Positions 1 through 32,166 of a DNA stretch of 32,166 nt are shown piece after piece. Below the pieces are notes generated by a model. The model did not search any database. It was given only the letters and a program-made list of their open reading frames with translations, and was not told the DNA's origin. Each line of letters starts with the position of its first letter. Positions within the stretch are counted from its first letter, which is position 1. Both the position numbers and the translations under genes were made by a program. Origin of the DNA: Singulisphaera sp. GP187 (GTDB lineage Bacteria; Planctomycetota; Phycisphaerae; Phycisphaerales; SM1A02); NCBI GenBank assembly GCA_945868805.1, contig CAMBMO010000025.1, positions 1 through 32,166 of the forward strand, in the 5' to 3' direction.

Positions 1-143
1 ATCTCAAGCGTGTTGAGCGGATCTGGCGATGCGCGGGATTGAAAGTTCCTAAGAAACAGCCGCAGCGAGGTCGATTGTGTTTGAATGATGCAAGCTGCGT
101 GCGACTTCGACCAGAGCGCAAAGAGAGCGAAGATCATGATTGA
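1..143 (+). pseudogene. IS3-family transposase (OrfB) remnant, truncated
   Basis: Reading from base 3, an open frame enters from outside the window and stops at 141-143. It contains stretches resembling the segment just before the DDE catalytic domain of IS3-type OrfB transposases: KRVERIWR.AGLKVPKKQP, then RGRLCLNDASCVRLRPER. In intact family members this is followed directly by a conserved HVWSYDF-like start of the integrase core. Here the frame degenerates into KESEDHD and stops, and no other frame downstream recovers the core. The remainder to about 261 shows nothing recognisable. I infer a decayed insertion-sequence fragment. The upstream half lies outside the window, so it is uncertain whether the 5' part is intact. 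Family assignment is from motif memory, not a search. Confidence 0.7.
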
Positions 144-261
144 GAAATAGCGTCGCCATATGGTCTGAAGTACGGGGGAAGGTCAGGGGCGTGGCAATTC
201 CGGTTGCAAACCGAAGCTCTCCTCACAAGAGTCGCATGATGTCTGAAGATTTCGCTCGACT

Positions 262-2880
262 TCAACCCGTCCAAGCAGAGAGCAAGGCGGTCAGGTCGGG
301 CCCGCTCACTGTCCCGTCGTGATCGAGATCCGCCAATGCGTTGGACGATCCCCAGGCAGAGAGGATCGTGGTCAGGTCAATGCCATCGACCCGTCCATCT
401 CCATTGACGTCCGCTCGGAGCACGCCTTCGCACGAGTCGAGTTCGAAGTTCGCGTTCGAGTCGAGGGGAGAAGTGCCAATCTGCGCGAATGCATCTGCAC
501 CAATGGTGTCGTTCCTGTAGATCCGGTAGGTCCGGAGGTAGTAGCCGTCGTCGAGTCGAAACCCGTGAAGCGCCGCGCTTGCACCTGAAGCAAGCGCGAA
601 GACAACACCTGGATTCTGCCGCGCTGTCAGCAGCGACTGCGGATCGTTGAGCGCGACAGACGAAGTCGGATTTGGTCCAAAATCAAATCTGCCAAGACTC
701 GCTCCGACTGTGGAGAACGCGCGAATCGAATCGGTCGCTCGATCACTCACAAGAACCCGTCCGTCAGTGGCGACGAGAACGTCGCTCGCATCACTGCCAG
801 CATCGAGCGACGCGAATGGAAGTGGAGTCGCCCCTTCGCTCGCGCTCCGCACGATCGACCCGTCCGAGTTCACGACGAGAAACGCAGACCCTTGCCGTGC
901 AAACGACCGCGGCGAACTGCCACTGGGCAACTGCACGACCGTTCCCAAGGGTGCTCCATCGCTCAAGCGCCAGCGCGTGATGCGTCTGCCGACACCATCG
1001 AGCGCATCGCATGCGGCAAGCGCTCCACTCGTTCCAGGAACCATTCGGATTCGCAGTGCAATCGGAAAACCCCCATCGCCAGCGGTGATGACTGAAAACT
1101 GCGCAGTGGCGCGGTTGAATTTCAAGAGCGCAGGCTGTCCAGCGATGGTGGCTGCGACCAGGATCGATCCATCAGGTGCTGTCTCGACAGCGGAGATGGA
1201 TTGGACTCTGGCGACTACGGGGTCGACGACTCTCCGTCGGACACCGCTTCGTCCATCAAGCTCGATCAGCAGTGGCGGAGAAAACTGCACGCTCCAAACT
1301 CCGAGCGCACCATCGAGATCTGCAGGATCCGCAACTCCGTTCGCATCACAATCCTCGCACGAGTCGATGCGACCATCCCGGTCGAGATCGAGAGCCACAG
1401 TCAAGATGAGATTGACACCATCGGCGATCCCGTCGCCATTGCAATCCGACTGGCACGAATCCCGAATGAAGTTGCCGTCGGCGTCGGTACTCGGGTCGGT
1501 GGCAATGTCGGCGAGATCAGGAATGCCATTGGCATCGCAGTCGATATCGCATCCATCCGGGCGCCCGTTGAGGTCGGCATCGGGTTCGCCAAGTCCGATC
1601 TCGAATGGGTCGAGTAGGCCGTCCCCATCGCAATCCTGGCAGTGATCTGGAATCGTGTCTAAATTGCTGTCGGCAAAATCACCACTTGCGATGTCGAGAG
1701 CATCGTCGATCCCATTGCCATTGCAATCACTCGCAAGGCATGGCGCATTTGCGATCGCCCATCCGACAACTGCCTCTCCAGTACCTCGATGAAAGCGCAG
1801 GTCGATGTTGGATGTTGCGCCAGAGACGATATGGCAGTAGCTCATGATCGTTCCGCGTTGCACACCGCCATTGGCGCAGGTGTCGATCCCATAGTCGTGC
1901 GTATGTCGAGTGCCGATGTTGTGCCCGATCTCGTGGCTCGAAACGATAATGTCCCAATTGCCCGGATTCGTGGCGGTCGCATCCGCGAACGACCCGATCA
2001 TGTATCCAGAGACCGAGTAGCCGTGACTCGTGCACGCGGCATTGAGCCAGGCGACGCCACCGTATGGAAGATTCCGCCTTCCCGTCAACAACTGTGCGAG
2101 GTCGCGGCTGATCGCCTCTTGATTCGCAACCCATTCGTTGCGAAATGGACCGAGCGGATCGGGTTCGTTGTAGAGGTCGTTAGGAGTGTCAAATGTTCGG
2201 ACAAAGACAAGTTTGAGTCGGGTGTTGCAATCGCGTTCCAAGATGTAGCTATTTGCCCCATACAGCGCGAAAATGTATTCGATCGCCGCCATCGGGCTTG
2301 CGAAGACCGAAACGAATTCATAGTCAGCGTCGACGGCAAGCTCCACGATTCGTGGGAGAGTCGCGAGATTCGCTCCGGGGATCGAACCTCCCGCGAGAGA
2401 TCCCTCATCGTCACTCGAAGTGACCCCACAGATGTTTTCGATTGGTGGGGCGGAGGGGCGACCTTCGGGTTCTAAGTGCCATGGTCCTGGTCTGAGACCC
2501 GTTCGCAATCGATGCGCATCCGCCGAATCGTCACCAACGAGCACGAGTCGTTCTCCGTTCGATTCAATCCATCCGATTCCCCCAGTCGACCCGAACGCGA
2601 AAAATCCATTCCATCGTCCGTCAGTCGAAGTCGCCTTCCACAGTTTGACCAGCGACGAATCGATTTGCTCGGTCGACTCTCGCCCGTCCACGACATGTGC
2701 AACGACGACGGTCGGAGAGATGACTGACATCTCGTGCAGTCGGAGCGAGACTGATCCATTGGGGAATGCAGGCAGTGTGAGAATCTGGTCGCGGTCGATG
2801 GACTGCAAGGACTGCGCGAGAAAGTACGAGGTCAATATGGCGATCATCGGGGATGCGATCCTACGCCTATACGATGCCAC
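262..2880 (-). CDS. Secreted metzincin-type zinc metalloprotease with calcium-binding repeats and dockerin-like C-terminus
   Basis: The 872-residue product begins with an arginine-rich, then hydrophobic segment (about residues 4-27) that fits a signal peptide. The zinc motif HEIGHNIGTRH is at 316-326, and a Met-turn (GTIMSY) is around M346. This is the full HExxHxxGxxH plus Met-turn pattern of reprolysin-like (M12) metzincins. Residues about 385-525 hold repeated D-x-N/D-G-x-x-D units with paired cysteines, resembling thrombospondin type-3 or EF-hand calcium loops. A beta-propeller-like region follows, and the last 50 residues are two dockerin-like repeats (DVNGDGRVDGIDL..ILSAWG and DLDHDGTVSGPDL..LLSAW). 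It is probably secreted and acts on extracellular protein, but the substrate is unknown. The first start is GTG at 2880; an ATG at 2847 is an alternative. It is divergent from the next gene, with only 22 bp between starts. Confidence 0.9.
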   Translation of the reverse strand: MASYRRRIASPMIAILTSYFLAQSLQSIDRDQILTLPAFPNGSVSLRLHEMSVISPTVVVAHVVDGRESTEQIDSSLVKLWKATSTDGRWNGFFAFGSTGGIGWIESNGERLVLVGDDSADAHRLRTGLRPGPWHLEPEGRPSAPPIENICGVTSSDDEGSLAGGSIPGANLATLPRIVELAVDADYEFVSVFASPMAAIEYIFALYGANSYILERDCNTRLKLVFVRTFDTPNDLYNEPDPLGPFRNEWVANQEAISRDLAQLLTGRRNLPYGGVAWLNAACTSHGYSVSGYMIGSFADATATNPGNWDIIVSSHEIGHNIGTRHTHDYGIDTCANGGVQRGTIMSYCHIVSGATSNIDLRFHRGTGEAVVGWAIANAPCLASDCNGNGIDDALDIASGDFADSNLDTIPDHCQDCDGDGLLDPFEIGLGEPDADLNGRPDGCDIDCDANGIPDLADIATDPSTDADGNFIRDSCQSDCNGDGIADGVNLILTVALDLDRDGRIDSCEDCDANGVADPADLDGALGVWSVQFSPPLLIELDGRSGVRRRVVDPVVARVQSISAVETAPDGSILVAATIAGQPALLKFNRATAQFSVITAGDGGFPIALRIRMVPGTSGALAACDALDGVGRRITRWRLSDGAPLGTVVQLPSGSSPRSFARQGSAFLVVNSDGSIVRSASEGATPLPFASLDAGSDASDVLVATDGRVLVSDRATDSIRAFSTVGASLGRFDFGPNPTSSVALNDPQSLLTARQNPGVVFALASGASAALHGFRLDDGYYLRTYRIYRNDTIGADAFAQIGTSPLDSNANFELDSCEGVLRADVNGDGRVDGIDLTTILSAWGSSNALADLDHDGTVSGPDLTALLSAWTG

Positions 2881-2902
2881 GGATCGCTAGACTTGCCAGT
2901 CG

Positions 2903-3778
2903 ATGCGCTCGAAAAAATGGCTTGTTCTTCGTCAGTTGGGGGCGTTTGGGTCGTTGTTGGGCGCGACTCTCGTGTCGATTGCAATTGCAGAATCTGATGA
3001 TCCGCCCGCTGCAACCCAGCGTAAGCCGTTCAACCAACCTATCAAGGGAACTGCTCGATCGATCGACATGATCCCAGTCGAAACCGTCCTTGGCGGTGGC
3101 GCCATTTGGATGAGCAAGACCGAAATCCCTTGGGAAGTCCTGGACATCTGTGTCTACGGCTTTGATAAGAAGGAGGGCAAGAGCGATCCACCAGCTGCCG
3201 ATGCGGTGACTCGCCCAACGAAGCCGTACATCGCGACGGACCGAGGATTCGGACACGCAGGATGGCCAGCGAATTCGGTCAGCTTTTCGAATGCGAAGGC
3301 GTTTTGCGAATGGCTCTCGGTCAAATCAGGCAAGCACTACCGCTTGCCGACCGTGGCGGAGTGGAAGCACGTTTGTACGTTGGCGAAGATCGACCCTGCA
3401 AATCCTGGTGATTATGCATGGTTTGACGAGAACAGCGATGGGACGACTCACAAAGTTGGATCGAAGAAGGCAGATGCCCAAGGGATTCACGACTTGTTTG
3501 GCAATCTCGCCGAGTGGTGCGTCGCTCCCGACCAGACTGGTGCGGTCCTCGGCGGTTCATACCGCGAAGCGAAAGATGAAATCGGATGTGCAGCGATCGA
3601 AATGGACACGCCGAATTGGAACCTGAGCGATCCGCAACTCCCTCGAAGTGTTTGGTGGCTCGCGGATGCGGGTTGGATTGGCTTTCGCGTTGTCTGCGAT
3701 GAGCCAGTGCCTGGGTCGGTTTTACCGACGGCTCCACCAACAATACCACTTGCACCAAGATCAGCCGGAGCACCATGA
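2903..3778 (+). CDS. FGE/SUMF1-like domain protein, probably non-catalytic
   Basis: The 291-residue product has a basic then hydrophobic N-terminus (about 1-29) fitting a signal peptide. Landmarks of the formylglycine-generating enzyme fold follow: YRLPTVAEWKHVC (146-158), DLFGNLAEWC (197-206), GGSY (217-220) and IGFRVVCD (259-266). True formylglycine-generating enzymes carry a redox or copper-binding cysteine pair between the GGSW and GFR motifs. Here that stretch has only one cysteine (about C229) in an unrelated context, so sulfatase activation is unlikely. Related C-type-lectin-like domains without the pair act as binding or accessory modules. It lies about 80 bp before two exported oxidoreductases on the same strand, so a shared periplasmic role is possible but unproven. 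No strong ribosome-binding site is seen; the ATG is chosen because it leads directly into the signal peptide. Confidence 0.82.
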   Translation: MRSKKWLVLRQLGAFGSLLGATLVSIAIAESDDPPAATQRKPFNQPIKGTARSIDMIPVETVLGGGAIWMSKTEIPWEVLDICVYGFDKKEGKSDPPAADAVTRPTKPYIATDRGFGHAGWPANSVSFSNAKAFCEWLSVKSGKHYRLPTVAEWKHVCTLAKIDPANPGDYAWFDENSDGTTHKVGSKKADAQGIHDLFGNLAEWCVAPDQTGAVLGGSYREAKDEIGCAAIEMDTPNWNLSDPQLPRSVWWLADAGWIGFRVVCDEPVPGSVLPTAPPTIPLAPRSAGAP

Positions 3779-3846
3779 GGTAATCTGATTTCATCATGCC
3801 GATGCGTTCGGCTGAGTGTGATGAATCTGTTTCTCGATCAATCACT

Positions 3847-3850
3847 GGAG
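3847..3850 (+). promoter_or_regulatory. Ribosome-binding site deciding the start of the first oxidoreductase
   Basis: GGAG lies 8 nt before the ATG at 3859. It favours that start over an in-frame ATG at 3796, which would add 21 charged residues in front of the twin-arginine signal. Confidence 0.6.
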
Positions 3851-3858
3851 AAAGACCG

Positions 3859-5151
3859 ATGCAAGACACCGAAGAATCTCGTCGAATGTTCATAAAGGCA
3901 GCAGCAATGGCGGGGGTCGGAGTCGCCCTTTCGCCCTTTCCAGTTTGGGGAAGCACGCCTGCAAATGATCAAATCAAAGTCGGACTTGTGGGTTGCGGCG
4001 GGCGCGGGAGTGGCGCCGCGGCACAGGCGCTCGCGGCAGACAAGGGTGTCGTGATCTGGGCGATGGCGGATGCGTTTCGCGATCGACTCGATTCAAGTTT
4101 GGGCAATCTGTTGAAGGACGAGAAGAACAAAGACCGAGTCTTGGTTCCGTCCGATCGCCAATTCGTTGGGCTCGACGCGATCGATCAACTTCTGCCACTT
4201 GTGGATGTCGTTCTGCTCTGTTCAACGCCGTCATTCCGGCCACGCCAACTCGCGAAGGCGGTCGCGGCCGGCAAGCACATCTTCTGCGAGAAGCCCGTGT
4301 GCGTCGATTCGGTTGGATATCGATCCGTTCAAGAGAGCGTTCGCGGTGCTCGCGAGAAGGGGCTCTCGTTGGTGAGCGGATTCTGTTGGAGGAGCGCAGG
4401 TCCTGAGCGCGCCATCTACGGCGAGATTCTTGGTGGCAGATTGGGAGAAGTCGTCGGCATCAGCGCGACCTATCTCACAGGCCCCCTCGGAACGAAGGCA
4501 CGCCAATCGGGTTGGTCAGACTTTGACTTCCAACTTCGCAATTGGCAGCATTTCGCTTGGCTCTCGGGCGACCATCTCGTCGAGCAAGCGGTGCATTCAG
4601 TCGACAAGATCAATTGGGCGATGGGTGGACGACACCCGACAAAGTGCACGGGTATCGGCAGTCGATACTGTCGCGAGGATGTTCCCGAGCGCGGCGATAT
4701 ATACGACAATTTCTCAGTGATCTATGAATACGAAAATGGTCCTCGTTGCGTCTTGACGACGCGACAGCAGGCGAATTGTTACAACAACAATGATGACTGG
4801 ATCAACGGTACGAAGGGTTACGCGTGGGTGAATGGATGGGGGCCGACTCACTGGATCAAGGACTATTCGGGAAAGACCATCTGGTCCTATCCGAAGGATG
4901 GCTCGACGCCCGACATGTATCAAGTCGAACACGACACACTTTTCAAATCGATTCGAGATCGTCGTCCGGTGAATGAAGGTGAGTTCATGGCGGATTCCTG
5001 CTTGATGGCGATCATGGGGCGGATGTCCGCCTACTCCGGTCAACAGGTGACATGGGATGAAGCAGCGACTTCTGGCGAAGACCTGACACCTTCGTCGTTG
5101 AGCGATCCGATGCCAGTTCAGAAGGCACCAAAGCCAGGAGCGATGTCATGA
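3859..5151 (+). CDS. Gfo/Idh/MocA-family NAD(P)-dependent oxidoreductase with twin-arginine signal
   Basis: The 430-residue product starts with a twin-arginine signal: R8-R9 in SRRMFIKAAAMAG, then a hydrophobic stretch to about residue 30. This suggests export in a folded state with cofactor bound. The Rossmann dinucleotide loop is VGLVGCGGRGSG (41-52). The family hallmark EKP is at 144-146 (HIFCEKPV). The motif WLSGDHLVEQAVHSVDKINWAMGG marks the C-terminal substrate domain. Members oxidise or reduce sugars and related polyols; the exact substrate cannot be read from sequence. The gene overlaps the next oxidoreductase by 4 nt (ATGA), and the two share the GDH.VEQ.VH..D..NWAMG block, which points to tandem duplication and coupled translation. 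An ATG at 3796 is in frame but lacks a good ribosome-binding site. Confidence 0.92.
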   Translation: MQDTEESRRMFIKAAAMAGVGVALSPFPVWGSTPANDQIKVGLVGCGGRGSGAAAQALAADKGVVIWAMADAFRDRLDSSLGNLLKDEKNKDRVLVPSDRQFVGLDAIDQLLPLVDVVLLCSTPSFRPRQLAKAVAAGKHIFCEKPVCVDSVGYRSVQESVRGAREKGLSLVSGFCWRSAGPERAIYGEILGGRLGEVVGISATYLTGPLGTKARQSGWSDFDFQLRNWQHFAWLSGDHLVEQAVHSVDKINWAMGGRHPTKCTGIGSRYCREDVPERGDIYDNFSVIYEYENGPRCVLTTRQQANCYNNNDDWINGTKGYAWVNGWGPTHWIKDYSGKTIWSYPKDGSTPDMYQVEHDTLFKSIRDRRPVNEGEFMADSCLMAIMGRMSAYSGQQVTWDEAATSGEDLTPSSLSDPMPVQKAPKPGAMS

Positions 5152-6503
5152 AGCAGATCAACCGACGAGATTTCGTAAAGGCGAGTGCGATGACCACACT
5201 TGCTGTTGCGGCGGGAGCGTCTTTCATTTCGAGCAATTCGAGCGCGGCTCTTCGAGTCGCCTCAAGAGGCAAGCGCGATATCCGAGTTGGGATCATCGGT
5301 TGCGGTGGACGAGGAACCGGCGCGGGTGGCAACGCGCTCGAAGCGTCGCCCGATGCTCGAATCGTGGCATATGGCGATCTCTTCCCAGAACGTATCGCAT
5401 CGGCTCAGAAAGGTCTCGCATCATTCGGCGAGCGATCGAAAGTCGACCCTGCGCAGTGCTTCACCGGGTTTGACGCGTACCAAGGAGTGATTTCAGTTCC
5501 CTGCGACTATGTGATTCTCGCAACTCCTCCCGGATTTCGGCCCACGCACTTTTCTGCCGCCATCGCGGCTGGTCGAAACGCCTTCGTAGAAAAACCCGTT
5601 GCGGTTGATCCGACTGGAATCAGGACGATGCTCGCGGCGGCATCTGAAGTCGACGCAAAGAACTTGCGTGTCGTCGCTGGAACTCAACGCAGGCACGAGT
5701 GGTGTTACCTCGAGGCGATGCAGCGAATCAGGGACGGAGCAATCGGGCGAGTCGTTGCGGCGCGCGTCTTCTGGAACATGGGAAGTCTTTGGAACGTGAA
5801 GCCCGACCCTTCGCGAAGCGACGTGGAGAATCAAGTTCGGAACTGGCTGTACCACACGTGGCTCTCGGGCGACCACATCGTCGAACAGCATGTCCACAAC
5901 ATCGATATTGCAAACTGGGCGATGGGCATTGGTGCCGGTGGCACAGAGTCAAGCGGTCGTCGACTCGCTGCGTCGCATCCGAACCGATGCATCGCGGTCG
6001 GCGGAAGGCAAGCTCGTGTCGATACGCGAGAATTCGGACATGTTTTCGATCACTTTGCGGTCGACTTCGAATACGCGGCGGCCGAAGCAGACACCACGCC
6101 GAGATTCGCACTCAGCATGGCACGACAGCAGGACGGGACGTCGGGTCGCGTCGAAGAGATCATCTATGGCACGACTGGATTGGCGCGGTTGTCATCGGGG
6201 TCGGCCGAGATCACAGGAGAGCGACCGTGGGTCTTCAAGGGTCCCAACAACAATCCGTATGTTCAGGAGCACATCGACTTGCAGAAGGCGATCATCGATG
6301 GAACTCCGCTCAACGAGACGGCGCAAGTCGCACAGAGCACGATGAGCGCAATCATGGGTCGGATGGCGGCTTACTCGGGATCTGAAATCACCTGGGATGA
6401 CGCGGTTGCGGATCCGATGAATTTGATGCCGCCGTCGCTTCAGTTTGGACCGTTTCCACAGGCTTCGGTGGCGATCCCAGGACAGACGAGTCAACCACAC
6501 TAG
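5148..6503 (+). CDS. Gfo/Idh/MocA-family NAD(P)-dependent oxidoreductase with twin-arginine signal (paralogue)
   Basis: This 451-residue paralogue of the preceding gene starts inside that gene's stop (ATGA overlap), so its translation is probably coupled. The twin-arginine signal is at the very N-terminus (NRRDFVKAS, R6-R7), followed by an alanine-rich hydrophobic stretch. The dinucleotide loop GIIGCGGRGTG starts at residue 48, and the EKP motif follows AGRNAFV. RNWLYHTWLSGDHIVEQHVH aligns with the same block in the first copy. It has an inserted, less conserved stretch after NWAMG, making it about 20 residues longer. Its job is likely a paired step in sugar or polyol oxidation outside the cytoplasm; this is inferred from the paired genes and export signals. 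The last 116 bp overlap the 3' end of apbE on the other strand. Confidence 0.92.
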   Translation: MKQINRRDFVKASAMTTLAVAAGASFISSNSSAALRVASRGKRDIRVGIIGCGGRGTGAGGNALEASPDARIVAYGDLFPERIASAQKGLASFGERSKVDPAQCFTGFDAYQGVISVPCDYVILATPPGFRPTHFSAAIAAGRNAFVEKPVAVDPTGIRTMLAAASEVDAKNLRVVAGTQRRHEWCYLEAMQRIRDGAIGRVVAARVFWNMGSLWNVKPDPSRSDVENQVRNWLYHTWLSGDHIVEQHVHNIDIANWAMGIGAGGTESSGRRLAASHPNRCIAVGGRQARVDTREFGHVFDHFAVDFEYAAAEADTTPRFALSMARQQDGTSGRVEEIIYGTTGLARLSSGSAEITGERPWVFKGPNNNPYVQEHIDLQKAIIDGTPLNETAQVAQSTMSAIMGRMAAYSGSEITWDDAVADPMNLMPPSLQFGPFPQASVAIPGQTSQPH

Positions 6504-7572
6504 CCGTCGCGCAAAGCGCATCCCACCCAGGGGTGACGGCGATGATCTGCTTCGCGTTCTGATCTTCGAACGACTCGACGACACGTGCTTCGAAATCGCC
6601 GAGCTCGTGCCGGCTGTCGCGCAATTCGGCGAGCAATTCCGGTCCACCAACGCACAAGGCAGTCGCGAGTCCATCTGCGATCGCCCCGTCGGAGCAGATC
6701 ACCGTCGCGGTGAGTCGCCTTGTCACTGCTCGACCCGTCCTTGGATCAATGATGTGCGAATGTCGTTTTCCAGCGACGTCGAGATGCTGGAATTCGTCGC
6801 CACTGGTCGAAATGCACACGTTGCGGAGACTCAGTAGGCAACAGGGTGCACCCTCGATACCCGAGGCAACTTCGATTGCCCAGCCAGCCGAATTCACGGG
6901 TGACCCGCCACACGCGATGTCGCCGGCGATCGCGCACATCGCGCCACTCGCGCCGAGAGAACGAAGCACGTCGAGCGCCGCCTGAGCAGCGAGTCCCTTC
7001 CCGATGGCGCCGAAATCGAGTCGGATGCCGGGCCGGAGGTACTTCACCCCATCGCCACTCGCATCGAGTACGACATTGCGCCAGCCGCCCGACGTGTGAG
7101 CAGTCGTGAGTGCGTCATCACTGGGAAGTGTGCCAGATGTTCTCGCGTTCCTCCAAAGTCTGGTGGATGATCCGATCGTCGCATCGAAACGCCCGCCCGT
7201 TGAACGTGAGATTCGGAGCGATTTATCGAGTGCGTTGGCGAGGTCGTGGCTTAATGGGAAGACCGTGTCCGCGACGTCGGGCAGTCGACCGATTTCGCTC
7301 GTCACTCGGTAGTCGCTCAGGACATCGTCGAGCGCGTGCACCCTCTCGAAGGCGGCTTTCGCAATGGACTTCGCCTCTGCCTCCGATAGCGCATCCAGTT
7401 CGATCCGTATCTCGCATCCCATCGCAACTTCGCGGAAGGAAAACCGTCGGAATTCCGCGCCGTCTTCATCGCTTCCCATGCAAATCCCCGCAGTCGCGAC
7501 GGCCCAGCATGCGATCAACGTGATCAAAGTCGGTGCTCGTCGAGACGGCGAATGGTTTGGTTGCGTTTTCAA
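6388..7572 (-). CDS. apbE: ApbE-family FAD:protein FMN transferase
   Basis: ApbE proteins hydrolyse FAD and attach FMN covalently to a threonine of exported flavoproteins. Motifs in the 394-residue product are TGGRFDATIGS (about 125-135), DFGAIGKGLAAQ (186-197), AGDIACGG (216-223), ISTSGDEFQ (254-262), HIIDPRTG (273-280) and DGLATAL. I chose the TTG start at 7572-7570: it overlaps the upstream stop as TTGA and places a basic n-region and hydrophobic segment (residues 11-31) at the N-terminus, giving a signal peptide. The next in-frame ATG, at codon 32, would delete that segment. The last roughly 35 residues are low-complexity and overlap the convergent oxidoreductase gene by 116 bp. It is the third gene after the PIN-TRAM and HD-GYP genes. 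No flavoprotein target is visible in the window. Confidence 0.9.
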   Translation of the reverse strand: MKTQPNHSPSRRAPTLITLIACWAVATAGICMGSDEDGAEFRRFSFREVAMGCEIRIELDALSEAEAKSIAKAAFERVHALDDVLSDYRVTSEIGRLPDVADTVFPLSHDLANALDKSLRISRSTGGRFDATIGSSTRLWRNARTSGTLPSDDALTTAHTSGGWRNVVLDASGDGVKYLRPGIRLDFGAIGKGLAAQAALDVLRSLGASGAMCAIAGDIACGGSPVNSAGWAIEVASGIEGAPCCLLSLRNVCISTSGDEFQHLDVAGKRHSHIIDPRTGRAVTRRLTATVICSDGAIADGLATALCVGGPELLAELRDSRHELGDFEARVVESFEDQNAKQIIAVTPGWDALCATASVVDSSVLGSPPKPVETVQTEATAASNSSDPQPRHPR

Positions 7573-9317
7573 TCGAGCTGTGGATTGGCGTCGCGAAACC
7601 TTCGGATCGAATCGAGTTTCATGAAGAAAATCTCGACGAGTTCTGGGTCGAAGTGGCGACCCGACTCGGACTGAATCAACTGCAATACTTGTTCTTCCGA
7701 CCATGCCGGTTTGTAGCAGCGGTGGGTGCTTAATGCGTCGAAGACATCGGCGAGTCCAACGATTCGTGCGAAGAGTGGGATCTCCTCGCCACGACGACCG
7801 CGCAACACGCCATCTTCCAACACTCCTGGATAACCGCTCCCATCCCATTTCTCGTGATGCAGGAGCGCGACCTCGCGAGCTGCCTCGTCAAAATCGGATG
7901 GATCGTGCGAGAAGTACTCCCCGCCGATTCGCGTGTGGCGCTTGACCTCTTCGAATTCGGCCGGGTCGAGTCGTCCAGGTTTGTTGAGGAGCGTTTCCGA
8001 AATGCCGATTTTTCCAACATCGTGCAGTTTCGCCGCCGTTCGCAATCGGTCGCGTTGCCGTTCGAATGCGGATCCCTCGAGCCCACGACGACGAGCCCAC
8101 TCTTCGAAGATGACCGACGAGTACGCAGCGACGCACTCGATGTGGCGTCTCGTTTCTGCGGGATCGCGAATCTCGGCCATTCGAATCATCCGCAGGATCG
8201 TGTTCTCGACCAGATTCGCGCGTTCGATTGCGACGGTCGCGACGCTTGCGAAGTGTTCGAGGAGCTGGATGTCTTGCTCTGGAAAGCCAGCGAGAAGGCT
8301 TCCATCTCGCGACATTGGATTGATGAGTTCGATCACTCCAAGAATCTTTCCGCTCTGGTTCTTCAGTGGCATTGCGATCAAGGTCTGGGTGCGGTATCCA
8401 AGAAGTTGATCGAACGATGAATCGAATCGATAGGGGGATTCGACAGGAATTCGATAGCAGTCGGGGATGTGCAGTGCCTGCCCGGTAAGGCACACCCAAC
8501 CGGCGAGACTTCGATCGGTGATTGGAACACGAAAGCTCGAGACATGTGGCGTTTCGCCCGTGAGTGTTCGATTTGCGATCGGTTCGTTTTGAAAGAACGC
8601 GAATCGGAGCGCGTCCCCTTCGCGCAGGAAAATCGTTCCCGCTTGCGAGTGGAGCAAGTGGCGCGCCTCCGAGAGGATTCGTTCCATCAGGAGATGGAAG
8701 TCGTGAATCTGGTTGAGCTCGATGCCGATCTGCATCAATCCGCTGACCCGCATTCTCCATTGCTGGTCGACTGGATTTTCATCGCGCTCGGCGAGAATGC
8801 GACGACTCTCTTCAAGTGCCCGGTTGGCGCTCCGAAGTTCGCTTTGGAGCGACTCGTACGCCGTTGCAAATCGATTGCGCCGCAGCAATCCCAGATATCC
8901 AGTTGAATGCGTCCGAATGCGCGCGATCAATTCGGTCGTGCTGACGGGATGCACGACGAAGTCTGCGACGCCTTGGGCGAAAGATGCATCACGGATCGAC
9001 TCGGTCAGGGAGGACGTGAGCATGATGATCGGGACTGCGCCCACTTCAGGGCTACGCTTGAAACTCCCAAGTACTTCGATCCCATCGACCCCAACATCAC
9101 GCATGTCGAGCAGGATGACGGTTGGACAGACGCGAATTGCCTCGTCGACAGCGTCGTGAACGCGGTGACAAATCGTCACTCGGATCCCTCCCGCGCCAGT
9201 GATTGAAAGACTCAACGGATTTGTGGGAGAGAATGATCCACCAACAAGCAGCAGTTCGTGACCAAAGCCATCGGCTTGTTCGAGCGAGAGTCGAGCCTCG
9301 GATGGTTTCGATGCCAT
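7569..9317 (-). CDS. Receiver-GAF-HD-GYP protein, putative cyclic-di-GMP phosphodiesterase
   Basis: The 582-residue product has three parts. Residues 20-140 are a receiver-like domain with phospho-acceptor candidate D71 (VILLDMRD) and T101 (IMLTS). The usual acidic pair is replaced by VGG (25-27), and the conserved lysine by H123 (VVHPVS). After a short coiled-coil-like linker (about 155-180), residues about 190-365 form a GAF domain ending in GVIELIN and VAIERANL. Residues about 370-570 form an HD-GYP domain with H432-D433 (LHDVGKIG), HHEKWDGSGYP (487-497) and ARIVGLADVFDALS. HD-GYP enzymes hydrolyse cyclic di-GMP. Catalytic residues look intact, but receiver control by phosphorylation is doubtful. 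It starts 9 nt after the PIN-TRAM gene, and its stop overlaps the apbE start, so one transcript is likely. Confidence 0.93.
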   Translation of the reverse strand: MASKPSEARLSLEQADGFGHELLLVGGSFSPTNPLSLSITGAGGIRVTICHRVHDAVDEAIRVCPTVILLDMRDVGVDGIEVLGSFKRSPEVGAVPIIMLTSSLTESIRDASFAQGVADFVVHPVSTTELIARIRTHSTGYLGLLRRNRFATAYESLQSELRSANRALEESRRILAERDENPVDQQWRMRVSGLMQIGIELNQIHDFHLLMERILSEARHLLHSQAGTIFLREGDALRFAFFQNEPIANRTLTGETPHVSSFRVPITDRSLAGWVCLTGQALHIPDCYRIPVESPYRFDSSFDQLLGYRTQTLIAMPLKNQSGKILGVIELINPMSRDGSLLAGFPEQDIQLLEHFASVATVAIERANLVENTILRMIRMAEIRDPAETRRHIECVAAYSSVIFEEWARRRGLEGSAFERQRDRLRTAAKLHDVGKIGISETLLNKPGRLDPAEFEEVKRHTRIGGEYFSHDPSDFDEAAREVALLHHEKWDGSGYPGVLEDGVLRGRRGEEIPLFARIVGLADVFDALSTHRCYKPAWSEEQVLQLIQSESGRHFDPELVEIFFMKLDSIRRFRDANPQLD

Positions 9318-9326
9318 GCGGAGGGC

Positions 9327-10625
9327 CTATGTTCGTCGGGGGTTGCGTGCGTTCGCCCTCGAATCACGACGCAATGGATCGACACCGTGCGTTGGAGGCG
9401 AATCTGGAAGTGGTGCGCGGGGTTGAGTCGTCGCATGGGACGCCATGGACTCGCTGCTTCCTGCTGACGGCGGCTCGACTTTCGCGAAGATGATCCGACC
9501 TCCCCCGGTTTGGATGACATTGCTCACAGTGGCCGTTGCACGGTTGCCGACTTTGTCCGCACCTCCATCGATCACAACCATCGTCCCATCGGGAAGGTGT
9601 CCAATTCCTTGCCCTTCCTGTTCGCCGAGTCGTGTGATGTCGACCGTGACGGATTCGCCCAGAAAAAGCGGGGGCCGCAGTGCTGCAGCAATCTCGTGCA
9701 AGTTGATGGTCGCGACTCCGCTGATGTTGGCAACTCGTTGCAAGCCCGTGTCGCCAGTGGCGATTCGCATGTGCTCGCGCATCGCGAGGTCGATGAGCAT
9801 CCGATCGACTCCACGTCCACCTAAGTCGACTGGTTCGATTCGGAGGTCGACCTTCGGATTTCGTTGCATCTGTGCGACGAGATCGAGTCCGCGTCTCCCA
9901 CGCGCCCGTTTGTGTCGATCATTACTGTCGCAGAGCATCTGCAGTTCTTCGAGGACGAATTTCGGCACGATCAGTGGCGCATCCAGGATGTGTCCATCGG
10001 CGAGCGCTTCGATTCGTCCGTCGATCAATGTGGAACTGTCCAACAGGATTGGAGCGACTCCTCCCGCCTGCTTACTGAATTCGACATACGGGATGATCAG
10101 GCGGAAATCGTCCTTGGTTGTCAGCACGATCGACACCGAGAGATAGCAAAGGGTGATGCCGATGATCACCTTCGTCAAGCTGAGATACAGCTGAGCGGGA
10201 CCCGCCGAAATGTCCCAGGCACGCGCGATCATGTCGATCAGCGCACCAAGCGCGACGGCTGCGATCAAACCCAAACAGATTCCGAGATAGATGCCAGCGA
10301 CCGACGTCAGTCGCTTGTTCGGAGTGAGCAAGTCGAGCATCAGAACCACGGCCCCGACTCCGAATGCGGCAATGACCAATCCGATGACCGTTGGCGACCC
10401 GAATTCTTCGAGGTTGCGCGAACTTGCGACCGTCACGGTTGGAACGACCACGAGCATCGCGACAAAGATCAACCGAACTGCGAGGAGGAGAAATCGACTT
10501 CCGCGAATATCCTGCGTGTTCCCCGAGACTTTGCGAGGACTCCCCACGCTTGAGGCAGGAAACTTGGCCGATCCTTCGGGATGGTCTTGCACGAGGACGA
10601 GTGTAGTCAGGAGTGCTAGGATCAT
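9327..10625 (-). CDS. Membrane-anchored PIN-TRAM domain protein (YacL-like putative ribonuclease)
   Basis: The 432-residue product has a hydrophobic N-terminal half with about four membrane segments (near 45-65, 80-100, 108-132 and 148-168). It is followed by a PIN nuclease domain from about residue 192. Acidic metal-site candidates are D196 (LLDSSTLIDGRI), E226 (FVLEEL), D274 (VDRMLIDLA) and D292 (IATGDTGLQ). A TRAM RNA-binding domain follows (about 322-383, GESVTVDITRL to RIIFAKVE), then a polar tail rich in serine and proline. This order matches the YacL/PilT-like family, which is thought to cleave or bind RNA at the membrane. The ATG at 10625 was chosen because the longer frame would run through the SRP RNA gene on the opposite strand. 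It is the first gene of the PIN-TRAM, HD-GYP, apbE operon. Confidence 0.9.
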   Translation of the reverse strand: MILALLTTLVLVQDHPEGSAKFPASSVGSPRKVSGNTQDIRGSRFLLLAVRLIFVAMLVVVPTVTVASSRNLEEFGSPTVIGLVIAAFGVGAVVLMLDLLTPNKRLTSVAGIYLGICLGLIAAVALGALIDMIARAWDISAGPAQLYLSLTKVIIGITLCYLSVSIVLTTKDDFRLIIPYVEFSKQAGGVAPILLDSSTLIDGRIEALADGHILDAPLIVPKFVLEELQMLCDSNDRHKRARGRRGLDLVAQMQRNPKVDLRIEPVDLGGRGVDRMLIDLAMREHMRIATGDTGLQRVANISGVATINLHEIAAALRPPLFLGESVTVDITRLGEQEGQGIGHLPDGTMVVIDGGADKVGNRATATVSNVIQTGGGRIIFAKVEPPSAGSSESMASHATTQPRAPLPDSPPTHGVDPLRRDSRANARNPRRT

Positions 10626-10637
10626 CGTCGGTAACGA

Positions 10638-10745
10638 GGAGGACGGCCGGGTCCGATGGGCGGACGGCTCGTGAACCTGGTCAGGGCTTGACGGCAGCAG
10701 CCATAAGCGTCGTCGCCCGTGCCGTTGGTCGCCTGGTCGTCCTCC
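10638..10745 (+). ncRNA. ffs: Bacterial small SRP RNA (4.5S-type)
   Basis: This is the RNA core of the signal recognition particle, which binds Ffh and targets nascent membrane proteins. The conserved helix-8 strands are both present: GGTCAGG at 10679-10685 and AGCAGCC at 10696-10702. They enclose a short hairpin with apical sequence GCTTGACGGC in place of the common GGAA tetraloop. The ends pair perfectly over 8 bp (10638-10645 GGAGGACG with 10738-10745 CGTCCTCC). The inner arms GGGCGGACG and CGTCGTCGCCC can also pair. The length of about 108 nt fits the small bacterial type. An extended -10-like TGCTAGGAT lies at 10614-10622. Its place just upstream of dnaX and recR matches the order known from Bacillus. 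The end positions are approximate. Confidence 0.88.
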
Positions 10746-10788
10746 CCGTTCCCATTTTCTTGAAGCCCAATCGACCTGCATTTCACTT

Positions 10789-12441
10789 ATGACGAGTAAA
10801 CCAAACACACGAAAGCGTGCGAAGGACGCAACGCTCGATTCTGATTCGCCAGCGTTGCCCGTTGAGGCAACTGAATCGAGCGTCGAACTCTTTGGAGCCG
10901 ACGCGACCCCGGCTCCGTACCAAGTCTTCGCTCGTCGATACCGCTCTCGATCGTTCGACGAGGTTGTTGGTCAGGACGCGATCGCCCGAACCCTCCGGAA
11001 CGCGATTGCCCTCGGACGAACCGCGCACGCGTATCTCTTTTGCGGAACGCGCGGTGTCGGAAAGACCTCGATGGCACGCATCTTCGCCCGAGCGCTCAAC
11101 GCGGTCGATTCGCTCTCGCAGTGCGACGCCATTGGCGATTCGATCATGCGAGGTCAGGACTTGGATGTCGTCGAAATCGACGGCGCGAGCAACCGAGGCG
11201 TCGACGACGCGCGCGATCTCATCGCGGGCGCGGGGATGACTCCTGCACGAAGTCCCTACAAGATCTACATCATCGACGAAGTCCACATGCTGACTCAGCC
11301 CGCGTTCAATGCGCTGCTGAAGACGATGGAGGAACCGCCGCCCCATGTGAAGTTCATCTTGTGCACTACGGAGCCTCACAAGGTTCCAGCGACAATCCAG
11401 AGTCGGTGCCAACGATTCGACTTCCGGTCGATTCCAACACTGGCGATCGCGGGGCACTTGCGCAGTGTCTTGGCGAGCGAGAAGTTGACGGCCGACGATG
11501 CCGTCGTGCTTCAGGTTGCCCGGTTGGCGAATGGATCGATGCGCGATGGACTCAGCCTGCTTGATCGATTGGTGTCGGCAGCGAGCGGACATGTCTCGGT
11601 CGCATTGGCGCGGGATGTACTCGGGCTGCCCGACGAGGAATTGCTCGAGTCGATCCTCGCCGCGATCGCCGACGGCGATGCTGGTCGAGGACTCACCGTC
11701 GCGGCCTCGCTCCTCGAGCAGGGCATGTCGTGCGACCACGCGATCGACACCATTGCAGGTCGATTGCGCGACGCGCTCCTTCTGCTCGTCTGCGGCACCG
11801 AGAGCGAGTTGGTCGAGCTTCCTGCCGAAGTTCGTGCGAAGATGGCGGCACACGCCGCGAAGTTCGACGCTCCCGCGCTAGTTCATCTGATCGCGCTCTG
11901 CGACGCATCGGTTCGCAATCTGCGAGGGTCTGCGGTTCCTCGCGCACTCTTCGATGCGGTGATCGCCCGGCTGTGCATGTCTGAGCACTTCGTCAGTGCG
12001 GCCACGTTGCTTGCGGGCGATGGATCGTCGCAAGGATCCAAAAAAAAAATAATTGACGGTTCTCGCGCTCTCCCGGTTGGGCAGGACACGACGAAGTCCC
12101 ATTCCACCTTCTCTTCACAGCAGCGCGCTCCAATGAAGTCGCTCGCCGACGAGCCCGGCAGAATTGTGCCAGTTGCTTCCGTTGCGCAACCCACCACAGC
12201 GGTCACTCAGCCAACGCGAGTCGATCCTCCCCGACAAATCGATTCCGAGGATCCTGCGAATGCGACACTCAAGAGCCCGTCCGTTCGACCCGATCAAGAG
12301 AGCGATGCCATCCGCCGCCACGCGCTTGTCCGTGAGGCCGCAGAGATCTTCGACGCTGCGGTCAGCCGAGTAACGCCTCGAGCGGCGACGCGGGCCGATT
12401 CAGTTGAGTCGTCGAAAAATCCCTCGAAAGGGCAGCTCTGA
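10789..12441 (+). CDS. dnaX: DNA polymerase III subunit gamma/tau
   Basis: This is the clamp-loader ATPase of the replisome. The 550-residue product has Walker A GTRGVGKT (86-93), Walker B IYIIDE (159-164), TMEEPPPHVKFILCTTEPHKVP (179-200) and the SRC arginine-finger motif (205-207). The N-terminus is about 40 residues longer than usual before the YQVFARRYR block. The zinc module normally found between Walker A and the DG/DAASNRGVDD motif has four cysteines; here only C112 remains. Around codons 418-420 the gene has ten consecutive A residues, with stops right behind in both other frames. Slippage would give a 420-422 residue gamma-like form, while the full frame gives a tau-like form. The 130-residue extension is low-complexity but ends with HALVREAAEIFDAAVSRV, resembling the conserved DnaX C-terminal block. 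The stop is 1 nt before recR. Confidence 0.95.
   Translation: MTSKPNTRKRAKDATLDSDSPALPVEATESSVELFGADATPAPYQVFARRYRSRSFDEVVGQDAIARTLRNAIALGRTAHAYLFCGTRGVGKTSMARIFARALNAVDSLSQCDAIGDSIMRGQDLDVVEIDGASNRGVDDARDLIAGAGMTPARSPYKIYIIDEVHMLTQPAFNALLKTMEEPPPHVKFILCTTEPHKVPATIQSRCQRFDFRSIPTLAIAGHLRSVLASEKLTADDAVVLQVARLANGSMRDGLSLLDRLVSAASGHVSVALARDVLGLPDEELLESILAAIADGDAGRGLTVAASLLEQGMSCDHAIDTIAGRLRDALLLLVCGTESELVELPAEVRAKMAAHAAKFDAPALVHLIALCDASVRNLRGSAVPRALFDAVIARLCMSEHFVSAATLLAGDGSSQGSKKKIIDGSRALPVGQDTTKSHSTFSSQQRAPMKSLADEPGRIVPVASVAQPTTAVTQPTRVDPPRQIDSEDPANATLKSPSVRPDQESDAIRRHALVREAAEIFDAAVSRVTPRAATRADSVESSKNPSKGQL
12040..12049 (+). promoter_or_regulatory. Poly-A slippage site in dnaX, candidate programmed frameshift
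   Basis: Ten A residues follow GGATCC inside dnaX. In the zero frame they encode KKK then IID. A -1 shift reads AAT AAT TGA (stop 12054-12056), and a +1 shift reads TAA at once (12050-12052). An AAGGA that could act as an internal Shine-Dalgarno-like stimulator lies at 12032-12036. The design resembles dnaX of Thermus thermophilus (transcriptional slippage on A9) and E. coli (ribosomal -1 shift). Which mechanism applies here is not visible from the sequence. Confidence 0.72.
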
Positions 12442-12442
12442 C

Positions 12443-13084
12443 ATGGCGAGGCAGAGTGATGGACGCGGTCCGTATCCCGAGAGCGTCAATCGACTGGTCC
12501 AGGCTTTCTCGGTTCTGCCCGGAATCGGTCGTCGGACGGCCGAACGGCTGGCGTTTTGGGTATTGAAGGCGTCGAGCGAGGACGCACTCGTCTTGGCGGA
12601 AGCGATCGCGGCGGTGAAGCGAACGGTGCGCCATTGTCCTATCTGCTGGAATCCAGCGGATCAATCGCCGTGTCACATCTGTTGCGATGCGAAACGGGAC
12701 GCATCGATCGTCATGGTCGTCGAGCAACCGAAGGACTTGATCAATCTCGAGCAGACGGGCATGTTTCGTGGTGTCTATCACGTGCTGATGGGACGGCTTG
12801 ACCCACTCGATGGAGTCGGACCCGAGAGCATTACGGCGAGTGACCTGCTCGCCCGAGCGGTCGATTCTCGTCGCAACGCACGCGAAGTTGAGATTCAAGA
12901 AATTGTCTTGGCGCTCAACCCAGATCTCGAGGGTGATTCGACTGGTCTTTACCTCGCCGAAATTCTGGCGAAGACCTCGATCAAGGTCACGCGCCTCGCA
13001 CGCGGGCTACCATCCGGATCGCAGATTGAATTCGCAAATCGCGCGGCACTCTCGGACGCAATTCTCTTACGACAACGCCTCTAG
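12443..13084 (+). CDS. recR: Recombination mediator protein RecR
   Basis: RecR works with RecF and RecO to load RecA at gaps. The 213-residue product has the helix-hairpin-helix VLPGIGRRTAERLAFWVL (24-41), a C4 zinc finger at C65, C68, C77 and C80, and a TOPRIM domain from about residue 88 (IVMVVEQPKDL, E94, to the GMFRGVYHVLMGRLDPLDG segment). Length and order are typical. The ATG at 12443 was chosen: it lies 1 nt after the dnaX stop, with a GAAAGGG ribosome-binding candidate at 12426-12432. A start at 12404 would only add 13 residues inside dnaX. The ybaB/yaaK gene that usually lies between dnaX and recR is absent here. Confidence 0.96.
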   Translation: MARQSDGRGPYPESVNRLVQAFSVLPGIGRRTAERLAFWVLKASSEDALVLAEAIAAVKRTVRHCPICWNPADQSPCHICCDAKRDASIVMVVEQPKDLINLEQTGMFRGVYHVLMGRLDPLDGVGPESITASDLLARAVDSRRNAREVEIQEIVLALNPDLEGDSTGLYLAEILAKTSIKVTRLARGLPSGSQIEFANRAALSDAILLRQRL

Positions 13085-13138
13085 ATCTTTGTTGATCGCT
13101 TCGGGCGGGCGCGGTTCGAATCGGAGTACGATTGTCGT

Positions 13139-14659
13139 GTGAAGTTCGAACTCTCCCAGAAAGCTCAGGTGCGACTCGGTCAACAGATGAAGTTGGCGCC
13201 TCGGGTGCTTCAGTCGATGGAGATTCTGCAGTTGCCGCTGGCGGCGATGGCGCAGCGGATCGAGAGCGAACTCGAATCGAATGTTGCCCTCGAGCAGGTC
13301 GAACCAGGTGAGATGAAGGATGGATCGAACGACTTGGACAGGGGGGATTCGCCTGTGGTCGGAGAGGTCGCGAATCCTGCGCCCCTCGGGACGGATCGAT
13401 TCGTCCGTGCGCAAGAACTGCACGAGCGTATTGGAGACGATGAATCCGCCGAGAATTGGAGAGAAGTTGCGCGGCGAGAAGGCGAATTCGATCCCCGCGC
13501 GGCCGCGCTCGAAAACGCTCCATCGGGCGGTCTAAGTCTTGAGGAAATCCTTCTTGATCAATGGGCGCTCTACGAAGGATCGCCTTCGGTGATGAACGCG
13601 GGTCGCGCATTGATCGCAAACATCGGCGAGAACGGATTCCTCGTGCAAACGATCGAGCAGATCGCAGGGGAATGCACGGTGAATGGAGCAGGATTCATCG
13701 ACGAAGCTTTGCTCCTCGAAGCGCTCCCTCGACTTCAATTGCACCTTGAACCGCCTGGACTCGCGGCTCGCACTCTCACAGAATCACTCATCCTTCAACT
13801 GGATGCCACCGAGCGCAATGAACCCGGAAATCCAGATGACACCCGATTGGCCGATGCGCGACTGCTCGTGAGCGAGGACCTCCACGCGCTCGAGAAGAAT
13901 CGACTTTCAGCGATCAGGCAGCGCCACGGATGGTCGAGTGAGCGACTCGACTGTGCGCGAGAGTGCCTTCGTCACTGCGACCCTGCGCCTGGACGGAGTT
14001 TGAGAGTCGAGAGCGCCCCGATTGTTCGTCCGGATGTGATCGTCGAGTACGACGCGGTCAACGATTCGTATTCAGCGAGACTGGCAAATGGAATCCTTCC
14101 AAATCTCCGTGTGAGCGAGGAGTATCTGCGCCTTTGCAAGGCGAAAGGAACCGACGAAGCGGCGAAGCTCATGCTCACCGATGGAATTCGCAGGGCGAGG
14201 TGGTTCATTGATGCCATCGAGCAACGCGGTGCGACGCTCCTGCGAGTCGTCAACGAAGTGATCGCAAGACAACGTGATTGGCTCGACTCTGGGGGTGGCG
14301 CTCTCAGACCGTTGCCGATGCGCGAGGTTGCCAGGGAGTTGAAGGTCAACGTCAGCACGGTCAGCAGAACCGTGGCGGGGAAATGGATCGCAACTCCCCG
14401 GGGTGCTTATGAATTGCGCCGCCTCTTTGCAGGTGGCACGGAAACCGATTCCGGGAGCGACATGTCATGGGTCGCGGTCAAGGCAATCGTCGGCGAGATC
14501 ATCGCGGGCGAGGACAAGACGACTCCGCTCTGCGACCAGGCAATTTCACAAGCGCTCAAGCAACGCGGTATTCGGCTCGCCCGCCGAACCGTGATGAAGT
14601 ATCGGGAGCAACTCGGAATTCCCGCGGCGCGAATTCGTCGGATGGGTGAAACTGCCTGA
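13139..14659 (+). CDS. rpoN: RNA polymerase sigma-54 factor
   Basis: Sigma-54 directs RNA polymerase to -24/-12 promoters and needs an ATP-driven activator. The 506-residue product has the glutamine- and leucine-rich activator region I at the N-terminus (SQKAQVRLGQQMKLAPRVLQ, then MEILQLPL). An acidic spacer follows, then the core-binding region, the helix-turn-helix (MREVARELKVNVSTVSRTV) and the RpoN box ARRTVMKYRE (481-490). The RpoN box differs from the canonical ARRTVAKYRE only at the sixth position. The start is GTG, with GGAG about 12 nt upstream. The next gene begins on the last base of its stop (TGATG), so the two are probably co-translated. No sigma-54 activator gene is in the window, so its regulon cannot be inferred here. 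Confidence 0.96.
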   Translation: MKFELSQKAQVRLGQQMKLAPRVLQSMEILQLPLAAMAQRIESELESNVALEQVEPGEMKDGSNDLDRGDSPVVGEVANPAPLGTDRFVRAQELHERIGDDESAENWREVARREGEFDPRAAALENAPSGGLSLEEILLDQWALYEGSPSVMNAGRALIANIGENGFLVQTIEQIAGECTVNGAGFIDEALLLEALPRLQLHLEPPGLAARTLTESLILQLDATERNEPGNPDDTRLADARLLVSEDLHALEKNRLSAIRQRHGWSSERLDCARECLRHCDPAPGRSLRVESAPIVRPDVIVEYDAVNDSYSARLANGILPNLRVSEEYLRLCKAKGTDEAAKLMLTDGIRRARWFIDAIEQRGATLLRVVNEVIARQRDWLDSGGGALRPLPMREVARELKVNVSTVSRTVAGKWIATPRGAYELRRLFAGGTETDSGSDMSWVAVKAIVGEIIAGEDKTTPLCDQAISQALKQRGIRLARRTVMKYREQLGIPAARIRRMGETA

Positions 14660-15699
14660 TGCGCTGTCGGGGATGCGACTACGAACTCTGGAACATGAAA
14701 CCGGGCACATGCCCAGAGTGCGGTCGACCTTGGACATTCGACGACTTCCGCTTCTTCCCACGAATGGCGCAGTTTCTCTGCCCTCACTGCGAACATGCGT
14801 ATGCGGGTACCGATGAACGTGGATTGCCGGTGCCACGCGCATTTATCTGCGCGGGATGTCAGAATCCGATCGATCTGGCTCAAATGCGTGCGCTTCCTGT
14901 CCCCGGGAGCGACGGAAATCTCGCGATGGGCGACGAGCATGCGTGGAGCGAACGGGCGCGACTCGGTCGGTGGCGGGCGTTTTGGCGCATGGTCGGTCAG
15001 TCAATGTTCAGTCCAAGTCGGACAGGGTCAAGTCTTCCGCACGAACCACGATTCTGGAGCGCGGTGCTTTTCTCGATTCTCTGCGCATCGCTGGGCATCG
15101 TCATCTGTGCATTTCCTTTTGTGATTCTCATTGGGTTTGGATCAGGACAGCTCTCATCGGGATGGCAGTACGCGCTCGAACTCGTCGCGTCCTTCGGAGC
15201 ATTCGCGCTCGGAGTCGCTCTTGCCGGTCAATTGGGATTCTTGCTCTGGGGCGCAGTTACTCATGCGATCCTGTGCCTCACTGGAGAAGTCCGAAGACCG
15301 CTGCGGCACACTCTCTGCGCAACTCTTTATTGCTCAGGGGCATTCGCCATCAGCGCTGTTCCATGTTGCGGCATCTATGTCTGCGTCATCAGCGTCGTGT
15401 GGATGGCGGTCTCGATGATCAGCGCGATCGCCGTCCTGCAGAAAAGCTCGATCGCTCGTACAGCGTTGGCGGTGCTCGTTCCACCCGCCGTCGCCATCTT
15501 GCTGCTCGCCGCTTCCATTGTTTGGGCTGTGTCAAGCGCGAAGCCGTTCATTCCAGCGGTGTTCAAGCCAGTGCCTATCGTTGCGCCAGCGCAAGATGCG
15601 AGCCCCGCCACTTCGACGGACGACGAAACCCCAGCTCAGGAAAACGAGCGATCGCAAGCAGGCAATCGACCGTCTCCGGATACTCGCGAAAGTCCCTAG
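14659..15699 (+). CDS. Membrane protein with two N-terminal zinc ribbons (Yip1-like topology)
   Basis: The 346-residue product opens with two cysteine-pair modules: C3/C6 with C18/C21 (RCRGCDYEL, TCPECGRPW) and C41/C44 with C64/C67 (LCPHCEHAY, FICAGCQNP). Each fits a zinc ribbon. About five hydrophobic segments follow from residue 130 to about 290. They include a long run around CATLYCSGAFAISAVPCCGIYVCVIS, which recalls Yip1-type proteins. The last 50 residues are polar, proline- and glutamate-rich, and probably cytoplasmic. The gene begins on the last base of the rpoN stop. Function is unknown; the ribbon may bind protein or nucleic acid at the membrane. A second protein of similar design is at 26057-27004. 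Confidence 0.75.
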   Translation: MRCRGCDYELWNMKPGTCPECGRPWTFDDFRFFPRMAQFLCPHCEHAYAGTDERGLPVPRAFICAGCQNPIDLAQMRALPVPGSDGNLAMGDEHAWSERARLGRWRAFWRMVGQSMFSPSRTGSSLPHEPRFWSAVLFSILCASLGIVICAFPFVILIGFGSGQLSSGWQYALELVASFGAFALGVALAGQLGFLLWGAVTHAILCLTGEVRRPLRHTLCATLYCSGAFAISAVPCCGIYVCVISVVWMAVSMISAIAVLQKSSIARTALAVLVPPAVAILLLAASIVWAVSSAKPFIPAVFKPVPIVAPAQDASPATSTDDETPAQENERSQAGNRPSPDTRESP

Positions 15700-15812
15700 A
15701 CGCGAGCGCGTTTCGCGCCGGCGTGCCACGCATGATGTCGCCGCGATGGGTTGTCCACGCTTGATCGCTCGGACGAAACATGTGCGCGTAACCAGAGTTT
15801 TCCAGCGTCCCC

Positions 15813-17345
15813 CTAAACCCGAAGTCGCTCCCACCCGGTGGACCTGAATCGCCATAAAAAGAGCAACCCACGCACGACGAGTTCGCCGCAGAGCCCAATC
15901 CAGATTCCGAGGAGTCCCAAATCCATCCAAACTCCCAGAGCCCATGCGAGAGGCAGACGAATGAAATAGCTGCTGATGACCGTGATGATCAGGCAAGCAG
16001 TCGTGTCGCCGACTCCCCGAAGTCCATTGCGGATCACCATTGTGAGCGCGAAAAATACTTGAATGATTCCGCATGTCACCAGAAGTGGCGGAACTTCTCG
16101 AAGGTGGATCTCCTGTCGACTGATCACCCGCGTCAGTGGATCGCCTGCGAAGATGAAGGCGAGTCCGAAGAGTCCCATGATGACACATCCAACGACGGTG
16201 CACGAAGCGATGGCACGCCGTGCTTGAGGGATGTTTCCCGCGCCGATGTATTGCCCCGCGAGTGCGCCCGCCGCGATTCCCATCGCGAATCCCGGAAGAA
16301 ATGAGAAGGACTCCCACTGAACGGCGATCATGTGCGCGCCGATCAGTCCGCCATCCTGTTGTCCTTCCATGAAGTGCTTGTGCGCGATCATTCCGATGAA
16401 GATCATCACGAAGAGATTGACAGCCCAGAGCGCGATTCCTTCGGCGAAATTCGGAATCCCGATGCGTGCGATGCGCCATGTCGTTGCCCAGGTCGGTTTC
16501 AAGTGATGTCGCTTTGGGTGAAAGTCCCGCGCGCCTCGGTGCAGTGCTCGAACTGTCAGAATTGCGCCAATGACATAGGAGATCGAGGTGCCTGATGCAA
16601 TTCCGATCACACCCCACTCCGCACCGTCAATTCCGAGGATGTTGGGAATGATGATGCCACCTGCTTCGTATTGCGCTCCCGACAAGAGCCACGAGAGCAC
16701 GACATTGACGACATTCACAGCGACTGCGATCCACGCAGGCGTCCAGGTCTCACCCGCGCCGTGCAGGCACATCGATCCGACGGTCATCACTCCCGTGGCG
16801 GGCATGGCAATGGCAAGCAGTCGAACGAACTGAATGCAAAAGTCCGCCGACTGACCGTGCAGTCCCGCGATATCTGCGAGTGGAACAACTGCGAACCAAA
16901 GCGCGACCCCGACGAGAGCACCCCAAATCAAGCTCAGCGTGATCGATTGACCGCATGCCTCTTCGCTCTCATTGGCGCGACCGGCGCCCATTGCGCGCGC
17001 GATGATCGCCTGCGCGCCGACGCCAAGCCCGGCCATCGCGATCCCGATGAACCAACCAACGTACGAACCGATGCCGACACCGTCGAGCGCGGCCACGACC
17101 GTCGAATCAGGAAGACTTCCCGCGATCATCTTGTCGACGAGCCCGACGCACGCTGCGACCATTTGCTGCAGAAGGATCGGAATGGCGAGAAACCAGATCG
17201 CAGACCACATCGATTTCCCAGCAAGCTTTCCGCTTCGAATTGTTCCCTCGAACGAGACTTCCGCCTCTTCGATCGCGATCATCGCGTCCGGTGGATCGTC
17301 GGGTCCGACCGCAGAGCTTGTGTACCGGAGTTCTTTCTCGCTCAA
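15813..17345 (-). CDS. MATE-family efflux transporter
   Basis: The 510-residue product has about twelve hydrophobic segments in two related halves, as in multidrug and toxic compound extrusion proteins, which export cationic compounds using a sodium or proton gradient. Typical stretches are PILLQQMVAACVGLVDKMIAG near the first helix, GVGAQAIIARAMGAGR in the first half and PGFAMGIAAGALAGQYIGAG in the second. The annotated start is TTG at 17345, overlapping the upstream stop as TTGA. An in-frame ATG 21 codons later (MIAIEEAEVSFEGT) would also leave the membrane region whole. It is the last gene of the cupin, HEAT lipoprotein, MATE series. The substrate is unknown. The 113 bp after its stop, shared with the convergent gene, show only a short GC hairpin without a T-tract. 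Confidence 0.92.
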   Translation of the reverse strand: MSEKELRYTSSAVGPDDPPDAMIAIEEAEVSFEGTIRSGKLAGKSMWSAIWFLAIPILLQQMVAACVGLVDKMIAGSLPDSTVVAALDGVGIGSYVGWFIGIAMAGLGVGAQAIIARAMGAGRANESEEACGQSITLSLIWGALVGVALWFAVVPLADIAGLHGQSADFCIQFVRLLAIAMPATGVMTVGSMCLHGAGETWTPAWIAVAVNVVNVVLSWLLSGAQYEAGGIIIPNILGIDGAEWGVIGIASGTSISYVIGAILTVRALHRGARDFHPKRHHLKPTWATTWRIARIGIPNFAEGIALWAVNLFVMIFIGMIAHKHFMEGQQDGGLIGAHMIAVQWESFSFLPGFAMGIAAGALAGQYIGAGNIPQARRAIASCTVVGCVIMGLFGLAFIFAGDPLTRVISRQEIHLREVPPLLVTCGIIQVFFALTMVIRNGLRGVGDTTACLIITVISSYFIRLPLAWALGVWMDLGLLGIWIGLCGELVVRGLLFLWRFRSTGWERLRV

Positions 17346-18244
17346 AGCCCGCTCGGATTCGCTACTGGAGGCTCGACCGACGCTGGCTTGGCAACTGGTG
17401 GAGGTTCATACGTTTTTCGCGCGCCGGTATCCGCGATGCCCGTCGGCAGACCAGGCCATTCCCACTTCGGGATATCCCAAAAGACAACGTAATCCCAGAA
17501 TGTCAGATGCCGTTGGTAGGTCGGATAGAGATAAATGTTCTGAGCGACAAATCGTTTCGAAACCGGCGCAGTCGAGTACCAACCGAGCCATCGCATACGG
17601 TCGATGCCCAGGTCGTTGCCCGTCATCATTCGCAAGCTGTCCAGCGCGGCTAAATTCACGGTCAATTCGGAATGGTCGAGTGCCGTGACCAGTGCCTGAA
17701 ACGAGTCATCCTGTTGGTACTGCCCCAATCCGACTGCAAGCTCGATGCGGGTTTCTTGCGCCTCAGACTCGTCCTGCAATTTTCGCCACATCAACTCAGC
17801 GACTGCGACATTGTGCAGGCGCTGGAGCGCGATCGCAGCCGCGAGTCGGACATGGGGGAAGGTGCTTGTGAGCCTTTCAGCGATGAGCACGGCATCTTCG
17901 GGACGACCGAAACGCGAGAGCGCCGAAATTGCGGCGGCCTGCACGAGCGGATCCTTCATGTCCTTGACGTAGAACCGGTAAAGCTTGACATAGGCGTCGA
18001 CTCCGCCGAACGAGGATGTCCCCAGAAGGACCACGCCACGTCGCATGTTCTCCGCATCGGTCGTATCGACCGCCCACTGCGCCGCCTCCTGTGGGGACGC
18101 AGGAGAGAGGACTTCGCCCATCGACCTGAAGTCCGATCCGATCGTGTCGCATCCACTTGCGAACGCGAACGCGAAAATTGTCAAGGTGGCAAAAAAATAT
18201 GCTCGTCGAATCAAGGCGCAGATGGAATCGACCAAGGCGGGCAT
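17342..18244 (-). CDS. HEAT-repeat lipoprotein
   Basis: The 300-residue product has a signal peptide ending in a lipobox (ASGC, C32), so it is probably a membrane-anchored lipoprotein. Residues about 50-215 form alpha-helical HEAT-like repeats, for example DPLVQAAAISALSRFGRPEDAVLIAERL, PHVRLAAAIALQRL and ETRIELAVGLGQY. These usually serve as a protein-binding scaffold. The C-terminal third has an aromatic-rich segment (YLYPTYQRHLTFWDYVVFWDIPKWEWPG) and a proline-rich tail. No enzymatic motif is visible. It starts 10 nt after the cupin gene, and its stop overlaps the TTG start of the MATE transporter. Function is unknown. Confidence 0.82.
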   Translation of the reverse strand: MPALVDSICALIRRAYFFATLTIFAFAFASGCDTIGSDFRSMGEVLSPASPQEAAQWAVDTTDAENMRRGVVLLGTSSFGGVDAYVKLYRFYVKDMKDPLVQAAAISALSRFGRPEDAVLIAERLTSTFPHVRLAAAIALQRLHNVAVAELMWRKLQDESEAQETRIELAVGLGQYQQDDSFQALVTALDHSELTVNLAALDSLRMMTGNDLGIDRMRWLGWYSTAPVSKRFVAQNIYLYPTYQRHLTFWDYVVFWDIPKWEWPGLPTGIADTGARKTYEPPPVAKPASVEPPVANPSGL

Positions 18245-18254
18245 GGTTGATCGA

Positions 18255-18623
18255 TCAGCTTCCGGGAGTCGGCTTCCCGCAATCGAACGAGACCGGAACC
18301 AGACAGATGAATGTCAGATCTGAATCGCCATCGTTGACGAATTGGTGCAACTTGTTCGGATCGATCATCAAGGTGTCGCCGGCACGGCACGCATGAAACT
18401 CTCCGTCAAATTCGACGCGCGCGCTTCCACCGGTGATGATGACTTCGTGTTCGTAGTTGTGCTGGTGGCGCGGTGTGTGTCCGCCCGGCGAAACGGTGTA
18501 GTGACGCATCGCAAAGTTCGGCGCACCGTCCTTTCGTCCGATGAGCATTCTCATCGATACGCCTTTGATATCTGGCATGTCTGGAGTGAAGGGCTCGATC
18601 TCCTCGATACGTCGCTTCAGCAT
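18255..18623 (-). CDS. Small cupin-domain protein
   Basis: The 122-residue, single-domain protein has both cupin motifs: PGGHTPRHQHNYEHEVIITGG, supplying the H-x-H, E metal ligands, and GDTLMIDPNKLHQFVNDG, supplying the third histidine. The fold binds a divalent metal and serves enzymes, small-molecule sensors and storage proteins alike, so the role cannot be told. The ATG at 18623 gives a compact domain. It is the first gene of a likely three-gene operon (10 nt to the HEAT lipoprotein) and is divergent from the MBL-fold gene, with 71 bp between them. Confidence 0.88.
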   Translation of the reverse strand: MLKRRIEEIEPFTPDMPDIKGVSMRMLIGRKDGAPNFAMRHYTVSPGGHTPRHQHNYEHEVIITGGSARVEFDGEFHACRAGDTLMIDPNKLHQFVNDGDSDLTFICLVPVSFDCGKPTPGS

Positions 18624-18694
18624 GTTGGAGAGATTAGCAGGAGGGCGGATGACGGCTTGGAGACGAGAGCGCCCAATCCGACTATGTTCCCGCC

Positions 18695-19357
18695 GTGGCG
18701 AAACTTCGCATCAAAGGAATTCCCCTCGGCGCATGGCAGACCAACGCTTGGCTCATTTGGGTCGAGGGAGGATCGTCCAAGCCAGGCTGGATCATCGATC
18801 CGGGAGACAATCCGACCGCACTGCTTGAAGTGGTGGGTGCACACGACATCCAAATCGATGCTGTGCTCTTCACCCACGCTCATCTTGATCACATCATGGG
18901 ACTTGAGGCGGTTATGTCTTTCGTCGGCAAACGCCAAGCAGGCGAAGTGCCGATCTACGCGCATCCTCTGGAGCATGCGTGGTTCGGAGACCCGCAACTG
19001 AACTTGTCGGCGTTCGCCGAGGTGCCACCAGTCTCGGTTCGGGCGCCGACTCGCACCCTCGAAGAAGGCGACGAACTTTCGCTCGGTCCGACTCGCTGGA
19101 AAGTGATTCACACACCAGGCCATAGTCCAGGATCCGTCAGTTTCGTCTGCGACGAAGCGAAAGTCGTTATCGCGGGCGACACGCTCTTCGCAGGATCGGT
19201 TGGACGATCAGACTTCCCCACAAGCGATCCGCAAGCGCTCGACCATTCCCTTCGTCAGAAGCTCATGAAACTGTCAGACGAGTTCGTCGTGCATCCCGGA
19301 CATGGTCCGTCAACGACCATCGGGCGCGAGAGGATCAGCAACCCTTTCGTGCAGTAA
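18695..19357 (+). CDS. MBL-fold metallohydrolase (glyoxalase II-like)
   Basis: The 220-residue product carries the metallo-beta-lactamase fold metal motif THAHLDH (H61, H63, D65, H66). Further ligands are in HTPGHSPGSVSF, the AGDTLFAGSVGRSDFP block and HPGHGPSTTIGRE. This pattern and length match glyoxalase II-like hydrolases and persulfide-dioxygenase relatives. The likely chemistry is hydrolysis of a thioester or related bond with a two-metal centre, but the exact substrate is open. The start is GTG. No signal peptide is seen, so it is cytoplasmic. Its last 48 bp overlap the 3' end of the DUF885 gene on the opposite strand. Confidence 0.93.
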   Translation: MAKLRIKGIPLGAWQTNAWLIWVEGGSSKPGWIIDPGDNPTALLEVVGAHDIQIDAVLFTHAHLDHIMGLEAVMSFVGKRQAGEVPIYAHPLEHAWFGDPQLNLSAFAEVPPVSVRAPTRTLEEGDELSLGPTRWKVIHTPGHSPGSVSFVCDEAKVVIAGDTLFAGSVGRSDFPTSDPQALDHSLRQKLMKLSDEFVVHPGHGPSTTIGRERISNPFVQ

Positions 19358-21151
19358 GACTTCATCGCACCAAGCGCTCATCCGAAGGCGCAGGACATCA
19401 AGCGGCAGGGGACCCGAACCGAGCAGGTGATCGTGAAACGCTCTCAGGTCAAAGCGCGACCCAATCCGAGCCTCGCATTCCGATCGGATCCGACGAATTT
19501 CGATTTCGCCGATCTTGTATCCACATGCCTGTCCGGGCCACCCGATGTATCGATCGATTTCGCGTTCAATGTTGAGGCGTGAGAGCGCGGTGTTGCGTTG
19601 CATGAACCCGATCGCGTCCGCACGACTCATTCCGAATGCGTGCATGCCAGTGTCGACGACCAGTCGACACGCGCGCCACATCTCGTACAGCAACCGCCCG
19701 AAATCGTCGTACGGATTCTCGTAAAGACCCATCGGGGTTCCGAGTCTCTCTGCATAGAGCGCCCACCCTTCGACGAACGCGGTCGCGTCGACATCGCGTC
19801 GAAACTCGCGCAGACCTTCCATCTCGTTGGCGAGAGAGATTTGCAAGTGGTGACCAGGCACTGCTTCGTGAAGCGACAACGGGACCATTTCATATGTCGG
19901 ACGCTGGTCGAGTGCAAAGGTGTTCGCATAGAACCATCCCGGAAGACCAGACTTCATGCTTCCGAATTGGTAATAGGCGGTCGTTTGTGAAGGAGCCATG
20001 AATCGAGGAATTTCACGGACGCCGTAGGGGAGGCGTGGCAGTACGCCGAAATACTCTGGCAGTTTCGAGTCAATTCTCTTGCAGATCTCTCGGTATCCGG
20101 CGATGAGCGACTGCGGAGTCGTGTGATAGAAGCGCGGGTCGGTTCTCAGATAGGCGACAAATGCGCTCAGGCGATCATCGCTGGACAGCGTCGCACGTGC
20201 CGGATCCGACGCTGACCAGTCTGTTCGCGCAATCACCACCAGCATTTCGTCGCGGATGCGCGCGACTTCGGTCAGACCCACGCGGTGAATCTCTTGCGCC
20301 GTGAGGTCAGTCGTCGTAAAGCGCTTCAATTCGAATGCATAAAACTCGGCGCCGAGATACTGATCCTTTGCACTGATCGATGGACGACCGCTGGGGATGT
20401 AACTCGCTTTCAACCAGACAAGCATCTCGCCAAGCGCGAGCAGCGCATCCAGTTTGGCCTCACGTGCCTGCGCGCGCAGAGTCGCTTGCTCTGGCGCAGG
20501 TATGGAATCGGGCATTTGCGCGAGCGGAACCTCGATCTCGTCGAGATTGCCACGGAGCACCGCGTCAAATTGCGCGGTCACGCCTTCGAGTACGACCGCT
20601 GGAGGAACGATCCCGTCAGCGAGCGCGAGAACCATCATCGCCTGTGTATCCCGAACCGCAGGGGCGAGTCGAGTCATTCGCTTCACATAGTTGCGCCAAT
20701 CGTCAGCCTGGCGAAACGGTACGCCTTCGGCGAATTGCGGAATGTCTTGCTGAGGTCCTCCGCGCTGACCGACTGGCATCATCCACCGCTTGAACTGAAA
20801 TGAATCAAAGTCGTTCTGAAGGTCTCTTCGCAGGAGGTCATGGTCCAGTTGATTTGCGGGTGCGAGCCGGCCTCGATCAATCGCGTGGAGCACTTCGAGG
20901 AAACCACCAATTTCATTGTGGCGGTTCAGAGCCCCCCGCATTCCCGGCTCGGTGATCCGGTCCTGCGCTGTGGGGCGACCTCGAGTGATCGCTGACTCGG
21001 GGAAGCTGAAGTCCCGCCACGCCTGGTACTCGACTGCGAGTTTGTCGAAATCGCCGTCTTGAGGCGCCAATGCGGGATTCTGCGACCAGGCTTGGGATTC
21101 GAACAGGAAGCACGCGACGCCAATGGTCAAGATTGTGCCGAAAAAATTCAT
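19310..21151 (-). CDS. Exported DUF885-family putative zinc peptidase
   Basis: The 613-residue product starts with a signal peptide (MNFFGTILTIGVACFLFESQAWS). The DUF885 hallmark HEAVPGHH is at 428-435, with a downstream glutamate in FVEGWALYAERLG (about 461). This layout looks like a gluzincin-type zinc site, and the family is thought to act as peptidases, though few members have been characterised. It would act outside the cytoplasm. Start candidates upstream (ATG 21196, ATG 21175 and TTG 21208) would put a charged stretch before the signal. I chose the ATG at 21151 because it opens directly with the hydrophobic core. The 3' end overlaps the MBL gene by 48 bp, and the 5' end is divergent from the next gene. 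Confidence 0.9.
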   Translation of the reverse strand: MNFFGTILTIGVACFLFESQAWSQNPALAPQDGDFDKLAVEYQAWRDFSFPESAITRGRPTAQDRITEPGMRGALNRHNEIGGFLEVLHAIDRGRLAPANQLDHDLLRRDLQNDFDSFQFKRWMMPVGQRGGPQQDIPQFAEGVPFRQADDWRNYVKRMTRLAPAVRDTQAMMVLALADGIVPPAVVLEGVTAQFDAVLRGNLDEIEVPLAQMPDSIPAPEQATLRAQAREAKLDALLALGEMLVWLKASYIPSGRPSISAKDQYLGAEFYAFELKRFTTTDLTAQEIHRVGLTEVARIRDEMLVVIARTDWSASDPARATLSSDDRLSAFVAYLRTDPRFYHTTPQSLIAGYREICKRIDSKLPEYFGVLPRLPYGVREIPRFMAPSQTTAYYQFGSMKSGLPGWFYANTFALDQRPTYEMVPLSLHEAVPGHHLQISLANEMEGLREFRRDVDATAFVEGWALYAERLGTPMGLYENPYDDFGRLLYEMWRACRLVVDTGMHAFGMSRADAIGFMQRNTALSRLNIEREIDRYIGWPGQACGYKIGEIEIRRIRSECEARIGSRFDLRAFHDHLLGSGPLPLDVLRLRMSAWCDEVLLHERVADPLAPDGR

Positions 21152-21238
21152 GGATCTCGCGGTCGAATGCAACATCGGATTTGTTCGCTCTCGCATGGAA
21201 ACCCACAATACATGACGTGGGCGTAGTGAGGGATCGTG

Positions 21239-22102
21239 ATGCGTCGCAAGTCGCGGCTTCAGCTTCCATTGGTTTTTCTCGCCTTCCTTTCAACGACCAC
21301 GCTCCACTCGTGTCATCCCGATGACGAACAAGGGAATCGTGCGCCGATCGATGCCACACTGATTGCGACGCCAGAATCAACGGCAAAGTTGACGGTCAAG
21401 CTGGAGATTTCGGCATCCGTTGGATCAAGTAGCGACACGGATGTGCAAACCGTCTCTGTGAGCGGTCCCGCGACCATTCGATTGAGTCGTGCGTCGAAGG
21501 GCGACGGATCCGCCGAACTCCTCCTCTTCGATATCGCACTCGGTCGTGCCGCATACAGTTTCGATTTCTTTTGTCTGCCGTTCTTTGGCTGCAAGCATCT
21601 GGATCTCTCACTCGAAAATTTTCACATGGCCCTCACGCGACGAGTGAGCTCGGTTGTGGGGAGTGACGGGCCGACGGTCTTCGAGGGCGGTGAGTACTTC
21701 GTCTCTGCGGACTACACGCTTGCGGGTTTCACCACTGGCAAGAGTGCTTCGGTTGCCACGACAACGGGGCATTTCGCTGGGCAGTTCGGCGGGGACGATC
21801 GAAAGGCATCGCTTACGGATTGCACTCTTTCTCCGCAGGTGATTCGGTTTTCATCCGACTCCCTTCCGAGTGGTGTCAACTCAGTCACGATGACAATCCT
21901 CTCCGATCTCGAAAACGTCCGATTTGAGGGGCCATGGAAGGCTGTGCCGATCGGACCCGACCTCAATCACGACAGCGTGGTAAACGAGATGGACCTCGCA
22001 TTTGTGCTCGCATCTTGGGGATCGACTGCTGGCGATGTCAACGGTGATTGTGTGACTGATGCGCTCGACCTCGCTCTGATTCTTGAAGCGTGGGGAGAGT
22101 GA
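21239..22102 (+). CDS. Putative lipoprotein with dockerin-like C-terminal repeats
   Basis: The 287-residue product opens with a basic, hydrophobic signal peptide ending near LHSC, which could be lipidated although H at the -2 position is unusual. The middle (about 35-225) has no recognisable family; its alternating pattern suggests beta-strands. The end is a pair of dockerin-like calcium repeats, DLNHDSVVNEMDLAFVLASWG and DVNGDCVTDALDLALILEAWG. GAGGGA lies just upstream of the ATG at 21239. A GTG at 21236 directly before it would add one residue. Transcription is divergent from the DUF885 gene. Function is unknown; I infer a surface or periplasmic protein of the same sorting or assembly class as the metzincin at 262-2880. 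Confidence 0.78.
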   Translation: MRRKSRLQLPLVFLAFLSTTTLHSCHPDDEQGNRAPIDATLIATPESTAKLTVKLEISASVGSSSDTDVQTVSVSGPATIRLSRASKGDGSAELLLFDIALGRAAYSFDFFCLPFFGCKHLDLSLENFHMALTRRVSSVVGSDGPTVFEGGEYFVSADYTLAGFTTGKSASVATTTGHFAGQFGGDDRKASLTDCTLSPQVIRFSSDSLPSGVNSVTMTILSDLENVRFEGPWKAVPIGPDLNHDSVVNEMDLAFVLASWGSTAGDVNGDCVTDALDLALILEAWGE

Positions 22103-22163
22103 GTCACACGAAACCCGACTCGATTGAGCGGGCTATACTCGCACGCACGACGAGCAAAACCCA

Positions 22164-22634
22164 GTGAGTAGCCAGATTCCAATTCCGACAGAACAAGGCT
22201 ATTCACCACCGTCAGTGCGCCAATTCGCTGTTTTTCTGGACAACAAGGTCGGCAAGCTGCTCGAACTCCTCAAATTGTTCGAGGACGATGAAATGGTCAA
22301 TGTGGCCGCTCTGAGCGTGATGGATTCGAGCGACCATGCAGTGGTACGCATGATCTTTTCAAACGCCGATGCCGCTCGACACATCCTGCGCAAGAACAGC
22401 TACACGTTCAGCGAGCTCGATCTCATCGTCGTCCAGATCGGCCATGGTCAGTCCTTGACAAAGCTGTGCCTGCATCTGCTCGGCGCCGAGCTCAACATTC
22501 GTTTCGTCTATCCCGTGCTGATGCGAGCTGCGAGTGATCCATGTGTTGCGCTCGCGGTGGACGATTGCTATCTCGCTGGTCAGATTCTTCTTCGAAAGCG
22601 ATTCACGCTCCTCGGCGAAGATGACCTGACTTGA
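22164..22634 (+). CDS. ACT-domain regulatory protein, probably tandem ACT
   Basis: The 156-residue product starts with a segment of the ACT ligand-binding fold: RQFAVFLDNKVGKLLELLKLFEDDEMVNVAALSVMDSSDHAVVRMIF. A second similar half follows (LDLIVVQIGHGQSLTKLCLHLLGAELNIRFVYPVL). ACT domains bind amino acids and control metabolic enzymes, but no catalytic domain is attached here. A free-standing tandem ACT protein may act as a small regulator. The start is GTG at 22164. A TATACT hexamer at 22134-22139 could be its -10 element, though the matching -35 is weak. The 58 bp to the convergent CDGSH gene show no clear terminator. Confidence 0.78.
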   Translation: MSSQIPIPTEQGYSPPSVRQFAVFLDNKVGKLLELLKLFEDDEMVNVAALSVMDSSDHAVVRMIFSNADAARHILRKNSYTFSELDLIVVQIGHGQSLTKLCLHLLGAELNIRFVYPVLMRAASDPCVALAVDDCYLAGQILLRKRFTLLGEDDLT

Positions 22635-22692
22635 TCTTTCCCCTTCAATTAATTCAATCGCTTCAAACCAGCGTCGGATTTGCGAGCAGTCG

Positions 22693-22899
22693 TCACTGCG
22701 TCGATTCGAGCTTGCGTGGATTCTTGCCCTCGCCATCGTACATATAGGTGCAATCGGGTTGCTCCACCGAGCACTCCTTGTGGTGTCCGTCGCAGAACGG
22801 GAAATTTTTCGAAAGTCCGCATGCGCAGACGAAGATCGCCTTCTCTTGAGGCTCGATCTTGATTGGTTTCATCGCTTCAAATTTGACGAGTCTTGCCAT
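22693..22899 (-). CDS. Small CDGSH iron-sulfur domain protein
   Basis: The 68-residue product has the C-x-C-x8-C-x3-H pattern of mitoNEET-type proteins at C25, C27, C36 and H40 (CACGLSKNFPFCDGHH). This binds a [2Fe-2S] cluster with three cysteines and one histidine. The residue usually Ser, Ala or Thr before the final histidine is His39. Roles proposed for the family include electron or cluster transfer; the partner here is unknown. The ATG at 22899 is chosen, because an in-frame TTG two codons upstream would add little. It lies 20 bp after the pterin-synthase-like gene on the same strand, so both are probably transcribed together. Confidence 0.9.
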   Translation of the reverse strand: MARLVKFEAMKPIKIEPQEKAIFVCACGLSKNFPFCDGHHKECSVEQPDCTYMYDGEGKNPRKLESTQ

Positions 22900-22919
22900 A
22901 GACAAAGTCTAGTCGCAAC

Positions 22920-23756
22920 TCAGGCTTCGATCGTGGCCGAGGTCTTCGAAGTTTCCCAGAGTCGGACCCGTTTCAGTTCCACTGGGCAATCCGAGAGCGC
23001 GCCCTTCAGCAAGTCGAAACAGACTGCGGCGATGTGTTCGACAGACGGGTTGAGGGAGTGAAATTCTGGGCAATCAATATTGAGGTTCATGTGGTCGAAG
23101 CGTTCGATGACCGCGCGATCGACGATTCCTTCGAGGTCCGCCATGCCAAATGCGGATCCCACCGGTATCGCGACCCCCACTTCGATGCGGTAGTTGTGCC
23201 CATGTCCGTTGAGCTTATTGCACTTGCCAAAGAACTCTGCATTTTCTGCAGGTGTCCGAGAAGGGTCGTTGAGCCGGTGCGATGCGGCGAACTCAAAAAT
23301 TGACGAGAAAGTGGTCTGTTGTGGCATCTTTCGGCTCCATGTCAGTTGGTGGTAAGGAGATAGGCTCCATTTCAAACTTTCAATCGGTTTCTCGATTTTT
23401 TTAGATACCAGTTCCACCATTTCGACGAGCAGAGTCGCTGGCGCAGGATTCAAGCCATCGGGCGTCGAAAAAAGCGCATTCTGCAAGAGAGGAATGACCG
23501 AGTCGCGAACTGATCGATCCAATTGTGCAAGCGTTGCGAGATATCCAGTTTGCAATTCGGGGGTCCCCCTCACAGCGACCTCAATTTCGAACCATGCCCC
23601 TATCCCATTGGTCGATGGGAAGCCAGCAAAAGAATTTCGAGAGAGGTCGGCATGTGATACGGCAGGTGAGATCGCAGATGCGACTGCATCGGCAGGGCGA
23701 CAAACGAAGATTCGCACGGCTCTGGAAAGGGTCGTTGGAACGGGTGCGTGTTTCAT
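22920..23756 (-). CDS. Double T-fold protein, 6-pyruvoyl-tetrahydropterin/6-carboxytetrahydropterin synthase-like
   Basis: Typical QueD or PTPS proteins are about 120-150 residues; this one is 278 and looks like two T-folds in a row. The C-terminal half (about 150-278) has the zinc histidines H160, H185 and H187 (FEFAASHRLND, NGHGHNYRIEV). It also has the catalytic cysteine candidate C179 in GKCNKLNGHGH, ERFDHMNLN (219-225), NPSVEHIA and LWETSKT. The N-terminal half aligns in outline (WFEIEVAVRG to RIEVGV, QLDRSVRDSVIPLL to DLEGIVDRAVIERF), but the zinc histidines and the cysteine are gone. The likely reaction is conversion of dihydroneopterin triphosphate to a tetrahydropterin, as in queuosine or biopterin synthesis. 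No other queuosine gene is in the window, so the pathway is open. Confidence 0.88.
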   Translation of the reverse strand: MKHAPVPTTLSRAVRIFVCRPADAVASAISPAVSHADLSRNSFAGFPSTNGIGAWFEIEVAVRGTPELQTGYLATLAQLDRSVRDSVIPLLQNALFSTPDGLNPAPATLLVEMVELVSKKIEKPIESLKWSLSPYHQLTWSRKMPQQTTFSSIFEFAASHRLNDPSRTPAENAEFFGKCNKLNGHGHNYRIEVGVAIPVGSAFGMADLEGIVDRAVIERFDHMNLNIDCPEFHSLNPSVEHIAAVCFDLLKGALSDCPVELKRVRLWETSKTSATIEA

Positions 23757-23790
23757 GAGATTCGGGAAATCATTCTGATGATAGGTTGAG

Positions 23791-23818
23791 TTGACTTTTG
23801 TCGGTGGATTACTACTAT
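23791..23818 (+). promoter_or_regulatory. Promoter candidate leading into tandem hairpins
   Basis: TTGACT (23791-23796) and TACTAT (23813-23818) are 16 bp apart. They match the vegetative consensus at five of six and four of six positions. The predicted start near 23825 falls just before the hairpin-terminator element, pointing right. It sits in the 254 bp gap between the T-fold gene (leftward) and the YdjY gene (rightward). Confidence 0.5.
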
Positions 23819-23824
23819 TCGGAC

Positions 23825-23881
23825 ATCAACAAGCCCCCGGAAGGGCTCGGCGTGAGGCTTGCCTCCGCCGGGCCTTTTTTT
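23825..23881 (+). ncRNA. Candidate small RNA or attenuated leader
   Basis: A transcript from the promoter just upstream would be about 57 nt and almost fully structured. Hairpin 1 pairs 23832-23836 with 23843-23847 (AGCCC/GGGCT). Hairpin 2 pairs 23848-23852 with 23866-23870 and 23854-23857 with 23862-23865 around a one-base bulge. A T7 tract follows at 23875-23881. A competing pairing joins CAAGCC (23830-23835) to GGCTTG (23856-23861) and would break both hairpins. The rest of the gap, to 24010, shows no strong second promoter. It is either a tiny free RNA or an attenuator for the YdjY operon. No known RNA family was recognised. Confidence 0.4.
23843..23881 (+). terminator. Rho-independent terminator candidate
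   Basis: A 9-bp GC-rich stem with one bulge (23848-23870, CTTG loop) is followed by GGCC and seven T residues, then A and five more T residues. An alternative closing pair, CCCGG (23836-23840) with CCGGG (23868-23872), would bring the stem close to the T-tract. Confidence 0.6.
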
Positions 23882-24010
23882 ATTTTTGCCGTGCGCGTCA
23901 GCGCAGTGAGTTTCGGCGCAACCCATTGGTGATCGAGTCGGCGAGTTGATTGCGCGAGCTCTCGGCATTCTCACCTAACCTGAACAGCATCTTTACGGAG
24001 TAATCGACAG

Positions 24011-24796
24011 GTGATTCGAGCTTCACAATTATCAATGTTCGTCGCGCTCGTCACGCTTGTGATCATCGGGCAATCATGCGCTTCTCCCCAACCGCTCGTT
24101 GACGGCGCGCATGCCAAAGCGGCACCGCCGCCAAGGGCGAGCGAGCCGAAACTCGTTCGAATTGGATCGGACATCGTCGTGAATCTTGCGAATTCGGAGG
24201 TCGTCATTGGCGCTCAGGTCGCAGCACGCATCGGTTGGCTTGAACAACTCGTCTGCAAGGCCGGCACTCGCGAACACGAGTCACTTCTTGCCGTCGAGGC
24301 GAAACCAAAGCTGATTCACGCGGCGCTCCTCGCGGCTGGGATCACGCACGGATCGCCGGGTGAGTGGATCGAACTCGCGCCCGATTCGAGTGGCAAGGCG
24401 ATTCTCCAACTCCGCCCTCCAACGGGCAGCCCAGTCGAGATTCTCGTGCGGTGGAAGAGTGGTGACGATGAGCACGAGAGCAAGTTGTGTGATTGGGTGA
24501 GGAGAGTTCCAGACGATTCGACTGCCAACGCTCTCGTGCCGTTCCCGTGCAATCGGTTCGTCTTCGCAGGATCGCGTGTTCGTCCCAATCCGCCATCGCT
24601 TGGTCCTGGTGAGCACTATGTCGCCGATTACACGGGATCGATCGTTGGACTCGTGACATTTGGTGACGAAGTCATCGCATTTGAAGAAGTGATCCCAGAT
24701 CGCGTGGACATCGCAGCACCCCTTTGGGAGGCGTGGACAGATCGGATTCCGCCAGAAGGAACGCCTGTCGATTTGGTGATTCGCCCTCGGCGGTGA
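24011..24796 (+). CDS. Exported YdjY-domain protein
   Basis: The 261-residue product has a signal peptide ending near GQSC, possibly lipidated. The body contains the YdjY-type pattern: LEQLVCKAGTREHESLLAVEAKPKLIHAALLAAGI, followed by GSPVEILVRWKSGD and a second part ending in the VGLVTFGDEVIAFEEVIPD block. The family is found in many planctomycetes and its biochemical role is unknown. The start is GTG at 24011, with GGAG about 11 nt upstream. It leads a likely operon with the ATPase (21 nt gap) and ruvC (4 nt overlap). The hairpin-terminator element about 130 bp upstream could control it. Confidence 0.8.
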   Translation: MIRASQLSMFVALVTLVIIGQSCASPQPLVDGAHAKAAPPPRASEPKLVRIGSDIVVNLANSEVVIGAQVAARIGWLEQLVCKAGTREHESLLAVEAKPKLIHAALLAAGITHGSPGEWIELAPDSSGKAILQLRPPTGSPVEILVRWKSGDDEHESKLCDWVRRVPDDSTANALVPFPCNRFVFAGSRVRPNPPSLGPGEHYVADYTGSIVGLVTFGDEVIAFEEVIPDRVDIAAPLWEAWTDRIPPEGTPVDLVIRPRR

Positions 24797-24817
24797 TCGG
24801 ATCGTTAGGATGGCAGT

Positions 24818-25540
24818 GTGACAACCCGATTCGCGGCTGAACTCGTAGGAATTTGCAGGCGATACAACCACCCCGATGGTTCGTTTATGGTCGACGCGCT
24901 TCGTGGCGTCGATTTGGCGATCCCGATGGGGCAATATCTGGCGATCATGGGGGCGTCTGGCTCTGGAAAGAGCACATTGATGAACATATTGGGCTGTCTC
25001 GATCGACCAACCGCCGGCGAGTACCGCCTCGACGGTATCGATGTCTCGACTCTCGACGATGAGCGACTCTCGCAGGTGCGCGGACGAAGGATCGGTTTCG
25101 TTTTTCAGGCGTTCAATCTGATTTCCGAACTTACCGTTCAGGAAAATGTCGAAGTCCCGCTCTTCTATCAAGGCTTGACTCGCAGCGAAAGACATGCACG
25201 TGCGCACGAGAAGATCGAATTGGTCGGACTTGGCGACCGTGTCCATCACCGACCTTCGGAACTCTCAGGCGGGCAACAACAACGAACTGCAATTGCACGT
25301 GCACTCGTCTCGAACCCGGCGATCTTGATGGCAGACGAACCGACGGGCAATCTGGATTCATCGACGGGCGAGTCGATCTTGACTGTGATCGATCAACTTC
25401 ACGCGGATGGATTGACCGTCGTGCTCGTCACGCACGATGATCGAGTCGCCGAGCGAAGCGAGCGCATCATTCGACTCAGCGACGGACTTCTCGTCTCAGA
25501 TGTTCCAGGTGGTCGTGCGAAGGCGGTTGCGGATTTATGA
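24818..25540 (+). CDS. ABC transporter ATP-binding protein, LolD/MacB type
   Basis: The 240-residue product has a complete ATPase set: Walker [10 protein letters not shown] (45-53), Q-loop Q97 (VFQAFN), signature LSGGQ (149-153), Walker B ILMADEP (D173, E174), D-loop NLDSS and H-loop H206. The long segment between Walker A and the Q-loop and the phrase [23 protein letters not shown] fit the LolD/MacB/FtsE group. That group powers lipoprotein release or mechanotransmission, not classical transport. No permease gene is next to it: the neighbours are a YdjY-domain exported protein and ruvC. It either serves a permease elsewhere or has lost its partner locally. The start is GTG, with AGGA 7 nt upstream. 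Confidence 0.94.
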
Positions 25541-26085
25541 AAGAGCCGACGAACCCCAGAATCATGGGGATCGATCCAGGGCTCGTTCGAACCGGGTACG
25601 CACTGATCGAACTTGACGCGCGAGGGGCGACGCGAGTTATCGAGGCTGGGATTCTGAAACTTTCTCCCAAGCGATCGGTCGCAGATCGCTTGCGCGATCT
25701 CGATGAAGATCTTCGTGCTCTGATTACCGAACTTCGTCCCGATCGGGTCGTGGTTGAGCAAATCTTCGCGCATTCCAAGCATGTTCGAACTGCGATCATC
25801 ATGGCCCATGCGCGTGGCGTGATCCTGTTGGCAGCAGCTCGCGCGGACTTGCCGATCATGGAGCTCTCCCCAGCGACGATCAAGAGCGCAGTTGCGGGGA
25901 ACGGGCAAGCGACCAAGCGCCAGATGCAACTCGCAGTCACAGCGCAGTGCGGACTCGCCAAGCCGCCGTCTCCGGCCGATGTCGCCGATGCGATTGCGAT
26001 CGCCTTGGCAGATGCACGCCGAATCTGGCGCGCCCCGGCGCGCCTGGGCGCGGTCGTTACGCAGTTCGGTCGGGCGGTTCCTTAG
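25537..26085 (+). CDS. ruvC: Crossover junction endodeoxyribonuclease RuvC
   Basis: RuvC cuts Holliday junctions after RuvAB branch migration. The 182-residue product has the catalytic acids in expected settings: D13 (IMGIDPG), E74 (VVVEQIF), then D148 and D151 (PSPADVADAIAIAL). The substrate-binding stretch ELSPATIKSAVAGNGQATKRQMQ is also present. Length and order are normal for the family. It starts inside the ATPase stop (ATGA), and no ruvA or ruvB is in the window. Its last 29 bp overlap the convergent zinc-ribbon membrane protein gene. Confidence 0.96.
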   Translation: MKEPTNPRIMGIDPGLVRTGYALIELDARGATRVIEAGILKLSPKRSVADRLRDLDEDLRALITELRPDRVVVEQIFAHSKHVRTAIIMAHARGVILLAAARADLPIMELSPATIKSAVAGNGQATKRQMQLAVTAQCGLAKPPSPADVADAIAIALADARRIWRAPARLGAVVTQFGRAVP

Positions 26086-27004
26086 CAAAGGGAATGACTT
26101 CGCCCTCGCCTGCACTCGGCGGAGCGTCGGGAATTCTGGGCTGCTTCGGTGCTCGATGCTCGGGAGTTCGAATCCGCGGAGTTTGATCCCCGGGCGATCC
26201 TGGTTCGGTCGGTCGTCGCGATTCGTGAAGCGCGTCGGCGGCGAGGTCGAGCAGCGAGAATGCCATGATCACACTGGTGATACCGATCAAACAACCAAGC
26301 ACCAAGAAAAACACATTGATTGTCGCGACCCATTCGGGTGGCTGGGTTGGTCCGGCGAACGCGACCGTGATGAGGAACGGCAGGAAGAGGATTGGCGCGG
26401 CGAAGAGTGCGATCGGCGCCAATCGAAAGTGGCTCGGGAGTGGATCTGGCGAAAACTTCCGGATAGTCGCCATCCCGAGTGCCACCGCGGAGTAGTTGTT
26501 GACGCAGACAAGTCCCATCCACGCGATTCTCAGGATGCACAGGATGAGCAGGATCGCCATCGGATTCGTCCTAGTCGAAGTGACAATTGTCAGGATTCCT
26601 CCGCACACTGCGACCGCTAATTCCGCAATCGCGAATCTGCTCCAAGAGGCGAGCATGGGCTCCTGGGCGAACATCGAGAGGTATTTCGTCTGGACAAGCC
26701 GCCAGTGCGCCACGCTGCGAAGTCCGCTCGCGATAGCCAACGCGACCCAAGCCAACTGACCAATCACAGGAACAGCGACGCAACCGAGCCAGAGGAGGAG
26801 CGACCAGCAGACACCCTTTCGGACCTGGATCAACGCCTCGATGACCGAGTTCGTCGGATCGCTTTCGCTGGAGGAAAGCCCAAGCGACCGGCGTTGCTGG
26901 ACCCGCGTCCCGCACTCGGGGCAGACGCCTCCAGTCGTCGCGCGGAGGTCGTACCCGCAATTTGAGCAGGGCAACTTGGCGCGAATGGGTGGCGGTAGAG
27001 TCAT
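26057..27004 (-). CDS. Membrane protein with N-terminal zinc ribbon
   Basis: The 315-residue product begins with a zinc ribbon (C13/C16 in LPCSNCGYDLRAT, C28/C31 in CPECGTRV), a form common in planctomycete proteins. Three to five hydrophobic segments follow (about 60-95, 125-175 and 190-260), then a polar, proline- and arginine-rich tail of about 60 residues. I chose the ATG at 27004 because it puts the ribbon at the very N-terminus. The open frame continues upstream to 27133, through the promoter region of the next gene, without conserved features. No known function. Layout resembles the protein at 14659-15699, which follows rpoN. Confidence 0.75.
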   Translation of the reverse strand: MTLPPPIRAKLPCSNCGYDLRATTGGVCPECGTRVQQRRSLGLSSSESDPTNSVIEALIQVRKGVCWSLLLWLGCVAVPVIGQLAWVALAIASGLRSVAHWRLVQTKYLSMFAQEPMLASWSRFAIAELAVAVCGGILTIVTSTRTNPMAILLILCILRIAWMGLVCVNNYSAVALGMATIRKFSPDPLPSHFRLAPIALFAAPILFLPFLITVAFAGPTQPPEWVATINVFFLVLGCLIGITSVIMAFSLLDLAADALHESRRPTEPGSPGDQTPRIRTPEHRAPKQPRIPDAPPSAGEGEVIPFAKEPPDRTA

Positions 27005-27060
27005 GTCTGCGTTGCGACCCTGTCGCGGGTTCAATCTAGTCAAATCGTTGATAGTTCGAC

Positions 27061-27091
27061 TTGAACTTTCGCGAGTGAATGCGACTATAAC
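27061..27091 (+). promoter_or_regulatory. Promoter candidate for the S41 protease gene
   Basis: TTGAAC (27061-27066) and TATAAC (27086-27091) are 19 bp apart, slightly long. They precede the protease start by about 55 bp in an otherwise non-coding stretch, 27005-27145. Confidence 0.4.
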
Positions 27092-27133
27092 AGTTGGATC
27101 AACGGTTGGATGATGGCTCGGTGGCCCTTTCAC

Positions 27134-27140
27134 AGGAAGG
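27134..27140 (+). promoter_or_regulatory. Ribosome-binding site of the S41 protease gene
   Basis: AGGAAGG is placed 5 nt before the ATG at 27146. This fixes that start in preference to the ATG at 27110, which would add 12 residues ahead of the signal peptide. Confidence 0.7.
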
Positions 27141-27145
27141 CAGAA

Positions 27146-29497
27146 ATGCAGACATTGAAGTGGATCACGACTGGAACATTCGCACTGAGTTTGTCTGTCT
27201 TAGGCATCGCATTCGAGACGGCAGCAAGTCCGACTCATCAGGGAGAAGCGACAACATCCGCCCCGACCGCGCTCTCTGAGTGGAGCGCGCAAGTCTGGAA
27301 TGCGGCGAAGGCGGACGATTTTGCGCAAGTCGATTCTCTGCTTGAATCCGTGCCACCGGGTGAAAGTGATGCGCTCATCGCGATTAATCGGTCGATCCAA
27401 CAACGCGCCCAGCATCGAATCGAAAACGAAGCGACCCGGCTCATCGATCTCGCCAAGCGCCAAGCCGATTTCGCGACGGCGATGGCAGCGAGTGAAATCA
27501 ACTTGGCGATGGTCCATGCGATCAACATGAAGTACCTCATGTCGCCGAACGATTGGCGAACGTGGCTCGATTCGGCGCAGGGTCAAGCTCTCGATGAGGC
27601 CGCGAACGCCGCGACCGATCGCGCAAATAAGGATGGCGATCTGCTTCTCGCCCAAGAAGTCCTCTTCCGCCAGAAGGCATTGCATGATGGCGCTGACACG
27701 GATGATTACAAGCGGTTGGATTCAGCGTTCGACGAATTGAATCGCCGGGTCACATTGATCGTTGAATTCGCGCCGCGCGAGTTTTACCGTTTGCGAAAGA
27801 TGCAGCTGAAGCGCTTGGAAGCGACTGCGAAAGCAGAGGGGAAGGACATTCCCGAAGCGGACGCCGAGGAACCTGAGTACAACGAACTCTTCGCAGATGA
27901 CTGGAAGGAGCGAATCAGGGGCATCACACCGAAACTCGTCCTCATGGGTCTGCGACAAGCCGCGAGTGAGCATGTGACCAATGCCGGGTGGAAGCCTCTG
28001 ATGGAGGGAGGACTCGGATCGGTCGGACTGCTCCTCGACACGCCACAGTTGGTGGAAAATTTTCCGGCGCTCGCGGATCCTGCGAAGGTGCAGGCACTTC
28101 GTGCCCAGATCGAATCAAGCATGAAGCAAGTCGACTTGACCACGAAGATTCTTGGTCCCGCCGATTATCAAGTCGTCATGAACGAGGTACTTGCCGTCAA
28201 CGAACAAGCGGGAATTTTTCCGACGGAAGTGATTCTGCGCGAATTTGGAGAGGGTGCGACAAGTCAACTTTCGAAGGAGTACGAGGACGACTACTCGGAA
28301 ATCATTTGGCCCGACAATCTTCGGCGGTTCCAGCAGAGCATTCAGGGCAACTTCGTTGGAGTCGGAATTCTGCTCCGTCACAATGAAAAGCGAGAACTCT
28401 TAATAGTCAATCCGCTTGAAGGATCTCCCGCTTCGCGTGCAGGAATCCGCCCTGGCGACAGAATCGTCGCTGTGGACGAACAGCCGACGATTGGTTGGAC
28501 GACCAATCGCGCGGTGGAAAACATTACGGGCAAGGTGGGGACGACAGTCAAGCTGACGGTCAAGCGCAACGATGTCGCCGAACCGCTCGACTTTCCGCTC
28601 AAGCGCGCGAGTATCAAGATGCGATCGGTCAATGGTTGGTGGAAGTCCGAGTTGGATGCGCGTGGCAATCCCAAGTGGGATTGGTGGGTCGATCAAGTCG
28701 TCGGTATTGGCTATGTTCGATTGACATCATTCAACGAGGATTCGTTCGACGATTTTATGGACGCGATTCGCCAAATGAAAAAAGAGCGCAAGTTGAACGG
28801 GCTTGTGCTGGACCTGCGGGGAAATCCAGGCGGGCTTCTGAAGTCGGCTGTCGCATTCGTCAATCTTTTCGTTCCGACCGGTTCTGTGGTCTCGGTGCAG
28901 GACCGGGACGGGAAGATGGTCAACAACTTCGTCGCGGAAAGGCACCGGTCTTCGCTTGAGGGGCTTCCACTTGTCGTCCTCGTCAATGGCAACAGTGCCA
29001 GTGCGAGCGAAATCGTCGCGGGAAGTCTGCAAGCGCACGGCGTCGCGGTCGTTCTTGGTGAACGGAGCTTCGGCAAGGGGAGCGTCCAAACTGTGATGCC
29101 GCTCCAAGATGGACCCAATGAAGCGGCTGTGAAGGTGACCGTCCAGTACTACGTGCTTCCACCGATCGAGGGCGCCGAAAAAGGACGCCTTGTTCATCGA
29201 CGAGCATCGAGCGAGGATTGGGGTGTTAATCCCGACATGGTGGTCAAGAACACTCCTCCGCAAGCAGAGAAATCGGGTGAGATGCGGGTCACTCTCGATC
29301 GACTCGACGAGGCTTCAGTTGGTCAAATCGGCGTTGATCTTCGACCGCTGGTGGGCGACCTCATCGCCACCGGAATCGACCCGCAGTTAGAGACCGCGGT
29401 GATGATCCTCGAGGCAAGACTTGCGGGCGATTTGGAAACACGGCACCTTGCACAAGTGCAAGAAAAGCGCGATGCTTTGAAGCCTGCGCCACAGTGA
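27146..29497 (+). CDS. S41-family C-terminal-processing protease with PDZ domain
   Basis: The 783-residue product has a signal peptide (about 1-28, ending FETAAS). A long alpha-helical N-terminal region (to about 390) has no known domain. A PDZ domain follows (about 400-475, GVGILL to GTTVKLTVKR). The S41 protease core is at about 515-660, with the catalytic serine S619 in NGNSASASEI and lysine K644 in RSFGKGSVQ, 25 residues apart as in E. coli Prc. It likely acts in the periplasm, trimming or degrading proteins by their C-termini. The size is well above the roughly 400-500 residues of simple CtpA-type enzymes and nearer to Prc; the extra is mainly the N-terminal region. It stands alone, 45 bp before the pdh promoter region. 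Confidence 0.93.
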   Translation: MQTLKWITTGTFALSLSVLGIAFETAASPTHQGEATTSAPTALSEWSAQVWNAAKADDFAQVDSLLESVPPGESDALIAINRSIQQRAQHRIENEATRLIDLAKRQADFATAMAASEINLAMVHAINMKYLMSPNDWRTWLDSAQGQALDEAANAATDRANKDGDLLLAQEVLFRQKALHDGADTDDYKRLDSAFDELNRRVTLIVEFAPREFYRLRKMQLKRLEATAKAEGKDIPEADAEEPEYNELFADDWKERIRGITPKLVLMGLRQAASEHVTNAGWKPLMEGGLGSVGLLLDTPQLVENFPALADPAKVQALRAQIESSMKQVDLTTKILGPADYQVVMNEVLAVNEQAGIFPTEVILREFGEGATSQLSKEYEDDYSEIIWPDNLRRFQQSIQGNFVGVGILLRHNEKRELLIVNPLEGSPASRAGIRPGDRIVAVDEQPTIGWTTNRAVENITGKVGTTVKLTVKRNDVAEPLDFPLKRASIKMRSVNGWWKSELDARGNPKWDWWVDQVVGIGYVRLTSFNEDSFDDFMDAIRQMKKERKLNGLVLDLRGNPGGLLKSAVAFVNLFVPTGSVVSVQDRDGKMVNNFVAERHRSSLEGLPLVVLVNGNSASASEIVAGSLQAHGVAVVLGERSFGKGSVQTVMPLQDGPNEAAVKVTVQYYVLPPIEGAEKGRLVHRRASSEDWGVNPDMVVKNTPPQAEKSGEMRVTLDRLDEASVGQIGVDLRPLVGDLIATGIDPQLETAVMILEARLAGDLETRHLAQVQEKRDALKPAPQ

Positions 29498-29542
29498 GAG
29501 ACTGTGGCAGAACAGCGTGACAACTATCGAGTTTGAGAGCGT

Positions 29543-29571
29543 TTGCTCCAAGGCGTTTTTCACCCTATAAC
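29543..29571 (+). promoter_or_regulatory. Promoter candidate for the pyruvate dehydrogenase genes
   Basis: TTGCTC (29543-29548) and TATAAC (29566-29571) are 17 bp apart, the optimal distance. The -10 matches consensus at five of six positions. Transcription would begin near 29577. Confidence 0.5.
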
Positions 29572-29578
29572 TAGGGGC

Positions 29579-30721
29579 TTGGAACACTCGCCGTCGACAA
29601 CGAAAACGATTGGTCAATCGCCGAGCGAACAGCAACGGCCACAAGTTCCGATTGCGACTGCGACGGAGTGGTTGCGCGAGATGATGCTCATCCGCGAATT
29701 CGAACTTCGATGCATGCAGGCGTACCAAGACAAGAAAATCGGCGGATTTTGCCATGTGTACATCGGCCAAGAAGCGGTGGCGGTCGGCACGATCGCAGCG
29801 ACCGAAGCAAAAGACCCGATCGTGACTGCGTACCGCGATCACGGGCACGCGCTCGCACGAGGGATGGACCCCAAGCACTGCATGGCGGAGATGTTCGGAC
29901 GCATTGGCGGGTGTGCCAAGGGCAAGGGCGGATCGATGCACATGTTCGACCGTGCGAACAATCTCTTTGGCGGACACGGCATCGTCGGCGCGCAGATTCC
30001 ACTCGGTGTCGGACTCGCCTTCGCGACGAAGTATGAAGATGAAGTCATCAACGGTGGCAAATCAAATCGTGTGACACTAGCGTTCCTTGGCGATGGCGCA
30101 ATGAATCAAGGATCGGTCCACGAGGCGATGAATCTCGCCGGTCTCTTCGACTTGCCCGTGATCATCATCTGCGAGAACAACGGCTATTCGATGGGCACGT
30201 CGATCAGCCGTGGCACCACGATGGGGCACAAGATTGTCTCCAAAGCTGCTGGGTACGGCATGGAAGGTGTCGAGGTTGACGGAATGGACGTCGTCGAAAC
30301 ATATGGCGCGATGAAGCAACTCGTCGACCGAGTTCGCGAGACCTCTCGCCCGATCTTTGTCGACATGAAGTGCTATCGATTCAAGGGACACTCGATGTCC
30401 GATCCGCGCAAGTATCGAACGCGTGAAGAAGAAGAACACTACGAACAAGGCGATCCGATTCTGGTGCTGAAGACCCAACTCGAATCGCGCGGATTCACCG
30501 ACGATCAGTTCAAGGGAATTCAGCGCGATGTGCGTGCGGAAGTGCGTGGCGCAGTCGAATGGGCCGAGGCATCACCCATTCCCCCGACGAGCGATCTCTA
30601 CCGCGATGTCTATCGAGAAAAATGGGGCCCTTACACCGGGTCGAGCGATCCTGAAATGCTCGGTGGCGCAGAGAAGCCGTGCGATTCTCCGGCCATTGAC
30701 CCAAAGGCGGACTTGCTATGA
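29579..30721 (+). CDS. pdhA: Pyruvate dehydrogenase E1 component, alpha subunit
   Basis: E1 alpha, with E1 beta, decarboxylates pyruvate and reductively acetylates lipoyl groups on E2 using thiamine diphosphate. The thiamine-binding stretch GDGAMNQGSVHEAMNLAG, followed by PVIIICENNGYSMGTS, is clear. GKGGSMHMFD and YRFKGHSMSDP are also characteristic of the alpha subunit. The product is about 380 residues. The start is uncertain: the open frame reaches TTG at 29543, but that codon lies in a good promoter, so I placed it at the in-frame TTG at 29579. The conserved part begins near 29660 (ATEWLREMMLIREFE), and the region before it is variable in the family. The stop overlaps the pdhB start as ATGA. 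An acetoin or branched-chain substrate cannot be excluded. Confidence 0.9.
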   Translation: MEHSPSTTKTIGQSPSEQQRPQVPIATATEWLREMMLIREFELRCMQAYQDKKIGGFCHVYIGQEAVAVGTIAATEAKDPIVTAYRDHGHALARGMDPKHCMAEMFGRIGGCAKGKGGSMHMFDRANNLFGGHGIVGAQIPLGVGLAFATKYEDEVINGGKSNRVTLAFLGDGAMNQGSVHEAMNLAGLFDLPVIIICENNGYSMGTSISRGTTMGHKIVSKAAGYGMEGVEVDGMDVVETYGAMKQLVDRVRETSRPIFVDMKCYRFKGHSMSDPRKYRTREEEEHYEQGDPILVLKTQLESRGFTDDQFKGIQRDVRAEVRGAVEWAEASPIPPTSDLYRDVYREKWGPYTGSSDPEMLGGAEKPCDSPAIDPKADLL

Positions 30722-31749
30722 GTACAGCCGCAGGTCAGGGAACAGCCGCAGGTCAGGGAACAGCCGCAGGTCGCGAAATCGAATTCCGAGACGCGGTGCG
30801 CGAGGCGATGTGCGAAGAGATGCGCAGGGACAAGCGCGTGATGCTCATCGGTGAAGAAGTCGCGCAGTACAACGGCGCGTACAAGGTCAGCAAGGGAATG
30901 CTGGAAGAGTTTGGCGCCCGTCGCGTGATAGACACACCTATCAGCGAGTCGGGATTCGCAGGCATGGCGATCGGCGCCGCGATGATGGGACTTCGACCGA
31001 TCGTCGAATTCATGTCATGGTCATTTAGTCTGGTCGCTGCAGATCCGATTCTCAACAATGCGCCGAAGATGCTCTACATGTCGGGTGGTCAATTCGGTTG
31101 TCCGATTGTCTTCCGAGGCAATGACGGAGCGGGCGGCCAGTTGGGTTCGACGCACTCGTGGAGCATCGAGGGGCTCTTCTCGAATGTTCCCGGAATGAAG
31201 ATGGTCATCCCGTCCAACCCATACGACGCAAAGGGTCTGATGAAGACCGCCATTCGCGATGACGATCCAGTCTTTTTTCTCGAGAGCGAGCGCGTGCTCT
31301 CGATGAAGGGCGAAGTGCCCGAGGGTGAGTACCTGATTCCGTTCGGGCAAGCGCGCATCGCACGCGCGGGGAGCGATTGCACAATTGTCGCATTCGGCAG
31401 AATGGTTCACCTCGCGCTCGACGCGGCGGCGGAACTCGAAAAGCAGGGGATTTTCTGCGAGATCTTGGACATGCGAACGATTCGACCGCTTGATGCTGGG
31501 GCGATCGTGCGAAGTGTCAAACGCACGGGGGCGTGCGTCGTCGTCGATCAGTCGTGGAGCTTTGGCTCACCGGGTTCGGAAGTCGCCGCACTCGTGCACC
31601 GCGAGTGCTTTGATGACCTCGACAATTATGTGCACCGTGTGCATTCCGCCGATGTTCCTGCGCCCTATGCGCAGCAACTCGAACAGCAGTACCTTCCCAA
31701 CGCGCGAAGGATCTGCGAAGCGGTGCGTTCGTGCCTCTATCGCGCTTGA
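30718..31749 (+). CDS. pdhB: Pyruvate dehydrogenase E1 component, beta subunit
   Basis: This is the partner of PdhA in the alpha2-beta2 E1. The 343-residue product has family landmarks: GEEVAQYNGAYKVSKGM, VIDTPISESGFAGMAIGAAM, the FRGNDGAGGQLGSTHSW loop, IPSNPYDAKGLMKTAIRDDDPVFFLES and DMRTIRPLD. The first 18 residues are an unusual low-complexity stretch (TAAGQG repeated) encoded by an 18-bp tandem repeat; the conserved fold begins only at REIEFRDAV. The ATG overlaps the pdhA stop by 4 nt, and pdhC follows after 12 nt, so the three genes form one operon. Confidence 0.93.
   Translation: MSTAAGQGTAAGQGTAAGREIEFRDAVREAMCEEMRRDKRVMLIGEEVAQYNGAYKVSKGMLEEFGARRVIDTPISESGFAGMAIGAAMMGLRPIVEFMSWSFSLVAADPILNNAPKMLYMSGGQFGCPIVFRGNDGAGGQLGSTHSWSIEGLFSNVPGMKMVIPSNPYDAKGLMKTAIRDDDPVFFLESERVLSMKGEVPEGEYLIPFGQARIARAGSDCTIVAFGRMVHLALDAAAELEKQGIFCEILDMRTIRPLDAGAIVRSVKRTGACVVVDQSWSFGSPGSEVAALVHRECFDDLDNYVHRVHSADVPAPYAQQLEQQYLPNARRICEAVRSCLYRA
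30724..30777 (+). repeat. 18-bp tandem repeat at the start of pdhB
   Basis: Two perfect copies of an 18-bp unit beginning ACAGCCGCAGG and ending TCAGGGA lie at 30724-30741 and 30742-30759. A third copy (30760-30777) matches for 13 bp and then diverges. The unit is in frame and encodes TAAGQG, so copy-number change would lengthen or shorten the protein by six residues without breaking the frame. Confidence 0.9.
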
Positions 31750-31761
31750 GGACTCTCGACG

Positions 31762-32166
31762 ATGCCCGTTCAACTGACGATGCCCAGACTCTCCGACACG
31801 ATGGAAGCGGGGACGATCGTCCGTTGGAACGTGAAGGAAGGCGACAAGGTTTCATCGGGCGATGTCGTGGCGGATGTCGAGACCGACAAGGCGACGATGG
31901 AGATGCCGGTTTATGACGACGGCGTGATTAGTCGGATCATGGTTGAAGCAGGGCGGCAAGTTCCAGTTGGAACACCGATTGCAATCATTACGGTCGATGG
32001 GGACGAGGCGGTTGCGACGGTGGTCGCAGCGGTTGCATCGGTGGAGGCGGCGATCGGAGCGATCGGGGCTATTGGATCATCGCCAACCCCTGTGGTCACT
32101 GCGCCGACGGTTACGGCTGAACCACTTCCCAGCGACGATGGTCGCGCGCGCATCTCGCCACTTGCC
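31762..32166 (+). CDS. pdhC: Pyruvate dehydrogenase E2 (dihydrolipoamide acetyltransferase), 5' part
   Basis: The open frame runs off the window end, so only 135 codons are visible. Residues 1-75 are a lipoyl domain with the modified lysine at K43 (ETDKATMEM), which carries the acetyl group from E1 to CoA. A flexible linker rich in alanine, valine and proline follows (about 80-125). The last residues, GRARISPLA, match the start of the peripheral subunit-binding domain, which holds E1 or E3. The catalytic acyltransferase domain lies beyond the window. GAGG is about 10 nt before the ATG. A different 2-oxoacid acyltransferase is possible until the catalytic domain is seen. Confidence 0.93.
   Translation, partial: MPVQLTMPRLSDTMEAGTIVRWNVKEGDKVSSGDVVADVETDKATMEMPVYDDGVISRIMVEAGRQVPVGTPIAIITVDGDEAVATVVAAVASVEAAIGAIGAIGSSPTPVVTAPTVTAEPLPSDDGRARISPLA

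Follow-up and report, generated by a model that had tools for sequence, protein, structure and literature searches.

A ten-adenine run in dnaX of a Phycisphaerales bacterium as a probable transcriptional slippage site, and an apparent turnover of recoding modes among its relatives

The DNA analysed in the current work, referred to as the window, is the whole stretch of 32,166 nucleotides of contig CAMBMO010000025.1 (assembly GCA_945868805.1, Singulisphaera sp. GP187; order Phycisphaerales, class Phycisphaerae). It contains an open reading frame whose product was identified as DnaX by profile search (TIGR02397, E 9.4e-110, aa 44-396), and for which Pfam matches were obtained to the AAA domain, the lid and gamma/tau domain III, the last of these matches ending at aa 401. 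Beyond these domains the gene carries a run of ten A residues (A10), read in frame as AAA AAA AAA ATA and closely followed by stops in both other frames, the +1 TAA abutting the run and the -1 TGA starting four bases past the start of the TAA (Table 1). The run, both stops, the 130 codons onward in the zero frame and an AAGGA 3 nt upstream had been listed in a preliminary description of this DNA, and all of them were confirmed in the sequence. Transcripts with A9, A11 or A8/A12 are predicted to encode short products of 420, 422 and 421 aa, respectively (44.6-44.8 kDa), and those with A7, A10 or A13 long products of 549-551 aa (58.3-58.6 kDa). A Pfam search of the window's DnaX protein found no tau-tail domain, and the tail was therefore recognised by a motif model built in this analysis, which was trained on 97 zero-frame genes with runs of at least nine A's (A≥9), shifted-frame genes being kept out of the training. 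According to this model, the end of the tau tail is conserved throughout the sampled class.

Table 1. Coordinates of dnaX features in the window.
Feature	Position	Strand	Remarks
dnaX ORF, tau-like 550-aa zero-frame product	10789..12441	+	TIGR02397 and Pfam matches
AAGGA, SD-like	12032..12036	+	3 nt 5' of A10; not conserved, probably not functional
A10 run, putative slippage site	12040..12049	+	codons 418-420 and the opening base of codon 421 in the 550-codon dnaX
TAA stop, +1 frame	12050..12052	+	one A lost or two gained would give gamma of 420 or 421 aa
TGA stop, -1 frame	12054..12056	+	one A gained or two lost would give gamma of 422 or 421 aa
tau-only tail past the run, codons 421-550 (130 codons)	12050..12441	+	codon 421 opens with the final A of the run
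C-terminal tau motif HALVREAAEIFDAAVSRV	12319..12372	+	conserved; tail-model consensus contains RRHPLVREAMELFDATVVDVEP

The recR gene starts one base past dnaX (ATG at 12443; region 12439-13084; NCBIfam TIGR00615, E 1.2e-60), without ybaB/ebfC, which often sits between dnaX and recR.

When the window was shuffled, an A10 was expected 0.04 times per shuffle and at least one A10 was present in 3 of 100 shuffles, so that the window on its own is weak evidence against a chance A10. A scan of both strands of the assembly (2.5 Mb in 47 contigs, ~96% complete) returned the A10 of dnaX as the sole A/T run of ten, and as one of just two A/T runs of at least nine, the other being an A9. A first-order model with the composition of the window predicts ~7 runs of at least nine and ~1.6 of at least ten for this assembly, and rarity alone is for this reason not decisive; it is the comparison with relatives that is. 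The other A9 of the assembly (L331 ~1497-1545; G000:C8 ~58800-58850) adjoins a GC-rich hairpin, and its opposite strand resembles the T-tract of an intrinsic terminator.

An alignment with dnaX of related Phycisphaerae had been proposed in the preliminary description as a check for a conserved A run, and such a run was indeed found. Among 19 genomes of the window's genus, a dnaX match was obtained in 18 (G017 having none) and the site was readable in 16, the contigs of G006 and G008 stopping short of it; all 16 carry the run, as A9 in 5 and as A10 in 11. Twelve of these 16 resemble the window in encoding the tau tail in the zero frame. In the remaining four (G002, G005, G015 and G018) the zero frame stops just past the run and the tail is encoded in the -1 frame; here slipping is the sole way of making the long protein, and no other comparative finding speaks as strongly for use of the run.

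The comparison was made for the class with the dnaX loci of 227 genomes, comprising 135 of the family (genus included), 44 of other families of the order and 48 of other orders; two family genomes with a dnaX match (G029 and G072) were left out as their contigs end before the site. The site was readable in 219 of these loci, the other 8 being too short, and was of the A≥9 type in 155, A7 in 42, A8 in 2 (counted in neither of the two mode groups described below), GGGAAAA in 8, CCCAAAA in 1 and unrecognised in 11. The 155 A≥9 runs consist of 126 A10, 28 A9, one A12 and no A11, and they occupy all three codon phases (37/74/44). As their length is held at ten while the codon phase drifts, selection acts at the level of the nucleic acid rather than of the encoded lysines. 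Besides the dnaX sites, just 2 further A/T runs of at least nine occur in these 227 loci, which together amount to 634,971 bases. The eleven genes without a recognised slip site are those of G033, of 7 genomes of other orders and of G052, G080 and G116, which represent 3 of the 7 readable members of genus g35; this pattern suggests that gamma production was lost in these organisms or proceeds by another route such as proteolysis, and gamma may be dispensable in some lineages. Outside the class, A≥9 runs were encountered in 7 of 69 loci (scanned stretch up to 660 nt), several of which are probably unrelated. Of the named relatives from other groups, Aporhodopirellula (L356), Gemmata (L352) and Schlesneria (L354) have an A9 or A10 at most 180 nt from the equivalent place. 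An A9 or A10 was also observed near the end of the clamp-loader domains in dnaX of Opitutaceae (L387 and L393), where a zero-frame stop lies close to the run, and of Bacteroidetes (L374 and L404).

The frames that follow the A≥9 runs were analysed for stops in 154 of the 155 genes, G156 being excluded because its motif frame is not open, and the expectation was derived from positions further downstream in these genes. Both non-tau frames are closed by a stop within 24 nt in 111 of the 154 genes, as compared to ~8.5 expected, and the single-frame counts are similarly raised for the +1 frame (131, expected 31.0) and the -1 frame (133, expected 34.1). A tau tail outside the zero frame was found in 19 A≥9 genes, 16 of which have it in the -1 frame and 3 in the +1 frame; in all 19 the shifted frame is open through to the tau motif. 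The +1 cases are G174, G199 (whose motif score is low, 13.7 bits) and G219, and these three calls hinge on the exact homopolymer counts in the assemblies. The occurrence of both shift directions among orthologs is described by Antonov et al. (2013) as a mark of transcriptional realignment (PMC3711429). Within the class sample, the tau frame of G132 was set to -1 by its longest open frame, its best motif match (21.5 bits) being in the zero frame, which is closed by a stop 15 nt past the site; the contig ends 360 nt past it.

These data bear on the explanation that the run is a chance event, a mutational remnant or an assembly error without function, tau alone being of importance to the cell. 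By composition a genome may well hold one A10, and in eleven relatives no site was recognised; the run is nevertheless kept in every readable genus member and in 155 of 219 class genes, the double stops far exceed expectation, tau is accessible only by slipping in 19 genes and long A/T runs are scarce elsewhere in the same loci, so that a functionless run is hardly tenable. An interrupted run with the frame kept, which the preliminary description had named as evidence against its proposal, is seen in a minority, 11 of the 219 genes being without a recognised site. On this comparative evidence the A10 in dnaX is not a product of chance, its conservation in relatives being decisive.

We consider the A10 to be probably a programmed transcriptional slippage site from which both gamma and tau are made (rough probability 0.8). 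RNA polymerase would add or drop A's while copying the run in a sizeable share of the transcripts; where the number of A's gained or lost is divisible by three, translation would yield full-length tau, the clamp-loader subunit of ~550 aa, and the other transcripts would meet the TAA or TGA at once and thereby specify a short gamma of 420-422 aa, which would keep the ATPase and domain III and be without the tail. Comparative support for these two products of a programmed site, which had been predicted beforehand as a gamma-like and a tau-like form, is strong at the level of sequence. The run, the stops, their conservation and the relatives whose tau can be made only by slipping are read directly from sequence, and slipping by the polymerase and not by the ribosome, the product ratio and the function of gamma are what we infer. 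Bacterial RNA polymerase is described to slip efficiently at nine A or T residues (PMC5009743; also PMC1088944).

Elements that would stimulate a ribosomal event were not apparent in the window. Downstream RNA structure was ruled out as a stimulator, since two fold tests gave z scores of +1.30 and -0.02, the former for positions 12054-12113, which fold no better than 186 of 200 shuffles. The AAGGA, which the preliminary description had pointed out upstream of the run, does not hold up as a Shine-Dalgarno (SD) stimulator either: it is just 3 nt away from the run, and any SD-like match up to 20 nt upstream is present in 3 of 16 genus members, at differing positions. No enrichment of hairpins or SD elements was detected at A≥9 sites.

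Ribosomal -1 frameshifting in E. coli dnaX involves the heptamer A_AAA_AAG, an SD element and a stem-loop, with the SD-like element in dnaX genes of this type being located ~10 nt upstream. Sites that resemble this arrangement were found in 51 relatives in the window's order, which carry a -1 slippery heptamer instead of a long A run: A7 in 42, GGGAAAA in 8 and CCCAAAA in 1. All 42 A7 sites are in the single phase that gives A_AAA_AAA; the 8 GGGAAAA sites and the CCCAAAA site were chosen by phase and provide no evidence on it, whereas the A7 sites were not so chosen. The heptamers of all 51 end in an AAA codon (A_AAA_AAA, G_GGA_AAA and one C_CCA_AAA), and an in-phase A_AAA_AAG was found in none of the 219 readable class genes. 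Near stops in both frames are present at 3 of the 51 sites (0.8 expected). Among the 17 of these genes whose zero-frame product is tau (tau-first), 15 have a near -1 stop (2.9 expected) and 2 a near +1 stop (2.4 expected). Among the 34 that are gamma-first, a near stop is present in the zero frame in 33, which is partly so by definition, and in the third frame in 1 (6.0 expected), these numbers becoming 30 and 1 of 31 without G035, G160 and G165, which have no motif match and a longest frame of +1, and which were set to -1 by hand. Where the motif match of an A7 gene falls in a shifted frame, that frame is always -1 (23 of 23), some of the matches being weak. Weak -1 motif matches are those of G111 (1.7 bits), G122 (9.2 bits) and G173 (0.9 bits, its frame not open).

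A hairpin of -15 kcal/mol or below that starts 3-12 nt downstream was predicted at 48 of 51 frameshift-type sites versus 51 of 115 A≥9 sites; control positions within the same genes gave 85/153 and 131/345, respectively, the former proportion being that of GC-rich genes in which control positions also pass this threshold. When the 60 nt downstream were compared with shuffles, the mean z was -1.42 for A7 (n=42), -2.28 for GGGAAAA/CCCAAAA (n=9) and -0.25 for A≥9 (n=116). An SD-like pentamer starting 11-15 nt upstream is present at 22 of 51 frameshift-type sites versus 4 of 116 A≥9 sites of the order. From the contrasts in phase, stops, hairpins and SD elements, two mechanisms may be distinguished, the A≥9 sites resembling polymerase slippage and the A7-type sites ribosomal -1 frameshifting, with the window belonging to the first kind. 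In some genomes of genera g17 and g26, for example G034 (L101) and G043 (L038), there are A7 sites whose best fold pairs the two flanks of the slippery heptamer with each other, leaving the heptamer in the loop; this hairpin competes with the downstream one.

The existence of frameshift-type relatives bears on whether gamma in the window is made by E. coli-type programmed -1 frameshifting on the A run. This explanation draws on the apparent use of such a mechanism in the same order, on the A_AAA_AAA that is held in frame by the window's A10 and on the -1 stop; it is nonetheless unlikely, considering that the window is without a downstream hairpin and a conserved SD, that the A≥9 runs are spread over three phases where the A7 sites keep to one, that their +1 stops are enriched like their -1 stops, and that three A≥9 relatives have their tau in the +1 frame, where a -1 shift could not lead. 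Between the two mechanisms named in the preliminary description, transcriptional slippage is preferred on account of the absence of a phase constraint, the stops in both frames, the three +1 taus and the lack of a hairpin or SD signal, and the -1 ribosomal shift fits much worse. Ribosomal slipping may contribute, in that every phase of an A10 holds an in-frame A_AAA_AAA.

It is also conceivable, if quite improbable, that the ribosome slides on the poly(A) in both directions, in which case the short forms would arise from transcripts of uniform run length. Such sliding is established on iterated AAA codons in E. coli, and both stops would be accessible to it, yet E. coli ribosomes in the PURE system are described to slide robustly at A11 and little at A9 or A10 (PMC4363877), and it is A9 and A10 that the sampled class keeps. 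The want of A11 among the 155 runs is consistent with a run that is tuned to slip the polymerase and to spare the ribosome; the RNA-DNA hybrid of the Thermus RNA polymerase is given as 9-10 bp (PMC5009743).

Transcriptional slippage of this kind is described for dnaX of Thermus thermophilus, where it takes place on an A9 (via PMC1088944 and PMC5009743). The window is like this gene in that an A run of at least nine lies past the clamp-loader (gamma) domains, tau is encoded in one open reading frame and both other frames are stopped nearby, as well as in the proposed outcome, by which gamma would come from slipped transcripts; A≥9 sites likewise occur in any phase and without ribosomal stimulators. 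The window differs by having A10 rather than A9, by belonging to another phylum and by having relatives in which the default product is flipped. Antonov et al. (2013) list 17 dnaX genes of 12 genera, nine of them with A10, in which tau needs recoding (PMC3711429). The genes of G002, G005, G015 and G018 are of this type, with gamma in the zero frame at an A9 or A10 and tau in a shifted one, unlike the window's gene, which is tau-first and has a tau that does not need recoding, as it does in 4 of 16 genus members. All 17 of the listed genes are -1 at the DNA level (PMC3711429), as opposed to the 3 of 19 that are +1 here. An overlap of the 12 genera with the groups sampled here is possible, Chloroherpeton and Chlorobium being the sole names in the relevant section of that paper (PMC3711429). 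As regards E. coli, the gene and the outcome are the same, and the 51 order relatives share with it a -1 heptamer, in 48 cases a hairpin and in 22 an SD-like element; the window itself differs in having no in-phase A_AAA_AAG, no stem-loop and no suitably spaced SD. The window's dnaX site is best seen as a further example of the known Thermus-type slippage, the arrangement in which tau is made by recoding being covered by Antonov et al., and it is the turnover among relatives that is of interest.

This turnover was traced by parsimony on a tree of 219 DnaX sequences, which was inferred under LG+G4 with a quick search and rooted with the class's remaining orders; as a quick tree of one gene, it provides approximate numbers. 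At the minimum, the mode changed 8 times, 7 times from slippage to frameshift and once back, and the default product 20 times, 19 times from tau-first to gamma-first and once back; within slippage genes, 24 changes of codon phase and 16 of run length (14 of these from A10 to A9) were counted. Among 76 sampled genera of the order, 52 contain slippage genes only, 21 frameshift genes only, and 1 slippage genes together with loss, 2 are classed as other, and in none of the 76 were the slippage and frameshift modes mixed. One evenly poised reading is that, within one order, the switch was rebuilt in place about seven times, from polymerase slippage on A9/A10 to ribosomal -1 frameshifting on A7/GGGAAAA with a hairpin and often an SD, that the default between tau and gamma flipped about twenty times, and that the run is held at ten as the longest that slips the polymerase without the ribosome sliding, for which A11 is needed in E. 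coli. If true for the ten A's, the cell would separate two kinds of slipping by one nucleotide. A repeated swap of recoding mechanisms within one order was not found in the literature searched, most subscription journals lying outside it. Earlier comparisons involved distant organisms; with both modes side by side in one order, what causes the choice between slippage and frameshifting becomes testable. Genes with an out-of-frame tau tail are likely to be annotated as truncated.

Two candidate determinants of the mode were considered and rejected. According to Atkins et al. (2016), the two lysine tRNAs of Thermus may bear on polymerase slippage, AAG then being read tightly (PMC5009743). The gene of a CUU lysine tRNA was detected in 48 of 51 frameshift genomes versus 24 of 28 slippage genomes of the order's other families, and as it is frequent in both modes the presence of a second lysine tRNA does not separate them; ten of ten tRNA matches tested with ARAGORN were lysine tRNAs, six CUU and four UUU. 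Such a second tRNA may explain that AAG is never the shift codon, which fits AAG being held too firmly. The GC content at third codon positions (GC3) gave no clean split, the medians for the slippage and frameshift modes being 0.667 and 0.778 in the family and 0.785 and 0.771 in the order's other families.

Finally, the four-cysteine zinc module of DnaX (window ~11091-11165, residues ~101-126) appears to have been lost from the order to which the window belongs: all 106 family and order sequences that match a simple pattern have 0 or 1 cysteine at this site (66 others being unmatched), and 4-5 cysteines are present in 20 of 20 pattern-matched sequences from the other orders of the class (27 being unmatched).
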